A stretch of 64,000 nucleotides of DNA from Clostridia bacterium (lineage in GTDB: Bacteria > Bacillota > Clostridia > Oscillospirales > Butyricicoccaceae): assembly GCA_017441945.1 (NCBI GenBank), contig JAFSBG010000067.1:1-64000 (forward strand), given 5' to 3'. Shown piece by piece: positions 1-64,000 of this stretch; positions within the stretch are counted from its first letter, which is position 1; every line of letters begins with the position of its first letter. Below the pieces are notes generated by a model. That model was not told the origin of the DNA. It saw only the letters and a list, made by a program, of their open reading frames with translations, and made no database searches. The translations under genes were made by a program, and so were the position numbers.

Positions 1-170
1 ATGGTATCTTAAGCCTTTCGGCATAAAATCTAATCAGAGCTTTTAATTCAAGCTGCCTGCTCTTCGCAGGTCTTTCATTTACTAGTTCTGGGTCGGTTCC
101 TTAGAACCTTCAAAACTCTCAAAATTTCAGGGTTTTGTTTGTCTTGTGTGTTGTTTAATTTACAAGGTGC
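1..170 (-). other. Probable rRNA-operon leader with boxA-like block
   Basis: Read on the minus strand, the segment begins with GCACCTTGTAAATTAAAC, which resembles the boxA antitermination region found in clostridial rRNA leaders and 16S-23S spacers. It then has a hairpin with CAAAAC/GTTTTG arms and a CCTGC-GAAGA-GCAGG hairpin. It lies just downstream of three tandem consensus promoters. I do not see the start of 16S or 23S within the window, so the rRNA gene itself would lie off the left edge. This is inference from promoter strength and the boxA-like block; another highly expressed stable RNA is possible. Confidence 0.5.
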
Positions 171-207
171 TTTTGCTTTTTGCTATCACTTTCGCGACAG
201 CTTATTT

Positions 208-423
208 AGTATATCACACTCTCTCGCATTTGTCAAGTACTTTTTTAAGTTTTTTCAAACTCTTTTTTCAGCACCGTCTCTCGCGACAGCTTGTATATTG
301 TATCATATCAGCTCCGCTTTGTCAATACCTTTTTCAACTTTTTTCCAGTTCTTTTTCCAGTATTTTACTCAGCCTCATCGCCGACAGCTTTTATATATTA
401 TCACAACTGATTTAATTTGTCAA
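208..423 (-). promoter_or_regulatory. Three tandem sigma-A promoters, probably for rRNA
   Basis: Three promoters point leftwards. Each has a perfect TTGACA -35 and a 17-nt spacer: -35 at 418-423 with -10 TAATAT at 395-400; -35 at 320-325 with -10 TACAAT at 297-302; -35 at 231-236 with -10 TATACT at 208-213. Each -10 is followed by the same initial transcribed box, AGCTGTCGCGA or AGCTGTCGGCG, at about 379-389, 281-291 and 192-202. A-rich tracts upstream of the -35 boxes could serve as UP elements. Tandem consensus promoters of this kind are typical of rRNA operons. Confidence 0.8.
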
Positions 424-523
424 CCCCTAATTTCAACTTTTTTCGACTTTTTTATTTTGTACCCCAATGTTCATATAATATCCCCTTAATGGTTCATATT
501 ATCCTTGCATTTTACCCCTTACC

Positions 524-547
524 TATTATATAATATATTATATAATA
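524..547. repeat. 24-bp perfect AT palindrome before comM
   Basis: A perfect 24-bp palindrome made only of A and T, with half-site TATTATATAATA. It ends four bases before the AAGGAGG ribosome-binding site of the comM gene. It could be a promoter -10 region, an operator or a cruciform. It lies between the divergent rRNA-type promoters and comM. Confidence 0.6.
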
Positions 548-565
548 CTTAAGGAGGCTATCTCC

Positions 566-2077
566 GTGATTTCAAAGGTCTACAGCACAGCACTTGTTGG
601 TGTTGACGGCGCTATGGTGATGTGCGAATGTGATATTTCGGGTGGTCTGCCCAACTTTGACGTTGTCGGCCTGCCTGATGCATCTGTAAAAGAAGCCCGC
701 GACAGAGTTCGTTCTGCAATCAAAAACTGCGGATTCGAGTTCCCTCTCCGCAGGCTGACTATAAATCTTGCTCCTGCGCAGATCAAAAAGGTAGGCACTC
801 TCTACGATTTGCCTATTGCGCTGGCAATTCTTGTTTCGTCAAAGCAGATATTAGCTGTGCCTGATGATGCGGCATTTATCGGCGAGCTTTCGCTCGACGG
901 ATATCTCCGTGAAGTGAGCGGTGTGCTGCCTATGGTGCTTGCCGCAAAGGAAAACGGCATGAAAAGTGTTTTCGTCCCTATCGAAAATGCAAAAGAAGCA
1001 TCGGCTGTAAGCGGAATCCGCGTTTATGCGGCAAATCATATTTCAAAAATCATCGACCATATTATGGGCAAGGAGCTCATCTCCCCTTGCGAGGAGACTG
1101 TTTTTGAGCATACCCGTACTTTTGAAGGCGATTACAGCGATGTTGTCGGTCAGGAAGAGGCAAAGCGGGCTATTGTGATAGCCGCCGCAGGTGGACATAA
1201 TTTATTGATGGTTGGCCCTCCCGGCTCAGGTAAATCGATGCTTGCCAAGCGTCTGCCTTCGATCCTGCCGCCTCTTACATACGAAGAAGCTCTCGAATGC
1301 ACCAAGATTTATTCGGTCCTCGGCAAGCTGGACAGCGATAATCCGCTGATTACAGCCCGTCCATTCCGCTCGCCTCATCATACAATGTCGGCAACAGCTC
1401 TGGTGGGCGGTTCATCAAATCCTCGCCCTGGTGAAATCTCCATGGCTCACAACGGCGTATTATTTATGGATGAATTGCCGGAATTCCACGCAGACGTGCT
1501 TGAAGTTATGCGTCAGCCTCTTGAGGACGGCGTTGTGACAGTTTCGCGAGCCAAAGGCAGTGCAACATACCCAAGCCGTTTTACGCTTATATGCGCTATG
1601 AACCCTTGCAAATGCGGTTACGCAGGCTTTGATGATTTGCGTTGCAAATGTACCGACAATGCCATCAAGAAATACTGGAAGAAGATTTCCGGTCCGCTTT
1701 TAGACCGAATTGACCTGCAGATTGCAGTAAATATGGTGGAATACAGCGACCTTGAGCGCAAGGGCAAGAGCAAAAGCTCGGCTGAAATGGCTGAGGAAGT
1801 ATCAAAAGCCCGCCTGCTTCAGCAGAAGCGTTACGAGGGCACGGGAGTAAACTGCAACGCGCAGCTGACTTCGGCTCTCATTCAGAAATACTGTATCCTC
1901 GATGACGAGGCGAAGGAGCTATTGGAAATGGCATTTGACCGACTTTCTCTTTCGGCGCGAGGTTATGATAAAATACTTAAAATTGCCCGCACGATAGCCG
2001 ACCTTGACGACAGCGAGGACATTTCCGCCGACCATATCAGCGAGGCTATTCAGTACCGCGATTTTGACAGAAACTAA
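566..2077 (+). CDS. comM: ComM/YifB-type magnesium-chelatase-like AAA+ ATPase
   Basis: Length (503 aa) matches the YifB/ComM family. The N-terminal ChlI-type domain (about 1-180) contains the typical VVGLPDASVKEARDRV stretch. The AAA+ core has Walker A GPPGSGKS near residue 220, a FRSPHHT segment, Walker B-like VLFMDELPEF and a Mg-chelatase C-terminal domain with the SARGYDKIL motif. ComM proteins are hexameric branch-migration helicases that help integrate DNA during transformation; in non-competent Firmicutes the role is less clear. The GTG start is set by AAGGAGG at 551-557. It is followed within 30 nt by a small membrane gene. Confidence 0.93.
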   Translation: MISKVYSTALVGVDGAMVMCECDISGGLPNFDVVGLPDASVKEARDRVRSAIKNCGFEFPLRRLTINLAPAQIKKVGTLYDLPIALAILVSSKQILAVPDDAAFIGELSLDGYLREVSGVLPMVLAAKENGMKSVFVPIENAKEASAVSGIRVYAANHISKIIDHIMGKELISPCEETVFEHTRTFEGDYSDVVGQEEAKRAIVIAAAGGHNLLMVGPPGSGKSMLAKRLPSILPPLTYEEALECTKIYSVLGKLDSDNPLITARPFRSPHHTMSATALVGGSSNPRPGEISMAHNGVLFMDELPEFHADVLEVMRQPLEDGVVTVSRAKGSATYPSRFTLICAMNPCKCGYAGFDDLRCKCTDNAIKKYWKKISGPLLDRIDLQIAVNMVEYSDLERKGKSKSSAEMAEEVSKARLLQQKRYEGTGVNCNAQLTSALIQKYCILDDEAKELLEMAFDRLSLSARGYDKILKIARTIADLDDSEDISADHISEAIQYRDFDRN

Positions 2078-2104
2078 TACATATATAATATAAGGAGTAA
2101 AATT

Positions 2105-2344
2105 ATGAAGATTCTTTTTCTTTTGTCCCTGCTCGTCTGTCTTGTAATGACAGTCCTCTATTTCAACGGTATCGTTGCTTACGACATTGCAATGCCTATT
2201 ATCGTCGCCTGCTTCGGCATTATGCTTCTCGACAAGACTATCAAGGCTTACAAGCTTAAGAACAAGCGTGCTTTTGGTATTTTCGGCATTTCAACTGTAC
2301 TTGCATTTACATTTGTTATCACATCTGTTCTCGGCATTATCTAA
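2105..2344 (+). CDS. Small three-helix membrane protein
   Basis: 79 residues, almost all hydrophobic, with three predicted membrane segments at about 3-21, 26-42 and 56-77. A basic loop (KAYKLKNKR) around residue 50 suggests a cytoplasmic turn. It is preceded by AAGGAG, sits 27 nt after comM on the same strand and is followed by a strong terminator, so it is probably the last gene of a comM transcript. I do not recognise a family and assign no function. Confidence 0.7.
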   Translation: MKILFLLSLLVCLVMTVLYFNGIVAYDIAMPIIVACFGIMLLDKTIKAYKLKNKRAFGIFGISTVLAFTFVITSVLGII

Positions 2345-2357
2345 TTGTATAAAACTT

Positions 2358-2390
2358 AAAGCCACTCGGAATGAGTGGCTTTTATTTTTT
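2358..2390 (+). terminator. Terminator after the comM transcript
   Basis: Stem AAGCCACTC/GAGTGGCTT with loop GGAAT, followed by a T-rich tract, 13 nt after the stop of the small membrane gene. Confidence 0.9.
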
Positions 2391-2398
2391 AATGTTTT

Positions 2399-2452
2399 CT
2401 CTCCCTCGGTCTTGCTGCGCAAGCCAGCTCCCTCGTCAGAGGGAGCCGAGAA
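2399..2452. repeat. Dispersed CTCCCTC...GGGAGCC repeat
   Basis: A modular element: CTCCCTCGGTC, a small hairpin (CTTGC-TGC-GCAAG), then AGCTCCCTCGTCAGAGGGAGCC, itself a hairpin. Related copies or fragments lie at about 15763, 32050, 38047, 38458, 43564 and 63975. Confidence 0.75.
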
Positions 2453-2462
2453 ACATAGTAGT

Positions 2463-2990
2463 TTATTCAATAATAATTACGCGGTCTTCTTCGTATTCAG
2501 GGCGGTTTTCACGTGCGATGCCGAATTTTTCACCTTCTGCAGGATAGCCGAATGCGATAAGGGAATGCGGAATTGTGTTTTCGTCAAGGCCGAGAAGCTC
2601 CATCTGATTCTTTACTCTTTCTTCGAGAGGCCATACACCAAGCCAGCAGGAGCCTATGCCCATACTTTCAGCGGCAATAATCATATTCTGCACAGCGGCA
2701 GATGCGTCAACCTGCCAGAAATCCCAAGCCGAGCGGGATTTATCACCGCAGACGAGAATGCCGAGCGTTGCTCTGCGCAGAGGGTCTGCATACTTCACAT
2801 TGGCGTCAGCCATTTTGAGGAGCATTTCCTTATTCTGTGTAACGACAAATTTCCAGTCGCGGGCATTTGTGGCAGTTGGAGTTGCCATAGCAGCCTTGAG
2901 AATAATTTCAACCTTTTCCTTTTCGATAGGAGTGTCACTAAACTTACGGATTGAGCGTCTGCCCATAATGATGTCGATAGTCTGGTTCAT
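2463..2990 (-). CDS. Nitroreductase family protein
   Basis: 175 residues, typical of small FMN-dependent nitroreductases. The N-terminal motif IMGRRSIRKFSDTPIEKEKV is the FMN-phosphate-binding RRS/RKF signature. ATPTATNARDWKFVVTQ follows, and the C-terminal half has GIGSCWLGVWPLEE and a final IAFGYPAEGEK segment. These enzymes reduce nitroaromatics, quinones or flavins with NAD(P)H; the natural substrate cannot be read from sequence. The ATG at 2988-2990 is preceded by AAGGAGATAA. It is monocistronic, converging on the comM transcript. Confidence 0.88.
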   Translation of the reverse strand: MNQTIDIIMGRRSIRKFSDTPIEKEKVEIILKAAMATPTATNARDWKFVVTQNKEMLLKMADANVKYADPLRRATLGILVCGDKSRSAWDFWQVDASAAVQNMIIAAESMGIGSCWLGVWPLEERVKNQMELLGLDENTIPHSLIAFGYPAEGEKFGIARENRPEYEEDRVIIIE

Positions 2991-3054
2991 ATTTATCTCC
3001 TTTAGTATTTATTATGATGTAATTATAGCATAAATCGGAATAAAAATCCACAAG

Positions 3055-3080
3055 AAAAGACGCCGCTATGGGCGTCTTTC
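3055..3080 (-). terminator. Terminator of the RHH gene
   Basis: Hairpin AAGACGCC-cata-GGCGTCTT (with a small internal variation) and a T-tract in the minus direction, immediately after the small ribbon-helix-helix gene. Confidence 0.85.
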
Positions 3081-3083
3081 AAT

Positions 3084-3260
3084 TTATTCTTCCTCTTTGA
3101 TCTCGCCGTTTTTATCTTCAAATTCTTTGATACAGCGGCGAATAAGATACAGTATCTGCCCGTTCATCGAGCGTCCCTCGTATTTTGAAATATACCTCAG
3201 CTTGCTGTGAAGCTCAGGCGACACCTCTATACCCAAATGCTTGTTTTCCTTATTTCTCAT
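3084..3260 (-). CDS. Small ribbon-helix-helix (Arc/CopG-like) protein
   Basis: A 58-residue frame. The protein starts MRNKENKHLGIEVSPELHSK and continues through LRYISKYEGRSMNGQILYLI to an acidic tail (KNGEIKEEE). The pattern beta-strand (HLGIEV), helix (PELHSKLRYISKYEG), then RSMNGQILYLIRRCIKEFE is that of Arc/CopG repressors. A GGTGATG ribosome-binding site lies before the ATG and a terminator follows. No toxin gene is adjacent, so it is more likely a stand-alone regulator than an antitoxin. Confidence 0.8.
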   Translation of the reverse strand: MRNKENKHLGIEVSPELHSKLRYISKYEGRSMNGQILYLIRRCIKEFEDKNGEIKEEE

Positions 3261-3321
3261 AACATCACCAAAATAATCTTAATTTAAGTATATTTTATTA
3301 TACCACATATAATCCCATAAG

Positions 3322-3350
3322 AAAAGACCACCCTTACGGATGGTCTTTTA
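3322..3350 (-). terminator. Terminator of the MATE gene
   Basis: Stem AAGACCATCC/GGGTGGTCTT with a short loop and a following T-tract, just past the MATE stop. It abuts a degenerate parS-like sequence at 3351-3366. Confidence 0.85.
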
Positions 3351-3359
3351 TGTTTCACG

Positions 3360-4715
3360 TTAAACTTTTTTGATCCACTTATTGCTCTTGAGACGGAAGA
3401 TACACCATACGGCCTTGATAATCTGGTCTATCTTAAGCATTGTATAGATTCCGAATGCAGGCCAATGCCATACAAGACCTGCAAAATAACCGAGAGGTAC
3501 AGATGCGATCCAGAGGAAGAGAATATCGGCAACCATAAGGAACTTTGTATCGCCGCCTCCGCGGAGAACACCCTTTGTGAGAATACCGTTCATAACCTGG
3601 AAAATTACGATAAAGCCGACAGCCATCATAAGCTCCTGAGCGATAGCCTGAGTTTCAGCATTGATGTTATAGAAGGAAATGATAAGATCGCTTGTCAGCA
3701 TGATAAATCCGCCTGCAAACAGACCGATGAGAGCGCCGAGACCGAGGAATGTCCAGCCCTGCTTTTTCGCCTGCTCTACCTCACCCATACCGAGAGTATG
3801 GCCTGTCATAATAGCGCTGGCATTGGAAAGGCCCTGACTGAATACTGTGGAAAGTCGTACCGTTACCATTGTGATTGCGTTTGCAGAAACGAAGGATGCA
3901 CCAAGACGGCCGATAATCATTGTAACCATATTTTCGCCGAGAGCAAGCATTGCATCCGAGATGAAAACAGGAAGGCTGATGCGCATATAGTCGCCCACCA
4001 TATCCTTACACTTCATAAAGAGGTCCTTCACACGGTAGCCTACATCCTTATCCTTGAGGAAGAAGTAACCGCAGATGATGGAAAATTCGAATACACGGGA
4101 AATAAGTGTGCCGAGAGCTGCGCCGGCAACCTCCATGCGAGGTGCGCCCAGTTTACCGAAAATAAACAGCCAGTTAAAGAAAATATTTACGAAGAATGCG
4201 CCTATAGATGTATAAAGCGGCACCTTAACCTTGCCGACAGAGCGCAGGACGATGGTTGTGACCAGCGACATACCCATGAAGAAATATGTAGGAATGGACC
4301 ACCAGAAATATTTTACACCCTCTGAAATAACATCGGCTTCCGTTGTATAGATACCCATTATCATCTCAGGGACGAATATCGTCGCCAGTGTAAAGAGCAT
4401 CGATATGAAAATACACATTCTGAACATTATTGTGCAGACTTTTTTAAGGCTCTGAATGTCCTTTGCGCCCCAGAAACGGGCTGTCATAACATTGGCGCCC
4501 ATGCCCATACCCATACAGAAAATATGGAAAATATTGATAAACTGATTTGCAAGGCTGGATGCCGAAATTGCAATTTCGCCCATTGAGCCCAGCATAATGG
4601 TGTCCATCATATTGACACCGATAGTGATGAGACCCTGCATCGAGATAGGCACAGCTATCGCAACGAGTCTTTTGTAAAACACCTTGTTGCCAAGATATTC
4701 CTTGATATTTGCCAT
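3360..4715 (-). CDS. MATE-family multidrug exporter
   Basis: 451 residues with about 12 membrane segments in two MatE halves. The N-terminal half opens LVAIAVPISMQGLITIGVNMMDTIMLGSMG, the classic MATE helix 1 with MxDTIMLG. The second half starts at about 245 with YMRISLPVFISDAMLALGEN. Members use Na+ or H+ gradients to export cationic drugs or metabolites. The start was set at the ATG at 4713-4715 because AAGGAG lies 7 nt upstream; an in-frame upstream extension has no ribosome-binding site. The stop codon overlaps a degenerate parS-like site. Confidence 0.9.
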   Translation of the reverse strand: MANIKEYLGNKVFYKRLVAIAVPISMQGLITIGVNMMDTIMLGSMGEIAISASSLANQFINIFHIFCMGMGMGANVMTARFWGAKDIQSLKKVCTIMFRMCIFISMLFTLATIFVPEMIMGIYTTEADVISEGVKYFWWSIPTYFFMGMSLVTTIVLRSVGKVKVPLYTSIGAFFVNIFFNWLFIFGKLGAPRMEVAGAALGTLISRVFEFSIICGYFFLKDKDVGYRVKDLFMKCKDMVGDYMRISLPVFISDAMLALGENMVTMIIGRLGASFVSANAITMVTVRLSTVFSQGLSNASAIMTGHTLGMGEVEQAKKQGWTFLGLGALIGLFAGGFIMLTSDLIISFYNINAETQAIAQELMMAVGFIVIFQVMNGILTKGVLRGGGDTKFLMVADILFLWIASVPLGYFAGLVWHWPAFGIYTMLKIDQIIKAVWCIFRLKSNKWIKKV

Positions 4716-4815
4716 TATATCTTTCTCCTTGATTTGTAATCCATCTTTAATGATACACCATTTTTTTAAATTATGCAAGAATATTTTTAAGTAAGTTAAT
4801 GACTTTTCCCGCAAG

Positions 4816-4843
4816 AAAAAGCACCCCTTTCGGAGTGCTTTTT
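4816..4843 (-). terminator. Terminator of the iscS-iscU operon
   Basis: Hairpin AAAAAGCACTCC-gaaa-GGGGTGCTTTTT, 13 nt beyond the iscU stop on the minus strand. Confidence 0.88.
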
Positions 4844-4856
4844 ATCTTATCTTAAA

Positions 4857-5300
4857 TTAGATAGCATCGTGAACGTGGCAGTCTTCACAGTCGCCTGCGC
4901 ATGGGATTTCGCCGAGAATGGAGACAGGATCGATGCCCTGTGCTTCATAATAGTTAGCGAGAGCAGCCTTTACAGCCTGTTCAGCGAGAACAGAGCAGTG
5001 CACCTTGACTGGTGGCAAACCGTCGAGAGCTTCCATAACAGCCTTGTTTGTAAGCTTCATAGCTTCTTCGATTGTCTTGCCCTTGATCATTTCTGTTGCC
5101 ATAGAGGATGTTGCAACAGCAGCGCCGCAGCCGAATGTCTGGAATGTGACATCTGTGATGACATCGTTTTCGATCTTCATATAAATCTTCATAATATCGC
5201 CGCACTTGAGGTTGCCTACTTCGCCTATTGCGTTAGCACCTTCAAGAGCACCTACGTTACGAGGATTTGTAAAATGATCCATTACTTTTTCTGAATACAT
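4857..5300 (-). CDS. iscU: Fe-S cluster scaffold IscU/NifU
   Basis: 147 residues with the three conserved scaffold cysteines: GNLKCGD near residue 33, TFGCGAAVATSS near 58 and VHCSVLAEQA near 100, plus the YSEKVMDHFTNPRNVGALE N-terminus. It assembles [2Fe-2S]/[4Fe-4S] clusters with sulfur from the cysteine desulfurase encoded 20 nt upstream. The C-terminus carries an extra cysteine cluster (CAGDCEDCHVH) found in several anaerobe IscU/NifU proteins. It is the second gene of a two-gene operon with its own terminator; no Rrf2-type regulator gene is adjacent. Confidence 0.95.
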   Translation of the reverse strand: MYSEKVMDHFTNPRNVGALEGANAIGEVGNLKCGDIMKIYMKIENDVITDVTFQTFGCGAAVATSSMATEMIKGKTIEEAMKLTNKAVMEALDGLPPVKVHCSVLAEQAVKAALANYYEAQGIDPVSILGEIPCAGDCEDCHVHDAI

Positions 5301-5320
5301 AGTTTATCTTCCTTTGTTGA

Positions 5321-6490
5321 TTATTCGTGCCATACAGGAGACATAGCGCGGAGCTTTGCCACAACTTCCTTGACACTTTCAATGATATATTCTACGTCTT
5401 CCTCTGTTGTGTACTTGGAGATAGACAGACGGAGGGAGCCGTGAGCATTCTGGTGTGTGAGACCGATAGCCATGAGAACATGGGAAGGGTCTAATGAGCC
5501 TGTGGAGCAGGCAGAACCTGTGGAAGCGCAGATACCCTTCATACCGAGCATAAGGATCATGCTTTCGCCTTCGATAGCTTCAAAAGCAAAGGAGCAAGTG
5601 CCTGGGAGACGGTTAGTCGGGTGACCTGTGAGAACGCTCTTCTTGATTTCAAGAAGACCTTCCATAAGACGCTTGGAAAGCTTAGCTGTGTGAGCGTTGT
5701 CCTCTTCCATATGGTCGATCATATCCTGAGCAGCCTGACCGAAGCCTACGATGCCCGGAACATTTTCTGTACCGCTTCTGCGGTTGCGTTCCTGACCGCC
5801 GCCTGTGATGATTGGATCAGGGAACACGTTCTTCTTGATATAGATAGCGCCTACGCCCTTTGGACCGTGAATCTTATGAGCGGAAAGGGACATAAGGGAA
5901 ATATTCATTTCCTGAACGTCGATGTGCATATGGCCGAGAGCCTGCACAGCGTCTGTATGGAAAAGAACATTGTGCTTCTTAGCGATTTCGCCGATTTCCT
6001 TGAGAGGCTGGATAGAGCCGATTTCGTTGTTTGCAGCCATGATGGAAATGAGAGCTGTCTTTTCTGTGATAGCATTCTCAAGTTCTTCAAGGCTGATAAC
6101 GCCGTTGGAGTCGACATTAAGATATGTGATTTCGAAGCCCTGCTTTGCCATAGCTTCGCAAGTGCGAAGGATAGCAGGATGTTCGATCTTTGTTGTGATA
6201 ACGTGGTTTCTGCCCTTGTTCTTGGCTGCAACGCTGTTGAGCACGCCGCGGATAACCATATTATCGGATTCTGTACCTGAGCCTGTGAAGAAAATTTCAG
6301 AAGGGTCGGCATTTATAAGCTGAGCGATTGGAACACGCGCAGCATTGATAGCTTTCTTGGAGTTCTGTCCGTGAGGATAGAGAGAGGAGGCATTGCCATA
6401 ATTTTCAGAGAAATACGGAAGCATTGCGTTGAGCACGCTTTCGGAAACCTTTGTTGTTGCGGCATTGTCTGCATAGACGAGCTTGTTCAA
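5321..6490 (-). CDS. iscS: Cysteine desulfurase IscS/NifS
   Basis: 389 residues of a class-V PLP aminotransferase. YADNAATTKVSESVL is the N-terminal signature, the PLP lysine is in SLSAHKIHGPKG (about residue 202) and the catalytic cysteine in CASTGSACSTGS (about residue 325). It mobilises sulfur from L-cysteine for the IscU scaffold downstream. The start is a TTG at 6488-6490: GAGGTG lies six bases before it and the protein then begins MNKLVYADNAATT as in relatives. An in-frame upstream ATG would add 22 residues, read across the -35 region and lack a ribosome-binding site. Confidence 0.93.
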   Translation of the reverse strand: MNKLVYADNAATTKVSESVLNAMLPYFSENYGNASSLYPHGQNSKKAINAARVPIAQLINADPSEIFFTGSGTESDNMVIRGVLNSVAAKNKGRNHVITTKIEHPAILRTCEAMAKQGFEITYLNVDSNGVISLEELENAITEKTALISIMAANNEIGSIQPLKEIGEIAKKHNVLFHTDAVQALGHMHIDVQEMNISLMSLSAHKIHGPKGVGAIYIKKNVFPDPIITGGGQERNRRSGTENVPGIVGFGQAAQDMIDHMEEDNAHTAKLSKRLMEGLLEIKKSVLTGHPTNRLPGTCSFAFEAIEGESMILMLGMKGICASTGSACSTGSLDPSHVLMAIGLTHQNAHGSLRLSISKYTTEEDVEYIIESVKEVVAKLRAMSPVWHE

Positions 6491-6527
6491 GTCTTTCACC
6501 TCGCATTTGATGTATTTGTTTGATTCT

Positions 6528-6556
6528 ATTATACACTTTTTCGGTGTATAATACAA
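6528..6556 (-). promoter_or_regulatory. iscS promoter with overlapping inverted repeat
   Basis: -35 TTGTAT (6551-6556) and -10 TATAAT (6528-6533) with a 17-nt spacer, reading left to iscS. The spacer and -10 carry the inverted repeat TTATACAC-cgaaaaa-GTGTATAA (6529-6551), positioned like a repressor operator. The factor is unknown; an IscR-like regulator would be a natural candidate. Confidence 0.7.
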
Positions 6557-6626
6557 TAGGGTTTTGCGAAAATTTATAAATATTTTTTGAATTTTTCAGC
6601 TCGAAATATGGTATCTTTTGTGATAC

Positions 6627-7073
6627 TTACGCTAAATCTGCATACTTTTTAGTCTGGGCGACAGCGAGCTGGTCACATCTGTTATTATACTCATTTTCGG
6701 CGTGACCTTTCACCCAATGCACAGTAATTTCGTGCTTATTGAAAAGGGCGATAATCTCAAGCCACAGCTCTTTATTGAGCACAGGACTTTTGTCAGACTT
6801 CTTCCAGCCGTTTTTCTGCCAGTTATTGAGCCAGCCCTTGTTTATCGCGTTGACGATATACTGGCTGTCTGTGTAAAGATCGACTTTACACGGCTCGTTG
6901 AGAGCCTTTAAGCCTTCGATGACACCTGTCAGCTCCATCTGGTTATTTGTAGTGCTGGACTTCCCGCCCGAAAGCTCAAGCTTGTGCTGCTTATACTGCA
7001 GAATAGCGCCCCAGCCGCCGGGACCGGGATTTTTTGAGCATGAACCGTCTGTGTAAAGAACTATCTCTTTCAT
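6627..7073 (-). CDS. rnhA: Ribonuclease HI
   Basis: 148 residues, the usual length. Catalytic residues are all visible: D in LYTDGSCSKNPGPGGWG, E in NNQMELTGV, D in LYTDSQYIV and the final D in AENEYNNRCDQLA. It also has the WVKGH active-site histidine. It removes RNA from RNA:DNA hybrids. The start overlaps the stop of the upstream amidotransferase gene by one base (TAATG), so the two are translationally coupled, though no functional link is evident. Confidence 0.95.
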   Translation of the reverse strand: MKEIVLYTDGSCSKNPGPGGWGAILQYKQHKLELSGGKSSTTNNQMELTGVIEGLKALNEPCKVDLYTDSQYIVNAINKGWLNNWQKNGWKKSDKSPVLNKELWLEIIALFNKHEITVHWVKGHAENEYNNRCDQLAVAQTKKYADLA

Positions 7074-7798
7074 TACTTGTTGTTCTTGTGTTCCTTTACA
7101 AGGTTGATGAAATAGTCAAAGAGTGGTGCGAAATCAGGTGTTCTTTCATCCCACATGATGTTTGTGAGGCGTTCAGGGTGGAACTGTACAGCGAATACAG
7201 GGAGCTTTTCGTGTTCCCATGCTTCGATGAGCTGGCCGTTTTCAGACCATGCTGTAACCTTGATGTCCTTTGCAACATCCTTGAGAGCCTGATGATGTGT
7301 GGAGTTTACGTTGAATTCCTTGCCGAAGAGCTTATAGAGAATGGAGCCTTCTTCTGCTGTTACAGGGTGACGCATGTGTGGCACCATGTGGTTCCAGTTC
7401 TTCTGTTCAACGAGGTCCTGATACATTGTACCGCCGAAGTATACGTTCATAACCTGAGAGCCGCGGCAGATACCGAAAATTGGCTTACCCTGCTTGAGGA
7501 ATTCATCAAGGAGAGCATATTCATACTTTGTTCTTGGCTCATCGCACTTAACGCTTGCGTTGAGAAGTTCTTCACCAAAGAGCTCTGGCTCGATGTCAGG
7601 GCCGCCCGAAAGAAGGAGAGCGTCGCAGATTTCAGCAAGTTCTGCTGCGCACTGTTCGCCGCCGATTACAGGAACGCCGCCTGCAATAGCAACTGCACGG
7701 GAGTATGCTGCAGGAGAACGGAGTTCACGAGCTGCGCCAGGAAGATTTGGGGAGCAAGCATTGGAGTCCGAAGAGATAAGGATCAAAGGCTTATTCAT
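7073..7798 (-). CDS. Class-I glutamine-amidotransferase-like hydrolase (peptidase C26)
   Basis: 241 residues, similar to gamma-glutamyl-GABA hydrolase PuuD. It has LLLSGGPDIEPELFGEE, the nucleophile elbow IFGICRGSQVMNVYFGG with cysteine at about 108, and the His-Glu pair in FAVQFHPERL near 215. Members hydrolyse gamma-glutamyl amides; no polyamine or putrescine genes are nearby, so the substrate is open. The gene overlaps rnhA by one nucleotide. An AT-rich spacer and dispersed repeats lie upstream. Confidence 0.88.
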   Translation of the reverse strand: MNKPLILISSDSNACSPNLPGAARELRSPAAYSRAVAIAGGVPVIGGEQCAAELAEICDALLLSGGPDIEPELFGEELLNASVKCDEPRTKYEYALLDEFLKQGKPIFGICRGSQVMNVYFGGTMYQDLVEQKNWNHMVPHMRHPVTAEEGSILYKLFGKEFNVNSTHHQALKDVAKDIKVTAWSENGQLIEAWEHEKLPVFAVQFHPERLTNIMWDERTPDFAPLFDYFINLVKEHKNNK

Positions 7799-7978
7799 AG
7801 TAATTTCCTCCGAATATATGTGATAATAATTTTATTGATTTTACTTCACCCTATATTATATCACGGCTTTTTCAATTACACAAGGGCAATGGCACAATTT
7901 TTGTGCGAATTATACACAAGAAAAATGATGTATAAACTTTTTTGGAGGTGAAATGAACCTGTCACCGCTCTCCCGTCT

Positions 7979-8052
7979 GCCATTCTGAGGGTGCCGCCCG
8001 GAGAATCTTTCCCTGACTCTGCAGAAAGATCCTTCGTTTCACTCAGGATGAC
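7979..8052. repeat. GTCATTCTGA...TCAGGATGAC repeat, partial copy
   Basis: A variant of the repeat with termini resembling GTCATTCTGA and TCAGGATGAC. The left end reads GCCATTCTGAG, the interior holds GGAGAATCTTTCC and AAAGATCCTTCGTTTCAC, and the right end is CTCAGGATGAC. The rest of the 7799-8098 gap is AT-rich with no gene I can support. Confidence 0.75.
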
Positions 8053-8060
8053 AGACACAT

Positions 8061-8089
8061 AAAAAAGCCTCCCCTTTCGGAAAGGCTTT
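8061..8089 (-). terminator. Terminator of the first Na/Pi cotransporter gene
   Basis: Stem AAAGCCT..AGGCTTT with a GAAA loop and a T-run in the minus direction, directly after the stop at 8099. Confidence 0.85.
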
Positions 8090-8098
8090 ATATGTAAT

Positions 8099-9871
8099 TT
8101 AAGCGATTCTGTTGAGGTACTTGTCCTCGTATTCACTGAGCCACTTATCGTATTCGCCGCCGTGGATCTTCTTTGCTGTCTTGCGGTACTCGTGTACGTC
8201 AAAGCTGTCTGTATCATCGTTATACATCATAACATAGATAGCGATCTTGCTGCAGTGGTCTGCGATCTTCTCATAATTCTGGATGATATCAAGGAATGGC
8301 ATACCGACGTCAACTGTACAGAGACCTGTTCTGAGACGGTGAATGTGCTTGCTCTTGAGAGCTTCACGCATACTGTCAATATTTTCTTCAAGCGCTTCGA
8401 TACGAGCGGCAACAGGAATGCTGCCTTCGACGAATGCCTGAGTTGTGAGTTCAACGATTTCTTCAACAGCATCTCTGATTATCTTGAGCTCAAACATAGC
8501 TTCTTCCGAGAAAGAAACGCCGTTATCAACGATTGACTGATATTGTTCGTAGATATTTTCTGTGTAGTCGCCGATCTTTTCAAAGTCGGAAACAGTGTGC
8601 ATGATTTCTTCATAGAGCTTATGGCTTTCAGGCGAAAGCTCGTCTTCCTTGATAGAGAGCATATACTTGTTTATGCGTGCTTCACAGTTATCGAGGAAGG
8701 TTTCATTTTCGTCAAATGTTTCGCTGTTTGGCGCAATGCCGTCGACAACGGCTGCATTTGTAATCATAAGATTACCGAGGGCGATGTTGCCCATTGTTGT
8801 GATGACCTTATGGCACTGTTCGAGAGCAACAGCAGGAGTTTCAAGGAAACGCTCATCAAGACGTGCAAGCTCGAGGTCAAGGTCGTTGTCCTTAGGGCTT
8901 GCCTTGATAGTCTTTTCAGCAGCCTTTACAAGGAGACCGTTAAACGGAATGAAGAGGATTGTGACGACCACATTGAAGATTGTGTGGAAGTTTGCGATAG
9001 CGCCCTTTGTGATAGGGTCATCCCAGAAGGTAAAGCCGACTATCGCCTTTATCGCATACATACCTATCATAAATACTATCGTACCGATAAGGTTAAAGTA
9101 GAGGTGCATCATAGCGGCTCTTCTTGCATTCTTGCTTGCGCCGATAGAGGACATAAAGGATGTGATACATGTACCGATGTTCTGGCCGAAGATGATCGGA
9201 ATAGCAGCCGCATAGGAAACTGCGCCCGTTGCCGCAACAGCCTGAAGAATACCAACAGAAGCAGAGGAGCTCTGGATAGCTGCTGTTACGAGAGCACCGA
9301 CGAGAACGCCGAGAACAGGGTTCTTGAGTGTTGCAAACATTGCCTGGAAAGCAGGAAGCTCACGCAGACCTGCAACGGAGGATTCCATTGTATTCATACC
9401 GATGAAAAGAACGCCGAGGCCGAGAAGAATTTCGCCGATATCCTTCATCTTGCGCTTCTTCTTTCCCATCATGAGCAAGAAGCCGATAGCCACAGCCACA
9501 TAGGAAAGATTTGAAGGCTTGAGGAACTTCATAAGTGTGCTTGCGCCCTCGCCTCCGCCTAAGCGAAGGAGCTGAGCTGTCATTGTGGTACCGACATTGG
9601 CACCCATAATAACGCCGACAGCCTGCTTGAGCGTCATAATACTTGCATTTACAAAGCCGACCACCATAACTGTGGTTGCAGACGAGCTCTGGATAACAGC
9701 AGTTACCAATGCGCCGAGAGCAATAGCTTTGAAAATATTGCCTGTCATTGTTTCAAGAGTTTTTTCAAGCTTTTCACCTGCTACCTTTTCGAGCGCATCG
9801 CCCATTACGTTCATACCGTAAATAAAAAGCGCAAGGCCGCCGCAAAGCTTAACAATAGAAAATATATCCAA
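8099..9871 (-). CDS. Na+/phosphate cotransporter (NptA type) with PhoU tail, copy 1
   Basis: 590 residues. The N-terminal part (about 1-310) has two Na/Pi-cotransporter repeats, each marked by a QSSSA motif (TAVIQSSSATTVMVVGF and TAAIQSSSASVGILQAV), within 8-9 membrane segments. The C-terminal part (about 345-555) is a PhoU-like helical domain (DFEKIGDYTENIYE and NYEKIADHCSKIA repeats). Members import phosphate with sodium or regulate Pi homeostasis. It is followed on the same strand by a very close paralogue, with a terminator in between, so each copy may be transcribed separately. Confidence 0.92.
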   Translation of the reverse strand: MDIFSIVKLCGGLALFIYGMNVMGDALEKVAGEKLEKTLETMTGNIFKAIALGALVTAVIQSSSATTVMVVGFVNASIMTLKQAVGVIMGANVGTTMTAQLLRLGGGEGASTLMKFLKPSNLSYVAVAIGFLLMMGKKKRKMKDIGEILLGLGVLFIGMNTMESSVAGLRELPAFQAMFATLKNPVLGVLVGALVTAAIQSSSASVGILQAVAATGAVSYAAAIPIIFGQNIGTCITSFMSSIGASKNARRAAMMHLYFNLIGTIVFMIGMYAIKAIVGFTFWDDPITKGAIANFHTIFNVVVTILFIPFNGLLVKAAEKTIKASPKDNDLDLELARLDERFLETPAVALEQCHKVITTMGNIALGNLMITNAAVVDGIAPNSETFDENETFLDNCEARINKYMLSIKEDELSPESHKLYEEIMHTVSDFEKIGDYTENIYEQYQSIVDNGVSFSEEAMFELKIIRDAVEEIVELTTQAFVEGSIPVAARIEALEENIDSMREALKSKHIHRLRTGLCTVDVGMPFLDIIQNYEKIADHCSKIAIYVMMYNDDTDSFDVHEYRKTAKKIHGGEYDKWLSEYEDKYLNRIA

Positions 9872-10013
9872 TTGTATACCCCCATTTTATCTGTTTTTAC
9901 ATAATTTTTTCATGGATTTTACATACATAGGTATTATAGCATTATTTTCCGCTTTGCACAAGATGGTTTTTTAAGATTTTATTATAAATAACTATGCACC
10001 CTGCTGCTCTTAA

Positions 10014-10058
10014 AAAAGAAAAGGACTCCCCTTTTCCCACGGGAAGTCCTTTCTTTTT
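10014..10058 (-). terminator. Terminator of the second Na/Pi cotransporter gene
   Basis: Long hairpin AAAGGACTTCCC/GGGAGTCCTTTTC with a T-tract just past the stop at 10069 on the minus strand. Confidence 0.87.
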
Positions 10059-10068
10059 TGAATATACT

Positions 10069-11844
10069 TTATACTACACGATTAAGATATTTGTCTTCGT
10101 ATTCCGTGAGCCACTTGTCGTATTCTGCGCCGTATACCTTCTTCGATGTCTTGCGGTATTCGTGTACGTCAAAGCTGTCTGTATCATCGTTATACATCAT
10201 GACATAAACGGCAATCTTGTTGCAGTGGTCTGCGATTTTTTCGTAATTCTGGATGATATCGAGGAATGGCATGCCCACATCAATCGTGCAGAGACCTGTT
10301 CTCAATCTGTGAATATGCTTGCTCTTAAGAGCTTCGCGCATACCGTCGATAGAGTCTTCGAGAGCTTCGATACGAGCAGCAACAGGAATGTCGCCGTTTT
10401 CGAAAGCCTGAGTTGTAAGCTCAACGATTTCTTCTGTTGCGTCACGCATCACCTTAAGCTCAAACACAGCTTCTTCCGAGAATGCAACGCCGTTTTCCAC
10501 AATGGATTCATATCTTTCGTAGATATTTTCTGTGTAGTCGCCTATCTTTTCAAAGTCGGAAACTATATGCATAATTTCCTCGTAAAGTCTATGGCTTTCA
10601 GGAGAAAGGTCGTCTTCCTTGATGGCGAGCATATACTTATTGATGCGTGCTTCGCCGTTATCGAGGAAGTTTTCGTTTTCGTCGAAGGTTTCCTTGTTAG
10701 GAGCAATGCCGTCAACGATAGCGGCATTTGTGATCATAAGATTGCCGAGAGCGATATGACCCATTGTTGTGACAACCTTGTGGCACTGTTCAAGAGCAAC
10801 AGCAGGAGTTTCAAGGAAGCGGTTATCAAGGCGGGCAAGCTCGAGATCAAGCTCGTTGTCCTTTTCTTCAGCCTTGATTGTCATTTCAGCAAGCTTTACA
10901 AGCACGCCATTGAACGGGATGAAGAAGAATGTTACAACAACATTAAAGATTGTATGGAAGTTTGCGATAGCCGCCTTTGTGATAGCATCGTCCCAGAAGC
11001 TGAAGCCGATGACAGCCTTTATCGCATACATACCTATCATAAAGAGTATTGTACCGATAAGGTTAAAATAAAGATGCATCATAGCAGTTCTTCTTGCGTT
11101 CTTGCTGCCGCCGAGAGAGGACATGAAAGCTGTGATACATGTACCGATGTTTTGTCCGAAGATGATCGGAATAGCAGCCGCATAGGAAACTGCACCCGTT
11201 GCCGCTACAGCCTGCAGAATACCGACAGAAGCAGAGGAGCTCTGGATAGCCGCTGTTACAAGTGCACCTGCGAGAACACCGAGGATTGGGTTCTTGAGAG
11301 TTGTGAACATCGCCTTGAAGGCAGGAAGCTCACGAAGGCCGGAAACTGCGCCTTCCATTGTATTCATACCGATAAAGAGAACACCGAGACCGAGAAGTAT
11401 CTCACCTACATCCTTCATCTTGCGCTTTTTCTTGGAAATCATAAGCAAAAAGCCGATTGCCACGGCCACATAAGCAAGATTCGAAGGCTTCATAAATGCC
11501 ATAACTGTGCTTGTTGCCGCGCCGTCGCCGCCGAGACGGAGAAGCTGTGCTGTCATTGTGGTACCGATGTTGGCACCCATGATAACGCCGACAGCCTGCT
11601 TGAGCGTCATAATACCTGCGTTAACGAAGCCGACCACCATAACTGTCGTTGCCGACGAGCTCTGAATGATAGCTGTAACGATGGCGCCCAGTGTTACAGA
11701 CTTGAAGATGTTGCCTGTCATTGTTTCGAGTGTTTTTTCAAGCTTTTCGCCGGCTACCTTTTCGAGAGCATCGCCCATAACTGTCATACCGTAGATAAAG
11801 AGAGCGAGACCGCCGCAAAGCTTTACAATAGCAAAAATGTCCAT
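10069..11844 (-). CDS. Na+/phosphate cotransporter (NptA type) with PhoU tail, copy 2
   Basis: 591 residues, co-linear with copy 1 over its whole length and very similar by eye (for example MDIFAIVKLCGGLALFIYGM against MDIFSIVKLCGGLALFIYGM). Both QSSSA motifs and both PhoU repeats are intact. The chief differences are a two-residue insertion near residue 118 (DGAATST against EGAST) and scattered changes in the PhoU part. Both copies look functional. It lies upstream of copy 1 and next to the DnaA-box cluster. A 636-codon open frame opposite this gene is a codon-bias artefact. Confidence 0.92.
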   Translation of the reverse strand: MDIFAIVKLCGGLALFIYGMTVMGDALEKVAGEKLEKTLETMTGNIFKSVTLGAIVTAIIQSSSATTVMVVGFVNAGIMTLKQAVGVIMGANIGTTMTAQLLRLGGDGAATSTVMAFMKPSNLAYVAVAIGFLLMISKKKRKMKDVGEILLGLGVLFIGMNTMEGAVSGLRELPAFKAMFTTLKNPILGVLAGALVTAAIQSSSASVGILQAVAATGAVSYAAAIPIIFGQNIGTCITAFMSSLGGSKNARRTAMMHLYFNLIGTILFMIGMYAIKAVIGFSFWDDAITKAAIANFHTIFNVVVTFFFIPFNGVLVKLAEMTIKAEEKDNELDLELARLDNRFLETPAVALEQCHKVVTTMGHIALGNLMITNAAIVDGIAPNKETFDENENFLDNGEARINKYMLAIKEDDLSPESHRLYEEIMHIVSDFEKIGDYTENIYERYESIVENGVAFSEEAVFELKVMRDATEEIVELTTQAFENGDIPVAARIEALEDSIDGMREALKSKHIHRLRTGLCTIDVGMPFLDIIQNYEKIADHCNKIAVYVMMYNDDTDSFDVHEYRKTSKKVYGAEYDKWLTEYEDKYLNRVV

Positions 11845-12114
11845 TGTGTTCCCCCAATTTTTCTTTTACTTTTTCTTTTCACATTATTTTCAACATCTCA
11901 ATAATAACAGTTTTCCGCAAGAGCAACTATCATATTAAGGCAAAATCTATGTAAAATTTGTGTAAAGTAAATCGAGGCGATACTCCGCTGTGTAATATTT
12001 TTTAATGACAAAGCAGGATAATTTCGTGATTAAATTACAGAATGTTTTATAAAATACCCACCTTTGACACCATCTGCCCCAGTATTTTGTGTTCGCATTT
12101 TTGTTCTGCCCAAG

Positions 12115-12166
12115 TTATCCACATTTTCCACAGAGTTATCCACAGCCCTCCACAGACTTGTGGACA
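12115..12166. other. DnaA-box cluster outside the dnaA-dnaN interval
   Basis: Two perfect DnaA boxes TTATCCACA (12115-12123 and 12136-12144), a one-mismatch box TTTTCCACA (12124-12132) and an inverted box TTGTGGACA (12158-12166) in about 50 bp, with CTCCACAGA between. An AT-rich stretch (11880-12060) lies on the left. It is about 10 kb from the dnaA-dnaN origin. It may be part of a bipartite oriC, a DnaA-titration site or a regulatory cluster. The 11845-12244 gap holds no gene that I can support. Confidence 0.75.
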
Positions 12167-12206
12167 AGTTGGGATTTTATACACATTGTGATAACACAGG
12201 GTATAT

Positions 12207-12239
12207 AAAAAGCCGGACGATATAAAATCATCCGGCTTA
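12207..12239 (-). terminator. Terminator of the DUF4241 gene
   Basis: Hairpin AAGCCGGATGAT/ATCGTCCGGCTT with a following T-run in the minus direction, just after the stop at 12245. Confidence 0.88.
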
Positions 12240-12244
12240 TAAAA

Positions 12245-13765
12245 TTATCCGTCTATTCTTACTTCAAGCACTTTTTCAAGTATTCCTTCAAACTCCACAT
12301 CGATGATATGCACATCATCGAGTGTGTGCTCTGTATATGTGATGATCTGATTATCAAGGTCAATAAGCGGTTTGCCAAGCGACTCTATAACTTCATCCTC
12401 GCTCATTTCGCCATAAAATGCTGTAAGCTCATCCATCATCTGTGTGACCAGATTTTTCAGACGCTTGCGGTAGAAATTGGCATATTCATAGGCTTTCATC
12501 TCAATATCGTAGTCGATTTTTTCACATTCAAACCGCACTCCATGAATTTCAGCAGCCAGTTTGCCCGCCTTTTCATCATATTTAAACAGGCTTGATGTGC
12601 CATAACTGCTCATATACTTATCAAAAGCCTCATCGAGGTATTCCGCAAGCCTCTTATAATAATTTTCATCATAAGGGGTAAAAAGATATGCCTCGTCCTG
12701 AAATTCTTCGCTGTTGTACTTTTCTGTGCCGAAATATTCTTCAGCATATCTGTCAACGCAGGCAGGATAGCCATTATCTGCGCCGAAAACATAGAAGCTT
12801 CGTGCAAAATCCTGACCGATATTATTAAAATGCTGTAAACTCAGTCTGCTGCTGAAAACGGGCGCAAGCCTTATAACATCGCGAAGGTCGATTTTTTTAT
12901 CTTCAATAATCGCAGGCAATTCAGGATATTCCTCTATGAGATGCTCACTCAGCAGTTTGTGCTCATGCATCCAGCGCAGAAATACCGCGAGATGATTCGA
13001 AGCGGCAGCAATGTCGATACCGAGCTTTTTCTTTGTTATCTTCACACTGTGTTGGTATGCCGCGTCGATGACGTTTTTCATGAAATTTACGCCTTTGCCC
13101 CATTCGATTTCTGTATTCAGCACATCGAAATATGTTGTAAGCGAGCATATTTCCCCGTTTTCATCATATCCCCAGTAGGATTCATAGCAACCATCACCCC
13201 AGCCGCTCGAAAATCCCACCATATTGGAGTTTTCGCCGTCAGGGGTGTAATCGAATGTGGAATATGTAGGGACATAGGATTTTTCAGACAACTCAAACTG
13301 TTCCTGCTGCATTTTCTCAATCTTTTCATTTGAGTATCCGTTAATGCTGTCAGCAAGGGCTTTGTCCATAAATCCGCCCGTACCGCTGTCGACACCGTAT
13401 CCCATATAGCAAATATTTCTGAACTTTATTTTTTCAAAGCGTTCAATAACTGTAAACTCATATTTTTCAGGGATTTTCTCGCTGAATCGGATTTCTGCCA
13501 GCGCCACTCTGCTGTCGCTATTTGTATGATAAATATAGAGATAAACAGGAAACTCGCCCTTTGGCGCAGTTTTTGAAAATGCCGCAATCTCAAACATACA
13601 GCAAGGGTCATTGGCAACGATTCTGCCTGTCGTAAGCTTTATATCGCAGAGATATTTCACCTCTATCCACTCGTCATCGCCGCCCAGATAATCTCTCACA
13701 TTGCCTGCGCGTATATCTTTCAGCATTTTATAGATTTTGTTTTCCTGCTCAGTGTATTTGCTCAT
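12245..13765 (-). CDS. DUF4241-type protein with C-terminal immunity-like region
   Basis: 506 residues, soluble, acidic, no signal peptide. Residues about 35-235 fit DUF4241: a beta-rich region ending in SSGWGDGCYESYWGYDENG, the family's typical C-terminal signature. From about 255 a second region (NHLAVFLRWMHEHKLLSEHL, then FARSFYVFGADNGYPACVDR) resembles small helical proteins often grouped with polymorphic-toxin immunity proteins. No toxin gene is next to it. Function is unknown; an immunity or sensor role is only inference. It is flanked by the DnaA-box cluster and the tandem repeat. Confidence 0.65.
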   Translation of the reverse strand: MSKYTEQENKIYKMLKDIRAGNVRDYLGGDDEWIEVKYLCDIKLTTGRIVANDPCCMFEIAAFSKTAPKGEFPVYLYIYHTNSDSRVALAEIRFSEKIPEKYEFTVIERFEKIKFRNICYMGYGVDSGTGGFMDKALADSINGYSNEKIEKMQQEQFELSEKSYVPTYSTFDYTPDGENSNMVGFSSGWGDGCYESYWGYDENGEICSLTTYFDVLNTEIEWGKGVNFMKNVIDAAYQHSVKITKKKLGIDIAAASNHLAVFLRWMHEHKLLSEHLIEEYPELPAIIEDKKIDLRDVIRLAPVFSSRLSLQHFNNIGQDFARSFYVFGADNGYPACVDRYAEEYFGTEKYNSEEFQDEAYLFTPYDENYYKRLAEYLDEAFDKYMSSYGTSSLFKYDEKAGKLAAEIHGVRFECEKIDYDIEMKAYEYANFYRKRLKNLVTQMMDELTAFYGEMSEDEVIESLGKPLIDLDNQIITYTEHTLDDVHIIDVEFEGILEKVLEVRIDG

Positions 13766-13800
13766 AATATGCTCCGTTTGAATGTTTTATCTCCGGACCG

Positions 13801-14352
13801 CCTACTCTTCAATTATAACAGGTGGCTCGATATCCATCCATTCATTTTACCCCAGACGAGCAGGCTCGTCGGGGACCCCGTAGTATTAAATAGGCACGCG
13901 GACACTCGTCCGCGGAGGCGGCGAATGGAGTAAAACTTTTTCCTCTTAATAAGATTTTATGCGGACTGCCGGGGACGTCGGTCCCTACTCTTCTATAATT
14001 ATCGGTGGCTCGATATCCATCCATTCATTTTACCCCAGACGACAGGTCGCCCGGGGACCCCATAAGATTAAATAGGCACGCAGACAGTCGTCCGCGGAGG
14101 CGGCGAATGGATGCAAAGCGTTTTTACTCTTAATAAGATTTTTCTTCCGGACCGCCGGGGACGTCGGTCCCTACTCTTCTATAATTATTGGCGGATCGAT
14201 ATCCATCCATTCATTTTACCCCAGACGACAGGTCGCCCGGGGACCCCATAAGATTAAATAGGCACGCGGACACTCGTCCGCGGAGGCGGCGAATGGAGTA
14301 AAACTTTTTCCTCTTAATAAGATTTTCCCACGGACCGCCGGGGGCGTCGGTC
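13801..14352. repeat. Three-unit 183/186-bp tandem repeat with copies of a gene 3' end
   Basis: CCTACTCTTC recurs at 13801, 13984 and 14170 and again at 14353 in the neighbouring methyltransferase gene, giving periods of 183, 186 and 183 bp. Each unit holds a copy of the last 40-odd bases of that gene (GATATCCATCCATTC), then CCCCAGACGA..GGGGACCCC, TTAAATAGGCACGC, CGTCCGCGGAGGCGGCGAATGGA and CGGACCGCCGGGG with GTCGGTCCCTAC. The units look like a duplicated gene end plus an inserted intergenic repeat. No gene is supported in this 588-bp gap. Confidence 0.9.
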
Positions 14353-14353
14353 C

Positions 14354-15019
14354 CTACTCTTCTATAATTATCGGCGGCTCAATATCCATCCATTCGCCGC
14401 CGCCAAATCTCGCTTCTATCATTACAAGGTTTGCAGGCTTATTGCGCTTCTGATGGACAAACTGCATACGCTTGACGGCGAAGTTATTTTCAAACAGCGC
14501 CTTCATTGCGCTTTCGATTCGCTCAGGCTTATAGCAGAAATAAAGTCTGCCGCCCCATTTGAGGACGCACTTCGCCGCCTTTACAACGTCGAAAATATCG
14601 GCATTTTCCTCGGCGCGCGATGCCGCAACGGTATCGTTTTTCGAAGTCTTGCCTCTTGCCTTATCAAAATAAGGAGGATTGGAAACGCAGACCTCATACT
14701 TGTCGTCCCCTGTGTCGCGGATAGATTTAAGGTCTCCGACTCTGACATCAGCCACATCCTCAAAGCCATTGATTTTGAAATTTTCCTTGGCGATATTTGC
14801 CGCACCCTCGAGAATTTCAATACCATTTGTATAAATGCCTTTATTTTTAACTAAAAGTAGCAAAGAAAGTGAGCCGACACCGACGCCGATGTCAAAAACT
14901 CTCTCCCCTTTCTTGACTTTTACAAAGTCGGAAAGCAGAGCTGTGTCCTGAGTCAGCTTGAGATAGTTGTCATCCTGTATGATTTTAAATCCGTCAAAAA
15001 GTATGTGCTGTTTCTGCAT
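14354..15019 (-). CDS. TrmN6/YfiC-like tRNA (adenine) methyltransferase
   Basis: 221 residues of a class-I SAM methyltransferase. [14 protein letters not shown] (about 42-55) is motif I and [14 protein letters not shown] (about 112) is the NPPY motif of N6-adenine methyltransferases. The start [32 protein letters not shown] matches the TrmN6-type N-terminus (family known for modifying A37 of tRNA-Val). The last 14 codons are copied three times in the tandem repeat just downstream. The ATG lies close to, and divergent from, sleB. Confidence 0.85.
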
Positions 15020-15067
15020 ATCTTCTCCTTTGGTGGCAAAAATACTAAAAAAGTAAGAGGTGATTTT

Positions 15068-15730
15068 ATGAATAAAACCAACTTTATAAAGTTGATGTGT
15101 GTTCTTTCTTTACAGCTTGCTGTGCTGGCGGTTTTTGTGAATATTTCCGATGCGGCATACAAGCAGGGCGACAGCGGAAGCGCTGTGCGTACGATTCAGC
15201 AGAAGCTGAAAAACTGGGGCTACTATAATGGCAGTGTGGACGGTATTTTCGGCAGCAATACCAAAAAGGCCGTCATTTCATTCCAGAAAAAGAACGGTCT
15301 CACCGCCGACGGCATTGTGGGCAACGCCACTCTCCGTGCTCTCGGTATGCCGACAAGCGGCGCGCAAAGCTCGGTCAACAACAACGACCACTACCTGCTT
15401 TCGCGTATGATTTCCGCCGAAGCGCGTGGAGAGCCTTATGAGGGACAGGTTGCTGTCGGCGCTGTGATTTTAAACAGAGTCGACCATCCCTCCTTCCCCG
15501 ATACAATTTCGGGTGTGATTTATCAGCCGGGGGCATTTTCCGCCCTCAATGACGGTCAGTATGACAAGCCGATAGCAGATTCCGCACGCAAAGCGGCCAC
15601 CGATGCCTTAAACGGCTGGGACCCTTCGGGCGGCGCGATTTATTATTATAATCCTGCCAAGACGACGAATCAATGGATTTATTCCCGCCCCGTAATCGGC
15701 AAGATAGGCAAGCATGTTTTTGCCAAATAG
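15068..15730 (+). CDS. sleB: Spore cortex-lytic enzyme SleB
   Basis: 220 residues: a signal-anchor (about 5-27), a peptidoglycan-binding domain (about 30-90: [40 protein letters not shown]) and a SleB/CwlJ hydrolase domain (about 105-220) with [17 protein letters not shown], including the catalytic glutamate, and a C-terminal GKHVFAK. It cleaves cortex muramic-delta-lactam peptidoglycan at germination, so the organism is a spore former. The ATG is set by AGAGGTG. Upstream, GCATA and AATACTA are spaced roughly like a sigma-G promoter, but the match is weak. Confidence 0.93.
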
Positions 15731-15762
15731 CAAGGTGCCTGCGGCGAATCGGTTAACATCTC

Positions 15763-15846
15763 TCCCTCAGTCACACTGCGCGCACCAGCTTCCAAATGTG
15801 GTCCCCGACAAGCCTGCTTGTTGGGGTGGATACCAGAGGGAGCCGA
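15763..15846. repeat. CTCCCTC repeat interrupted by a second repeat
   Basis: The CTCCCTCAGTC...CCAGAGGGAGCCGAG element is interrupted by about 40 bp of the GGTCCCCGACAAGCC-TGC-TTGTTGGGG type, a different hairpin repeat. Nested organisation suggests one repeat inserted into another. Confidence 0.65.
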
Positions 15847-15854
15847 GTTTTTTG

Positions 15855-15870
15855 TGTTTCACGTGAAATA
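15855..15870. promoter_or_regulatory. parS site
   Basis: TGTTTCACGTGAAATA: one mismatch to the Firmicutes parS consensus TGTTNCACGTGAAACA. ParB would load here; the parB gene begins 4 kb away. Confidence 0.85.
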
Positions 15871-15878
15871 ATAAGATT

Positions 15879-15901
15879 AAAGGGAGCAGGACGCTCCCTT
15901 T
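15879..15901 (-). terminator. Terminator of maf
   Basis: Hairpin AAAGGGAGC-gtcct-GCTCCCTTT, 7 nt after the maf stop on the minus strand. Confidence 0.8.
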
Positions 15902-15908
15902 ATTTATT

Positions 15909-16454
15909 TTACATCATTTCTTTGAGCTTTTGATTCAGCATGGCAATCGGTAATCCCACTACGTTAAAGTAGTCGCCGTCGATTTTTTCAACGAGAAGGG
16001 CGCCCTTGCCCTGAATCCCGTAACTGCCTGCCTTGTCCATAGGCTCATTGGTTGCTATATACCATTCTATCGTTTCGTCGGATAAATCGTAAAACTTCAC
16101 ATCGGTTTTTGCATAGAAGCACTCACATCTGCCGTTTTTCAGCAGACAGACACCGGTGTATACAGAATGAGTCCTGCCCGAAAGCATTGTCAGCATTTCC
16201 TTTGCCTGAGCCTTGTCCTTCGGCTTGCCGAGGACTTTATTATCGCAGACCACGACGGTGTCAGCGCCGATTACAATATCATCTGCGCCATACTGAGTGC
16301 CCATCGCCTTTTTCATGGCTATTTCCATAGTCATTTCAGCAGGGTCTGTGTGAACAGAGCTTTCATCAGCATTCGATTCTCCGATGACGAAATCAAGACC
16401 GATAAGCCCGAGAAGATCTCTCCTTCGCGGAGATTTTGAAGCTAAAATTAACAT
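15909..16454 (-). CDS. maf: Maf-type nucleotide pyrophosphatase
   Basis: 181 residues of a Maf/YhdE house-cleaning NTP pyrophosphatase. It opens LILASKSPRRRDLLGLIGLDF (SxSPRR signature) and has GADTVVVCDNKVLGKPKD with the catalytic aspartate, SGRTHSVYTGVCL and the late AGSYGIQGKGALLVEKIDGDY motif. It hydrolyses non-canonical nucleotides such as dTTP/UTP analogues. The start is two bases from the stop of the upstream flavodoxin-ferredoxin gene, so the two are probably co-transcribed. Confidence 0.92.
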   Translation of the reverse strand: MLILASKSPRRRDLLGLIGLDFVIGESNADESSVHTDPAEMTMEIAMKKAMGTQYGADDIVIGADTVVVCDNKVLGKPKDKAQAKEMLTMLSGRTHSVYTGVCLLKNGRCECFYAKTDVKFYDLSDETIEWYIATNEPMDKAGSYGIQGKGALLVEKIDGDYFNVVGLPIAMLNQKLKEMM

Positions 16455-16456
16455 TA

Positions 16457-17200
16457 TTAGATGAAGTATTCGTTTTCTCTGCGTGCCTTGAGTCTTTCGT
16501 TGAAGCCTGCACAGAATTCATCGTAAGCGGCATCAAGCTGCTTTGCGCCCATCGGGCAGCCCTTTACACAGGCAAAGCAAGCGATACACTTGTCTGCGAT
16601 TACATTGAAATCATCGTCGATAGCCTTCATTGGGCAGAGTGTCTTACATACACCGCAGCCTACGCAGCCTTCATTGTGTGGTCTGAATCCGCCGCCGTTG
16701 CCGCCATCCTTGTATGGACGGTTGCCCGGTACAGCGATTTCATTAAATTCGCCCTTTTCAATCTTAGCCTTTACAAGCTTTGTCTGTTCAACAGTCTGAG
16801 CGATGTCATCTTCATTTGGTCTGCCCACCTGAATCTGGCCATAAGTATGCTCGCCGATGAGTGCGAAAGCTGCAACAACGATGAAGCCCTGCTCCTTGAG
16901 TGCGTCGCAAAGCTCTAAAAGAGCATCGTCATAGTGGCGGTTGCCGTATGTAGCGACAGCAATACATGGTGTGCCGTTGCCCTTTACATGGCCGAAACGT
17001 TCCATAGCGCCCTTGAAAATACGGCCGCCGTAGACAGGACCTGCAAAAACAGCCACGTCATCCTTTGTAAGCTGAACATCCTTCACCTTGTCAGGATCTG
17101 TGAAATTGAGATGCTTTACATCGCCGAAAACTTCAGCAATAGCTGTTGCGTTACGTTCATTTGTGCGTGTAGGCGAAAAATAAACTGCGTATGTAGACAT
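16457..17200 (-). CDS. EFR1-type flavodoxin-ferredoxin fusion
   Basis: 247 residues. The N-terminal part (about 1-165) is a flavodoxin-like fold with YFSPTRTNERNATAIAEVF as the phosphate loop and VYGGRIFKGAMERF. The C-terminal part holds two 4Fe-4S motifs, CVGCGVCKTLCPM (about 184) and CIACFACVKGCPM (about 212). Such EFR1 proteins are common in anaerobic Clostridia and transfer electrons; partners are unknown. The ATG at 17198-17200 follows GAGAGGT; a longer frame adds 13 residues without a ribosome-binding site. Confidence 0.88.
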   Translation of the reverse strand: MSTYAVYFSPTRTNERNATAIAEVFGDVKHLNFTDPDKVKDVQLTKDDVAVFAGPVYGGRIFKGAMERFGHVKGNGTPCIAVATYGNRHYDDALLELCDALKEQGFIVVAAFALIGEHTYGQIQVGRPNEDDIAQTVEQTKLVKAKIEKGEFNEIAVPGNRPYKDGGNGGGFRPHNEGCVGCGVCKTLCPMKAIDDDFNVIADKCIACFACVKGCPMGAKQLDAAYDEFCAGFNERLKARRENEYFI

Positions 17201-17356
17201 GGTATTTACCTCTCTTTTATAGAAGGTGCGGAGCGACAACCTATTAAATGTGATTTATCACACCGCACTTATTCACTTTTCACTATTACCTATTACTTTT
17301 TTGGGAAGGCACAGAGACCCTCCCCTACATTTTTTACTTATTGAATAAATCTTCTT

Positions 17357-18631
17357 TTACTTGATAACCTTCATGCCGCCCATGTATGGAACGAGAACTT
17401 CAGGAACATTTACTGTGCCGTCTTCGTTCTGGAAGTTTTCAAGGATAGCAGCGAGTGCGCGTGGGCAAGCGAGAGAAGAACCGTTGAGTGTGTGAACGAA
17501 TTCAGCCTTTGCGCCCTTTTCTCTCTTGAACTTGATATTTGCGCGGCGTGCCTGATAATCCCAGTAGTTGGAGCAGGAAGAAATTTCAACGTACTTATTA
17601 TAGGATGGCATCCATACTTCAAGGTCATACTGCATAACCTGGTTGCCGCCCATATCGCCTGTGCAGCAGATAACTACACGGTATGGCAAGCCGAGAGCCT
17701 GGAGAATCTTTTCCGGTACTGCAACAAGCTTTTCAAGCTCTTCCATAGAGTCTTCAGGCTTTGTGAACTTAACGATTTCGACCTTATCGAACTGGTGAAC
17801 ACGGATGAGACCGCGTGTGTCACGGCCTGCAGCGCCTGCTTCCGCACGGAAGCATGGTGTGTAAGCTGTATAGTAAAGTGGGAGCTGTTCGCCTTCGAGG
17901 ATTTCGTCAGCGTGGTAGTTTGTAACAGGAATTTCAGCTGTGGAGATGAGATAATAGTCGGAATTTTCGATCTTGAACATATCTTCAGCGAACTTTGGAA
18001 GCTGAGCTGTGCCTGTGAGAGTCTTGCTGTTTGCAAGATATGGTGTCATAAGCTCCTTGAAGCCTTCGCCTGTGTTTACATCAAGATAGAAGGAGATGAG
18101 AGCGCGTTCAAGCTTAGCGCCTGCGCCCTTGAGGAAGTTGAAGCGTGTGCCTGCAACCTTAACACCGCGTGGCTGGTCGATGATATCGAGGTCAGCGCCG
18201 ATGTCCCAGTGAGCCTTTGGCTCATATTCAAACTGCTTTGGTTCGCCCCAGGAGCGTACAACTACGTTGTCTTCAGCATCCTTACCTACAGGAACCTTAT
18301 CGCATGGTACGTTTGGTGTGATGAGAAGGAGGTAATTGAGTTCCTTTTCAACTTCGCCCAGCTTAGCCTGTTCGTTCTTCACCTGTTCGGAAAGAGCCTT
18401 CATCTGAGCCATGATAGCGGAGATGTCTTCGCCTGCCTTCTTGAGCTGTGGGATGGACTTATTGATCTTGTTCTGTTCTGCCTTCTTTGTTTCAGCAGAG
18501 AGAATGAGAGCCTTTCTCTCGTCGTCGAGAGCGATGATCTTATCGATCTGCTCGTCGAGATTCTTACCTCTTGCAGCGAGGCGTTCCTTTACATACTGAG
18601 TGTTTTCTCTGATATAACGAATATCAAGCAT
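17357..18631 (-). CDS. serS: Seryl-tRNA synthetase
   Basis: 424 residues, standard length. An N-terminal long coiled coil (about 30-100, rich in K/E/Q) binds the tRNA-Ser variable arm. Class-II motif 2 is RAEAGAAGRDTRGLIRVHQF and motif 3 lies in NGSSLACPRALAAILENFQ near the end. TAEIPVTNYHADEIL is also conserved. It charges tRNA-Ser with serine. No T-box leader is evident; the 144-bp gap to parB is largely a hairpin array. AGAGGAAA precedes the ATG. Confidence 0.97.
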   Translation of the reverse strand: MLDIRYIRENTQYVKERLAARGKNLDEQIDKIIALDDERKALILSAETKKAEQNKINKSIPQLKKAGEDISAIMAQMKALSEQVKNEQAKLGEVEKELNYLLLITPNVPCDKVPVGKDAEDNVVVRSWGEPKQFEYEPKAHWDIGADLDIIDQPRGVKVAGTRFNFLKGAGAKLERALISFYLDVNTGEGFKELMTPYLANSKTLTGTAQLPKFAEDMFKIENSDYYLISTAEIPVTNYHADEILEGEQLPLYYTAYTPCFRAEAGAAGRDTRGLIRVHQFDKVEIVKFTKPEDSMEELEKLVAVPEKILQALGLPYRVVICCTGDMGGNQVMQYDLEVWMPSYNKYVEISSCSNYWDYQARRANIKFKREKGAKAEFVHTLNGSSLACPRALAAILENFQNEDGTVNVPEVLVPYMGGMKVIK

Positions 18632-18672
18632 TGTAGTTTCCTCTTTATATAAGTATTGTATTTACTGTATTT

Positions 18673-18775
18673 CACGTGCGCAGCACATATCGTGTTCCGC
18701 AGGAATATATCGCATTTGCCATGCAAATATATCGCACACTTCTAAGTGCATATCGCATCTGCACAGCAGATATAT
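18673..18775 (-). repeat. GCGATAT-linked hairpin array
   Basis: On the minus strand, five short hairpins are joined by GCGATAT-like linkers: ATCTGC-tgt-GCAGAT, GCACTT-aga-AGTGTGC, ATTTGC-atg-GCAAAT, TTCC-tgc-GGAA and GTGC-tgc-GCAC. Stems differ while linkers are conserved. Related arrays lie at about 50346, 55364, 57955 and 63929. It fills the gap between parB and serS. Confidence 0.8.
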
Positions 18776-19630
18776 TTAGTGGTTTTTTCTTGTGATCTGG
18801 TTGATGAGCGACTCCAGATCATCATTTCCATAAAACTCTATGTATAATTTACCCTTTCTTTTACCATTGGTAATTGAAACATGACGGCCGATAGCTTCAC
18901 TCAGCTTCTTTTCCACCTGTTCAACATACATTCTTTCGAGCTTTCTGGAATCCTGTTCAGGCTTTTCACCTGACTCTAAAATGCGTTTCACCATCGCTTC
19001 GACCTGTCTTACAGACAGCTCTTTTTCGATGATTTCTTCGGCAATTTCCACTACCTCTTCCCTGTCCTTGATAGGGAGAAGTGTTCTGCCGTGGCCTGCC
19101 GAAAGCTTGCCGCTTTCGACCATTGTGAGAATCTCCTGCGGAAGCTCAAGCAGACGGACTGCATTTGCCACAGCCGGACGGGATTTTGAAACGGCGTTCG
19201 CCACCTCGTCCTGAGTCATGCCATAGTCTTCCATCAGCTTTTTGAAGCCCTGAGCTTCTTCGATAGGCGAAAGGTCTTCACGCTGAAGATTTTCAACCAT
19301 CGAAAGCTGATATGCCTTCTTCTCATCTATATCGAGGACGATGGCAGGAATAGTTTTGAGCCCCGCCTTTCTCGCCGCTCTCCATCTTCTTTCGCCGGCG
19401 ATAATCTCATAGCCCTTATCGAGCCTTCTGAGAGTTATCGGAGTTATAACGCCGTTTTCCTTAATGTTTTCCGAGAGCTCTGTGAGAGCTTCCTCATCAA
19501 AGAAATGGCGCGGCTGATTTGGGTTAGGGCTTATATCGTAAATATCTATTTCATTGGTGCTTTTTTCGTCAAGAATCTCGTCGCCCAAGAGCGCAGAGAG
19601 ACCTTTGCCCAAGCCTTTGCTTACCGCCAT
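18776..19630 (-). CDS. parB: Chromosome-partitioning protein ParB/Spo0J
   Basis: 284 residues. It starts MAVSKGLGKGLSALLGD, the ParA-stimulating peptide. The ParB/Srx CTPase domain (about 30-120) includes NPNQPRHFF, LIAGERRWRAARKAG-type sequence and MVENLQREDLSPIEEA. A helix-turn-helix region follows (TQDEVANAVSKSRPAVANAVRLLELP) and then the C-terminal dimerisation domain. It binds parS and spreads as a CTP-dependent clamp. It is 3 nt downstream of parA. Several near-consensus parS sites lie within 12 kb. Confidence 0.96.
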   Translation of the reverse strand: MAVSKGLGKGLSALLGDEILDEKSTNEIDIYDISPNPNQPRHFFDEEALTELSENIKENGVITPITLRRLDKGYEIIAGERRWRAARKAGLKTIPAIVLDIDEKKAYQLSMVENLQREDLSPIEEAQGFKKLMEDYGMTQDEVANAVSKSRPAVANAVRLLELPQEILTMVESGKLSAGHGRTLLPIKDREEVVEIAEEIIEKELSVRQVEAMVKRILESGEKPEQDSRKLERMYVEQVEKKLSEAIGRHVSITNGKRKGKLYIEFYGNDDLESLINQITRKNH

Positions 19631-19633
19631 AGA

Positions 19634-20395
19634 CTACCCCCTCCTGTTTTTCTCGTCAATTTCTTTGCAGACATTGCCATAGCTCTCCGCACCTCTCGAA
19701 AGTCGGTCGTATGCGAAGATAGGCAAGCCATGGGACGGAGCTTCCGAAAGACGTACATTTCTCGGAATAACCGTCTTATATACCTTAGGTCCGAAGAATT
19801 TCTTGATTTCCTCGGCAACCTGGATAGTTAAATTTGTTCGTCCGTCATACATCGTAAGAAGAATGCCTTCAAAATCGATGTTTTTGTTCATCGAACGTTT
19901 TACAGTTCTTATAGTATGTGTCAGCTGACTTAAGCCTTCAAGAGCGTAATATTCGCACTGCATAGGCACAAGAACTGTGTCGCAGGCGACAAGCGCATTG
20001 AGTGTCAGCAGCGCCAGCGACGGCGGACAGTCGATAAATATGTAATCGTATTCGTCTCTGACCTTGTCCAGCGCGTTTTTCAGTATGTACTCGCGGCCTT
20101 CTGTCGCCACAAGCTCGATTTCTGCGCCGGCAAGATTATTGTCTGTCGGCAAAACGTCGCACCACTTGGTTCTGAATCTTGCCTCTTTTACCGTGGCATT
20201 GCCCATAAGCACGTCATAGACGCTTTTATTTGGCGCAGCCTCGATGCCGAAACCGGAGGAGCTGTTGCCCTGAGGGTCGATGTCGACAAGCAGTACCTTG
20301 CGTCCCATAAGAGCAAGGCCTGCCGATATATTTACAGCAGATGTGGTCTTGCCCACCCCGCCTTTCTGATTAGTCACAGCAATAATTTTAGCCAT
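19634..20395 (-). CDS. parA: Chromosome-partitioning ATPase ParA/Soj
   Basis: 253 residues with the deviant Walker A KGGVGKTTSAVN near residue 11, LLVDIDPQGNSSSGFG as Walker A' and FIDCPPSLALLTLNAL as Walker B. The length and RNVRLSEAPSHGLPIFAYD near the C-terminus are typical of Soj. It works with ParB to segregate origins and, in Bacillus, to regulate DnaA. It is the first gene of parA-parB. Confidence 0.97.
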   Translation of the reverse strand: MAKIIAVTNQKGGVGKTTSAVNISAGLALMGRKVLLVDIDPQGNSSSGFGIEAAPNKSVYDVLMGNATVKEARFRTKWCDVLPTDNNLAGAEIELVATEGREYILKNALDKVRDEYDYIFIDCPPSLALLTLNALVACDTVLVPMQCEYYALEGLSQLTHTIRTVKRSMNKNIDFEGILLTMYDGRTNLTIQVAEEIKKFFGPKVYKTVIPRNVRLSEAPSHGLPIFAYDRLSRGAESYGNVCKEIDEKNRRG

Positions 20396-20448
20396 TCTTT
20401 TATATTATTGCCCCTTTCTGTATTACAAGTAATGTATCATGCTTATTT

Positions 20449-20533
20449 GTCATTCCGAAGCAAGGCGAGGAATCTCCTAACTTTTGCACCTTTCAGTGTC
20501 ACATGGAGTTTCTGTCGCTACGCTTAGGACGAC
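20449..20533. repeat. GTCATTCCGA repeat, left of the GIY-YIG gene
   Basis: Starts GTCATTCCGAAGCAAGGCG with GAGGAATCTCC and ends GGACGAC, a divergent copy of the family with GTCATYCTGA-like termini. It lies immediately downstream of the GIY-YIG gene and in the same orientation as the copy on its other side. Confidence 0.7.
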
Positions 20534-20536
20534 ATA

Positions 20537-20818
20537 TCATTTAATATATTCAGCAAGATCACACCATGATGGATTTTTACTTTCCACGAGTATATTTTTC
20601 TTTTCCCTGCGCATACCTTTTATCTGCTTTTCGCGTTCAATGGCGCTTATTGCATCATCTGTATGCTCAAAATACACCAATTTATTTACATTATAGGTTT
20701 TTGTGAAGCCACTCACCAGTTTATTTTTGTGTTCATATACTCGTCTTTCAAGGTTATTTGTAACACCGGTATATAACACATTTCCACGCTGATTTGTCAT
20801 CATATAAACATAGTACAT
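20537..20818 (-). CDS. Small GIY-YIG nuclease-domain protein, intact copy
   Basis: 93 residues consisting only of a GIY-YIG (UPF0213-like) domain: YYVYMMTN and VLYTGVTNNLERRVYEHK form the YVY..YTG core with the catalytic arginine, and AIEREKQIKGMRREK carries the catalytic glutamate. Such proteins are predicted DNA endonucleases whose cellular role is unclear. Both sides are bordered by copies of the GTCATTCTGA-type repeat. A second copy at 40.2-40.4 kb, also repeat-bordered, carries a nonsense codon. Confidence 0.85.
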   Translation of the reverse strand: MYYVYMMTNQRGNVLYTGVTNNLERRVYEHKNKLVSGFTKTYNVNKLVYFEHTDDAISAIEREKQIKGMRREKKNILVESKNPSWCDLAEYIK

Positions 20819-20837
20819 AAATCACGGCTCCATTCAT

Positions 20838-20923
20838 GTCACTCCGAAGCAAAGCGAGGAATCTCCTCATTTTTTGAAGATTTACTAAATCGGACGAGAT
20901 CCTTCACATCCGTTCAGGATGAC
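20838..20923. repeat. GTCATTCTGA-family repeat, right of the GIY-YIG gene
   Basis: Runs from GTCACTCCGAAGCAAAGCG through GAGGAATCTCC and GAGATCCTTCACATCCG to TTCAGGATGAC. It is in the same orientation as the copy at 20449-20533, and shares its variant wording (GAAGCAA, GGAATCTCC), which differs from the copies at 40 kb. Confidence 0.75.
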
Positions 20924-20942
20924 ACAGAAAGTGTTTCCTGTT

Positions 20943-20984
20943 TGCATAAACTGCATATTTTGTATTTTATATGCGGTTTATGCA
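20943..20984. repeat. Inverted repeat downstream of remB
   Basis: Arms TGCATAAACTGCATAT and ATATGCGGTTTATGCA (16 bp, one mismatch) with a 10-nt AT loop, 13 nt beyond the remB stop. No T-run follows on the minus strand, so it is not a textbook terminator but may stabilise the mRNA end. Confidence 0.65.
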
Positions 20985-20996
20985 GAAAATTCATTT

Positions 20997-21257
20997 TTAA
21001 TAAGAGTTGTACTCTGTTGCTCTTTTGAGCAGAGTTGCCGAGGAGAGCTGGGAAATATAGACCATGTCCTTCCCGTTTTCCCTTGCGGCGATGACCGACT
21101 TTGGAAGTTCGTAACTTACGTTTACAACTCTTCCCTCTTTTTCGGCGCGGGCAAGGAAAGCTCTTGTCTTATTTGAATAGGTGGAATTGTCCATATCGAG
21201 GATAAAAAGTATATCCTTCTTGGAAATTATAACATCGTTACCGAGGTGAAGATACAT
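20997..21257 (-). CDS. remB: RemB/YaaB-like DUF370 regulator
   Basis: 86 residues. YLHLGNDVIISKKDILFILD is the DUF370 N-terminus; the middle (NSTYSNKTRAFLARAEKEGR) and KSVIAARENGKDMVYISQLSSATLLKR match the B. subtilis RemB/YaaB type, a DNA-binding or matrix-regulator homologue encoded in the dnaA region. It starts 2 nt after dnaN ends and is probably translationally coupled. In Bacillus it lies after yaaA-recF; here those two genes are 20 kb away. Confidence 0.82.
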   Translation of the reverse strand: MYLHLGNDVIISKKDILFILDMDNSTYSNKTRAFLARAEKEGRVVNVSYELPKSVIAARENGKDMVYISQLSSATLLKRATEYNSY

Positions 21258-21258
21258 A

Positions 21259-22368
21259 TTATGCCTGCTTGAGTCTTACAGGAAGCACCATGTAGACATA
21301 CTTATCCCCTTCTGTTGGTCTGATAACTGCAGGTGAAACGCCATCTGTCAGACCGAGAGAAACAGTTTCATCTGTACATGCCTTGAGTGCATCCATAATG
21401 TACTTATTATTGAAGCCGATTTCAATCTGTTCAGGGCAGAAGGAAATCGGAGCTTCGTCATAAGCCTTGCCGAGTGCTGTTATACAGGAAATTTTTACCG
21501 AAGAATCAAAGAATATACATCTGATAGGATTTTTAAGTCTTTCAGAGATGATAAGTGAAACTCTTTCGATACTTTCCTTGATATTTCTTACATCAATAGT
21601 GAGATTTACAGCGGAAGACTGTGGGATAGCTCTGTTATAATCGAGAAATTCGCCTTCGAGAAGACGAGTGATGACAACTGTGTTGTCGATTTCAAAGAGA
21701 GCGTGCTTCTTGTCTGGGTAAATTGCGCTTGTTTCTTCGTTTTCAGGCAAAATTCTCAGAATATCCTTGAGAGTATCGCCGGGAACAACAAATTTGAAGT
21801 CATTTCCGCTTTCGTTTTCGATTTCTTCCTTTCTGAGAGCAAGGCGGTAACCGTCGACAGCTACAACTGTGATGAGATTTTCCTTGACTTCGAAGAGACA
21901 GCCTGTGTGGATTGGCTTTGTTTCGTTATCGGAAACTGCGAAAACTGTCTGGTCGATGAGAGATTTCATCACATTGTTCTTGATGCTGATGCCGTTGCGC
22001 TTGGAGCAGCTTGGAAGTTCAGGGAATTCATCGGCAGAAGTTGCGATGATATTGTATTCGGAAACGCCAGACTTGATTGTTGTTGTAAAATTGTCTTCGA
22101 TTGTGATTTCGATGATGTCGTCAGGCAGCTTTCTTACGATGTCGTAGAAAATTCTTGCGTTGAGGACGAAGGAGCCCGGTGTGTATACTGTTGCATCGAA
22201 ATGCTTGATGATTGCTGTCTTGAAATTGTAAGCTGAAAGTGTGACATGCTGTTCGCCTGCTGAGATGAGCAGACCTTCCAGCGCTGTTATTGTGCTCTTT
22301 GATGAAACTGCATGGATGCACGAAGCGATAGCATCCTGGAGCTGGAGTTTTTCACAGGTAAACTTCAT
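21259..22368 (-). CDS. dnaN: DNA polymerase III sliding clamp (beta subunit)
   Basis: 369 residues with three beta-clamp domains. Recognisable blocks are MKFTCEKLQLQDAIASCIHAVSSKSTITALEGLLI at the start (seen as separate conserved patches) and NNKYIMDALKA and YVYMVLPVRL at the C-terminus, the latter being the conserved final strand. It is the processivity clamp for replication. The gene lies 311 nt downstream of dnaA, across a DnaA-box region, and leads into remB. Confidence 0.96.
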   Translation of the reverse strand: MKFTCEKLQLQDAIASCIHAVSSKSTITALEGLLISAGEQHVTLSAYNFKTAIIKHFDATVYTPGSFVLNARIFYDIVRKLPDDIIEITIEDNFTTTIKSGVSEYNIIATSADEFPELPSCSKRNGISIKNNVMKSLIDQTVFAVSDNETKPIHTGCLFEVKENLITVVAVDGYRLALRKEEIENESGNDFKFVVPGDTLKDILRILPENEETSAIYPDKKHALFEIDNTVVITRLLEGEFLDYNRAIPQSSAVNLTIDVRNIKESIERVSLIISERLKNPIRCIFFDSSVKISCITALGKAYDEAPISFCPEQIEIGFNNKYIMDALKACTDETVSLGLTDGVSPAVIRPTEGDKYVYMVLPVRLKQA

Positions 22369-22430
22369 TTATCCCAATTTTCCTTTCCGATTATTTTATA
22401 TATAAATTCTTATTTTTAGTAGTAGTATTA

Positions 22431-22679
22431 GAGCCTGTGGAATTGTGGAAAACCTTTGCAAACGCCGATGACGCCTGGATTTATCCGTTCCACAACCCCT
22501 GTGGATAATTTCGGCTTTTTTCAACAGATTTCCACAGCCCTTTTTCTTCCACAACCATTACACAGGATTTCCACAGGTTTTTTCAACAATCTGTGAATTT
22601 ACACAAAATGTAAAAATATAACACCTTTCAGGGTGCGCATCTACCCTGTTGGTTGTGTTATACAGGCTGTAATCGCTTT
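22431..22679. other. oriC: Putative oriC between dnaA and dnaN
   Basis: The spacer holds a perfect inverted DnaA box TGTGGATAA (22500-22508), relaxed boxes TTTCCACAG (about 22530 and 22569), CTTCCACAA (about 22546), and paired TGTGGAA/TTGTGGAAA sequences (22437-22450). An AT-rich stretch 22580-22621 could unwind. A hairpin with CAGGGT/ACCCTG arms inside ACACC/GGTTGTGT flanks (about 22620-22664) follows near the dnaA end. Location and boxes match Firmicutes origins; the unwinding element is inferred. Confidence 0.75.
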
Positions 22680-23981
22680 TTAAGTTGCTGAGCGGATGTT
22701 CTTTCTGATGTCCTTGAGTGTTGCTTCAAGGTTAGGGTCGTCGAGCAGCTGATCCTGAATCTTATTGATGGCGTAAAGTACAGTTGTGTGGTCTCGCTTT
22801 ACAAATTTGCCGATGTCAGGCAGCGAAAGGTCTGTCATTTCTCTGATGAGATAGAGCATGATCTGACGTGGGATAGTTACATCCTTTGTCTTTGAAAGGC
22901 CGATGATCTTTTCCTTTGGAATATTGAAGAAAGAGCAGACTTCCTTCATGATAAGGTCTGGTGTAGGATAAAGACCGGGGCTTTCCTTGATGATATCGCG
23001 GATAGCTGTCTCAACGAGAGACATTGTCACGTCTGCGTGCATGATTTCGTTCATCGCCTTGATCTTTTTCAGGGCACCTTCAAGCTGACGGACATTGTTT
23101 GTGATAGATTCTGCGATGTATTCTACGATTTTTGGGTTGAGTTCAAGACCGAGCGCCTTCGCCTTGGAGGAAACAAGAGCCATTCTTGTCTCTAAATCAG
23201 GCGGCTGAACGTCGGCAAGAAGCCCCCATTCAAAACGGGACTTGAGACGTTCTTCCAGTGTATACATTTCCTTCGGAGGACGGTCTGCTGTCAGAACTAT
23301 CTGCTTGCCTGCCTCATGAAGTGAGTTGAATGTATGGAAAAACTCTTCCTGAGTTCTTTCCTTGCCTGCGATAAACTGAATATCGTCGACGAGAAGCAGG
23401 TCGGCCTGACGGTAACGCTGTCTGAAGCGTTCAACTGCACCAGCCTGAATAGCTTCGACCAGCTCATTTGTGAAATCATCGCCCTTGATGTAGACGATGT
23501 TGAGCTTGTCAAACTTTTTGCGGACTTCAGATGCGATGGCATAGAGCAAGTGTGTCTTGCCGAGACCGCTCTGACCGTAAATAAACAGCGGATTGTATGT
23601 CATTGCGGGGTTCTGTGAAACAGAATATGCGGCTGCATGGGCAAATCTGTTGGAATTGCCGACAATAAAGCGCTCAAATGTATAGCCGCCGAAAGCCATA
23701 TCGTCACGCTGAGCGCGCCATGAAATTTCCTCAGCCTTGCCATTGAGGAGAGTTACTGTAAGATGTTCGCTTGTCAGCTCGTTGAGCGAAGCATTGATAC
23801 GCTCGAGCCATTGTCTGGAAATAAAGCCGAAAATCATGTCATTATCGGCAACAAGGACAAGGTTTCCGTCTTTTATTGCGATAGCTCTGGTGTATGGAGC
23901 CCAGGAATTGACGGCAACCGGGCTGGATTTTTCCGAAAGGTCCTTGATAATTTCGGAAAACAGCGATTCAGGTGTAAACAT
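22680..23981 (-). CDS. dnaA: Chromosomal replication initiator DnaA
   Basis: 433 residues. Domain I is about 1-80. The AAA+ domain III begins near 100 (YTFERFIVGNSNRFAHAAA) with Walker A GQSGLGKTHLL, Walker B LLLVDDIQF and the sensor region ADRPPKEM. Domain IV at the C-terminus has the DnaA signature FVKRDHTTVLYAINKI. It opens oriC and recruits replication proteins. Boxes are found in the dnaA-dnaN gap and at 12.1 kb, but I found none in the upstream region. AGGAGC precedes the ATG. Confidence 0.98.
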   Translation of the reverse strand: MFTPESLFSEIIKDLSEKSSPVAVNSWAPYTRAIAIKDGNLVLVADNDMIFGFISRQWLERINASLNELTSEHLTVTLLNGKAEEISWRAQRDDMAFGGYTFERFIVGNSNRFAHAAAYSVSQNPAMTYNPLFIYGQSGLGKTHLLYAIASEVRKKFDKLNIVYIKGDDFTNELVEAIQAGAVERFRQRYRQADLLLVDDIQFIAGKERTQEEFFHTFNSLHEAGKQIVLTADRPPKEMYTLEERLKSRFEWGLLADVQPPDLETRMALVSSKAKALGLELNPKIVEYIAESITNNVRQLEGALKKIKAMNEIMHADVTMSLVETAIRDIIKESPGLYPTPDLIMKEVCSFFNIPKEKIIGLSKTKDVTIPRQIMLYLIREMTDLSLPDIGKFVKRDHTTVLYAINKIQDQLLDDPNLEATLKDIRKNIRSAT

Positions 23982-24110
23982 TAAATAGCTCCTTCTCTAT
24001 CTGATCGACCGGGATTTCCGGTGCATCTTTTAAAATATATTTATACATTATAAATAATAGCACAAAATCTCCCATAATTCAACTTAATTCGGGAAATTTA
24101 ATAAAGAAAA

Positions 24111-24126
24111 TGTTCCACGTGAAACG
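24111..24126. promoter_or_regulatory. parS site upstream of dnaA
   Basis: TGTTCCACGTGAAACG: a single mismatch to TGTTNCACGTGAAACA. It lies between dnaA and the AAA ATPase gene. Confidence 0.9.
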
Positions 24127-24233
24127 CGAGGTGTTTATTATGGAAAACAATCATAAATAAAAACGCAGGGACAGGTGTCCCAGATGGTTGGGAAAATAAA
24201 TTTCCAATATAAGTATAAACCGAAACACTACCC

Positions 24234-24980
24234 TTAATCCAGAAGATACTTCAGCATCTTTTCAGGATTTTCAAGAAAATTTCGGGTTATCTGGTAGTGT
24301 TCTGTGTCTTTATACCCCACTTTTGATATGCCTTCCTGCGAAAATTCGAAAATTTCGCTATCGGGCATTGTGAGAAGTATAGGTGAATGGGTCGCGATTA
24401 TAAACTGGCTTCCCGCCTTGCGAAGTCTGTCTATTTCAACCATAAGCGTCATTATACGCATCGGAGAAAGTGCTGCTTCAGGTTCGTCCAGTATGTAAAG
24501 CCCGTTGCGGCCAAAACGATTTTGCACCAGCGCGAGAAAACTTTCACCGTGGGACTGGTTGTGCAGCGATACCCCACCATATGAATCTATCAGCTTATGA
24601 AAGGACTTAACTTCCCTGTCCAGCTCATCAATATAGCTTGCCGCATTGTAAAAACTTTCGGCGCGAAGAAAAAATCCGTCTTTTGGTCGGAGTCCTTTGC
24701 CTAATCTTATGTTTTTATATAAATCAGAATGAGTGGAATTGGTGGAAAATACAAAATTTCGGCTGCCGCCTTCGGCATTGAAACCGAAGTTTACGGCAAT
24801 AGCCTCAAGGAGCGTCGATTTGCCTGAGCCGTTTTCACCGACGAAAAATGTGATGTTTTTCGTAAGTTCAATGAATTTATCCTTCATCAGGTGAGAAATC
24901 GCAGGAATTTCCCGCAGATATGAGCCGTGTTCAGGCTCGGTTTCCATCGTTATTCTGCGTATAAAAAGCTGAGAAAACAT
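24234..24980 (-). CDS. AAA-family ATPase of ABC/SMC type
   Basis: 248 residues. Walker A is VGENGSGKSTLL (about 46-57), a signature-like region SHGESFLALVQNRFG lies near 145, Walker B is YILDEPEAALSP (about 162) and the H-loop is IIATHSPILL (about 195). This is the compact predicted-ATPase family (COG3910-like) with no transporter or coiled coil. Its cellular role is unknown; some relatives accompany defence or repair genes, but none is adjacent here. The ATG is preceded by AAAGGAGC. Confidence 0.8.
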   Translation of the reverse strand: MFSQLFIRRITMETEPEHGSYLREIPAISHLMKDKFIELTKNITFFVGENGSGKSTLLEAIAVNFGFNAEGGSRNFVFSTNSTHSDLYKNIRLGKGLRPKDGFFLRAESFYNAASYIDELDREVKSFHKLIDSYGGVSLHNQSHGESFLALVQNRFGRNGLYILDEPEAALSPMRIMTLMVEIDRLRKAGSQFIIATHSPILLTMPDSEIFEFSQEGISKVGYKDTEHYQITRNFLENPEKMLKYLLD

Positions 24981-25045
24981 AATTTGCTCCTTTCATGATT
25001 TTCCAATGTTTACAGTATACGCCTATAAGAAGCGAATTGCAATAG

Positions 25046-25061
25046 GTTTCACGTGAAACTT
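25046..25061. promoter_or_regulatory. parS site
   Basis: The central 14 bp GTTTCACGTGAAAC is perfect; the outermost base on each side differs from consensus. Confidence 0.88.
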
Positions 25062-25079
25062 TATGGCAAAAATGAAAAT

Positions 25080-25095
25080 GTTTCATGTGAAACAT
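25080..25095. promoter_or_regulatory. parS-like site
   Basis: TGTTTCATGTGAAACA: one central mismatch, 18 bp from the site at 25046. It is part of the block duplicated with the next gene. Confidence 0.7.
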
Positions 25096-25100
25096 AAAAA

Positions 25101-25126
25101 AGCAGGACAGTTCCCTGACCTGCTTA
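25101..25126 (-). terminator. Terminator of the first 261-aa paralogue
   Basis: Hairpin AAGCAGG-TCAG-ggaa-CTGT-CCTGCTT with a T-run in the minus direction, next to the parS-like site. Confidence 0.82.
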
Positions 25127-25140
25127 CATTATATAATTTA

Positions 25141-25926
25141 TCAGAGTCTTACGAAGTTCTGCGCCAGATGCTTGTCGTCTTCAAAGCAGAAGTGGAAGTT
25201 CACAGCTGTGATGTCGTCAGTGAGAATCATTTTCGGATGTTCGTCTTTAGTGATGAAGGTGATAATCTGTCCGTATTCCCAGATAGCCGATTCGTAGTCA
25301 GGGACAAAATAGCCAAATTTCCAGCCATTGTGCTCGTATCTTATAGTCGCATCCTCACAGATTATTTCCTTTTCGGGCATTTTATTGTAAATTGCCTTGT
25401 ATCCATCACCCATAGCGAGAATCTTTTTACCGTTTATGTCAATTTCATCGTCAGTTGTGTGAATTACATGAGTTGCATTTTCGACATCAACGAAATGAGC
25501 GCCATAACGAAGGAAAATATGTAAATCATTCTGCGGAAGTCTGCCTGTCAGGGCGACACTTACAGGTATCGGAATATTAAGTGTGACCGCATCGTTGCTT
25601 TCGAATCTTACAGGGAAAGCTCTGCAGGCATCGGCATAAACATCGCCGCCACGGTATTCAATAATATTGAAAAGCTTGATGAACTTCGGATCTTCGGTTA
25701 CAAAAATCGCAAATCCATGTTGCTGAGCTGCGCGAAATAAAATCTCAAAAGCCGACTGTTTGCCGATTAAATCAATGTCAATTGCGTAAGAATAGGCATC
25801 ATTATTGTGAAAACTTGCGTAATTATCTGCTATGATAACAGGATTTTTGTCCTGATACTGCTTTTTAAGCTCGATTGCCGTTTCGATATAGGCAACTGCG
25901 ATTCTTGGGACATCAATAGAAAACAT
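25141..25926 (-). CDS. Unrecognised 261-aa protein, paralogue A
   Basis: A soluble 261-residue protein of unknown family. It begins MFSIDVPRIAVAYIETAIEL and has IADNYASFHNNDAYSYAIDI, EYRGGDVYADACRAF and a C-terminal stretch WKFGYFVPDYESAIWEYGQ. No membrane segment or signal peptide. It is the same length as, and clearly homologous to, the next gene upstream, with nearly identical ends (MILTDD, KHLAQNFVRL). The ATG at 25924-25926 follows GGAAGGTGG; a longer frame lacks a ribosome-binding site. The paralogues share a terminator and parS-like site, marking a tandem duplication. Confidence 0.75.
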   Translation of the reverse strand: MFSIDVPRIAVAYIETAIELKKQYQDKNPVIIADNYASFHNNDAYSYAIDIDLIGKQSAFEILFRAAQQHGFAIFVTEDPKFIKLFNIIEYRGGDVYADACRAFPVRFESNDAVTLNIPIPVSVALTGRLPQNDLHIFLRYGAHFVDVENATHVIHTTDDEIDINGKKILAMGDGYKAIYNKMPEKEIICEDATIRYEHNGWKFGYFVPDYESAIWEYGQIITFITKDEHPKMILTDDITAVNFHFCFEDDKHLAQNFVRL

Positions 25927-25989
25927 ATATGCCACCTTCCTTTCTAAAATAGTATAACATATAATACGGAAAACATCAATAACAAACAA

Positions 25990-26005
25990 TGTTTCACATG
26001 AAACA
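25990..26005. promoter_or_regulatory. parS-like site between the paralogues
   Basis: TGTTTCACATGAAACA, one central mismatch. It stands in the same position relative to paralogue B as the 25080 site does to paralogue A. Confidence 0.7.
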
Positions 26006-26012
26006 TCAAAAA

Positions 26013-26033
26013 CGGGACAGCTCTCCTGCCCCG
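26013..26033 (-). terminator. Terminator of the second 261-aa paralogue
   Basis: Hairpin CGGGGCAG-gagag-CTGTCCCG with T-rich DNA after it on the minus strand. Confidence 0.8.
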
Positions 26034-26051
26034 CCTACCTTATATAATATA

Positions 26052-26837
26052 TTAAAGCCTGACGAAGTTCTGAGGGATATGCTTTTCTTCCTCGAAACAC
26101 GTATAGAAATTCATTGCGATTATATCGTCCGTAAGAATCATTTTAGGATATTCATCCTTTGTGACAAAATAGAAAAACTGACCGTAATCCCAGATTTCAG
26201 ATTCCCTGTCAGGGATAAAATATCCGAATTTCCAACCGTTATGTTCATATTTTATTTCAGCTGTTTCGTAAATCCTCTCTTTATCGGCAAATTTACGAGC
26301 AATAACATTGTAGCCGTCACCCATTGCCAAAACTTTTTTACCGCTGAAATCCACATCGATATCTTCGGTCAGCAGCAGATGCGTTGCTTCTTCAAAATGT
26401 TTGAAATGAGCGCCATATCTGATGAAAAGGCTGATATCGTTATTAGGCATTCTTCCCTTCAACGCGAAGTTGACCGGAATTGGAAGATTGAGAGTTACAG
26501 CATCATAGCTTTCAAACTCGACAGGCTTTGCTTTGCATGCATTAGCATAAACATCGCCTCCGCGGTATTCGACTATGCCAAAAAGCTCGATGAGAGCAGG
26601 GTTTTCTGTAACAAAAATCACAAGCTCACGCGAATATGCTGCGCGGGCAAAAATCTCAAAAGCAGCATTTTTTGAAATCATATCAAGGTCGATTACATAG
26701 GAATAGGCGCTGTCAGAATAATAATCTGCATAATTATCGGCAATAATAACAGGTGCTCTGTCCATATATTCAGCTTTTAAGTATTTTGCTGTGTCAATAT
26801 AGGCAACTGCAATTCGTGGTACATTAATAGAAAACAT
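26052..26837 (-). CDS. Unrecognised 261-aa protein, paralogue B
   Basis: 261 residues, homologous along its full length to the gene at 25141-25926: MFSINVPRIAVAYIDTAKYL, IIADNYADYYSDSAYSY, EYRGGDVYANACKAKPVEF and WKFGYFIPDRESEIWDYGQ line up without large gaps. No known domain, membrane helix or signal peptide is seen. The ATG at 26835-26837 follows GGAGGTGAGCTT. Its upstream neighbour is a parS-terminator palindrome. Function unknown. Two copies kept intact side by side argue for selection or a recent event. Confidence 0.75.
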   Translation of the reverse strand: MFSINVPRIAVAYIDTAKYLKAEYMDRAPVIIADNYADYYSDSAYSYVIDLDMISKNAAFEIFARAAYSRELVIFVTENPALIELFGIVEYRGGDVYANACKAKPVEFESYDAVTLNLPIPVNFALKGRMPNNDISLFIRYGAHFKHFEEATHLLLTEDIDVDFSGKKVLAMGDGYNVIARKFADKERIYETAEIKYEHNGWKFGYFIPDRESEIWDYGQFFYFVTKDEYPKMILTDDIIAMNFYTCFEEEKHIPQNFVRL

Positions 26838-26889
26838 AAGCTCACCTCCATTATTCATATTGTATCATATAATGTGTGTAATGTAAAAT

Positions 26890-26921
26890 AAAACCGATGT
26901 TTCACATGAAACATCGGTTTT
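26890..26921 (-). terminator. Terminator hairpin built around a parS-like site
   Basis: Arms AAAACCGATGTTTC and GAAACATCGGTTTT flank ACAT, so the 16-bp parS-like TGTTTCACATGAAACA (26898-26913) forms the upper stem. T-rich DNA follows on the minus strand. The same bases could therefore end the transcript and bind ParB. Confidence 0.75.
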
Positions 26922-26923
26922 TG

Positions 26924-27142
26924 CTATTTTATAAATTTTGCGGTTATAAGACCTGCTACAGCGCCTGCTATCATCGAAGCCGAGCATTTGAGAAGCATCA
27001 TGCTTTTCAGATGTGCGATGAAAAGTTCCATCGGCGGGGCATCTAATTTTAATCGCCAGCCAGGAATGCAAAAGCTTGTAAACAGGTATGTTGCGGCGAA
27101 AACCGCAAGGAATACCGCTAAAATATTGATTTTCTTCTTCAT
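26924..27142 (-). CDS. Small two-helix membrane protein
   Basis: 72 residues with membrane segments at about 5-25 and 48-69, and a middle section WRLKLDAPPMELFIAHLK. It starts 8 nt after the upstream lipoprotein gene, so the two form an operon ended by the parS-terminator palindrome. No family recognised. The length and spacing argue for a real gene. Confidence 0.65.
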   Translation of the reverse strand: MKKKINILAVFLAVFAATYLFTSFCIPGWRLKLDAPPMELFIAHLKSMMLLKCSASMIAGAVAGLITAKFIK

Positions 27143-27150
27143 TTTGCCAC

Positions 27151-27930
27151 CTATGAGATAAACTCGTTCTCGATTTTATATGTCCACTCGTCATTTTTTA
27201 GCTTTGAATTGATGGTAAAACCATAAGCACCAAGCGGCGAGCGCCATTTTGAAACTGTCATGCTGAAGCTTGTAACAGGAATGCTTGTGTTCTCCTGAGC
27301 ATCGAATGAGAAAAGAAGACCGTTTTCAAAATGATATGAATTCTTTATGTCGCTATAAGGCGCCAGCATATTTTCGGACTTCAACTTTTCATAATTTGAA
27401 GCAATTACCGAAATATCATGGTTGGTATACATATAATTATCGAGAATTTTTATAAAAGCTTCCTTTTCGATGTCAGAAATTACATTTATCTTGTCAAGAT
27501 CAACTGCTATAAGGTTAATGTTGCCATTAAGACCTTCATCTCGCTCCCATAATTCGTAAAAAATTTCTTCAAGCATAGGCAGAGCGCTTGTGCCCTTCTC
27601 TTTCAGCTTCAGGCTTGGGTCGCCGAGCTGCGGAGGATAGCTTTCCATAATCATACCATTGAATGTGACTTCGACGATATCACCGGTATTTATGGTGTCA
27701 TCGTCAGTGGTCAGATAGAAAATCGAGCCTACTGTTTCACCAAGGTCGCCTAAAAGAAGATTTGTGCCGTCTTTTTTCATAACCTTGGCATCGAAAGTCA
27801 CATATTCAAAGTTATGTGTCGGCGGAGCGGTTGTGGTTTCAGGCGGTGCAGTTGAAGTGATAACTTCGCCCTTTGCGCATCCTGCAAACAAAAGTGCCGA
27901 AATAAGAGTCAGTAAAATAATTTTTTTCAT
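27151..27930 (-). CDS. Lipoprotein with an OB-fold-like (DUF3221-like) domain
   Basis: 259 residues with a lipobox (LLFAGCAKG, cysteine at about 18), so it is exported and lipid-anchored. A T/P-rich linker follows. Residues about 43-120 (VTFDAKVMKKDG, GDIVEVTFNGMIMESYPPQ) resemble the small OB-like DUF3221/YobA domain. The rest is unassigned, ending KNDEWTYKIENEF. The gene at 34581-35339 has the same architecture and similar blocks, so this is a local family. AAAGGAGGG precedes the ATG. Function unknown. Confidence 0.72.
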   Translation of the reverse strand: MKKIILLTLISALLFAGCAKGEVITSTAPPETTTAPPTHNFEYVTFDAKVMKKDGTNLLLGDLGETVGSIFYLTTDDDTINTGDIVEVTFNGMIMESYPPQLGDPSLKLKEKGTSALPMLEEIFYELWERDEGLNGNINLIAVDLDKINVISDIEKEAFIKILDNYMYTNHDISVIASNYEKLKSENMLAPYSDIKNSYHFENGLLFSFDAQENTSIPVTSFSMTVSKWRSPLGAYGFTINSKLKNDEWTYKIENEFIS

Positions 27931-27982
27931 ATTATCCCTCCTTTATCAATATAGACGGGAAAAAACGGAAAATGTTTCACTG

Positions 27983-28960
27983 TTAAGACAAAATTCTTTC
28001 CATCTGGAGTGTATGTGTCTGCTTTTGCCAATCATAAATAGTATTATAAGCTACGTTTTGGCTTGAAAAAGTGAATTTCTCATCGTAATAGCTTTTTTCA
28101 TCTATCCTGTCAAGAGTGAAAAGAACTGTGTGACGGTCTTTGCTGAAAAGCGTGAAAGTATCGCTTTTCATAAAATTACTGATTTCCGATGGACTTCCGC
28201 CCGAAAAAGCTATCGCAACCATCTGTATATCGGTAATCCACCCTGTTGTGGCTGCTTCAACCCGCGTAACATTATCATTTTCAGAGAAAACTTTGATTTT
28301 GCTGTTATATCTGTCTGTTCTGAACTGACCGTGAGCATCGAGGAACATCCAGTTGTTGTTATTATAGAAAAATCTCGTCACATACTCATAGTTTTCCATA
28401 AACTCATCGCGTGTAATTGCGCCCTTATGAGGAAGATTTATAAGATGATCAGGTGCAATTTCAGCAAGATTTACAGTTAAAACATTTATGAGCAGAAAAG
28501 CGACTATAATGAGAGCTGAATTGGAAAATTTGGTGTGATACACTATGTAATAGCTCTCATAAGGCAGAGATTTGCCCTGTTTGCATAGCTTATAGCATCG
28601 AAAAGCGGTGTAAAAATTGATAAATGGAATACTCAGCCCCATTGCGTGCAGCCACATACCGAGGGCACGTTTTGTCCCGTCAATGATGGATAATTTGCGA
28701 CCGTCGGAATAGGTCAATCGTATGCCAAAGAGGAACTTGCCTGGAGTTGTCGTAAAGAAATGAAGCAAAATACCTTCAATTACCGCGCCGAAAATATAGC
28801 AGAACGATGCAAAAATGTAATTATCAAGCCAAGAATGGGCAAGATTTGCATTTCTGCCCAAAATAATTGCGAAAAATAAGGTCGAAAACAGAGCATAAAA
28901 GGAATGGTCAATAACACGTGCAAAAAATCTTCTCCACGGATGCGGACAAATGCTGTTCAT
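27983..28960 (-). CDS. RDD-family membrane protein A
   Basis: 325 residues. The N-terminus has the RDD pattern HPWRRFFARVIDHSFYALF and PGKFLFGIRLTYSDG, with about five membrane segments (about 18-38, 45-70, 95-125, 160-180). The remaining ~140 residues form a soluble, probably extracellular region with no known domain. RDD proteins have been linked to transport or membrane quality control; the function is uncertain. The ATG at 28958-28960 is set by AAAGGAGA. A related gene lies 32 nt upstream. Confidence 0.78.
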   Translation of the reverse strand: MNSICPHPWRRFFARVIDHSFYALFSTLFFAIILGRNANLAHSWLDNYIFASFCYIFGAVIEGILLHFFTTTPGKFLFGIRLTYSDGRKLSIIDGTKRALGMWLHAMGLSIPFINFYTAFRCYKLCKQGKSLPYESYYIVYHTKFSNSALIIVAFLLINVLTVNLAEIAPDHLINLPHKGAITRDEFMENYEYVTRFFYNNNNWMFLDAHGQFRTDRYNSKIKVFSENDNVTRVEAATTGWITDIQMVAIAFSGGSPSEISNFMKSDTFTLFSKDRHTVLFTLDRIDEKSYYDEKFTFSSQNVAYNTIYDWQKQTHTLQMERILS

Positions 28961-28992
28961 ATTATATCTCCTTTCCGTATATAACAATTTAT

Positions 28993-30009
28993 CTAACGGT
29001 AGCCAATATAAATATCAAAATTAAATGAATATTCCTTGCCGCCGGAATAGATATCCTGTCCATTTTTGATTTTATGTGCATAGCCATCGGCAATGAAGCT
29101 GTAATGCGTTTCGGAGAAATGATCGTCGAATGTATTTATATAACGGCTGGACTCAACTGGTCTGTCAAAGCGACGATATGCTTCCGTCCAGAAATGCTTC
29201 ATATTAAAGCCATCGGCACCATTTGAAGCAGCAAAAAGAAGCAGAATTTCCTTATGCGGCATAGTAAATTGAGAGTCTGTGCCGGAAAATGAGCAATGCA
29301 ACTCGCTTATTTTGCCGTTTTCGGTGTCGGTGATCAATTTAAAGTCAGTTGGTTGGATAGAATCAGATATTTTATCAGAATAAAAGATTAAATCATCAGA
29401 TAAATCCCATGTTTTATCTTCAAGATAAAAATATTTCTGCAAAGCATGATAATTTTCTGCAATCTGAGCAGGTGTAAGCAAACCATGGTTTGGTACACTT
29501 GTGTATCCGTGTGACACTGTGAGCAGATAAAAAATAAGGGCAAATCGTAAAAATGAAATGAAAATCAGAGAAAAAACAGGCTCTTTAGTGGAAATTTCTA
29601 TCTTTATGTTGTTATCAAAAGCGAGCTCTTGCCCTTTTCTGTATTTCAGGTATGACAAAAGCATTGCAATAATGGAAAACGGGAAAATGCCAAGAGCAAG
29701 TCCAAATATGTATAAAGAAAATGTACGCTTAAGAGCCTGAACAAATGAAAGCCTATATCCGGCGGATGAAAGAATTTTTATTCCGAAAAGGCTATGCCCT
29801 GTTGTCTGACCGCGCCTCCAGAGAAATAATGATTCAAGAGTAATGGAAAAGAGTAAATAAACTAAAAAGAACACGACAGTGTGGCTTCCCGGATATCTCA
29901 GCGGATTTCTATGCAAAATTAAATGATAAAACAGAAGTGCGAACACAAGATATGTTCCCAAATTAATCATTCTGGCGAAAAATCTGCGCCATGGGTGGAA
30001 ATTAGTCAT
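28993..30009 (-). CDS. RDD-family membrane protein B
   Basis: 338 residues with the same layout as the next gene: FHPWRRFFARMINLGTYLVF, GHSLFGIKILSSAGYRL, further membrane helices to about 195, then a ~140-residue soluble C-terminal part ending in FNFDIYIGYR. The canonical aspartate of the first RDD motif is asparagine here (ARMINLG). The ATG at 30007-30009 follows AAAGGAGG. The pair sits in an operon-like order with the lipoprotein, suggesting a common envelope role, but this is inference. Confidence 0.75.
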   Translation of the reverse strand: MTNFHPWRRFFARMINLGTYLVFALLFYHLILHRNPLRYPGSHTVVFFLVYLLFSITLESLFLWRRGQTTGHSLFGIKILSSAGYRLSFVQALKRTFSLYIFGLALGIFPFSIIAMLLSYLKYRKGQELAFDNNIKIEISTKEPVFSLIFISFLRFALIFYLLTVSHGYTSVPNHGLLTPAQIAENYHALQKYFYLEDKTWDLSDDLIFYSDKISDSIQPTDFKLITDTENGKISELHCSFSGTDSQFTMPHKEILLLFAASNGADGFNMKHFWTEAYRRFDRPVESSRYINTFDDHFSETHYSFIADGYAHKIKNGQDIYSGGKEYSFNFDIYIGYR

Positions 30010-30143
30010 AACAAGCCTCCTTTCGTTTATTATAATAATCATAGCAAAAATATAAGCACAATTCAATATACTGATTCAACAAAGCGGAGGGGAGAAAATT
30101 ATTGAAACAATACATAGGAATATGAACGCCTGTTAAACATTAA

Positions 30144-30159
30144 AGTTTCACGTGAAACG
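30144..30159. promoter_or_regulatory. parS site
   Basis: Perfect 14-bp core GTTTCACGTGAAAC, 5 bp before the -35 of the next rightward promoter. Confidence 0.88.
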
Positions 30160-30164
30160 GCGTA

Positions 30165-30193
30165 TTGCCATTGCCTTGCGAGTATGGTATACT
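30165..30193 (+). promoter_or_regulatory. Promoter for the 30217 gene pair
   Basis: -35 TTGCCA (30165-30170), 17-nt spacer, -10 TATACT (30188-30193). A parS site ends 5 bp upstream, so ParB spreading could influence it. Confidence 0.7.
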
Positions 30194-30216
30194 TGAATAA
30201 GAAAGGGGGCTGAAAT

Positions 30217-30765
30217 ATGAGTCTGTGGGACGCTTTTGAGAATTATAACAGTGCAAGACAGGATTTGCGCAATGAGTTTCTCAAGCTGATAGTGGAAACA
30301 ATTAAAATTCTTATCGACTATAAATGGGTGCGTATTCTTGTTGCCATCCTGATTGCGGCGATAATTTTATGGAATCACTATGCCTCACAGCCCGATGAAA
30401 TTAACCTTTATGACGCTGTTATGAGTGATATAAAAGCTGAATTGGGCGTGCCGCCTGAGAAAATCGTCTGGACTGACGTTATCTACCCTTTCAACAGCGA
30501 CAGCTACAAGGAGTTCAAGGAAATCACAGAGAAAAACGGAAAAACTCCACAGGCTGTGGAAGAAATGTTCTCCAAAAATCTCAGACTGCTTACCGTCCAG
30601 CCGTTGGAAGAGGCAAACTTCTGGTTTAAAAATAAGCAGAATGTGACGATAATCGGTATGTACGGCGAAAAAGAGATAAAAATTATGATAAGGTATGCCG
30701 GAGATGTGGATATAAAATATCAGGGCAATTACCGAAGCGAAATAAAAAGCTACAAAATGAAATAA
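30217..30765 (+). CDS. Single-span membrane protein of unknown function
   Basis: 182 residues: a short amphipathic N-terminus, one membrane helix (about 39-54, VRILVAILIAAIILW), and a ~125-residue outer part with NLYDAVMSDIKAELGVPPEKIVWTDV. The LYD...VxWxDV pattern recurs in the gene at 35387, hinting at a shared fold. AAGGGGG precedes the ATG. It is followed after 13 nt by another secreted or anchored protein. No family recognised. Confidence 0.7.
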   Translation: MSLWDAFENYNSARQDLRNEFLKLIVETIKILIDYKWVRILVAILIAAIILWNHYASQPDEINLYDAVMSDIKAELGVPPEKIVWTDVIYPFNSDSYKEFKEITEKNGKTPQAVEEMFSKNLRLLTVQPLEEANFWFKNKQNVTIIGMYGEKEIKIMIRYAGDVDIKYQGNYRSEIKSYKMK

Positions 30766-30778
30766 AGGAGGGTATTGT

Positions 30779-31510
30779 ATGAAGAAAAGTCAAATCCTTT
30801 TGCTATCAATTATGATTCTGATATTAGTTGTGTGTGCAGTTTGTATAATGCCCGAAAGACATATTGCCGCAGAATGGGATAAATCCGCCATTACTTCCCT
30901 GCTCGATTCAGAAGAAATAATGATAGATAATATAAAAATAAGGCTCGATACATATCTCGATAAGGGCGTAAAGCTATGTGCGGCATTTCCGGTTGACGAA
31001 AAGGCATCGGATATGGCTGATGAAACAAAGAAAAAAGAGCTGATGAAAATGATGGAAAATGCTTTGGCAGAAAGCAATATGTCGGGTATGATGTATGAAA
31101 ATTCCGATAAAGCAAACGGCGGGAAGTGTGAAGCTTACCATAAGGGTTGGTGGAATAAGGAAATGTCCTCTTTAAGCAGCCAAAACAGCATGTTGTACGG
31201 TATTATAAGTGAAAACCATGCGGCAAAGATGATGACATTAAGCCAGAATATTAAGGCAAGCGGAGCAGGTTTGATTGTCAGAACACCGGCTGGTTTTGAA
31301 AAAAGTGGCGACAGCTATGTATGGAAGTCGGAAACATACGAAAATGTGCTGATGATGTGTGCGCATACCGATGAAATCAAGGTTAGTTCGCTTATAGGAA
31401 CGCAGAAATTAACGATAAACAGCGGAATGGAGATATATCCGGATGAGATGAGCTCATATCTTATGAACACTACCGACAGCCGACAGATGATATTATTTAT
31501 GACAAAATGA
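30779..31510 (+). CDS. Membrane-anchored protein of unknown function
   Basis: 243 residues with an N-terminal signal-anchor (about 5-25, QILLLSIMILILVVCAVCI), the rest soluble and presumably outside the cell. There is a methionine-rich patch (KKKELMKMMENALAE..SGMMYEN). It has no recognised domain or cysteine motif. AAAGGAGGG is 7 nt before the ATG. It forms a two-gene unit with the preceding gene and ends in a strong terminator. Confidence 0.7.
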   Translation: MKKSQILLLSIMILILVVCAVCIMPERHIAAEWDKSAITSLLDSEEIMIDNIKIRLDTYLDKGVKLCAAFPVDEKASDMADETKKKELMKMMENALAESNMSGMMYENSDKANGGKCEAYHKGWWNKEMSSLSSQNSMLYGIISENHAAKMMTLSQNIKASGAGLIVRTPAGFEKSGDSYVWKSETYENVLMMCAHTDEIKVSSLIGTQKLTINSGMEIYPDEMSSYLMNTTDSRQMILFMTK

Positions 31511-31513
31511 AAT

Positions 31514-31540
31514 AAAGGAGAGCGAAAAGCTCTCCTTTTT
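31514..31540. terminator. Bidirectional terminator
   Basis: Hairpin AAAGGAGAGC-gaaa-AGCTCTCCTTT with T-tracts on both strands, between convergent genes. Confidence 0.87.
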
Positions 31541-31542
31541 AT

Positions 31543-31950
31543 TTAGTTGTCGATGAGATACACATGATGCTTGTCGGAGGTGTAAAATTCTCTTTCCCAT
31601 ATTTCAATGGCTTCATCGGTCATTTTTATGCGAAATGCAATGCCGTCACCGGGATGTGAGAAATATATTCTGTACTCTGTGTCAGGGAATACAAACTCTT
31701 TATTCCAGATGTTTGTTTTAACCTTTGTGTTGAGAAAATCACGAATATATTGCTGACTTTCAACCTGACCAAGCTCATATTTGCCTTCCGGAGTAACGCA
31801 TTCAACCTTCTTATACATAGATTCGACATTATAAAACAAATCACGTATAGTGCCCGATTCGTAGCGGAATATATTCCCTATCGGCTCTCTGAAAAGTACA
31901 AGAAGCAGCAGAATGAGGGCGAAAATGATGTATACACGATATTTTTTCAT
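31543..31950 (-). CDS. Small membrane-anchored protein of unknown function
   Basis: 135 residues with a signal-anchor (about 5-22, VYIIFALILLLLVLF) and a ~110-residue external part. YRIYFSHPGDGIAFRIKM is a possible beta-rich segment. CAGGAGGT lies before the ATG. It belongs to the run of small anchored proteins at 24-36 kb. I do not recognise it. Confidence 0.68.
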   Translation of the reverse strand: MKKYRVYIIFALILLLLVLFREPIGNIFRYESGTIRDLFYNVESMYKKVECVTPEGKYELGQVESQQYIRDFLNTKVKTNIWNKEFVFPDTEYRIYFSHPGDGIAFRIKMTDEAIEIWEREFYTSDKHHVYLIDN

Positions 31951-32039
31951 AGACTGTACCTCCTGTATTTTTTATTTATTATAACATATATATGGGAGAC
32001 TTGTAAAGAAGAAAATAATGAGGTGATTAAATATGCCCG

Positions 32040-32185
32040 CGGCAGTTCTCTCCCTCCTCAGAGGGAGGCAGGGAGATTGTGCAATAGTGGGAGATTCTTC
32101 GGCTTTGAATCAGAATGACAAGAAGATTTACAACCCCTCCACCATTGTTCCAATGGTCCCCCTCCCCTTGCACAGGGGAGGCACA
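32040..32185. repeat. Composite of three dispersed repeats
   Basis: From left to right: a CTCCCTCCTCAGAGGGAG hairpin unit; a truncated inverted GTCATTCTGA element (GAGATTCTTCGG..CAGAATGAC, about 32089-32122); and a CCCCTCCACCATTG..CAATGGTCCCC unit with CCTTGCACAGGGGAGGC. The 31951-32248 gap holds no gene that I can support. Confidence 0.7.
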
Positions 32186-32203
32186 TTAGTGCGATAAGGC
32201 ATG

Positions 32204-32231
32204 AAAAAAGGCGGTATTTCTACCGCCTTTT
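32204..32231 (-). terminator. Terminator of the S10 peptidase gene
   Basis: Hairpin AAAAGGCGGTA-gaaa-TACCGCCTTTTT, after the stop at 32249 on the minus strand. Confidence 0.88.
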
Positions 32232-32248
32232 GAAATATTCAGCTTAAA

Positions 32249-33670
32249 TTACCAAGCTCTCTTGCCTTCGATAGCTTCTGTGAAGAACTTTCTCATATCC
32301 TTTGCGAGGAGCTGTGCGCTTTCTTCGCCGAGATATGCCATGTGGCCGGATGGATAAATACCGCGCATTACACGGTTAAGGTCGAGGTTGGAGTGGTGAG
32401 CAAGATACTTGGACATACCTGCTGTTGTGCAGAGGTCATACATACCGCTTGCGAAGAATACTCTGAGAGCAGGATTTCTTCTCATTGCAAGGCCGAGAGC
32501 CATAGCAGGAGCTGTCTTGAACTTTCTGTTCCAAGCCATATTTACATGGTGGGAAAGACCCTTGGAGGAACGGTCAAATGTGATGTTAAGCTCCTTGCAC
32601 ATAAGAGCGAATGCAGCCTGGAATGCAGGTGTGTACTGGCCCATTGCAGGGTCGTCAGCGATAACATTGGTATCCTTGAGTGCATAGTTTTCAGGCCATG
32701 TGTAACGACCATCGTAGAAACCAACGATTTCTTCTCTGTCTTCGAGGAGAAGGTGCATAAACTCACGCATATCGATGCGGAGGTTGTGGGACATGATGTA
32801 CTTTACGGAAACACCTGTGAAGTAAGCGAGCTTTTCTGCAACAGCAAGCTTTTCTTCCTTTGTCATAGCGTCGCCCTTATGGAGAGCCATGAGGTATTCG
32901 CCGTCGGAGAATTCTTCAGCAGCCTTAAGGAATTCGTCGCGTTCAGGCAAGCCTTCTGGACGGTGGTACTGATATGTAGCAGCCATTGTGTAAAGGTCGA
33001 GAACTGCCTTTTCAACTGGAACCTTATCATAGAATGTGGAGCCGAGAAGCATAATACCGGAAACAGAGATACCCATTGTTTCAGCCTTTGTTGGGCCGCC
33101 GCCGATGAGTTCGTTTACGAGGAGAGCAGAACGGCCTGTGCCGTAGCTTTCGCCTGCGAGAAGAACCGGGGAGTTATGTCTGCCGTAGCGTGTGAGCCAC
33201 TGGTCGATGAACATTGCAAAGTGACGGATATCTTCGTCTGTATCGTAGATTTCAGCGCGCTTAGCTTCGTTGAAAAGTCTGCCGAAGCCTGTGCCGATTG
33301 GGTCTACCATAACGATATCGCAGATGTCGAGGAGACAGTGTGGGTTATCTTCAAGTTCGAATGGAGGAACTGTTGGGAGCTTGAGCTCGTTGTCAAGCTT
33401 AACACGCTTTGGACCAAAGAGACCCATGTGTACCCAGAGAGAGCCGCAGCCTGGGCCGCCGTTGTAGCCGAAGAGAACAGGACGTGTGGAATTGTCCTCT
33501 ACATCGCTTCTGAAATAGGAATAGGAGAAGAGAGTGCCCAGAGGTGTGCCGTCATCAGCCATGAAGAAGTTGTCTTCGCAGACTGTGTTGTAAGGGATAG
33601 TCACGCCGTTAAGAACGAAAGAGCCCTTGGACTCAAAACGGGAGCGTTCTCTGCATTCATCAATATACAT
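32249..33670 (-). CDS. Serine carboxypeptidase-like protein (peptidase S10)
   Basis: 473 residues of an alpha/beta hydrolase. It has GYNGGPGCGSLWVHMGLFGP (oxyanion-hole glycines), the nucleophile elbow LAGESYGTGRSA (serine at about 173), an acid in ASGMYDLCTT (about 405) and the histidine in PSGHMAYLG (about 438). It would remove C-terminal residues from peptides. There is no signal peptide, so unlike most eukaryotic relatives it should act in the cytoplasm. AAGGAAGG precedes the ATG and a consensus promoter lies upstream. Confidence 0.87.
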   Translation of the reverse strand: MYIDECRERSRFESKGSFVLNGVTIPYNTVCEDNFFMADDGTPLGTLFSYSYFRSDVEDNSTRPVLFGYNGGPGCGSLWVHMGLFGPKRVKLDNELKLPTVPPFELEDNPHCLLDICDIVMVDPIGTGFGRLFNEAKRAEIYDTDEDIRHFAMFIDQWLTRYGRHNSPVLLAGESYGTGRSALLVNELIGGGPTKAETMGISVSGIMLLGSTFYDKVPVEKAVLDLYTMAATYQYHRPEGLPERDEFLKAAEEFSDGEYLMALHKGDAMTKEEKLAVAEKLAYFTGVSVKYIMSHNLRIDMREFMHLLLEDREEIVGFYDGRYTWPENYALKDTNVIADDPAMGQYTPAFQAAFALMCKELNITFDRSSKGLSHHVNMAWNRKFKTAPAMALGLAMRRNPALRVFFASGMYDLCTTAGMSKYLAHHSNLDLNRVMRGIYPSGHMAYLGEESAQLLAKDMRKFFTEAIEGKRAW

Positions 33671-33763
33671 AGTAGTACCTTCCTTTATGTTATTTTTAGT
33701 TTACAGATGTAATGGCGGCTTTTGTTGAAAAAGCATAAGCAAGTGCTTTTCCGCCGCATTTTT

Positions 33764-33792
33764 ATTGTACCAAATGCCAATGTGAATGTCAA
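33764..33792 (-). promoter_or_regulatory. Promoter of the S10 peptidase gene
   Basis: -35 TTGACA (33787-33792), 17-nt spacer, -10 TACAAT (33764-33769), reading left. Confidence 0.8.
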
Positions 33793-33824
33793 TGATAAGT
33801 TTATGATAATACTGCAGGAATATG

Positions 33825-34025
33825 TCATTCTCCCCTGCTGAATAAATCCATAATGAAATCCATAAATGTGAATAAGAGTCCATAATGTTTTCGTTCCATA
33901 ATTATAACACGCTTATATTCACCGCATTCTTCACATAGCGCAGGTTCTCGTGAAAGAACATATTTATCGGGCGGGTCATTTCGGTCATTTATTTTATTCC
34001 AACAATCTAAACAAAAATCTGCCAT
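33825..34025 (-). CDS. Small zinc-ribbon-like protein
   Basis: 66 residues. It starts MADFCLDCWNKIND and has CEECGEYKRVII, giving two CxxC pairs about 24 residues apart, consistent with one structural zinc site. The C-terminal part is hydrophobic (HYGLLFTFMDFIMDLF). The ATG at 34023-34025 is chosen for GGAGA 5 nt upstream. It is divergent from an XRE regulator and shares a 100-bp control region with two inverted repeats. Confidence 0.65.
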   Translation of the reverse strand: MADFCLDCWNKINDRNDPPDKYVLSREPALCEECGEYKRVIIMERKHYGLLFTFMDFIMDLFSRGE

Positions 34026-34038
34026 ATAGCTCTCCATT

Positions 34039-34116
34039 AAATCATAATGCACCAACGAATGTTGGTATATTTATGATTTTAATGAATTATACTACAGTTG
34101 TCAAGAACAATTGTAG
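34039..34116. promoter_or_regulatory. Two inverted repeats in a divergent control region
   Basis: First: nested arms AAATCATAA/TTATGATTT (34039-34079) around ACCAAC-gaat-GTTGGT. Second: CTACAGTTGT-caaga-ACAATTGTAG (34092-34116), one mismatch, ending at the XRE ribosome-binding site. They are placed as autoregulatory operators of the adjacent XRE protein; this is inference from position and symmetry. Confidence 0.65.
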
Positions 34117-34124
34117 GTGAAAAT

Positions 34125-34349
34125 ATGAAAATCATTTTGGCGCAACGGCTCAGAGAATGCCGTAAAGAAAAAGGGCTGACACAGGGTCAGGTGGCAATAT
34201 ATTGTGATATTACAGAGAAAGCTTATCAAAATTATGAGCTTATGACACGCGAGCCTAAGCTTGAAATTCTTGTAAAGCTTGCGGAGTTTTTTGAGGTGTC
34301 TGTCGACTATCTTGTGGGAAGGACAGATAAAAAGAACGTGAATAAATAG
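34125..34349 (+). CDS. XRE-family helix-turn-helix regulator
   Basis: 74 residues, essentially one HTH domain: LAQRLRECRKEKGLTQGQVAIYCDITEKAYQNYELMTREP, then KLEILVKLAEFFEVSVDYLVGRTD, a classic Cro/C1 ending. It probably represses itself and the divergent zinc-ribbon gene. AGGTGA precedes the ATG at 34125. No toxin or phage gene is adjacent. Confidence 0.88.
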   Translation: MKIILAQRLRECRKEKGLTQGQVAIYCDITEKAYQNYELMTREPKLEILVKLAEFFEVSVDYLVGRTDKKNVNK

Positions 34350-34378
34350 CCGTGCAAGGAATCTTGTGCGGCTATTTT
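34345..34378 (+). terminator. Terminator of the XRE gene
   Basis: AGCCGTGCAAG-gaat-CTTGTGCGGCT with T-rich sequence following; one G:T pair. A truncated GTCATTCTGA-type repeat begins at 34391 and a GTCGAGGGCGCC fragment at about 34449. Confidence 0.8.
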
Positions 34379-34580
34379 GTTTAGCGATATGCCATTCTGA
34401 GTGAAACGAAGAATCTCTTTGCTTATATGTATGATGTGTCTGCGGTGCGTCGAGGGCGCCGCACCCTACAATTGATTTGCTTTGATATAATGTATATGAT
34501 ACAATAAAATTATAAATATTTTGAAAAACTTGTCCCATTTTCGACCACCCAATGGTCTATATAATAAAGGAGGTGAAAAT

Positions 34581-35339
34581 ATGAAACGAATTATATTTAT
34601 GCTTGGTATATCTCTTGCTTTTGTTGCGGTGCTTAACTGGCTCTACCCTGCCGCACAGCCTGAAATTGTGATTGAAAAAGAACCTTTTGCCGATATAGCT
34701 TCTCCTGAGCAGTATAGATTCTACGATGCAGAAGTTGTGGTAAAAATGTACGGAAGTACACTTTTCAAAGACCTGACGTATGATGTGGGAAATCTTTTTT
34801 ATATGTTCACACCGGATGATGCCCAGTGGGACAGCGGTGATATAGTTGCGATAGCGGACAGCAAAGGTCAGCTTGACTGTAATCCGCCGATTAAATTCGG
34901 CAAGGTGGAATTGCGGGAAAAACGCCCGGGCTTGCCTAAAGTATGGTATGAGATATTAGCGCCTATGATTGAAAAAGACGTGGAAAATGATGTTGAGCTG
35001 ATTATATTTGACCTTTCAGAGATCGGTAATGTGGAGGAAAAGGAATGGGTTTTTATGAAATTCGCTGGTATGCTCCCTGTCGATGAGAATGGTAGAGCAA
35101 CTATTTATGTAGATTACAGGGAAACCGAAGAGTTTGAAAGTGTAAGACAGGGCTATGAAGCCGATAATGCCGTCTGCTATGAAATAATCACAAGAGATGA
35201 AGCGGAGGATTTCTTCAGATTTTCGGTTAAAAAGTATGAGGATACCGATGATTTCAAGGAATATAAAGGCAAAGCACGGCTGAAAAACGGCAAATGGCAA
35301 TATAAAATGGGACTCTGGTGGAAAACAGTTGAGAATTAA
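34581..35339 (+). CDS. Signal-anchored protein related to the 27151 lipoprotein
   Basis: 252 residues. An uncleaved or ordinary signal (about 4-20) precedes FYDAEVVVKMYGSTLFKDLTYDV, then GDIVAIADSKG and a long C-terminal part ending KNGKWQYKMGLWWKT. These blocks line up with the lipoprotein at 27151-27930 (VGNLFYMFTPDD against VGSIFYLTTDDD; LKNGKWQYK against KNDEWTYK), but the lipobox cysteine is missing. The ATG follows AAAGGAGGTG. Function unknown; probably extracellular. Confidence 0.7.
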   Translation: MKRIIFMLGISLAFVAVLNWLYPAAQPEIVIEKEPFADIASPEQYRFYDAEVVVKMYGSTLFKDLTYDVGNLFYMFTPDDAQWDSGDIVAIADSKGQLDCNPPIKFGKVELREKRPGLPKVWYEILAPMIEKDVENDVELIIFDLSEIGNVEEKEWVFMKFAGMLPVDENGRATIYVDYRETEEFESVRQGYEADNAVCYEIITRDEAEDFFRFSVKKYEDTDDFKEYKGKARLKNGKWQYKMGLWWKTVEN

Positions 35340-35386
35340 GTGGCGGTTGTGATATAATTGAAATAATACTTCAAAGGAGGGCGGAT

Positions 35387-35920
35387 ATGAAAAAGGCTTT
35401 ATTATATTTTGGCTGTCTGGCGGTTGTGTTTGGTGTGCTCATAGGTGTGACATACATGGGTAAGCTGCCGGGAAAGGAGCTTGATTTGTATGATACTGCG
35501 GTTGGATTTTTTGAGGAAAAGCAGGAAATCAGCGCCAATGAGGTCACATGGGAGGACATAAGATATCTGCCGCCTGAGTACCACGAAAAGGTGTACGAAT
35601 ATCCATTTGAGCAGTATGACGATATGGTGAAAATCGAAGGCAAGGAGGATATGCTCTCGGAGTTTGCACGGCTGCTTGAAGGTGTTGTGATTTACGATAA
35701 AGAGCAGGAAGAACGAGTTACTCCTCTTGATGAGTGGACCGAGGTAATCCTTAAAGGACAATACCGCAGGCAAAAGGACGACCATATTTTTCAGGTGGAG
35801 GATGTGGATATAACCCTCATTGTCAACAAGGCGAGAGATAAGGTCACCATAAGCGTCGCAGGTGCCTATTCCGGCCCGGACAGAGTTACATATATGCTGA
35901 AAACTGATAGTGAACAGTAA
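35387..35920 (+). CDS. Signal-anchored protein related to the 30217 product
   Basis: 177 residues: one N-terminal helix (about 4-24) and a ~150-residue external domain. It contains LDLYDTAVGFFEEK and NEVTWEDIRYLPPEY, resembling NLYDAVMSDIKAEL and EKIVWTDVIYPF of the protein at 30217. The C-terminal part is beta-rich. AAAGGAGGGC precedes the ATG; TTGAGA and TATAAT with an 18-nt spacer lie about 30-60 nt upstream. Two homologous pairs (27151/34581 and 30217/35387) suggest an expanded local family. Confidence 0.7.
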   Translation: MKKALLYFGCLAVVFGVLIGVTYMGKLPGKELDLYDTAVGFFEEKQEISANEVTWEDIRYLPPEYHEKVYEYPFEQYDDMVKIEGKEDMLSEFARLLEGVVIYDKEQEERVTPLDEWTEVILKGQYRRQKDDHIFQVEDVDITLIVNKARDKVTISVAGAYSGPDRVTYMLKTDSEQ

Positions 35921-35954
35921 TATTTTAGAATAATTATACTTTGAGTTGTGAAAA

Positions 35955-36184
35955 ATAACGGGCGGGCGTGGAAACCCGCCCCTACGTTTTTTATGTCATT
36001 CTGAACGAAGTGAAGAATCTTTCCATGAATGAAGCACAGGATGTAGAGATGGGAAAGATCTTTCGGGCTATGCCCTCAGGATGACATATAGATTCGGGAG
36101 GGGTGACCCCTCCCCTACGGGATTTAGTATATACAACCCCTCCGTTTTTGTAAACAAAAACACCTCCCCTTGCACAGGGGAGGC
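35955..36184. repeat. Composite of dispersed repeats before aspS
   Basis: A GGGCGGGCGTGG..CCGCCCCTAC unit (about 35960-35985), a full GTCATTCTGA..TCAGGATGAC element (35995-36085), GGGAGGGGTGACCCCTCCCC, and an ACCCCTCCG..CCTTGCACAGGGGAGGC unit (to 36182). No gene is supported here. Confidence 0.75.
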
Positions 36185-36204
36185 ATTTTTATGCTTAAAT
36201 TAAA

Positions 36205-38001
36205 TTATTCAGCTTTTTCCTTTACAGGGAGGTCAACCTTAATACAAAGTTCACGAAGCTGCTTTTCTTCTACTTCGGATGGGCAGGAAGTCATAACTTC
36301 GGAAGCAGTCTGGATCTTTGGGAATGCGATTGAATCGCGGATGTCTTCTGTGCCTGCAAGGAGCATTACGATACGGTCGAAGCCGTAAGCAATACCGCCG
36401 TGAGGAGGAGCGCCGAACTTGAATGCTTCGATCATGTGGCCGAAACGAGCAAGTGTGTCCTCTGTTGTGAAGCCGAGGCAGTTGAACATCTTCTGCTGAA
36501 CTTCAGGGTCGTGGATTCTGATAGAGCCGCCGCCCATTTCATAGCCGTTACATACGATGTCGTATGCCTTAGCCATCATCTTTTCAGGCGCTGTTTCAAA
36601 GAGTGGAATATCCTCGTCGCGTGGAGCTGTAAATGGGTGGTGCTTTGCATAGAAGCGTTCTACACCGTCATCATCTTCGCCCTTTTCAAGGAGTGGGAAG
36701 TCTGTAACCCAGAGGAACTTGAAGTCATCAGGATTGATGAGCTTCTGACGGCGTGCAACTTCGCATCTCAAGGCGCCGAGAGCTGTCTGAGCTGTTTCTG
36801 TATCTTCGTGAGCGATGATAGCGAGAAGGTCGCCTTCCTTGATATTCATGCGCTCATAAATAGCTGTCATAATTTCAGCAGGCATATTCTTTGCAAAGGA
36901 GGAAGTTACGCCGTCCTTTGTAACCTTTGCCCATGCAAGACCCTTAGCGCGGTATGTCTTGACATATTCGCCGAGAGAGTCGATTTCCTTACGGCTCATC
37001 TTGCCGCCGACTTCATTGAAGTTGATAGCGTGAACAGAACCGCCGTTTTCGATAGCTGCTACGAATGGTGTAAAGCCACTATCCTTTACGAGGTCAGAAA
37101 TGTCGCGAAGCTCAAAACCAAAGCGCATATCAGGCTTATCGGAGCCGAAACGGCTCATTGCTTCAGCATAAGTGAGGCGCATGATAGGAGTTTCAACGTC
37201 AACACCGCGGAGCTCCTTGAAGATCTTCTTGATGAAGCCTTCCTGGATTGCCATGATGTCTTCCATATCTACGAAGGACATTTCAAGGTCGATCTGTGTG
37301 AACTCAGGCTGACGGTCTGCACGAAGGTCTTCGTCGCGGAAGCAGCGTGCAATCTGCATATAGCGGTCAACACCACTGAGCATAAGCATCTGCTTATACT
37401 GCTGTGGGGACTGTGGGAGAGCGTAGAAAGAGCCTGGGTGAACACGGGAAGGAACGAGATAGTCGCGTGCGCCTTCCGGTGTGGACTTTGTGAGCATTGG
37501 TGTTTCAATTTCCCAGAAGCCCTGTTCTGTAAAGTAGCTGCGTGTTACCTGAGCTGCCTTGTGGCGGATCTCCATAATTCTCTGGAGAGATGGACGGCGA
37601 AGGTCGAGATAACGATACTTGAGGCGGAGCATTTCATTTGTATTGATGTTGTCGTTTACCTCAAATGGAGGTGTTTCAGCCTTTGTGAAAACTGTGAGGT
37701 TTTCAGCAAGGATCTCGATCTTACCTGTTGGGATGTTAGGGTTGATGGAAGAACGCATACGGACTGTGCCTTCGATAGCAACTACCCATTCCATACGCAT
37801 ATCTTCAGCACGGAGAGCGAGGTCTGCGTCAACAGCCTGGTCGAAAACGCACTGGACGATACCTGTGCGGTCGCGCATATCTGTGAAGATAAGGCTGCCG
37901 AGGTTACGGTTACGTGCAACCCAGCCGTAAACGGTGACTTTTTCACCGATATTCTCCTCACGGAGTGTGCCGCAGTAGCGGCGGTTTGTACAATTATTCA
38001 T
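36205..38001 (-). CDS. aspS: Aspartyl-tRNA synthetase
   Basis: 598 residues, bacterial type. An N-terminal OB-fold anticodon domain (about 1-110: VTVYGWVARNRNLGSLIFTDMRDRTG), class-II motif 2 ARCFRDEDLRADRQPEFTQ (about 215), a GAD insertion (about 285-420) and motif 3 GIAYGFDRIVMLLAG near 545. It charges tRNA-Asp; discriminating or non-discriminating specificity is not settled by sight. The ATG at 37999-38001 follows AAGAGGAG; an upstream in-frame extension is rejected. Confidence 0.96.
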   Translation of the reverse strand: MNNCTNRRYCGTLREENIGEKVTVYGWVARNRNLGSLIFTDMRDRTGIVQCVFDQAVDADLALRAEDMRMEWVVAIEGTVRMRSSINPNIPTGKIEILAENLTVFTKAETPPFEVNDNINTNEMLRLKYRYLDLRRPSLQRIMEIRHKAAQVTRSYFTEQGFWEIETPMLTKSTPEGARDYLVPSRVHPGSFYALPQSPQQYKQMLMLSGVDRYMQIARCFRDEDLRADRQPEFTQIDLEMSFVDMEDIMAIQEGFIKKIFKELRGVDVETPIMRLTYAEAMSRFGSDKPDMRFGFELRDISDLVKDSGFTPFVAAIENGGSVHAINFNEVGGKMSRKEIDSLGEYVKTYRAKGLAWAKVTKDGVTSSFAKNMPAEIMTAIYERMNIKEGDLLAIIAHEDTETAQTALGALRCEVARRQKLINPDDFKFLWVTDFPLLEKGEDDDGVERFYAKHHPFTAPRDEDIPLFETAPEKMMAKAYDIVCNGYEMGGGSIRIHDPEVQQKMFNCLGFTTEDTLARFGHMIEAFKFGAPPHGGIAYGFDRIVMLLAGTEDIRDSIAFPKIQTASEVMTSCPSEVEEKQLRELCIKVDLPVKEKAE

Positions 38002-38046
38002 ATAAATAACTCCTCTTAAAAAGTGGATTTTACAATGATATATGAC

Positions 38047-38096
38047 CGCCCTCTGAGGAGGGAGGTGGCTCACCGAAGGTGAGTCGGAGGGAGAGA
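38047..38096. repeat. CTCCCTCC repeat forming the end of the DUF559 frame
   Basis: CCCTCTGAGGAGGGAGG and CTCACCGAAGGTGAG hairpins. The final codons and stop of the DUF559 pseudogene lie inside this element. Confidence 0.7.
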
Positions 38097-38441
38097 ATTT
38101 TTAACAAGAGAGTCTATAAATTCGCACACCCCATTGAAATTTTTATCAATATCGGAATTGGGGATACGGAAGAGTCTGAGTCCCGTTGCTTTCAATTCTT
38201 TAGTACGCAGAGCATCAGCTTTTTCTGATTTATCAGAAAAATGATAGCCTCCATCGAGTTCAATAATAAGCTTTGCTTTTGAACAGTAAAAATCCACGAT
38301 ATAATTACCGAGAACTTTTTGTCTGTTCCAACGAACGGGGTAACTTCGTAGAAACTGATACCAAAGCTTGTTTTCCTATGGTGTCATATTTTTTCGAAGT
38401 TCTTTTGCTAAAGGGACATTTGATTTGTTGTATTCTTTCAT
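38070..38441 (-). pseudogene. DUF559 endonuclease-like gene with an amber codon
   Basis: The frame begins MKEYNKSNVPLAKELRKNMT at 38441, then P and an in-frame TAG at codon 22 (38376-38378), then continues ENKLWYQFLRSYPVRWNRQK, VLGNYIVDFYCSKAKLIIEL and DGGYHF. This matches the DUF559 (VSR/restriction-endonuclease-fold) family; relatives have glutamine or tryptophan at the stop position, so one base change explains it. The residues IELDGGYH and the LRLFRIPN segment are kept. Its C-terminus runs into a dispersed repeat. It is probably a recent pseudogene; sequencing error is possible. Confidence 0.8.
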
Positions 38442-38455
38442 AATGTTTACCTTCT

Positions 38456-38508
38456 ACCCCTCAGTCAAGCTTACGCTTGCCAGCTCCCCTCTCAAGGGGA
38501 GCTATTAT
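38456..38508. repeat. CCCTCAGTC repeat beside the DUF559 gene
   Basis: CCCCTCAGTCAAGCTTACGC with a AAGCTTACGCTTG hairpin, then CCAGCTCCCCTCTCAAGGGGAGC. Together with the element at 38047 it brackets the broken DUF559 gene. Confidence 0.7.
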
Positions 38509-38674
38509 GGGTGATAATTATTTTCGCCCCATTAAGAATATTATAATACCTGCGCTGTGTGAAATCAAGGGACAAGTTTAAGTTTTTGAACAAATTACGA
38601 TGACTTTAAGTATAAAAATAACTATAAATTACTTATCGTTTTTAAAAACCTCTCCCCTGCCCTGCCGATACGGC

Positions 38675-39517
38675 TTATAAATTGATAAGCACAATACCGA
38701 TTATTGTCAGCACGAGAGCGAGAATCTGCTTTTTGGTCATGCGCTCCTTGAAGAGAATTGCCGACATAACGGCAATCATTGAGATTGCGCCCGACGAAGA
38801 AACAGGATATGCGATAGCGGCAGGAAGCTGTGTCAATGCCACCATCATAAACACATCGGAAAGCATGTTTACAGCGCCGACCATTGTGCCTGTGAATACG
38901 TTAAGACCGCTTAACTGCAGCTTGCCCTTGCGGAGTGCAAGAATGAGCGAAACGATAAATGATGTTGTGAATGTGCAGAAAACGAAGAAATCGTTGAGCT
39001 GGATGTCGACGGTTTTCTGGAAAATTTTCAGCATTGTGGAGCCCATACCGGAGCAGAGCGTCAATGCGATGAGATACTTGTCAAACTTGATTCCGCCGCC
39101 CTGATAGCTTACAAGGAAGATGGAAATAAGAGTGAGGATAACGCCTATCCAGCCGATGAGGGCAGGGCTTTCGCCCCAGAGGATAAGGCTTGTGAAGATT
39201 GGAATAAGCACGGCGGCTTTATTCCACAGCGTACACATACCTGCGCCGTTGCGGATAATGGCGCGAATCATAAGCAGGAATGTCATAAGATAAAGAACGC
39301 CTGTGATGACAGCGAAAAGCACAGTAAGCAGCCAGTTATGCACAGGCTGTTGAATGTTTGCACCGCCGTTTACGAAGAAAATTATCAGACCGCCCAGCCC
39401 TGCGATGAAATAGTTGAGAGTTGTGACTGTGTCCGAATGGCTGCCTCTTGTTTCACCAAACTTGAGCCATAATGTAATTGCAGAGCTGCAGATGATATTG
39501 AGTAAAAGCGTCAGCAT
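38675..39517 (-). CDS. EamA/DMT-family transporter
   Basis: 280 residues, ten predicted membrane helices in two EamA repeats. Features include LLTVLFAVITGVLYLMTFLL in the first half and LPAAIAYPVSSSGAISMIAV in the second, a region often conserved in DMT exporters. It starts MLTLLLNIICSSAITLWLKF. The substrate is unknown. Its start abuts the stop of the C39-like gene (39518), so the two are co-transcribed. Confidence 0.85.
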   Translation of the reverse strand: MLTLLLNIICSSAITLWLKFGETRGSHSDTVTTLNYFIAGLGGLIIFFVNGGANIQQPVHNWLLTVLFAVITGVLYLMTFLLMIRAIIRNGAGMCTLWNKAAVLIPIFTSLILWGESPALIGWIGVILTLISIFLVSYQGGGIKFDKYLIALTLCSGMGSTMLKIFQKTVDIQLNDFFVFCTFTTSFIVSLILALRKGKLQLSGLNVFTGTMVGAVNMLSDVFMMVALTQLPAAIAYPVSSSGAISMIAVMSAILFKERMTKKQILALVLTIIGIVLINL

Positions 39518-40009
39518 TTATTCTACCCCCATGAAATACATTAAATTGAGATAGCTGTGGTCGCGCAGGAATTCGTCCATCGGCATGATGTGGGCTTCCC
39601 TGCCGTAAATTGCGTTGAGAAAGCGGAATTCCTCCTCGTTTTCACGGTAAAAGGCGACGAAATGTGCTCCTCTGTTGTGAAAATACATGATGATACCGCT
39701 GTTTATTGTCTTTGAAAGCTCAAGAGCCTTCTTTTTTCTGAAAACACGCTTTACCTTGAAGCCGAAGCTTTCAAGATAAGCCCTGATATGGGTAGGCTTT
39801 GTGCCTAAAAATCCGCCAAAGCGGAGGTGATTGAGAAGATAATCGTGAACGGCTTCGATGGAAACGTCAATGCCGTGGTAACGGAGAAAGTTCCATGTGG
39901 CGATCCAGCCGCAGCCGTTTTTGCAGGAGAAATAACAGCCGTTTTTCACGTCTGTGATTATGCCCTGATTGATTATGTAGCCATCCTTGGAAAATGAATC
40001 GCGAAGCAT
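39518..40009 (-). CDS. C39-like papain-fold cysteine peptidase or transferase
   Basis: 163 residues. NGCGWIATWNFLRYHG (cysteine at about 33) resembles the N-terminal catalytic cysteine of C39/papain-like folds, and HFVAFYR (about 116) with FLNAI supplies the histidine and Asn/Asp. An extra cysteine pair (CYFSCKNGC) precedes the nucleophile. There is no signal peptide or ABC transporter domain. The family is widespread in Clostridia without a known function. It overlaps or abuts an EamA transporter, so a product-export pair is conceivable, but this is inference. Confidence 0.68.
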   Translation of the reverse strand: MLRDSFSKDGYIINQGIITDVKNGCYFSCKNGCGWIATWNFLRYHGIDVSIEAVHDYLLNHLRFGGFLGTKPTHIRAYLESFGFKVKRVFRKKKALELSKTINSGIIMYFHNRGAHFVAFYRENEEEFRFLNAIYGREAHIMPMDEFLRDHSYLNLMYFMGVE

Positions 40010-40070
40010 ATTTTTCTCCTTTTGTGAATAGGTTAAGTGGGGATTGTGTTATTCCTATGTTTACCTTTAT

Positions 40071-40161
40071 GTCATTCTGAACGAAGTGAAGAATCTTTCC
40101 ATAAATGAAGCACAAACTACAGAGTTGGGAAAGATCCTTCGGACTGTGCTCTCAGGATGAC
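40071..40161. repeat. GTCATTCTGA...TCAGGATGAC repeat, left of the broken GIY-YIG gene
   Basis: A full ~91-bp element: GTCATTCTGAACGAAGTGAA, GAATCTTTCC, AAAGATCCTTCGGACTG and CTCAGGATGAC. The termini are imperfect inverted repeats. Confidence 0.85.
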
Positions 40162-40167
40162 AGAAGT

Positions 40168-40446
40168 TTAGAGCGTTTCATATAAGTCGTTCCATTCGGG
40201 ATTCATGGATTCGACCAATGCATTCTTTTTTGAACGCAACAGCCCTTTAATTTGCTTTTCGCGTGTTATAGCACTTGTGACATCAGGTGTATGTTCAAAA
40301 TATACCAACTTATTAAGATTATATTTTGAGGAAAAGCCTTTTACAAGCTTGTGCTTGTGTTCATAAATACGTCTGACAAGATCATTTGTGACACCGGTGT
40401 AGAGCACACGATTATTTCAGTTTGTAATCATATAGATGTAGTACAT
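40168..40446 (-). pseudogene. GIY-YIG nuclease-domain gene with an opal codon
   Basis: The frame starts MYYIYMITN at 40446, hits TGA at codon 10 (40417-40419) and continues NNRVLYTGVTNDLVRRIYEH, then EKQIKGLLRSKKNALVESMN. Relatives often have tryptophan (TGG) at the stop position, so a TGG-to-TGA change is likely. A shorter protein from a GTG could exist but would lack the first core strand. It is homologous to the intact copy at 20537 and, like it, is flanked by GTCATTCTGA-type repeats. Confidence 0.85.
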
Positions 40447-40502
40447 TGGTGTGCCCCCATTGCTTGTTGTTGAGTCTATGTCGTTATGATGTTTACCTTT
40501 AT

Positions 40503-40593
40503 GTCATTCTGAACGAAGTGAAGAATCTTTCCATAAATGGAGTACAGACTACAGATTCAGGAAAGATCCTTCGGGCTGTGCCCTCAGGATGAC
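40503..40593. repeat. GTCATTCTGA...TCAGGATGAC repeat, second at this locus
   Basis: Full element, nearly identical to the one at 40071 (GAACGAAGTGAAGAATC, then AAAGATCCTTCGGGCTG). Confidence 0.85.
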
Positions 40594-40624
40594 AAAAAGC
40601 GGAATATTTACGTTTGCTCACCTG

Positions 40625-40716
40625 TGTCATTCTGAGCGAAGCGAAGAATCTTTCTATAAATGAAGCACAAGCTACAGAGTTGGGAAAGATCCTTCGGACT
40701 ATGCCCTCAGGATGAC
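40625..40716. repeat. GTCATTCTGA...TCAGGATGAC repeat, third at this locus
   Basis: Full element (GAGCGAAGCGAAGAATC variant), ending just after the recF stop. All copies around the broken GIY-YIG gene share one orientation. Confidence 0.85.
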
Positions 40717-40721
40717 AGTGT

Positions 40722-41813
40722 TTACTTAAATGGTCTTATTATATTCGCTTCCATAGGGAATCTGTCCCCTTCTTCGTAGCAGGAAGTGATAATGACCTGG
40801 CCTGCCTGAGTTTTGCTCATGATATAGTCGCGGCGCTTTTCGTCAAGCTCGCTGAAAACATCGTCGAGCAGCAGCACAGGATATTCGCCGTTGACCTTAT
40901 GGAACAGCGAATGTTCGGCAAGTTTAAGCGAAAGAGCGGCCGTTCTTGTCTGTCCCTGTGAAGCCGAGCCCTTTGCGCTTCTGCCGCCAAGCTCGATTTC
41001 GATATCATCCTTATGAATGCCTGTGAGACATACCCCCGATGCGATTTCGGCAAGCTCATGCTTTCTCGCATGGAGCATAATCTCATTGAAAATAGTCTCG
41101 AAATCTGCGCCCGTATCGGTGACTGTCGAGATAGTCTTATATTTCAGACACAACAATTCCCGCCCTGAGGAAATTTCGCTCTGGACGGTCTGGGCAATAG
41201 GCTCGATAGCCTGTATGAAATTGTGGCGATAAGCGATTATCTGGGCGGAAAGCATTGCCATTTTTTCGGTGTAATCGGGCAGGATATCGCGGAACTGGGG
41301 AGCTGTTTCCCAGTTCTTGAGAATCTTGTTCTTGCCGTCCATCAGCTTCTGATATTTGAGCAGAAGCGAAGCATAATTCGGGCGGAGCTGCTTTAAAGCT
41401 CTGTCCATAAAATCACGCCTCATAGACGGCCCTGCGCTGACGATAAAAAGGTCGTCAGGAGCAAATACCGTGCAGGCAAGAACGTCGCTGAGACCCTTTG
41501 TAACAGGCTTTTTAACCCCGTTTACCTTGGAGTACGGCGTGCCCTTGAGAGGCATATTCAGCTCCAGCTCAAAGTCTCTGTCGCGTGAAACGACAGAGGC
41601 CTTAAGAATGGAATAAGGCTCTTTCCACATAATCATATCGGCTTTTTTGGCCGAACGGAAAGAGCCTGTGCCTGTCATCATGTGAACAGCTTCCAGAATA
41701 TTTGTCTTGCCTATGGCATTTTCACCCAAAATAATGTTTACGCCCGGTATAAAATCAAACTTATTATACGTATAGTTGCGGAAATTTTCCAGCTGTAAAC
41801 TTTTCAGGTACAT
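40722..41813 (-). CDS. recF: DNA replication and repair protein RecF
   Basis: 363 residues of an SMC-like ATPase. It begins YLKSLQLENFRNYTYNKFDF; Walker A is LGENAIGKTNILEAV (about 31), the signature is ASQGQTRTAALSLKLAE (about 283) and Walker B is PVLLLDDVFSELDEKRR (about 318). It helps load RecA at gaps. It follows yaaA by 3 nt. In many Firmicutes the order is dnaA-dnaN-yaaA-recF; here recF and yaaA are about 19 kb from dnaN. Confidence 0.96.
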   Translation of the reverse strand: MYLKSLQLENFRNYTYNKFDFIPGVNIILGENAIGKTNILEAVHMMTGTGSFRSAKKADMIMWKEPYSILKASVVSRDRDFELELNMPLKGTPYSKVNGVKKPVTKGLSDVLACTVFAPDDLFIVSAGPSMRRDFMDRALKQLRPNYASLLLKYQKLMDGKNKILKNWETAPQFRDILPDYTEKMAMLSAQIIAYRHNFIQAIEPIAQTVQSEISSGRELLCLKYKTISTVTDTGADFETIFNEIMLHARKHELAEIASGVCLTGIHKDDIEIELGGRSAKGSASQGQTRTAALSLKLAEHSLFHKVNGEYPVLLLDDVFSELDEKRRDYIMSKTQAGQVIITSCYEEGDRFPMEANIIRPFK

Positions 41814-41816
41814 AAT

Positions 41817-42023
41817 TTATTCAATAACGATAGTCTGGTCACCGAGAGAAACTGTGTCGCCCGGTCTGATTTTCTTGCCGCGCATAAGGCATACTTCGCC
41901 GTTTACAGAAACCTGACCGTCAGCGATGAGGATCTTTGCCTCTCCCCCGCTGGAGACAAGGTTTGCAAATTTGAGTAGCGCGTCAAGCTTGATGAACTCT
42001 GTGGAGATGGAAATCTTATTCAT
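41817..42023 (-). CDS. yaaA: S4-domain RNA-binding protein YaaA
   Basis: 68 residues, a single S4-like domain: [20 protein letters not shown], then [20 protein letters not shown] and IRPGDTVSL. This is the small protein found between dnaN and recF in Firmicutes. The start at 42021-42023 (MNKISIST) overlaps the end of the AbrB-like gene by 8 nt (ATGAATAA), showing tight coupling. An upstream in-frame extension is out of frame with any known N-terminus. Confidence 0.9.
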
Positions 42024-42267
42024 GTTCAGCTCCGTTTGCCTTTTCGAGGCACTTGTGACAGATGAACTTGCCGTTAAGCTCGATGAGGTTCTTGGTAGCT
42101 GCGCAGAAAACGCATTCATCCTGATCCTTCTTCATGATGATGCTGCCGCCTTCGACATAGATTCTCATCTGGTCGCCTGGCTCGATCTTGAACTTACGTC
42201 TTATTTCGATTGGGAAAACAACTCTGCCCAGTTCGTCAACTTTTCTTGTGTAACCGCCAATTTTCAT
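42016..42267 (-). CDS. AbrB/SpoVT-type regulator with a zinc ribbon
   Basis: 83 residues. The swapped-hairpin AbrB domain is [20 protein letters not shown] plus [20 protein letters not shown]...CHKC zinc ribbon follows at about 52-75. AbrB-type proteins act as transition-state or spore-stage transcription regulators. The first gene of the abrB-yaaA-recF operon, with a consensus promoter upstream. Confidence 0.88.
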
Positions 42268-42362
42268 AATTTATACCTCCGGGTTGTAAATGTCAGGGAA
42301 TTTTTCCCGAAAGAAAATTCCCAGTAACAGTTAATTTTTTGTGAGATGTCTTTTATGAAAAA

Positions 42363-42391
42363 AGTATATCTCAATTTTCGACATTTGTCAA
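42363..42391 (-). promoter_or_regulatory. Promoter of the abrB-yaaA-recF operon
   Basis: -35 TTGACA (42386-42391), 17-nt spacer, -10 TATACT (42363-42368), reading left. Confidence 0.85.
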
Positions 42392-42471
42392 TAGGCATTT
42401 ACAGATTTTCACAAGAAGATTTTACAGTAATATACATTTTTCGACAGGAAATAACAAAGCGGAGGTGGCTT

Positions 42472-43035
42472 GTGATTTATAGAATTTGTACGGTAATTTT
42501 GTGCCTTTCTCTTATTATTTCGGCATTTTCCGGGAGTTATGAAGGTCTCGCCGGAGGGCTCTCGGAAGGTATTGCATCTGCGTGGGAACTTGTGATGTCG
42601 CTGAGCGGCGGAATGTGCCTGTGGTGCGGCGTATGTGAAATTATGGAAAAAGCCGGAATGACGGAAAAACTCTCGCGCCTGTTCGCTCCGGTTATCAACA
42701 GGCTGTTTAAAAATGTAACTGACAGGGATTTTAAAAACCTCGTTTCCCAGAATATTTCAGCCAACTTCCTCGGGCTGGGGAATCTTGCAACGGTCAGCGG
42801 GCTGAAGGCGGCGAAAATCCTTGCCGATAAAGGGCAGACAAACCTGCTCGGGCGGCTTATCGTTTTTAATACCGCCTCAATTCAGCTTCTGCCCACAAGC
42901 CTTTGCACGATAAGGGCATCGTTGGGCGCTGTAAATGCCTATGACATACTGCCCCATGTGTGGATAAGCTCGGTGATTTCAGTCTGCGTGGGAGTTTTTG
43001 TCTGCATAATGAGTGAAAGGGGTGAAAAATCATGA
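42472..43035 (+). CDS. spmA: Spore maturation protein A
   Basis: 187 residues, a nucleoside-recognition (Gate) domain protein with 4-5 membrane helices. ELVMSLSGGMCLWCGVCEIM, MTEKLSRLFAPVINRLF and NISANFLGLGNLATVSGLKA are the SpmA blocks. In Bacillus, spmA and spmB help core dehydration and heat resistance of spores. The GTG at 42472 is set by GGAGGT 6 nt upstream; a longer frame has no ribosome-binding site. It overlaps spmB by 4 nt. Confidence 0.9.
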   Translation: MIYRICTVILCLSLIISAFSGSYEGLAGGLSEGIASAWELVMSLSGGMCLWCGVCEIMEKAGMTEKLSRLFAPVINRLFKNVTDRDFKNLVSQNISANFLGLGNLATVSGLKAAKILADKGQTNLLGRLIVFNTASIQLLPTSLCTIRASLGAVNAYDILPHVWISSVISVCVGVFVCIMSERGEKS

Positions 43036-43541
43036 CAGCTGCCGTGCCTGTCATTGTAATTGCACTGACTTTTGCGGTCGGCTGGTGGAAAAACGTTGAT
43101 ATGTCATCCTGCTTTGCCGATGGTGTGAAGAAGGCTATGGGGGTGCTGATGGCGATTTTTCCCAATATTCTGATAATGCTGACTGCCGTTTCGATTTTCC
43201 GCGCTGTTGGCGGAATGGCTATAATGTCGGGAATACTGTCTCCCCTGCTCGGTCTGTTTGGGCTGCCGCCCGAAACGGCGCAGATAATCCTGCTTCGCCC
43301 GTTTTCAGGCTCGGGCGCATTGGCGCTGGGCAGCGAAATCATGGTTGAGATGGGCGTCGACAGCGAGGTGGGCAAAATTGCCGCCGTGATGCTTGGGGCA
43401 AGCGAAACGAGCATCTACACTGTGGGGGTGTATTCGGGTGCGGTGGGGATGAAAAATACGGGCAGGCTGATTGCCTGCGCCCTGCTTGCTGACCTTGCCG
43501 CATTTATCGCCGCCGTCTGGTGCGTGAGAATACTGGGGTAG
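43032..43541 (+). CDS. spmB: Spore maturation protein B
   Basis: 169 residues, the second Gate-domain half: VDMSSCFADGVKKAMGVLMA, LIMLTAVSIFRAVGGMAIMS, LLRPFSGSGALALGSEIM and TSIYTVGVYSGAVGMKNTGR. The membrane protein presumably forms a complex with SpmA. The ATG overlaps the spmA stop (ATGA), confirming the operon. Confidence 0.92.
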   Translation: MTAAVPVIVIALTFAVGWWKNVDMSSCFADGVKKAMGVLMAIFPNILIMLTAVSIFRAVGGMAIMSGILSPLLGLFGLPPETAQIILLRPFSGSGALALGSEIMVEMGVDSEVGKIAAVMLGASETSIYTVGVYSGAVGMKNTGRLIACALLADLAAFIAAVWCVRILG

Positions 43542-43561
43542 TATGGCATAAATATAATTCC

Positions 43562-43614
43562 TTGGCTCCCTCAGACGAGGGAGCTGGCTTTGCGAAGCAA
43601 AGACTGAGGGAGTG
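43562..43614. repeat. CTCCCTCAGACGAGGGAG repeat
   Basis: GGCTCCCTCAGACGAGGGAG, then CTGGCTTTGCGAAGCAAAG and ACTGAGGGAG, inverted relative to the copy at 2399. Confidence 0.75.
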
Positions 43615-43657
43615 AAAAGGTAAATCCAGTCTGTCTGATTGGAAAATCTACTTGCTA

Positions 43658-43686
43658 TTGACTTTTACCCTGTAAAAGTTTATAAT
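43658..43686 (+). promoter_or_regulatory. Promoter of the cobalamin operon
   Basis: -35 TTGACT (43658-43663), 17-nt spacer, -10 TATAAT (43681-43686), just before the riboswitch. Confidence 0.85.
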
Positions 43687-43690
43687 TTTT

Positions 43691-43835
43691 ATATATGGTC
43701 CGGGGAAACGGGTGCAAGTCCCGTACAGTCCTGCTGCCGTAAAGTCGGAATGCCGCCATATAATTCACCGATTGTTTCACAGAGAATGGAAGGTCAGGTC
43801 TTTTTGTCGTGCCTTCACATCTGTGGAGGTTTTAT
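43691..43835 (+). ncRNA. Cobalamin riboswitch
   Basis: The aptamer is closed by TATATGG (43691-43697) and CCATATA (43756-43762). Between them come GGGGAAACGGGTGCAAGTCC, CGTACAGTCCTGCTGCCGT and GTCGGAATGCCGCC, the usual B12-box wording. Downstream, GAAGGTCAGG and CCTTCACATCTGTGGAGG can pair in an expression platform that includes the cobU ribosome-binding region. It should turn the operon off when adenosylcobalamin is abundant. Confidence 0.9.
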
Positions 43836-43853
43836 TTTTTATGGAGGAAGCGA

Positions 43854-44357
43854 ATGGTCACTCTTGTCATTGGCGGCGGCGGAAGCGGAAAATCTGCCTT
43901 TGCTGAAAGCATCGCTGTGAGCTACAGCGGCAAAACTGCATATATCGCCACCATGGAGCCTTACGGCGAAGAGGGGGCAAAACGCATAGAGCGTCACCGC
44001 AAAATGCGCCTTGGCAAGGGCTTTGACACCATAGAGCAGTATTCCTTTATAAATGAAAAAACTGCGGCAAATTATGAAAATGTGCTTCTTGAGTGCGTTT
44101 CAAACCTTGTTGCCAACCATATTTTTACAGAAAATGACAAAAATACCATAGAAAATGTCGTAGATGGCATTGAAAAAATGACAAAATCGGTAAAAAATAC
44201 GGTGATCGTCACGAATGATATTTTTAATGACGGCTGTGACTATGACGATATAACCCGTGATTACATTGCAAAGCTTGGCACAGTAAACTGCCGCCTTGCG
44301 AGCCTTGCTGATGAAGTTTTTGAGGTCGTCGTCGGTATACCGATAAAAATAAAGTGA
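43854..44357 (+). CDS. cobU: Adenosylcobinamide kinase/guanylyltransferase, CobU
   Basis: 167 residues with Walker A VIGGGGSGKSAFAES at the start, TAYIATMEPYGEEGAKRIER (the RHRKMR-type CobU segment follows) and a C-terminal CRLASLADEVFEVVVGIPI. CobU phosphorylates adenosylcobinamide and attaches GMP. The usual NEVGxGIVP motif is replaced by NDIFNDGCDYDDIT here, while a second partial CobU in the operon keeps the motif. The ATG at 43854 follows GGAGG; it is the first gene after the riboswitch. Confidence 0.87.
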   Translation: MVTLVIGGGGSGKSAFAESIAVSYSGKTAYIATMEPYGEEGAKRIERHRKMRLGKGFDTIEQYSFINEKTAANYENVLLECVSNLVANHIFTENDKNTIENVVDGIEKMTKSVKNTVIVTNDIFNDGCDYDDITRDYIAKLGTVNCRLASLADEVFEVVVGIPIKIK

Positions 44358-44364
44358 TAAACAT

Positions 44365-44422
44365 TCTGTTGCCTCCCTTGTGTAAAGGGAGGGGGACCGC
44401 CGATAGGTGGTGGAGGGATTGT
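44365..44422. repeat. GCCTCCCTTGTG repeat inside the cob operon
   Basis: GTTGCCTCCCTTGTGTAAAG with GGAGGGGGACCGCCGATAGG and TGGTGGAGGG; an inverted copy of the element family at 32131 and 58042. It separates cobU from the rest of the operon. Confidence 0.7.
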
Positions 44423-44434
44423 TTAATAAAGTGA

Positions 44435-44450
44435 TGTTTCACATGAAACA
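44435..44450. promoter_or_regulatory. parS-like site in the cob operon
   Basis: TGTTTCACATGAAACA, one central mismatch, 14 kb to the right of the previous site. Confidence 0.65.
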
Positions 44451-44473
44451 TTTATAAAACAAAGGAAAACCAA

Positions 44474-44851
44474 ATGAAAAGGCTTTGCAAAACTTTAGAA
44501 ATTGTTGGTCTGTCTGGCACAGTGCTGACTATGGTTATCTTTGGTAAACTGCTGAAAATGGAATTGTTCCATATAGCATTGATGGAATTGCCATTTGCGA
44601 TTTGCCTCCTTTTTTCTGCAATATTGAACGAGCGAATACCAAAAAAGGATAGAGATAGCGGCAGATTTAGCCTGATAACGGGTGTGCATCATCCGATATA
44701 TCTGGCTGCATTAGTTTTAACTGCCGATTTGATGATAATAGCTGCTCACTTTTATGGAGAAAAAACATGGATTGCATTGATTGCCATCATTGTGATTATA
44801 GTAGCGGAAATAGTTGCGCTTATAAAAATACGAAAAAGGATAAACAAATGA
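44474..44851 (+). CDS. Small four-helix membrane protein in the cob operon
   Basis: 125 residues with four predicted membrane helices (about 9-27, 31-48, 74-92, 96-118) and a charged cytoplasmic loop (NERIPKKDRDSGR). Its stop overlaps the cobS start (ATGA), so it is co-translated with cobS. Not recognised; a cobamide-related or accessory role is only suggested by position. Confidence 0.65.
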   Translation: MKRLCKTLEIVGLSGTVLTMVIFGKLLKMELFHIALMELPFAICLLFSAILNERIPKKDRDSGRFSLITGVHHPIYLAALVLTADLMIIAAHFYGEKTWIALIAIIVIIVAEIVALIKIRKRINK

Positions 44852-45615
44852 AAAAACTACTGAACAGCCTGTTTATAAGTCTTTCGATGTACAGCGTCCT
44901 CCCTGCTCCGCAAAAGGTGTGGGACGAAAACAGCATGAAGTATGTCATGGCTTTTATGCCGATTCCGGGGCTTATATGCGGAATTTTAATGTATTTATTT
45001 ATTGGCTTTGGCGGATGGGGACTTAATTCCTTGCTTTTTGCCGCAATTATGACGCTTATTCCCGTCCTTGTCACAGGCGGACTTCATCTTGACGGCTTTG
45101 CCGATACTGTCGATGCCATTTCGTCGCACAAGGATATGGAAACAAAGCTGAAAATCCTCAAGGACCCTAACGCAGGCGCTTTTGCTGTGATCTACACCGC
45201 TTCCTATTTTCTGCTGATGGCAGGCTTGTGGGCGCAGTATGGCGCAAATCCTGTCTTCCCTCCTGCAATTCCTCTGCTTTACTGCCTGAGCAAGGTCATG
45301 GGCGCGATTTTCGTTGTCAGCCTGACTCCGGCGAGAAAAAGCGGACTTGCCTATATGTTTTCCGATGGCGCAGACAAAAAATGGAGCAGAAATATTCTTT
45401 TAGTCGAATTGCTTGTTATTTTTGCTTTGATTTATATGATAAGCATTGAGCTTTTTGCCGTAATTTCAGTAATCACAGCTTTGCTCGCCGTAATTTTCGT
45501 CCGCCAGACAAAGCGGATTTTTGGCGGTATCACAGGCGATCTTATCGGCTTTTTCATCTGTATTGCTGAGCTGATTTTCGCAGGTGTGCTTGCGGTTTTC
45601 AGCCTTATTATATAA
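44848..45615 (+). CDS. cobS: Adenosylcobinamide-GDP ribazoletransferase, CobS
   Basis: 255 residues, polytopic. FISLSMYSVLPAPQ at the start, VLVTGGLHLDGFADTVDAIS (the CobS metal-binding DGxxD motif), then SHKDMETKLKILKDPNAGAF are diagnostic. It joins GDP-cobinamide to alpha-ribazole phosphate at the membrane. The start at 44848 overlaps the stop of the preceding gene. Confidence 0.94.
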   Translation: MKKLLNSLFISLSMYSVLPAPQKVWDENSMKYVMAFMPIPGLICGILMYLFIGFGGWGLNSLLFAAIMTLIPVLVTGGLHLDGFADTVDAISSHKDMETKLKILKDPNAGAFAVIYTASYFLLMAGLWAQYGANPVFPPAIPLLYCLSKVMGAIFVVSLTPARKSGLAYMFSDGADKKWSRNILLVELLVIFALIYMISIELFAVISVITALLAVIFVRQTKRIFGGITGDLIGFFICIAELIFAGVLAVFSLII

Positions 45616-45630
45616 TGTAAGGAGGACAAA

Positions 45631-45984
45631 ATGGAAAAAACTGTTCTCGTTATCGGCGGCGCTTTTCAGGACAAGCTGACTGCCGCCCTCGCCTTTTCTC
45701 ATCTCACGATGGATGATGTGGGCGAAAACCCTTATGAAAACAAGAAAATTATCAATAATTTTCAGAATTACTTCAAAAATAATATGAATGATGAAGGTCT
45801 GCTGGAAAAATGCAGGGGTAAAATCATAATTGCCGATGAGGTGGGCTGCGGAATTATTCCGCTTGAAAAATCCGACCGCACCTATAGAGAGGCTCTCGGC
45901 AGATTCCTCTGCGACCTTGCTGCAATTTCCGATACGGTCATCCGTGTCACCTGCGGTATTCCGACTTTCATCAAAGGAGAATAA
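45631..45984 (+). CDS. Truncated CobU-like protein lacking the P-loop
   Basis: 117 residues resembling the C-terminal half of CobU: IIIADEVGCGIIPLEKSDRT, then YREALGRFLCDLAAISDTVI and RVTCGIP are the CobU guanylyltransferase-end motifs. The N-terminal GGxxSGKS loop is replaced by VIGGAFQDKLTAALAF, so it should not bind nucleotide in the usual way. The full-length CobU in the operon has the reverse set of deviations; the two might act as a complementary pair. AAGGAGG precedes the ATG. Confidence 0.75.
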   Translation: MEKTVLVIGGAFQDKLTAALAFSHLTMDDVGENPYENKKIINNFQNYFKNNMNDEGLLEKCRGKIIIADEVGCGIIPLEKSDRTYREALGRFLCDLAAISDTVIRVTCGIPTFIKGE

Positions 45985-45985
45985 A

Positions 45986-46570
45986 ATGAAACATACTATA
46001 ACAATCATCCGCCACGGCATGACCGAAGGCAACATCACAAAGACATACACAGGCATCACAGACGTGCCGCTTTGCGAAATGGGCGTCGAAGGAATCAAGG
46101 AAAAGCTTGGCCAGTACCCTGAGTGCGACCTTCTTTTCGTCAGCGACCTTCAGCGTACACATCAGACAGCACGTATCATCTATCCTGATATGGAGCAGAT
46201 TATCATTCCTGACATTCACGAGTGCGACATGGGCGATTTCACAGGCAAGTGCTATGAACAGCTCAAGGACACGCCTGAATATCAGCGTTTCCTCGATGTC
46301 AACGACGGCTTCATTCCAAATGGCGAATGCAAGGAAGTATTCCACGCCCGCTGTCTCCGCGGTTTTGATGAAATTGTGAAGATTATCGAAGAAAAGGGCG
46401 CAAAAAAGCCTGCTATTGTCAGCCACGGCGGCGTTATTATGGCGCTTATGAACAATTTCACCGATGAAATGACAGTATTTTTCGATTATCAGACTACAAA
46501 CGGCGGAGGCTATGTGGTTGAATTTGATACTGAAACACGCAAATTTGAGATTCTGGAAACACTTAAATAA
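45986..46570 (+). CDS. cobC: Histidine phosphatase, probably CobC
   Basis: 194 residues of the phosphoglycerate-mutase fold. TIIRHGMTEGN holds the phospho-histidine (about 9), SDLQRTHQTARIIYP the second arginine, HECDMGDFTGKCYEQL the acid, and IVSHGGVIMALMN the late histidine (about 150). In this operon it should be alpha-ribazole-5'-phosphate phosphatase or adenosylcobalamin phosphatase. AAAGGAGA precedes the ATG, which directly follows the CobU-like gene. Confidence 0.85.
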   Translation: MKHTITIIRHGMTEGNITKTYTGITDVPLCEMGVEGIKEKLGQYPECDLLFVSDLQRTHQTARIIYPDMEQIIIPDIHECDMGDFTGKCYEQLKDTPEYQRFLDVNDGFIPNGECKEVFHARCLRGFDEIVKIIEEKGAKKPAIVSHGGVIMALMNNFTDEMTVFFDYQTTNGGGYVVEFDTETRKFEILETLK

Positions 46571-47656
46571 ATGAAATACGATGTACTGAAACTGGCAGAA
46601 AGCATCTCTCCTGCCGATGAAAATGCAAAAACAGCGGCGAAAAACCGCCAGAATGAATTATTGAAGCCTCCCGGCGCTCTCGGCGTGCTTGAAGAGATGA
46701 GTATTCAGCTTGCCGGCATCACGGGCAAGGTGAAAAATGATGTGAGCAGGAAAATCCACTTCGTTTTCGGCGCAGACAACGGCGTTTTTGACGAGGGGGT
46801 AACGGCGAGCCCGAAGCATTTCACCCACATGCTGATGGACAGCTACGGTAAGGGTTACGGTTGCGGAGTCAATATTCTGTGCCGCAAGAACAATGTCGAC
46901 CTTGTGCTTGTGGATATGGGTATCGAGGGCGAATTTGAGGCCGATACTGCTGTTATCAACAGGAAAATTATGCCGAACGGCACAAAAAATCTCGCCATCG
47001 AGCCTGCTATGAGCCAGATTGAGGCTAAAATGGCGATGAGTGTCGGCTTTGAATATGCCGCTTACGCCAAGGAAAAGGGCTATCAGATAGTTGGCGGCGG
47101 TGAGGTCGGAATGGCGAATACCACAACTGCGGCGGCTGTCATTATGGCGCTTCTCGGCACTCGCGATGCTGAAATGGCTGTCGGCAGAGGGGGCGGACTG
47201 ACTGACGAGGCTTTTGCCCTTAAAAAGAATGTAATTCTTAAAGCGCTTGAAAAATATGACCTCTCCCCCGATGAGCCTTTGCGTATTTTGCACACTGTGG
47301 GCGGGCTTGATATTGCCGCCCTGTGCGGTCTTTATCTGGGCTGTGCTTATCACAAATTGCCTGTAGTCATTGACGGCGTTATCGCCATCGCGGCGGCGCT
47401 GATGGCTTATAAAATAAATCCGCTGGTGCGCGAATATATGATTCCGTCACATATTTCCGAAGAGCCTGCATATAAGTTGGCTGTCGAGAAAATGGGGCTC
47501 AAGCCGATGCTTTATCTTGAAATGCGCCTTGGCGAAGGCTCTGGCTGCCCTATCGCAATGGGAATCGTCGAGCAGGCAACGGCAATCATGAATGATATGA
47601 TGACCTTCTCTGAAATGCAGCTCGAAAGCGAATACAGAAAAAAATTGAAGAATTAA
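46571..47656 (+). CDS. cobT: Nicotinate-nucleotide--DMB phosphoribosyltransferase, CobT
   Basis: 361 residues. Key blocks are NRQNELLKPPGALGVLEEMS, FGADNGVFDEGVTASPKHFT, VGGGEVGMANTTTAAA and, near the C-terminus, MRLGEGSGCPIAMGIVEQA, where the glutamate is the expected general base. It activates the lower-ligand base (for example DMB) as alpha-ribazole phosphate. It begins immediately after the cobC stop and ends the operon. Confidence 0.95.
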   Translation: MKYDVLKLAESISPADENAKTAAKNRQNELLKPPGALGVLEEMSIQLAGITGKVKNDVSRKIHFVFGADNGVFDEGVTASPKHFTHMLMDSYGKGYGCGVNILCRKNNVDLVLVDMGIEGEFEADTAVINRKIMPNGTKNLAIEPAMSQIEAKMAMSVGFEYAAYAKEKGYQIVGGGEVGMANTTTAAAVIMALLGTRDAEMAVGRGGGLTDEAFALKKNVILKALEKYDLSPDEPLRILHTVGGLDIAALCGLYLGCAYHKLPVVIDGVIAIAAALMAYKINPLVREYMIPSHISEEPAYKLAVEKMGLKPMLYLEMRLGEGSGCPIAMGIVEQATAIMNDMMTFSEMQLESEYRKKLKN

Positions 47657-47688
47657 AAAAATCCTCCACAAGCTGTGGAGGATTTTTT
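47655..47688. terminator. Bidirectional terminator after cobT
   Basis: AAATCCTCCACA-agc-TGTGGAGGATTT with A/T tracts on both sides, between convergent genes. A near-identical hairpin is used at 49149. Confidence 0.9.
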
Positions 47689-47691
47689 ATG

Positions 47692-48477
47692 TTATGAAAT
47701 GCCAGAATACAGAATATCTTTGACAATCCAGCCGCTGTCTGTTCGTTCAAGCAGAATATCTTTGACAATCCAGCCGAGGGAGCCTGTTACACAGTTGCAG
47801 GCTATGAAAATATCATCTTCACGATATTCTCTGAATTCGAGGAACACATAACAGGTTTTGCCGTATTCTTCACGGAAACGCCAGAAATATTCAGGGCTGT
47901 AATTTACTAAACTGTCAAAATCATCGGTGAAAATAACATTTGCAGTGCTTCTTTCGCCTAATTCAGTCAGCAGACTTTCAAGCTTCGGACGAATATTATC
48001 GGGAACATTGAGGTTAAAAGCCAGAGTGTCAAACGATGCAGACATAGTATTTTTATATGCCGTCAGGTACGCCATTTCCTCTCCGTTTCCGCCGTTATGC
48101 AGAATATCAAGAAGAACATAGTCAGCACTTTCAAGAAGCTTATCGGCAGAAATATCAGGGCGGACATAAAGAGTTGGCTCGCCGTCAATATGGGCGATCA
48201 TATAATCAAAAGTGTCAAGCCAGCTTAATACATTGAGCATAGTGCCTTTGGGAAGCCTGGTGGCCGAAAATGTGAAACTATAATTGTCAGCATCACCGAG
48301 AATGAAATCAACAGAACGCTCTGTTACAGCGGGCACAGGTGAAAAATCGGTGGCAGTATATGTATAGGTTTCACCCCTGAATGTCATTGTGATGGTGTCA
48401 GGGTGGTTGTCATAAATAAAAATCATTCCGAAAATTACGGTCAGAGATAAGATAAGAAAGATAATGCGTTGCTTCAT
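47692..48477 (-). CDS. Signal-anchored protein with a 14-residue duplication
   Basis: 261 residues with an N-terminal helix (about 3-20, IIFLILSLTVIFGMIFIY), and a soluble external part with no recognised domain. SGWIVKDIL occurs twice near the C-terminus (LGWIVKDILLERTDSGWIVK), 14 residues apart, from a 42-bp direct repeat at 47711 and 47753. The ATG at 48475-48477 follows AAAGGAGGG; the upstream in-frame extension has none. It resembles in layout the anchored proteins at 24-36 kb. Confidence 0.68.
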   Translation of the reverse strand: MKQRIIFLILSLTVIFGMIFIYDNHPDTITMTFRGETYTYTATDFSPVPAVTERSVDFILGDADNYSFTFSATRLPKGTMLNVLSWLDTFDYMIAHIDGEPTLYVRPDISADKLLESADYVLLDILHNGGNGEEMAYLTAYKNTMSASFDTLAFNLNVPDNIRPKLESLLTELGERSTANVIFTDDFDSLVNYSPEYFWRFREEYGKTCYVFLEFREYREDDIFIACNCVTGSLGWIVKDILLERTDSGWIVKDILYSGIS

Positions 48478-48539
48478 AAAAGTCCCTCCTTTATATATAA
48501 GACAAACGAGAGGGGCAAAATGGGACAGGGATTTGAAAA

Positions 48540-48640
48540 TATTTCGGGCGGGCATGGTGAATCCCTCCACCACTTCGTGGCGACGCAAAGCTAGTGCCGT
48601 TTACGGCGCCCCCTCCCTTTAGGCAAGGGAGGCTTACGTC
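48540..48640. repeat. Composite CCCTCCACC/GGGAGGC repeat
   Basis: GGGCGGGCATGG, ATCCCTCCACCACTTCGTGG, a GTGCCGTTTACGGCGCC block, then CCCCTCCC..GGGAGGC. Related to copies at 32131 and 58042. Confidence 0.65.
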
Positions 48641-48651
48641 CCTACGATTCA

Positions 48652-48912
48652 TTATTCTTCCTTTGTTTCAACCGGGATTTCCTGTGGTGGGGCGTTTTTC
48701 TCGGCTTCGATGGCGAAATGTGTATGGAAAAGCACATAGCCAAAGGCACATGGGAGGTATGTGAGTACGATAAGACCGCCGATAAGCGCACCACCTACTT
48801 CTGCGAGAAGCAGGATTAAAAATGCGAGAACAACTATACTTGAAACGAAAAACTTAAACAGCTTGACATAGAATGCCCAGCGGATTTCCGATACATTGTC
48901 AGGACGAAACAT
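48652..48912 (-). CDS. Small two-helix membrane protein
   Basis: 86 residues with two membrane segments (about 20-43 and 45-64, FFVSSIVVLAFLILLLA and GLIVLTYLPCAFGYVLF) and an acidic, proline-rich tail (APPQEIPVETKEE). Two short nearby frames were rejected. The ATG at 48910-48912 follows GGAGGT. No family recognised. Confidence 0.65.
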   Translation of the reverse strand: MFRPDNVSEIRWAFYVKLFKFFVSSIVVLAFLILLLAEVGGALIGGLIVLTYLPCAFGYVLFHTHFAIEAEKNAPPQEIPVETKEE

Positions 48913-49016
48913 AGTGTACCTCCATAGATTTATTATGATTTGATAATAGCATATATGGGGTGGAGTGTCAAGAGCATGGTACCACATCTTATTTAATAGA
49001 TGGGCATACATTACAC

Positions 49017-49140
49017 CTCATCCACCGCTAAAGCGGTCCCCCCTGTCTCGCTGCGGCTCGGTCACGCCGCGGGTCTTACAGCCCACCGGGCTGTAATTCA
49101 ACACCGCGGACGCCGTTTCACTACCCTCAAGGGGAAGGCT
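49017..49140. repeat. Nested repeat with an 81-bp insert, left copy
   Basis: A CCTCATCCACCGC...GGGGAAGG element is split by 81 bp (49045-49125) beginning GTCTCGCTGCGGCTCGGTCA and ending GACGCCGTTTCACTACC. The insert has the hairpin TTACAGCCC-acc-GGGCTGTAA. The same 81 bp lies at 50505-50585. Confidence 0.8.
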
Positions 49141-49148
49141 TAATAAGT

Positions 49149-49179
49149 AAAAATCCTCCACAGCCTGTGGAGGATTTTT
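49149..49179 (-). terminator. Terminator of the 49181 methyltransferase gene
   Basis: AAATCCTCCACA-ggc-TGTGGAGGATTT with a T-run on the minus strand. Confidence 0.88.
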
Positions 49180-49180
49180 C

Positions 49181-50329
49181 TTACTTTATATATCCATTAT
49201 CTTTAAGTCTGTTTTCTAAGGTCTGGCTGAAGCCGCCGTACTGCTCTTTGAGGGAGTAATACTCATTAAGGGCGTCCTTATTGCCCTTGCCCTTTCTGAT
49301 ACATCTTATAAGAATATTCTTCGGCGTATGCTCCATATCGATAAACTCCGCCATGTCGGTCTTATACCCGACAGCTTCAAGGAGAAGTGCGCGGGATGTA
49401 TCTGTAATCAGCGTCGCAAGGCGCTCGCGGATTATGCCGTAGCGGAGAATGCCCTTGTTCTGCTCGCCTTTAAGCTGAGGATTGAGCTCATGCTGACAGC
49501 AAGGCACAGCTAAAATAATCTTACTGCCCCAGCCGATGCCCTTGAAAAAGCTTTCGTCTGTTGCTGTATCGCAGGCATGGAGCGAAATCACCATATCAGG
49601 CGCAAGGTCGGAAGAATATTCCTTGATATCGCCGCAGGCGAATGTGAGACCATCGTAGCCGAGACGTCTTGCCAGAGCTTCACAATGCTCGACAACATCC
49701 TTTTTAAGGTCAAGCCCGTGGACGATGGCGGAAAGCCCAAGCTTCTGTGTGATGTAATAATAGAGTGCGAATGTGAGATAGCTCTTGCCGCAGCCGAAAT
49801 CGACAACGCGGACAGGTCTGTCCTTTGGAAATTCATCCTTGAGGTCGGCAATAAACTCAAGATAGCGGTTAATCTGGCGGAACTTATCGTATTTCGCCTT
49901 GGAAATCGTGCCGTCCTTGTTGATAACGCCAAGCTCGATGAGGAAGTCTGCCCCCTCGTCCTCTGTGATGACATACTGCTTCTTGCGGTTGTGGGCGGCA
50001 GTTTCAACCTTCTTTGTGGCAGGCTGAGTGCGAAGCTTGTAATTCTTGAAATGTGTGATGTGATAATCGTTGTCCTGAGAGTAAATCTGGCACTGAACAA
50101 AGACATTTTCAAGCAGCTCGCCGACCTTATTGAGCATATCGTCAAAGCCCATGTTTTCATGGGTGACCTGCTTGCCCTTTGTGTATGTGAACTGGTAGAG
50201 CGTTTCGTTTTTGCTTAAAAAAGGCTTTACCATCACCTTTGTGAAGTCAACTTCCGCGCCCTTGACAGTCTGGCTCAGCAGAATCGAATGGAATGGGTTT
50301 GCGAGAAGTTCGTTGAGTTTTGTATACAT
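49181..50329 (-). CDS. Class-I SAM methyltransferase of the DUF/Methyltransf_32 type
   Basis: 382 residues. An N-terminal region (about 1-150) of unknown fold is followed by the Rossmann methyltransferase: VRVVDFGCGKSYLTFALYYY (motif I, about 185), GLDLKKDVVEHCE (motif II) and DMVISLHACDTATDESFF with the LHACDTAT signature of the COG2813-unrelated, RNA/rRNA-type Methyltransf_32 family. VPCCQHELNPQLKG follows. The ATG at 50327-50329 follows AAGGAGA. The repeats on both sides contain an identical 81-bp insert. Substrate unknown. Confidence 0.82.
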   Translation of the reverse strand: MYTKLNELLANPFHSILLSQTVKGAEVDFTKVMVKPFLSKNETLYQFTYTKGKQVTHENMGFDDMLNKVGELLENVFVQCQIYSQDNDYHITHFKNYKLRTQPATKKVETAAHNRKKQYVITEDEGADFLIELGVINKDGTISKAKYDKFRQINRYLEFIADLKDEFPKDRPVRVVDFGCGKSYLTFALYYYITQKLGLSAIVHGLDLKKDVVEHCEALARRLGYDGLTFACGDIKEYSSDLAPDMVISLHACDTATDESFFKGIGWGSKIILAVPCCQHELNPQLKGEQNKGILRYGIIRERLATLITDTSRALLLEAVGYKTDMAEFIDMEHTPKNILIRCIRKGKGNKDALNEYYSLKEQYGGFSQTLENRLKDNGYIK

Positions 50330-50345
50330 AGTGGTTCTCCTTAAT

Positions 50346-50466
50346 GTTGCACCTTTGGTGCAAGCGAGATGTGCTGGCGCACACGATATTGCTGCACAGC
50401 GATATGTTTCTGCAAAACGCGATATATTCGCAGAGCGAATGTTGAGGTATCTGCGATGCATTAAAT
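50346..50466 (+). repeat. GCGATAT-linked hairpin array
   Basis: TTGCACC-ttt-GGTGCAA, GTGC-tgg-CGCAC, TGC-TGCA, GTTT-ctgc-AAAAC, ATTCGC-aga-GCGAAT joined by GCGAGAT, ACGATAT and GCGATAT linkers. It is the same design as the array at 18673, on the opposite strand. Confidence 0.8.
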
Positions 50467-50469
50467 AGG

Positions 50470-50601
50470 GTGACAACCCCTCCGTCTTGCTAAAGCAAGA
50501 CACCGTCTCGCTGCGGCTCGGTCACGCCGCGGGTCTAACAGCCCACCGGGCTGTTATTCAACACCGCGGACGCCGTTTCACTACCTTGCACAGGGGAGGC
50601 T
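50470..50601. repeat. Nested repeat with an 81-bp insert, right copy
   Basis: ACCCCTCCGTCTTGCTAAAG..CTTGCACAGGGGAGG is split by the same 81-bp block (50505-50585). Two bases differ from the 49045 copy (TCTAACA against TCTTACA and CTGTTAT against CTGTAAT); the changes are complementary and keep the hairpin TAACAGCCC-acc-GGGCTGTTA paired. Confidence 0.8.
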
Positions 50602-50611
50602 ATAGGGGACA

Positions 50612-52186
50612 CTAATAATTATCCGGCAAATCATTTTCAAGGAGGATATATTTCTTGCCCTTTGATGTATTTTCAAGAGCGAGGGCGTGATTTATCGCCT
50701 CTCTTACATCGAGAGTGCGGAAAATCTTTTCCTCCGGGTAGCCCTTTTCCATAAGACCTTCATAAATATGGTCCTTCTTGCCCACAAGGCAGACATAGTC
50801 AGCCATTTCGGCAATCTGTGTGCCGAAAATCTTGTTGAGCTCGTATTCCCTTTCACCCAATTCAACCATACCCGGTGTGACAACGATTTTCATACCGTTG
50901 CACAGGTCGAGAGCGTCGAGAGCCGCCTTCGCGCCTGTCGGGTTGGAGTTGTAAGCATCGTCGATGATGACATTTTCGCCCGATGGCTTGAGCTCAAGGC
51001 GATGAGGCACAGGAGTGAGAGTTGCAACAGCAACTGTCATTTCGTTAAGTGGAATGCCGAGAGTATGGGAAACGGCGATAGCGCCTAAAATATTGACAAC
51101 ATTGTGCTTGCCGAGAAGCTTTGTTGTGAAGCGGTGCTCTTCACCCTGCGGAGTGCGTACCGAGAAGGAAATGCCGAGTTCAGAAACAGATAAATCGTAA
51201 GCCATATAGTCGGCTTCATGCTCGATGCCGTATGTTACAATATTGCCCTCTGTCGGCAGGTTTTCACGGATTAAATCGGAGTCGATATTGAAGAATGTAG
51301 TGCCGTTTTTAGCGTGTACTGCATCGTAAAGCTCAAGCTTTGTCTTGATGATAGTTTCAACATTGAAGAATGTTTCAAGATGCTGTTCGCCGATAGATGT
51401 GACGATGCCGAGGTTTGGATGAACGATGTCGCAAAGCTCCTCAATTTCACCCTTGTGGCGCGCGCCCATTTCGACAACGAAGTGGGTGTGAGTTGGCTTT
51501 AAATGCTCACGGATTGTGCGGACAACACCCATAGGAGTGTTGAAGCTGGCAGGAGTCATAAGGCTTTCGTAGTGGGAAGCCAGAATCGACTGGAGGAAGT
51601 ACTTTGTACTTGTCTTGCCGAAGGAGCCTGTGATGCCGATGACTTCCATCTGGGATTTAGCCTTTAAAATGCGCTGTGCATCGCGGAGATAACGGTTGTT
51701 GTTGGCCTTTTCGAGAGGAGCGTTGAGCCAGTTAATAAGGCGTGTCACAGGATAGATGAAAAGGCTGATTGCGGCTAAAATAACGAATGTAAGGCTTCTG
51801 TTGCAGTTCATGCAGACGAGAAGGAGAGCCATCACGAGGAAGTAAAGTACAAAGCCTGTGATATACATACGCTTGATTCGCCATGTTACAACGAAAGGTT
51901 TTTTAGCAGGGAGCGGCTTTGCAATATAGCAGAACCACGCAAGAATGAGAATGGAAATTATGCCTGGCACAAGCTTCATGCCGAAGAATGCCGCCAGAAT
52001 TGACGGAATCAGCAGGAAAATCTTGTATGGCGCGTAGATGTAACGCTTGTTGTTTTCCTCATAGAGCAGGTGCGTTGGGTTGTGGTATGAGGAAAGCTGA
52101 AGCATGTGAAGCGAGAATGACAGATAATAGTAATAACACAGCGTAAACTCCGCGAGAATTATTACAAGCAGTATTGTGTTTAACAT
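50612..52186 (-). CDS. Membrane-anchored MurF-like Mur ligase
   Basis: 524 residues. The first ~170 residues form 4-5 membrane helices (about 2-20, 55-90, 108-128, 132-148), unlike the soluble, ~450-aa MurF. The catalytic part follows: Walker A VIGITGSFGKTSTKYFLQ (about 190), VVEMGARHKGEIEELCDI (the MurF/E ligase magnesium region), then LLGKHNVVNILGAIAV and IDDAYNSNPTGAKAALDAL, the MurF-type C-terminal motif. It should ligate an amino acid or dipeptide to a nucleotide-linked peptide, at the membrane. It heads a cluster with a flippase, ATP-grasp, MurE-like and FemAB genes. Confidence 0.83.
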   Translation of the reverse strand: MLNTILLVIILAEFTLCYYYYLSFSLHMLQLSSYHNPTHLLYEENNKRYIYAPYKIFLLIPSILAAFFGMKLVPGIISILILAWFCYIAKPLPAKKPFVVTWRIKRMYITGFVLYFLVMALLLVCMNCNRSLTFVILAAISLFIYPVTRLINWLNAPLEKANNNRYLRDAQRILKAKSQMEVIGITGSFGKTSTKYFLQSILASHYESLMTPASFNTPMGVVRTIREHLKPTHTHFVVEMGARHKGEIEELCDIVHPNLGIVTSIGEQHLETFFNVETIIKTKLELYDAVHAKNGTTFFNIDSDLIRENLPTEGNIVTYGIEHEADYMAYDLSVSELGISFSVRTPQGEEHRFTTKLLGKHNVVNILGAIAVSHTLGIPLNEMTVAVATLTPVPHRLELKPSGENVIIDDAYNSNPTGAKAALDALDLCNGMKIVVTPGMVELGEREYELNKIFGTQIAEMADYVCLVGKKDHIYEGLMEKGYPEEKIFRTLDVREAINHALALENTSKGKKYILLENDLPDNY

Positions 52187-52214
52187 TATGTATCTCCTTT
52201 TGGCCCTTTGGGGC

Positions 52215-52432
52215 AGCTAAATTCGCAGGGAAATTTTAGCCCCCTTTGATTCAAGGGGGTGCCCCAACGGGGCGGGGGGATTATTGTAGGGGCGGTGCCT
52301 CTGTGCCCGCCCGCGAGGAAAGTTATAGTGAATAGTTGTGTTGCCTGCGGCGCATTAAATAGGGCGGAATGTCGAGGGCGCCATTCCCTACAGGAAAAGT
52401 TAAATAGCCTCCCCTTGCACAGGGGAGGTTAA
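52215..52432. repeat. Composite of several GC-rich repeats
   Basis: GGGGGTGCCCCAACGGGGCGGGG, TAGGGGCGGTGCCTCTGTGCC with CGCCCGCGAGG, AATAGGGCGGAATGTCGAGG with GCGCCATTCCCTACAGG, and CCTCCCCTTGCACAGGGGAGG. No gene is supported in the 52187-52442 gap. Confidence 0.7.
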
Positions 52433-52442
52433 AAGGGGGAAA

Positions 52443-53951
52443 TTACCCCAAAAATCTCTTGAACAGGAATTCTTTTTCGCCTTTGTTGAGGCCGAAGGTC
52501 AGCATACAGATGCCGTAAAGGGCAACATATACACAGCCGTAAATGAGGAAGCCCAGCTTACCTGTCAGCGGCATAAAGTGCATGAAAACAAGCATAGCAG
52601 CCACAGGGACTAAAATGGCAGGAAGCATTTTTGCGATCTCCTTCCAGAAACGAGGGATATCCAGCTTCATTTCCTTATAATAGTATATGTTCATTATGAT
52701 GATCTGACCTATTGTGTAAGAAACTGCGATGGAAATTGCAGGGCCGATGGCGCCGAACATTTTAATCAGCGGAATCGACATGAAAACATTGACTATCGAA
52801 ATGATGAGATAGCAGACAGCGCGGAATGCGTGCTTGTTTTTTGCCTGCAGAATGGAAATGCCGATATTCTGGATAAGCGGCACGGTCATCGGGATAAAGA
52901 GCAGCATTGCGATATAGTAGACGATTTCATAGCCCTGTCCCAGCCAGATTTCCTGAATGAACATCTTGCCTAAGATGCCGAAGCCTGTCAGAGCGAGAGC
53001 GAGAATGAAAAACTGCATTCTGCCCACTCTTATCATAAGGTCGCTCAATTCCTTCATCGTATGCTCGCGGGAGCAGATAGCTGTGACACGAGGGAGGAAC
53101 AGATTGGAAATAGCGGCAGAAAGCTGCTGATAATAGTTGTTGAGCAGTACGCCAAGGTTGAAATATGTGATAACAGCCGCCCCTTTCAGCATACCAAGAA
53201 GAACATTACCTGTGTTCCAGTAAAGTCTGTCGACAATCATGCCGAGGAAGATGAAGAAGGAGAATGTTACGATTTCCTTGAGAAGCGGCTTGTCAAATGC
53301 GCCGAACTTAAACTTGACTTTAAGCTTTTTAAAGCAGTAGATGACATTCGCCATGCCGAAGAAGATGTTGATGAATGTGGCGACTAAAATCATGCCTATG
53401 GAGCGTGCGCCCAGCATGAGCACAGCTGTCATCATCAGTGGATTGAGAATGCTTCGGAAAGCTAGCATCGCCTTGGAGAAAAGGAACTTCTCATAGGATG
53501 TGATGATGGATGCAAAAATCGAGAATGGGAAGGTTACGGCAACATTTATAGATGCCAGATACATCAGCTTTGTTGTGATGCCGATTTCATCAGGAGAAAG
53601 CTTTGAGCCGAAGATGAGCGGCACATTTGCCGAAAGGATAAAGCCGAGTATCATCGCCACAAGACCGATTATAGAATAGAGAGCGAAGAACATACCATGC
53701 AGGCGCTGTTCTTTGTCCTTCTCCCCTTCAACGCGGTATTTTGTGGTGTAGCGGACGATAGCGGCTTCAAAGCCGAAGCCGAGAATTGTTAAGTATGAAA
53801 TTGTCGAGTTAACCAGCGAAAATACGCCGTATTCCCCGTCGCCCAGTGTGCGTACCATAAACGGCGTGTACACAAGGGAGATGGTGGTGCTTAAGATAAG
53901 CGAGATATAGGAGAGCATTGCGCCCGCCTTGAACTGATTGATTTTTCTCAT
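52443..53951 (-). CDS. Polysaccharide/lipid flippase (MOP superfamily)
   Basis: 502 residues with 12-14 membrane helices. It begins NQFKAGAMLSYISLILSTTI and VYTPFMVRTLGDGEYGVFSL, the N-terminal Wzx/PST signature (LG..EYG). Members flip undecaprenyl-linked sugars or lipid II. Its place among Mur-ligase and cross-bridge genes suggests lipid II or a lipid-linked glycan as cargo; MurJ itself cannot be excluded. AAAGG precedes the ATG, and a 163-bp palindrome lies upstream. Confidence 0.85.
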   Translation of the reverse strand: MRKINQFKAGAMLSYISLILSTTISLVYTPFMVRTLGDGEYGVFSLVNSTISYLTILGFGFEAAIVRYTTKYRVEGEKDKEQRLHGMFFALYSIIGLVAMILGFILSANVPLIFGSKLSPDEIGITTKLMYLASINVAVTFPFSIFASIITSYEKFLFSKAMLAFRSILNPLMMTAVLMLGARSIGMILVATFINIFFGMANVIYCFKKLKVKFKFGAFDKPLLKEIVTFSFFIFLGMIVDRLYWNTGNVLLGMLKGAAVITYFNLGVLLNNYYQQLSAAISNLFLPRVTAICSREHTMKELSDLMIRVGRMQFFILALALTGFGILGKMFIQEIWLGQGYEIVYYIAMLLFIPMTVPLIQNIGISILQAKNKHAFRAVCYLIISIVNVFMSIPLIKMFGAIGPAISIAVSYTIGQIIIMNIYYYKEMKLDIPRFWKEIAKMLPAILVPVAAMLVFMHFMPLTGKLGFLIYGCVYVALYGICMLTFGLNKGEKEFLFKRFLG

Positions 53952-53967
53952 TATATATGCCTTTCGG

Positions 53968-54130
53968 GTAGCCGTTGATTAAAATCAAAGTATATTCAGC
54001 GGCGAGATTTTTTTATGTCAGAATGGCTAAAAGCCGCAGGCAATACTTTGTGTATTAACGAGGATTTTTAGCCATAAATGACTGGAAAAGAGCCGCCGAT
54101 GGATGTGCTGTTGATTTAATCAGCGGCTAC
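53968..54130. repeat. 163-bp imperfect palindrome
   Basis: Ends GTAGCCGTTGATTAAAATCA and, inverted, GTAGCCGCTGATTAAATCAA. Inner arms continue with AGCGGCGAG/GGCGGCT, then AATGGCTAAAA/TTTTTAGCCAT and AATACTTTG/CAAAG-like ends around a short loop (ATTAACGAGG). It fills the space between the ATP-grasp stop and the flippase ribosome-binding site. It may be a MITE-like element or a structured RNA. Confidence 0.7.
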
Positions 54131-54136
54131 AATTAT

Positions 54137-55336
54137 TTATCTGTAATATTTATAATACTTTACATAGTGGCTGTAATGGGAGCGGAGCAGATATTTCATG
54201 CGCTTAGGCGACATATCGCCCTTCATAAAGAGAGGATTCTTCATCTTGCCTTCGGAAACCAGTCTCTTGAGCTCAGGCACATAGCTCTTGTCCTTGACAT
54301 ATGTGTATGCAACGCCCATCGGAAGCACTGTCCACAGAGAATCGTGGTCGGCTGTGATGTAGTCATTCTTCACATCGTGAATGAACTCATCGCAGAGGTA
54401 CTTTGCGATATTTAAGCCGCCGCCTGTGACATAGTAGTTGTTTCTGCCCTGTCTGCAGTTGGCTTCAAAAATCTTGATCTTGCCGTCGCGGCTGTCGTAC
54501 TTCATGTCAAACTGAGCAAAGCCAACATAGTCGATAGCTTCGAGGAAGTTTCTGATTTTCTGGGACAATTCCTCGTCCTTACAGGACATGATGATGGATG
54601 TATTGCCGATGCCGTGCGGTGTGTGCTCTTCCAGCAGCGGATGGCCCATCGCTGTGAAAATTGTGCGGTGATCCTTGCCGGAGAATGTTGTCATAACGCG
54701 CATAAAGCTGTCGTCACCCGGAATTGTATCCTGCAAAATAAGGGCGTCACTATAGCCTGCAGCATAGATTTCCTTGATTACCGAGTTGACCTCTTCGAGA
54801 GTGTCCAGCTTGTAAACCTTTTTCTGTGTGTCAAATGGATTGTGCCAGTAGTCAACGCCGTCACTTGGCTTTAAGATTACAGGGAAATCGAAAGGAAGCT
54901 CAGTCAGCTCGCCCATATCCTGTGTGTAAATGAGAGTTTCAGGGTATGGCAGGCCGTATTTTTCAGCCATTTCATAGAAATCGCGCTTTCTGATAAGCTT
55001 ATCCATAAGCTCCTTTGGAATATATGGCACGATTACGTTTTCAGGGTATTCCTCGCGGTGTGTGATGATCTGCTCCACATAATTGTCGCCACAGCCCACA
55101 AGAAGCACAGGCATTTTTGCGTGCTTCTTTGCGTATTCCAGCACTTTTGGAAGGAAAACATGAGGAAGGTCTATCTCAGGGTCTGTTGTGAGATTGCAGA
55201 TTTTGGAGTTTCCGCAAGGGCCGTAAGTCGTCTTGCAGAAAACATCGGAAATAATGCCTGCGTATTCATAGAATGCGCGGGCAACGCTGTATGTGTTGAT
55301 GTCGTTGCCAAACAGGGCAACCTTGAACTTTTTCAT
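54137..55336 (-). CDS. ATP-grasp ligase resembling D-aspartate ligase
   Basis: 399 residues. It begins KKFKVALFGNDINTYSVARA (cf. the D-aspartate ligase Asl type: GSDMNVYGMARSF), has a preATP-grasp region, and the ATP-grasp core ELPFDFPVILKPSDGVDYWH, ILQDTIPGDDSFMRVMTT, then GFAQFDMKYDSRDGKIKIFE with a metal-binding glutamate/asparagine (ANCRQGRNNYY). In enterococci such an enzyme adds D-aspartate to the lysine of UDP-MurNAc-pentapeptide. Substrate here is inferred from the neighbouring Mur-ligase and FemAB genes. AAAGGAGA precedes the ATG at 55334-55336. Confidence 0.78.
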   Translation of the reverse strand: MKKFKVALFGNDINTYSVARAFYEYAGIISDVFCKTTYGPCGNSKICNLTTDPEIDLPHVFLPKVLEYAKKHAKMPVLLVGCGDNYVEQIITHREEYPENVIVPYIPKELMDKLIRKRDFYEMAEKYGLPYPETLIYTQDMGELTELPFDFPVILKPSDGVDYWHNPFDTQKKVYKLDTLEEVNSVIKEIYAAGYSDALILQDTIPGDDSFMRVMTTFSGKDHRTIFTAMGHPLLEEHTPHGIGNTSIIMSCKDEELSQKIRNFLEAIDYVGFAQFDMKYDSRDGKIKIFEANCRQGRNNYYVTGGGLNIAKYLCDEFIHDVKNDYITADHDSLWTVLPMGVAYTYVKDKSYVPELKRLVSEGKMKNPLFMKGDMSPKRMKYLLRSHYSHYVKYYKYYR

Positions 55337-55363
55337 ATATGTGATTCTCCTTTGGAAAACGCA

Positions 55364-55440
55364 CAAAGTGCGTTTTATCGGCGTTTTACGCCGTATGTCA
55401 TCAAGGCGTAGCCTTGTATGTAATCAATAATTATTGTATG
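55364..55440 (+). repeat. GTATGTCATCA-linked hairpin array
   Basis: AACGCAC-aaa-GTGCGTT, GGCGT-tttA-CGCC, AAGGC-gta-GCCTT and AATAATTATT-type hairpins joined by TTATCG, GTATGTCATC and GTATGTAATC linkers; same design as the GCGATAT arrays with a different linker. Confidence 0.75.
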
Positions 55441-55448
55441 TAATTATC

Positions 55449-56924
55449 CTACGCCTTCACAAATTTAATATTATAAGCTCTGCCGCCTGAGAGGGCAAAG
55501 CCGTTTTCGGTGATTTTTATTCTGCACATAGGTGTAGTATATGTATTTTCGGCAAAGTCATAAAGCGGCATATCCCCTTCTTTATAATGGGAAAGGAGCA
55601 TTTTGCCCTCATTTTCTGTGATGTAGTAGAAAATATCAAGCTCTTCGCTGTAATATCTGCCGAGAATGTCCTTGTTTACAGGGGCAAGGCTTATTCTGCG
55701 TAAGTCGCCTATGCCTGCGCCTATCTTAAACTTAGGCTTTTCGCCTAAATCAATTCTGTCAACAGTTTCGCCGAGAGCGTAGAGCGAATCCTTTATGTGA
55801 ATGAGCGGATTGCCGTTAAGACAGCCGTTTTTCACCATATAGAATGGATGCGGCTCGTTTATGCCTATATACGCGCCGTCGATTTTATCCACAGGCTGTG
55901 AACAAATGAACTCGTCGTCATCAGGCAAGCCTAAAACGATGTCGGCAATCTTTTTGCTTGCCACACCCGGAATCGTATTCTGTGTGTTGGCGAAAATCAC
56001 GATGTCAAGGTCGTCGTCAGGATAAATCGCCATATCGGCTCTGTAGCCTGCGTCAACGCCGCCGTGGGTGTAGAGTTTATGGCCCTTGTGCTCCTGAATC
56101 ATCATGCCTCCGCCGTAAATAGAGGTTTCTCCGCTTGTCAGCACGGCAGGAGTGAACATAACATCGAAAATCGCCTTGTCGAAGTGCTGAGGATTCTTGT
56201 ATTCGTCCATCAGCTTTATAAAATCGTGGACATTTGTGTTGAGAGATGTGGCGCCTGCAACGCCGAAATTGAGCGGCTGATTTACATAGCTGCCGCAGCC
56301 GTTGTCAAGATAGCTCTGTGCGCGGTTTTTCACTATGTCCTTGTAGCCCATTTTTATGCAGGTGCTGTCCATGCCGAGAACGTCAAAAATACGCTCCTTC
56401 GCAAACTCATTGAGAGGCTTGCCCGAGATTTTGCGGACGATTTCGGCACAGAGTGTGAAATTGGAGTTGGAGTAAAGATACTGGCTAAGGGGTACAAAGT
56501 TCAGCTCTTTCTGTGTGGAAATGACCTTGAGAAGGTCTTTCTGAGTTATGATATCGTCGATGCGTGTACCGCGGCAGATGAGCAATTCCCACTGGTCACG
56601 GATACCGCTGACGTTGTTCATACATTGACGTACTGTAACAGGAGTATCAAATGCAATATATTCAGGCAGATATGTGCGTATATCGGCATCTAAATCCACC
56701 TTGCCCTCATTCCACAGAATGAGAAGGGACATTATAGTCACCTGTTTGGAGACCGATGCAACGTGAAAGACAGTCTTGTCTGTGATGTCGATATCGTGCT
56801 CCAATACAGCCTTGCCGTAGCACTTATCGAAGATTATTTCGCCCTTGTGACGGACAAGCACCTGGCCGCCCGGAGCGTTTTCTCTCTGCCAGAGCCTGAA
56901 AATATTATCTATCTTGCTATACAT
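55449..56924 (-). CDS. Serine hydrolase of the beta-lactamase/DD-peptidase family
   Basis: 491 residues without a signal peptide. The beta-lactamase (class-C-like) domain (about 15-330) has the SxxK motif in FHVASVSKQVTIMSL (serine at about 58), YSNSNF as the YxN motif (about 150) and KLYTHGGVDAGYRADM as the HGG (KTG-equivalent) near 285. The ~150-residue C-terminal part is beta-rich and unassigned. Such proteins are esterases, peptidases or beta-lactamase relatives. It is cytoplasmic by sequence, so a wall-modifying role is not clear. Confidence 0.83.
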   Translation of the reverse strand: MYSKIDNIFRLWQRENAPGGQVLVRHKGEIIFDKCYGKAVLEHDIDITDKTVFHVASVSKQVTIMSLLILWNEGKVDLDADIRTYLPEYIAFDTPVTVRQCMNNVSGIRDQWELLICRGTRIDDIITQKDLLKVISTQKELNFVPLSQYLYSNSNFTLCAEIVRKISGKPLNEFAKERIFDVLGMDSTCIKMGYKDIVKNRAQSYLDNGCGSYVNQPLNFGVAGATSLNTNVHDFIKLMDEYKNPQHFDKAIFDVMFTPAVLTSGETSIYGGGMMIQEHKGHKLYTHGGVDAGYRADMAIYPDDDLDIVIFANTQNTIPGVASKKIADIVLGLPDDDEFICSQPVDKIDGAYIGINEPHPFYMVKNGCLNGNPLIHIKDSLYALGETVDRIDLGEKPKFKIGAGIGDLRRISLAPVNKDILGRYYSEELDIFYYITENEGKMLLSHYKEGDMPLYDFAENTYTTPMCRIKITENGFALSGGRAYNIKFVKA

Positions 56925-56986
56925 AATAATACTCCTTTCGAGTTTTCACACATGGGGGAAGTTTCCTTCCCCCGATGTGTTTAAGG

Positions 56987-57730
56987 CTATGTTCTTGCCA
57001 CGCCGTCGACCGAAAGGATTGTGCCTGAGATATAGCTTGCATTATCCGATGCTAAAAACAGGAACGCATTTGCGATATCTTCGGCTTCACCTGCTCTGCC
57101 GAGCGGAATGGTCTTGATTGTGCGCGCCTTCATGTCGTCAGGGAGATTTGCGAACATATCGGTGTTTGTCACACCGGGCGCCACAGCGTTCACTCTTATT
57201 CCGTAAGGCGCAAGCTCACGGGCAAGAGATTTGGTCAGGCCGTTGACGGCGAATTTCGATGCAGGATATCCGCAGCCTGTCGGCTGACCGTAGAGGGACA
57301 CCATCGAGCTGGTGTTGAGGATTACGCCCTGTTGTCTTTCGCGCATAATAATTGCGGCTGCCTTTGAGCAGTAAAAGACGGCGTTTACATTGAGGTCTAT
57401 GATCTTTTCAAATTCGCTGACCTCCATCGTGAATATGCTGGAGTAGGACGCCATACCTGCGTTGTTTACAAGGATATCGAGAGAGCCGAAACGATTTTTT
57501 ACATCATTAAAAGCCTTTTCGATAGCATTATAATCTGCAAGGTCAGGCCAGATGCCATAAAGTCTGTCCTCAGGGAAAGTTTCTTTAAGCTTAGCCAGAG
57601 CTTTCTGAGTGCTTTCCTGCTTTGAGCCGCATATCACGACGTTTGCGTTGTTTTCGAGAAATTTAACAGCAGTTGACAATCCGATGCCGCGGGTAGAACC
57701 TGTAATAACAGCAGTTTTTCCTTTTAACAT
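56987..57730 (-). CDS. Short-chain dehydrogenase/reductase, FabG-like
   Basis: 247 residues, classical SDR. TGSTRGIG (about 11-18) is the NAD(P)-binding loop, NNAGMASYSSIF the NNAG motif, the catalytic serine-tyrosine-lysine are in NTSSMVSL and GCGYPASKFAVNGLTKSL, and PLGRAGEAEDIANAFLFLAS is typical of the FabG C-terminus. It most likely reduces a 3-oxoacyl or a sugar-like substrate with NADPH. The ATG follows AAGAAAGG. Genomic context gives no substrate. Confidence 0.88.
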   Translation of the reverse strand: MLKGKTAVITGSTRGIGLSTAVKFLENNANVVICGSKQESTQKALAKLKETFPEDRLYGIWPDLADYNAIEKAFNDVKNRFGSLDILVNNAGMASYSSIFTMEVSEFEKIIDLNVNAVFYCSKAAAIIMRERQQGVILNTSSMVSLYGQPTGCGYPASKFAVNGLTKSLARELAPYGIRVNAVAPGVTNTDMFANLPDDMKARTIKTIPLGRAGEAEDIANAFLFLASDNASYISGTILSVDGVART

Positions 57731-57923
57731 AATATTTTCCTTTCTTCAGCCGCTCTTTTCCCATTAAGAGCTGATGGTGAGTACTTATGAAACTTCCAAA
57801 ATCATAATTCGACTTACCGTAATCATGCATTGCTTTGGCTTGTGATTTTCTGCTGTCAGCCTCAGAAAAAATAAGCCGCGCCACACAGGCATCAGAGAAA
57901 ATAGGGTGGATTGCCGGAGACAT
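57663..57923 (-). CDS. Doubtful small frame upstream of the SDR gene
   Basis: An 86-codon frame beginning MSPAIHPIFSDACVARLIFS overlaps the SDR start by 68 nt in another frame. An AAAGGAG motif touches its ATG with no proper spacing. The first 60 codons lie in otherwise gene-free DNA. I cannot support it by homology and list it only because it is the sole candidate in the 57731-57954 stretch. Confidence 0.2.
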   Translation of the reverse strand: MSPAIHPIFSDACVARLIFSEADSRKSQAKAMHDYGKSNYDFGSFISTHHQLLMGKERLKKGKYYVKRKNCCYYRFYPRHRIVNCC

Positions 57924-57954
57924 CTCCTTTCCGTTAAATTTTTCGGTTTATATC

Positions 57955-58172
57955 AAAGCCACAAGGCTGTGATATCATTTAGTTTTTGCTTCGCAAACAT
58001 TAAGGTGTGATAAGTCACATTTTATGGATGAGAAAAGTGAATCCCTCCACCGCTGACGCGGTCCCCCTCCCTCAAGGTGAATTGACCGAAGGTCAAGAGA
58101 GGGTGGCCTGGGCCATTAGACAAGGGAGGCAGTAATTAGTTTGTAGGGACCGACATCCCTGGCGGTCCGCTT
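57955..58172. repeat. Composite of hairpin and CCCTCC repeats
   Basis: A hairpin array (GCCACAAGGCTGTGATATC, GTTTTTGC-ttc-GCAAAC, TGTGA-taa-GTCACA; 57955-58018), then CCCTCCACCGCTGACGCGG, CCTCAAGGTGAATTGACC, GACAAGGGAGGC and TGTAGGGACCGACATCCC with GGCGGTCCGC. Confidence 0.7.
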
Positions 58173-58178
58173 ATTTAA

Positions 58179-59693
58179 TTATACTCTTACCTTATCCTTC
58201 TTGCTTATCTTATCGTAAAGGGCGAGGAATGCCTCTGTCAGGTCGACGTCCGATACACAGTCGACATATTCGCCCATACGCTTCTGTCTTGTTTCTCTGC
58301 CCTTTGCTGTGAGCAGAATAATTGCATTGTCGGAGCTTTCAAAGATAGCTCGTCTTATCGCTTCGTTTCTGTCGTCAACAAAATACACCTTGTCGCAGTT
58401 GCGCTCGGCATACTGGGCGATGTCCTCCGAAATTTTACGGACAGGCTCCATGTTAGGGTCCTCTTCTGTAAGATAGATAATATCAGAATTGATGCCTGCC
58501 ACCATACCGAGGTCGCGGCGGCGTGTTATAGCCTTGCCGCCCGGGCAGCCGAAAACCGTTGTGATTTCCCTGCCCTTGTATTCCTCCTTGACAGCCTCGT
58601 AAAGCTTTGTCATGGAGAGGAGATTGTGAGCATAGTCGACGATGACGATTTTCTTGCCGTCTTCTGAGGAGAATACCTCCATGCGTCCCGATGCCTTTGC
58701 ATGAGCAAGACCGTCCTGCATATTCTTGACAGGCATGCCGATTTTCTTGCATATCGCAATAGCGGCGAGAGCATTTTCAACATTGAACTTGCCCGGCATA
58801 GCAAGCTCAAACTGCTCGTCGAAGTCTTTGCACTTTGCCTTGAATTTCAAGGTGAGACCTGTATTTTCAAGGTCATAGCCATAGAGGTCGGCGGATTCTG
58901 TAAAGCCGAAGCTGGAGTATTCATTTCCACTGTTTTTAGCTGTTTCTTCAATACGTTCTGCCATATCCGCATCCATATTATACGCACAGTAATCACTCTG
59001 GGAGAATATTTTCAGCTTTGATGTGAAGTAATCCTCTAAATCCTTATGCTCGATAGGGCTGATGTGGTCCTCGGAAATATTGAGGAAGGCAGAAGCGGCA
59101 AATCTTAAGCCATAGAGTCTGCCGTACTTGAAAGCCTGAGATGAGCTTTCGATAATGCAGTATTTTCTGCCCGAATTAACGGCGTTTCTCAGGTGACGGA
59201 AAAGGTCAAGACCTTCAGGAGTTGTCATGTGGGATTCAAACTTTTCCACGCCGTCGTCAGTATCGATTGTGGAAATAATAGCCGCAGGCTGTTCATTTAA
59301 GTCTGCCATCCAGCTGTCCAGCATATACTTGAGATAATAGGATGTTGTGGATTTGCCCTTTGTGCCTGTCATTGTGACGAGAGTGATCTCATTCTGCGGA
59401 TAGTCATACCAGTGGGCGGCAACAAGGCTCATTGCGGAAATTACATCGCTTACAAGCAGACATGGAATGTCCACATTGTACTGCTTTTCCGAGACATAGC
59501 AGGTTACGCCGTCTTTGATGGCGTTTATGAGATATTCTTCCTTAAAGCCTGCGCCCTTGCAGATGAAGAGGGTATTTGGCTTGATATTTTTCGATGTATA
59601 GGATACAAATTCCACAGGTACATCAGCTGTAAGCTCATTTAAGAGGAAGCCGTGTTCCTTTAAGGCATTTGCGAATGAAGAAAGCATTTTCAT
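58179..59693 (-). CDS. MurE-like UDP-MurNAc-peptide ligase
   Basis: 504 residues with the three Mur-ligase domains. DVISAMSLVAAHWYDYP and Walker A TMTGTKGKSTTSYYLKYM (about 110), HMTTPEGLDLFRHLRNAVNS (the MurE STTP-like segment), IESSSQAFKYGRLYGLRFAA, ASGRMEVFSSEDGKKIVIVDYAHN and ITRRRDLGMVAG. The residues after the Walker sites read LTEEDPNMEP where meso-DAP MurE has DNPR, so the added amino acid is probably not meso-DAP; lysine or another is possible. Its stop abuts the start of the FemAB gene. A canonical murE probably exists elsewhere. Confidence 0.87.
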   Translation of the reverse strand: MKMLSSFANALKEHGFLLNELTADVPVEFVSYTSKNIKPNTLFICKGAGFKEEYLINAIKDGVTCYVSEKQYNVDIPCLLVSDVISAMSLVAAHWYDYPQNEITLVTMTGTKGKSTTSYYLKYMLDSWMADLNEQPAAIISTIDTDDGVEKFESHMTTPEGLDLFRHLRNAVNSGRKYCIIESSSQAFKYGRLYGLRFAASAFLNISEDHISPIEHKDLEDYFTSKLKIFSQSDYCAYNMDADMAERIEETAKNSGNEYSSFGFTESADLYGYDLENTGLTLKFKAKCKDFDEQFELAMPGKFNVENALAAIAICKKIGMPVKNMQDGLAHAKASGRMEVFSSEDGKKIVIVDYAHNLLSMTKLYEAVKEEYKGREITTVFGCPGGKAITRRRDLGMVAGINSDIIYLTEEDPNMEPVRKISEDIAQYAERNCDKVYFVDDRNEAIRRAIFESSDNAIILLTAKGRETRQKRMGEYVDCVSDVDLTEAFLALYDKISKKDKVRV

Positions 59694-60749
59694 TTATTTC
59701 TTGTCCCCTTTCAGCTTGACAAAGAGATTGTGACGGACGTTTTTGAATGTTACCATAGCCTTTTCAGCGAGGAAGTATGTCTTTTTGTCGTAGATATCTT
59801 CAACCATGCCGATGAACTCTGTATAGTCGCCCATAAAGCCTACCTTGAACTTGTAAAGGCCGATCATTGGGTTGTCTTCCGAAAGATTGCCAGGCACACC
59901 GCGGAAGTCATAGATACGGCACTTTCTTTCGAGAGCCCATTTAATCATGCTCCACTGGAGCTGATAGTTAGGCATGAGATTTCTGTGCTCGTTAGCGCTG
60001 GCGCCGTAGAGATACCAGCACTTGTCGCCGTAGCAGATGGCGATAGTAGCGGCGATGCACTTGTCTTCGTGCATTGCCATAAAGAGCTTTGCGTTTTTGC
60101 CCATATTGTCTAAAACACTCTGGTAATATTCTTTAGTGCGGACGATAAAGCCATCGCGCTGACCTGTGATTGTGATAAGGTCATGGAAGGTTTTCACATC
60201 TTCAGGAGTTGTGCCGATTTTCACAGTAACACCCTTACGAGCCGAAAGACGGATGTTGTAGCGTGTCTTACTGTGGAAGGACTGGAGAAGTTCTTCCTCT
60301 GTCTTGTTTTCAACATTGAGACGGAAAACGAAGCGAGGCTGAAGTCCGCCGTAGTTTTCGATATTTCTTGTTATCTTACAGCCGCATTCCTTGAGAATAT
60401 CTTCAAATTCTGTGTCGGAAACTAAAACATCAGGATCTATTTTGAGAACATAGCAGTTGTAGCGCTGAGCGAGGATTTTTGCCTTCTGCAGAAGCTCCTT
60501 GATAGTCGCCTTGTCGTGGACATCGCAGACAGGGCCGCGTGCGGCGTACATAACGCTTTTGCCGAAGATAGGCAGCTTGCGGATGAGCACCGTCATAACA
60601 CCCTTGATTTCGCCGTCACGGTCTGTGGAAACGATGATTTCCTGCTTCCAGTCAGGCTTTACAGGCGCCCAGTCACGGCTCTGCAAAAAGTGTCCCTTAG
60701 GATGATTTTCTATAAAAGCGTCAACTTTTTTAAGCATTTCTTCTGTCAT
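59694..60749 (-). CDS. FemAB-type peptidoglycan bridge aminoacyltransferase
   Basis: 351 residues with two GNAT-like folds. Recognisable pieces are HFLQSRDWAPVKPDW, IRKLPIFGKSVMYAARGPVC, ETEEELLQSFHSKTRYNIRL, GDKCWYLYGASANEHRNLMP and YQLQWSMIKWALERKCRIYDFRG, which match the FemX/MurM family, except for the coiled-coil insert. The enzyme transfers an amino acid from a tRNA to the peptide stem of lipid II. The start at 60747-60749 (MTEEMLKK) is preferred to an ATG 21 nt upstream that lacks a ribosome-binding site. It is the first gene of the MurE-like pair. Confidence 0.87.
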   Translation of the reverse strand: MTEEMLKKVDAFIENHPKGHFLQSRDWAPVKPDWKQEIIVSTDRDGEIKGVMTVLIRKLPIFGKSVMYAARGPVCDVHDKATIKELLQKAKILAQRYNCYVLKIDPDVLVSDTEFEDILKECGCKITRNIENYGGLQPRFVFRLNVENKTEEELLQSFHSKTRYNIRLSARKGVTVKIGTTPEDVKTFHDLITITGQRDGFIVRTKEYYQSVLDNMGKNAKLFMAMHEDKCIAATIAICYGDKCWYLYGASANEHRNLMPNYQLQWSMIKWALERKCRIYDFRGVPGNLSEDNPMIGLYKFKVGFMGDYTEFIGMVEDIYDKKTYFLAEKAMVTFKNVRHNLFVKLKGDKK

Positions 60750-60790
60750 TTTATGTTGGTATCCTTTCATATGGATTTGTCATACAAAAT

Positions 60791-60835
60791 GTAGGGGCGA
60801 GCATTGCTCGTCCGTAACGGAGGCATCGCTCCTTT
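60791..60835. repeat. GTAGGGGCGAGCATTGCTCG repeat
   Basis: GTAGGGGCGAGCATTGCTCG followed by TCCGTAACGGAGGCATCGCTCC; a near copy of the first part lies at 62179-62200. The rest of the 60750-61045 gap is AT-rich and gene-free. Confidence 0.75.
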
Positions 60836-61045
60836 GCTGAAAAAGGGCATACTTCTCCTTATATATTATAATAAAAATTATAGCATAGCTATAGTGTAAA
60901 GTCAAACAAAAAGGGTGGATAAAAACGGTAAAAAAGTGTCAGAAAACGTCGGAAAGTTATCGGTCTGAGATTTGGGCAAAACATACAAATATTTCGCTCG
61001 CATATATACGATATATACATTTTTTCTATAATAAAGAATAAGTAT

Positions 61046-61075
61046 TTGACATTGTAAAGTCATTGATGATAAAAT
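61046..61075 (+). promoter_or_regulatory. Promoter of the buk operon
   Basis: -35 TTGACA (61046-61051), 18-nt spacer, -10 TAAAAT (61070-61075), 40 nt before the buk start. Confidence 0.8.
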
Positions 61076-61115
61076 ATAAGAAGACAGTATAAAAATATGA
61101 ATGGAGGAACACCCC

Positions 61116-62174
61116 TTGAAAGTTTTAGTTATAAATCCGGGCGCTACATCTACAAAGCTCTCTCTCTTTGAAGAAGACAAAGATATACTCAATATCAAGA
61201 TCCCCCATAATATTGAGGAGCTGAGCGGCTTTGACAGAATTGTCGACCAGCTTCCATACAGAATGGTAAAAATGCAGATGGCTCTTGAAGATGCAGGTGT
61301 ATGGCCTTTAGATGTCGACTGTGTTATCGGCAGAGGCGGTCTTGTACGTGCTGTTCCATCTGGTACATTTGCAATCAATGATAAGGTGCTTGAGGAAATC
61401 ACAGCGGCTAAATACGGCGAACACGCTTCCAATTTAGGTATCCCTATGGCAAAACAGCTTTCCGAAATGTGCGGCGGCATTCCTTGCTATTTCACAAACC
61501 CTGTCTCTGTTGACGAAATGGAAGAAGTTGCAAGAGTTTCCGGCTATAAGGGTATGTACAGAAAGAGCCTGTTCCACGCTCTCAACCATAAGGCGGCGGC
61601 TGAAAAGGCAGCTGAAAAGATGGGCAAGCCTTATGAAGAAACAAAGATGATCGTGGCTCATTTAGGCGGCGGCGTATCTGTCTGCGCACACAAGGACGGT
61701 AAGGTAGTTGACGTATTCAACGTAAAGGACGAAGGTGCATTCGCTCTCGACAGATGCGGCTCCCTCCCTGTCAACGATGTTATCAAGTTCTGCTATGAAA
61801 ACCGTCACGAAAGCCATAAGGTGAAATTCCTGCTCGGTCAGCGCGGCGGCGTTTATTCATATCTCGGCACAACAGACCTTATCGAAATCGAAAAGATGAT
61901 AGATGACGGCAACGAAGAAGCGGCTCTTATTTTTGAAGCTCTGGCATACCAGCTTGCCAAGGATATGGGCGCAATGCACTGCGTGCTTTTGGGCCAGACA
62001 GAAGCTGTTGTTCTCACAGGCGGTATGGCAAACAGCAAAAAGCTTGTTGAGCGCATCCAGCACTATGCAGGACATCTCGCTCAGTTTATCGTGCTTCCTG
62101 GCGAATTTGAAATGGAAGCCATGGCGAAAAATGCCATCAAGGCAACAAAGACAGGCGTTCATCTGGAGTATTAA
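61116..62174 (+). CDS. buk: Butyrate kinase
   Basis: 352 residues of the acetokinase/ASKHA family. KVLVINPGATSTKLSLFEED (phosphate 1 motif), VIGRGGLVRAVPSGTFAIND, AHLGGGVSVCAHKDGKVVDV (phosphate 2) and LTGGMANSKKLVERI (adenosine motif) are the butyrate-kinase blocks. It turns butyryl phosphate and ADP into butyrate and ATP. The start is TTG at 61116, since the ATG at 61101 overlaps the GGAGG ribosome-binding site. Phosphate butyryltransferase lies 0.9 kb downstream. Confidence 0.95.
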   Translation: MKVLVINPGATSTKLSLFEEDKDILNIKIPHNIEELSGFDRIVDQLPYRMVKMQMALEDAGVWPLDVDCVIGRGGLVRAVPSGTFAINDKVLEEITAAKYGEHASNLGIPMAKQLSEMCGGIPCYFTNPVSVDEMEEVARVSGYKGMYRKSLFHALNHKAAAEKAAEKMGKPYEETKMIVAHLGGGVSVCAHKDGKVVDVFNVKDEGAFALDRCGSLPVNDVIKFCYENRHESHKVKFLLGQRGGVYSYLGTTDLIEIEKMIDDGNEEAALIFEALAYQLAKDMGAMHCVLLGQTEAVVLTGGMANSKKLVERIQHYAGHLAQFIVLPGEFEMEAMAKNAIKATKTGVHLEY

Positions 62175-62178
62175 AATT

Positions 62179-62250
62179 GTAGGGGCGAGCATTGCTCGTC
62201 AGCAAATGAACTTGTAGGGACCGGCGTCCCCGACGGTCCGCTTATCCGGC
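62179..62250. repeat. Two dispersed hairpin repeats between buk and the methyltransferase gene
   Basis: GTAGGGGCGAGCATTGCTCG (62179-62198) then TGTAGGGACCGGCGTCCCCG with ACGGTCCGCTTATCC (62212-62246). Copies of the second lie in the 13.8-14.3 kb tandem repeat and at 58142. Confidence 0.75.
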
Positions 62251-62286
62251 ATAATTCATCACACCGCTTACCATAAGGAGTACAAA

Positions 62287-63036
62287 ATGTCCTCATTACG
62301 CAATATTTTCGGCAGTGATGCCGAAAATTATGACCGTTTTCGTCCACGCTATACAAGTGAGCTTTTCGAGTTTATTTCAGCTAATACAAACGGCAGAAAG
62401 GCTCTTGAAATCGGCTCGGGCAGCGGTCAGGCGACAGAGTGGTTTTTAAACCACGATTATTCCGTTACCTGCTGTGAAATAAGCTCCGATTTCTGCGATT
62501 TTCTCAAGGAAAAGTACAAAAATTATCAGATAACAGTTGAAAATCTCCCTTTTGAAGATTTCAAAGGAGAAAATGAAAGCTTCGACCTTATATTTTCGGC
62601 AACAGCCTTCCATTGGGTGGATAAAGATGCAGGCTTTAAGAAGCTTTATGACCTTTTGAAAAAGGGCGGCACAGCGGCGCTTTTCTGGAATGTGCCTTAC
62701 GGCGCTTACGACAATGAAGCTCTCCATAATGACATTCAGAAGGCGTATAATTCTGACCGCAAATGGGAATCTGAGCCTAAGGAAAAATATGGCTTCTGCA
62801 TGGAATATCTTGAAAAATATTACTTTGCAGACATTGAAAAGCATATTTTCCGCGGTGTGAGAAAGCTCACTTCGAACGAATATATCTCCCTGCTGGAAAC
62901 CTACTCCGACCATAAGAGCATGGAGAAAAGCAAAAAAGAAGAACTCTATAAAAATATAGCCTCCGCCATAGAAAAACACGGAGGACACATAAATATTCTT
63001 GACAATATCGAACTATATCTTGCAAGGAGGAAATAA
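62287..63036 (+). CDS. Class-I SAM methyltransferase
   Basis: 249 residues. YDRFRPRYTSELFEFISANT leads to motif I ALEIGSGSGQATEWFLNHDY (about 40), CCEISSDFCDFLK (motif II) and FDLIFSATAFHWVDKDAGFK (motif IV, typical of UbiE/trans-aconitate methyltransferase-type families). The substrate is unknown. It lies between buk and ptb (2 nt before ptb), separated from buk by 112 nt of repeats, and follows AAGGAG. Confidence 0.85.
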   Translation: MSSLRNIFGSDAENYDRFRPRYTSELFEFISANTNGRKALEIGSGSGQATEWFLNHDYSVTCCEISSDFCDFLKEKYKNYQITVENLPFEDFKGENESFDLIFSATAFHWVDKDAGFKKLYDLLKKGGTAALFWNVPYGAYDNEALHNDIQKAYNSDRKWESEPKEKYGFCMEYLEKYYFADIEKHIFRGVRKLTSNEYISLLETYSDHKSMEKSKKEELYKNIASAIEKHGGHINILDNIELYLARRK

Positions 63037-63038
63037 AA

Positions 63039-63923
63039 ATGGTAAAGCAGCTTTCCCAGCTTATCGAGCTGGCAAAGGCAAAAGACAGCGTGACTGTGGC
63101 TGTCGCTCAGGCGGCAGACAAGGAAGTGCTTGAAGCGGTTGTAAATGCCCAGAAAGAGGGCATCGCAAAGGCTCTTCTCACAGGTGATATGGCAAAAATC
63201 AGCGCTATCCTTACAGAAATGGGCGAAAATCCTGCCGATTTCACTATTATTCAGGCAGACTCCGATGAAGAATGTGCATTCAAGGCTGTCGAGCAGGTGC
63301 GTCTCGGCAATGCAAATATCCTTATGAAAGGTCTTCTTTCCACAGGTACATTTATGAAGGCTGTCATCAATCGCGACACAGGCCTCCGCACAGGCAAGAC
63401 AATCAGCCATACTATGTTCTATGAAGCTCCTTCCTACGGCAAGCTTCTCTGCCTTACAGACGGCGGCATGAACACATTCCCTGACCTTGCCAAAAAGGCT
63501 GACATTCTTGAAAATGCCATTGAGGTCGTAAAGAAGCTGGGCATTGAAAGACCATCTGTTGCCTGCGTATGCGGCGCTGAAAATGTCGACCCTAAGGTAC
63601 AGTCTACACTTGATGCCGATGAGCTTTCGAAGATGGAAAGATTTGAAGGCGCTGATGTTTACGGTCCTGTCGGTCTCGACCTTGCAATCAGCAAGGAAGC
63701 TGTCCACCACAAGGGCTATAAGAATGAAAATGCAGGCTATGCCGATATTCTTCTTGTGCCGACTTATGAAGTGGGCAACGGCATCGGCAAGGCTATGACA
63801 TATTTTGCAGGGGCAAAATCGGCTGGTATCGTCGTAGGTGCAAAGGCTCCTATCGTCCTTGTTTCCCGTTCCGATAATGCCGAAACAAAGCTTCTCTCCA
63901 TCGCACTTGCAGCAATGATGTAG
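63039..63923 (+). CDS. ptb: Phosphate butyryltransferase
   Basis: 294 residues of the phosphotransacetylase family, ptb type by length: NANILMKGLLSTGTFMKAVI, TISHTMFYEAPSYGKLLCLT, PSVACVCGAENVDPKVQST and ADILLVPTYEVGNGIGKAMT. It exchanges CoA for phosphate on butyryl-CoA, feeding butyrate kinase. AAGGAGG lies before the ATG. The usual clostridial order is ptb-buk; here buk comes first with a methyltransferase gene between. Confidence 0.93.
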   Translation: MVKQLSQLIELAKAKDSVTVAVAQAADKEVLEAVVNAQKEGIAKALLTGDMAKISAILTEMGENPADFTIIQADSDEECAFKAVEQVRLGNANILMKGLLSTGTFMKAVINRDTGLRTGKTISHTMFYEAPSYGKLLCLTDGGMNTFPDLAKKADILENAIEVVKKLGIERPSVACVCGAENVDPKVQSTLDADELSKMERFEGADVYGPVGLDLAISKEAVHHKGYKNENAGYADILLVPTYEVGNGIGKAMTYFAGAKSAGIVVGAKAPIVLVSRSDNAETKLLSIALAAMM

Positions 63924-63928
63924 AAGAA

Positions 63929-64000
63929 GTTGCCTTACGGCAAGCGATATTCGGCTCCGCCGAGAAAAGATTCTCTTGCCTCCCTCTGACGAGGGAGGGG
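63929..64000. repeat. GCGATAT-linked hairpins and a CTCCCTC repeat
   Basis: TTGCC-tta-CGGCAA, GCGATAT linker, TCGGC-tcc-GCCGA, then CCTCCCTCTGACGAGGGAGG at the window's end, another copy of the CTCCCTC family. Nothing else is seen after ptb. Confidence 0.75.

Follow-up and report, generated by a model that had tools for sequence, protein, structure and literature searches.

DUF559 nuclease genes of Clostridia are framed by inverted C-rich hairpin repeats whose subfamily follows that of the nuclease

Introduction

Bacterial genomes commonly contain interspersed palindromic repeats. In the REPIN/RAYT system such repeats (REPs) are found together with REP-associated tyrosine transposases (Bertels and Rainey 2011, PMC3116915, in the sections consulted). 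The window analysed here is a stretch of 64,000 nucleotides (G000:C55:1-64000) from a draft Clostridia genome of 2.26 Mb in 184 contigs, and it contains an interrupted gene for a small DUF559 nuclease located between two C-rich hairpin repeats. The question raised by this locus is whether the nuclease and the repeats belong together and, if so, what the one does for the other. An earlier reading made from the sequence alone (the sequence-only reading) had claimed that the broken gene lies between two repeats of the CTCCCTC type, and that its last codons are inside one of them, and had suggested that each small nuclease family goes with its own repeat family, in parallel to the pairing of GIY-YIG with another type of repeat.

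Results

The DUF559 gene of the window and its two repeats

The window gene is read in frame from an ATG at 38441 to a stop codon at 38070-38072, and the PF04480 profile matches it at 38411-38112 on the minus strand with 95.5 bits against a cut-off of 20.6. A single in-frame TAG, whose position was read by eye as 38376-38378, falls within the DUF559 match. An uninterrupted DUF559 copy was observed at the corresponding place in a congener (locus L040). Both repeats have the same layout, in which a C-rich hairpin (hp1) and a brief linker are followed by another hairpin (hp2) and a tail of purines (Table 1). The repeats at this locus and at L002 were recognised by eye from this hairpin anatomy. 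A double-hairpin descriptor matched the right copy at 38452-38501 and did not match the left copy, in which the outer arm is degenerate, and the automatic inverted-repeat test described below gives the locus a score of 20, under the threshold of 29.

The first two claims of the sequence-only reading hold. The broken gene does lie between two repeats, and these are more than similar, as they are inverted (left copy on the plus strand, right copy on the minus strand) with their tails toward the gene. The left copy contains the final eight codons (SLPPTHLR) and the stop codon. The gene is reversed relative to its own X and Y ends, and with this reversal and one in-frame TAG the window copy is a decayed element. 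The sole Rfam match, to a CRISPR direct repeat at 37939-37973 on the minus strand inside the neighbouring gene, is sub-threshold (21.3 bits, gathering 40) and was taken as chance.

Table 1. Features of the window (positions 1 to 64,000)
Positions	Strand	Feature	Basis
2397..2445	-	gene-less double-hairpin repeat	descriptor
20561..20818	-	small GIY-YIG gene, no internal stop; flanking repeats of the GTCATTCCGA/GTCACTCCGA type at about 20449-20534 and 20838-20923	
32127..32181	-	gene-less double-hairpin repeat	descriptor
36130..36183	-	gene-less double-hairpin repeat, in general type like the pair at the DUF559 gene	descriptor
38046..38096	+	type X repeat copy: hp1 CCCTC-loop-GAGGGAGG, GTGGC, hp2 TCACCGAAGGTGA, tail GGAGGGAGAGA	read by eye
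38070..38441	-	DUF559 (PD-(D/E)XK, Vsr/EDxHD-like) nuclease gene, subfamily c33	reading frames and profile match
38454..38503	-	type Y repeat copy, upstream of the start codon: hp1 AGCTCCCCTTGAGAGGGGAGCT, hp2 CAAGCGTAAGCTTG, tail GACTGAGGGG	by eye and descriptor
40071..40161	+	GTCATTCTGA...TCAGGATGAC repeat beside the GIY-YIG gene; more copies at 40503-40593 and 40626-40716	
40192..40446	-	small GIY-YIG gene with one in-frame TGA, between GTCATTCTGA-type repeats	
43566..43612	+	gene-less double-hairpin repeat	descriptor
44373..44391	+	hp1 of subtype B (CTCCCTTGTGTAAAGGGAG), gene-less X repeat, c27 subtype	repeat B listing
52240..52287	+	gene-less double-hairpin repeat	descriptor

Framing of DUF559 genes in the genome and its relatives

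All four DUF559 matches in the window genome were read by eye as framed by inverted repeats, and in the automatic test two of the other three pass (L001 with 41 and L004 with 52) and L002 fails with 24. DUF559 is patchily distributed among the relatives, being present in 21/87 genomes of the family and 75/245 of the order with at most seven copies per genome. A total of 129 loci with strong matches were examined across these genomes, where weak or partial matches were left out (6 with E > 1e-8 in the family search and 20 with E > 1e-12 in the order search). In the inverted-repeat test the upstream flank is locally aligned to the reverse complement of the downstream flank and the bar is the best of 378 shuffles. 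By this score, which was defined after the family loci had been viewed, an inverted pair lies above the bar in 79 of the 123 loci with flanks of at least 150 nt and in 4 of 60 control ORFs of the window (scores 36, 34, 30 and 30). The 44 loci that have no strong inverted pair include the window locus and L002.

With a descriptor that, like the one for the GTC tag used below, was written after most flanks had been viewed and so is not blind (nine unseen GIY-YIG loci excepted), a C-rich hairpin was observed within 200 nt of 118/124 DUF559 genes on at least one side and of 76/124 on both sides, compared with 1/97 stretches taken 800 nt off and 0/124 shuffles. Because the genome is rich in repeats, the window's own ORFs are the fairest background, and there the hairpin occurs within 200 nt on at least one side of 12/59 ORFs and on both sides of 2/59. 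Chance proximity in a repeat-dense genome is rejected by these controls and by those of the inverted-repeat test. A stricter earlier descriptor found the double hairpin on both sides of 55/124 DUF559 loci and on either side of 0/12 GIY-YIG loci.

The repeats also take part in the gene. The upstream tail lies 4-9 nt ahead of a start codon in 24/33 loci of subfamily c27, 11/17 of c33 and 6/8 of c38, and it probably supplies the ribosome-binding sequence. At the other end, the C-terminus SLSQLR, which was noticed in 8 of the 45 DUF559 proteins listed, is encoded by the downstream repeat. As the starts follow the upstream tail and some C-termini are repeat-encoded, the repeats form the boundaries of the gene. 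Subfamily c24 shows no framing pair in the inverted-repeat test and several of its loci have repeats only downstream. For example, in L096, L102 and L111 a repeat pair was seen downstream and none upstream, which is a different arrangement of gene and repeats. A further arrangement was noticed in subfamily c3 (L063, L068, L079 and L101), where it is hp1 that is turned toward the gene, with the tail motif on the outside, the opposite of the other subfamilies read.

Three genomes of the genus (G000, the window genome, G070 and G071) differ in whether the element is present at L002, L003, L031 and L041. Where an allele lacks the element, the intergenic DNA has diverged too far for target-site duplications to be read, and some of these alleles hold other repeats or possible remnants. 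Repeat-rich genomes with no DUF559 match were also found, such as G054 with 13 copies of repeat B and G246 with 27.

GIY-YIG genes lie beside a different class of repeat

The small GIY-YIG genes serve as the comparison. Twenty of 21 loci in the relatives were usable, and a GTC-tagged repeat was found within 200 nt in all twenty, on both sides in 12, where the C-rich hairpin was found in none; nor was the hairpin found within 200 nt of the 12 small GIY-YIG genes in plasmid records. Conversely, the GTC tag occurs at 6/124 DUF559 loci, fewer than in the shuffled flanks (15/124). When relatives and plasmid records are taken together, the C-rich hairpin is present on at least one side of 118/124 and 10/10 DUF559 loci versus 0/20 and 0/12 GIY-YIG loci (Fisher p=1.6e-28), and GTC-tagged repeats at 20/20 and 8/12 GIY-YIG loci versus 6/124 and 2/10 DUF559 loci (p=2e-20), values that overstate independence as the loci are related to one another. 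The enrichment proposed in the sequence-only reading, of DUF559 genes beside C-rich repeats and of GIY-YIG genes beside the other type with little cross-over, was therefore observed in this comparison, and the outcome that nuclease families have no preferential repeat partner did not arise.

The 12 GIY-YIG loci from named plasmid records, eight of which were tagged by script, come from hosts that include Azospirillum lipoferum, Novosphingobium aromaticivorans, Rhizobium, Shinella and Neorhizobium. Four of them (L347, L349, L351 and L356) were read by eye as fitting the description of CGTC-tagged REPs, with a CGTC, TGTC or CCTC tag, a stem of 8-9 bp starting with AT, a loop of 4-5 nt and a CCA tail. 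The CCA tail is missing in L357, and L350 and L355 have no clear repeat pair. In A. lipoferum, CGTCATCCCCGCGAAGGCGGGGATCCAG lies beside the GIY-YIG gene. The GTCATTCTGA repeats of the window match the description loosely.

According to the sections consulted of a 2013 survey, REPs form two super-families, and an enzyme, the RAYT, is proposed for the GTAG one only; those sections report no dedicated transposase for the CGTC-tagged REPs, the hosts of which include A. lipoferum, N. aromaticivorans and S. meliloti (Di Nocera et al. 2013, PMC3733652). Several of the alphaproteobacterial GIY-YIG repeats fit these REPs, sharing the tag, the AT-start stems, the short loops and the CCA tail. The difference is that a small GIY-YIG nuclease is here the usual neighbour of repeats for which the consulted part of that survey gives no transposase.

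Repeat subfamily tracks nuclease subfamily

The pairing extends below the level of the nuclease family. Clustering places FSRQKVLG-type nucleases with repeat CTCCCTTGTGTAAAGGGAG and tail GGAGGGATTGT, TPWERKLWY-type nucleases (the subfamily of the window gene) with repeat CTCCCTCTGACGAGGGAG and tail GGAGGGAGAGA, KIYKQRIIGRF-type nucleases with repeat CTCTCCCTTTGGGAGAG, TVNRQKVIG-type nucleases with repeat CCTTCCCCTTGAGGGGAAGG and tail GGATGAGGTG, and DFDRQKIIG-type nucleases with repeat CCCCTCCNNGGAGGGG and tail GGGGTGGTT. For 81 loci, which give 3132 pairs across genera, repeat similarity rises with nuclease similarity (Spearman 0.58, 0/500 permutations), and the correlation is 0.57 among pairs from different families. 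The same repeat was observed in 88% of pairs with a nuclease similarity of at least 0.75 and in 0.5% of pairs below 0.45. Host phylogeny as the source of the pairing is rejected by the correlation across families and by the presence of several subfamilies in one genome. The hp1 sequences of the left and right ends of one locus also match beyond a within-subfamily permutation (77 loci, 0/1000).

The contrast can also be made within a genome, for the 44 loci whose genome holds a second framed locus. In 31 of these the repeat of the nearest foreign nuclease is the best match, above the sets of the own genome, and 13 loci speak against the pairing by matching another repeat of their own genome better. 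Seven of the 13 have a nearest foreign nuclease below 0.67 similarity and three (L031, L106 and L117) lose to a locus of the same subfamily; neither circumstance accounts for L012, L052 and L091. The last claim of the sequence-only reading, a repeat family for each small nuclease family, thus turned out to be even sharper than proposed, as each nuclease subfamily has a repeat subfamily of its own, even within a single genome. That reading named neither REPIN/RAYT as the nearest analogue nor the inverted arrangement of a left and a right end.

Since jointly inherited pairs inflate such figures, repeats elsewhere in the genome were counted as well. Repeat B is present in 19/20 genomes with a c27 nuclease versus 36/225 without, and after two copies per gene are subtracted it is still found in 16/20 of the c27 genomes (Fisher p=5e-9). 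Repeat C is present in 6/7 genomes with a c38 nuclease versus 5/238 without, and beyond the flanks in 3/7 (Fisher p=8e-4).

The DUF559 enzyme

A structure model of an intact relative (L142, pLDDT 90.7) has as its best solved matches NGO0050 (3hrl), which is endonuclease-like, and the homing endonuclease I-Bth0305I (3r3p), with Vsr (1vsr, 1cw0) a far weaker match. Residues D40, E51, D53 and H57 of the conserved acidic core are invariant in 24 diverse DUF559 sequences. The median dN/dS (omega) is 0.13 for c27, 0.10 for c33 and 0.06 for c38, based on 66, 11 and 8 non-independent pairs. A stop codon falls within the matched domain in 5/129 loci, the window locus included. The nuclease therefore appears to be kept by purifying selection.

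DUF559 genes and C-rich repeats in other phyla and in Escherichia coli

A search at phylum level gave 4/299 genomes at E 1e-18, the window's own included, and because of this the taxonomic breadth was drawn from named records and a named collection. The plasmid records examined, 10 of 39 with DUF559 and 12 of 33 with GIY-YIG, were picked for taxonomic spread with their flanks unseen, and two further E. coli records are not counted among them. All ten DUF559 loci have a C-rich hairpin within 200 nt, nine on both sides; they come from Deinococcus (three records), Sphingomonas, Synechocystis, Qipengyuania, Sinorhizobium, Photobacterium, Pseudanabaena and Azospirillum. The loci taken from the named collection are the best 80 of 543 and partly overlap the order genomes, so that the count of 43/76 obtained there is not independent. 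DUF559 genes with inverted repeats around them were also found in Bifidobacterium biavatii and in a Saccharibacteria genome. The B. biavatii locus (L157) encodes an actinobacterial DUF559 protein near the window subfamily, with 56% identity to L040, inside a long inverted pair and is a candidate for transfer between phyla.

At the E. coli DUF559 gene, which was read in two strains, inverted C-rich repeats lie downstream and none upstream. We take this gene to be ycjD, presumably next to fabI with sapF also at the site, and the C-rich repeats to be Box C. A Box C repeat was originally noted close to fabI/envM. With one mismatch allowed, the pattern CCTCACCCYRRCCCTCTCCC has 32 matches in strain H240 and 14 in KE47, and the reversed control gave 0. 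A yihS-yihR query that includes the repeat is covered by at least 80% in 2326/5426 E. coli genomes, K-12 DHB4 among them. The alleles of O157:H7 F8797 and of MB30 have no repeat at yihS-yihR, with a diverged junction and ambiguous ends. This shows that a C-rich repeat has been gained or lost within one species, and it does not indicate the agent of the movement. At the nrdA-nrdB intergenic site (L412 vs L391), H240 has a C-rich hairpin repeat and K-12 GM4792 a longer REP cluster, which looks like BIME-type REPs, as if unrelated repeat families compete for sites.

Gene-less copies and the anatomy of the pair

Among the places listed for repeat B, plus/minus pairs about 100-120 nt apart are frequent. 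Twenty stretches (L326-L345) were fetched, mostly for being listed as such pairs, and 17 of them yield 18 typable pairs. Of these pairs 17 combine an X with an inverted Y, whichever of the two comes first; the exception is L345. In ten pairs read by script the centre is 23-65 nt long, and by eye shorter centres were seen, as in L341. The centres are mostly unrelated, as only 2 of the 45 comparisons among the ten align, both inside G043. In that genome, L327 (G043:C41:3500-4100) holds two near-identical X-Y pairs in tandem with like flanks, which suggests that a pair was duplicated with its adjacent DNA. In the gene-bearing c27 and c33 loci with both ends typed, X lies upstream and Y downstream in 29 versus 3 of the reverse kind, to which the window copy belongs.

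Three gene-less pairs are predicted to fold as cloverleaves in single-stranded DNA (z of -12.1, -8.8 and -9.7). In the predicted fold the two hp1 are base-paired to one another, the paired tails lie inside and the hp2 form side arms, and this arrangement is complete in L334 and partial in the other two. Over 11 typed copies the sequence of hp2 varies and yet stays complementary, so that structure, beyond sequence alone, seems to be kept.

These observations bear on whether the nuclease moves the repeats or only uses them. If X-Y pairs pre-exist and are moved by other means, DUF559 could be a homing endonuclease that cuts the centre of a pair of its own subtype and copies itself in. The presence of I-Bth0305I among the closest characterised folds agrees with such a role, as does the fact that gene-bearing and gene-less elements share their ends and differ in their centres; the largely unrelated centres, however, show no fixed site at which the cut would be made. 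The orientation data can be read both ways, since the gene does occur in both orientations relative to X and Y but with a strong bias. Furthermore, homing alone need not yield a repeat abundance that follows the nuclease subfamily across genomes. We consider homing unlikely.

Alternatively, an unrelated transposase could move the repeats and the nuclease could be cargo or a gene at an insertion hot spot. The repeats are dense around the window's ORFs, though on both sides of very few of them, and a match to the Y1 transposase, the family that was searched for, is present in 8 of 12 repeat-rich genomes. No match was found in the other four, which are drafts in which genes can be missed, and a C-rich hairpin was found at 0/7 Y1 transposase loci checked, three of the seven being weak matches. 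These two results also disfavour a RAYT as the mobiliser. A passenger would not be expected to show a subfamily-specific pairing or to lack cross-over with the GIY-YIG loci, and this explanation is very improbable to us. A repair or structure-specific nuclease (Vsr-like or cruciform-resolving) whose gene is kept near repeats to control their instability, without mobilising them, would suit the weakly Vsr-like fold and the junction-like predicted cloverleaves, but the patchy presence, the several subfamilies per genome and the spread over families and phyla look mobile and each gene is accompanied by its own ends, and we give this housekeeping role equally little credence.

Discussion

The explanation that we favour, and hold to be fairly probable, is that the repeats which frame the DUF559 gene are maintained or spread by this nuclease as their cognate enzyme, and that the gene and its two inverted ends are one element; the movement and the cleavage are what we infer. 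The observations behind it are the framing, the subtype pairing, the asymmetric ends, the predicted cloverleaf, the purifying selection and a patchy presence that differs between congeners. On the other side stand the loci that have no strong inverted pair, the downstream-only repeats of several c24 loci and of the E. coli gene, the 13 contrary loci of the within-genome contrast, the repeat-rich genomes with no DUF559 match and the interpretation of a Caulobacter DUF559 protein as a Vsr-like mismatch nuclease (PMC12907096). The element would consist of a left end (X), the nuclease ORF and a right end (Y), and its gene-less copies, in which X and inverted Y enclose a short and mostly unrelated centre, are dispersed through genomes in the manner of REPINs. 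The nuclease may bind the hairpin or junction of its own subtype, either in single-stranded form or as a cruciform that is extruded during replication or repair, and may then nick or cut the folded end. The cut intermediate would be copied or recombined into new sites. In this way the gene would mobilise its own ends in cis and the gene-less pairs in trans. This is the role proposed for RAYT transposases towards REPINs, here with a Vsr/EDxHD-type nuclease in place of the HUH tyrosine transposase.

The architecture would thus be a known one, like that of REPIN/RAYT, served by new and unrelated enzymes. REPIN/RAYT, as described in the consulted sections of Bertels and Rainey (2011, PMC3116915), and the DUF559 system both have an enzyme gene with dispersed palindromic repeats of its own on its flanks, inverted doublets that lack the gene and have a poorly conserved spacer, enzyme and repeat types that co-vary, and hairpin or clover folds. 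They differ in the enzyme, which is a HUH/Y1 transposase in REPIN/RAYT and a PD-(D/E)XK nuclease here, and in the repeats, where the GTAG tag of the former contrasts with C-rich double hairpins that have GGAGGGA-type tails and, by reading, no GTAG. In addition, the left and right ends of the DUF559 system differ, and several subfamilies and copies can share one genome. The EDxHD homing endonuclease I-Bth0305I and, weakly, Vsr are alike in fold, but DUF559 genes are framed by repeats, and the loci that were read show no intron or intein host. MITEs are similar in that they are short, non-autonomous and bounded by inverted ends, and have a relative that bears the gene. The DUF559 ends differ in being structured double hairpins, and no target-site duplication could be read from the diverged alleles compared. 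A literature search outside subscription journals and preprints, by titles and the openings of abstracts, gave no paper recognised as linking DUF559 or GIY-YIG to REP-type repeats.

A wider reading, to which we give about an even chance, is that two unrelated families of small nucleases each serve a separate and widespread superfamily of REP-like repeats, where DUF559 is the dedicated enzyme of the C-rich hairpin repeats and GIY-YIG that of the CGTC/GTCATT-tagged REPs. As part of this reading, the C-rich class would span the window's CTCCCTC type, the proteobacterial CCTCACCCTAACCCTCTCCC type, E. coli copies included, and the cyanobacterial CCCCCTAGCCCCCCAATT type. If the two-family reading is true, at least three independent enzyme chemistries drive short bacterial interspersed repeats, each with co-divergence of enzyme and repeat.

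If so, the question of what spreads the CGTC-tagged REPs would become directly testable, and a domain of unknown function would gain a role. DUF559 proteins that have been taken as Vsr repair enzymes may then need a second look, for example VsrA of Caulobacter, a DUF559 protein that in the consulted part of the report is regarded by its authors as a Vsr-like mismatch repair nuclease (PMC12907096). The pairs of nuclease and repeat subtype are ready sets for learning how small nucleases recognise DNA hairpins. Furthermore, E. coli is a laboratory model, and a K-12 strain with the C-rich copy at yihS-yihR opens the question to standard genetics.
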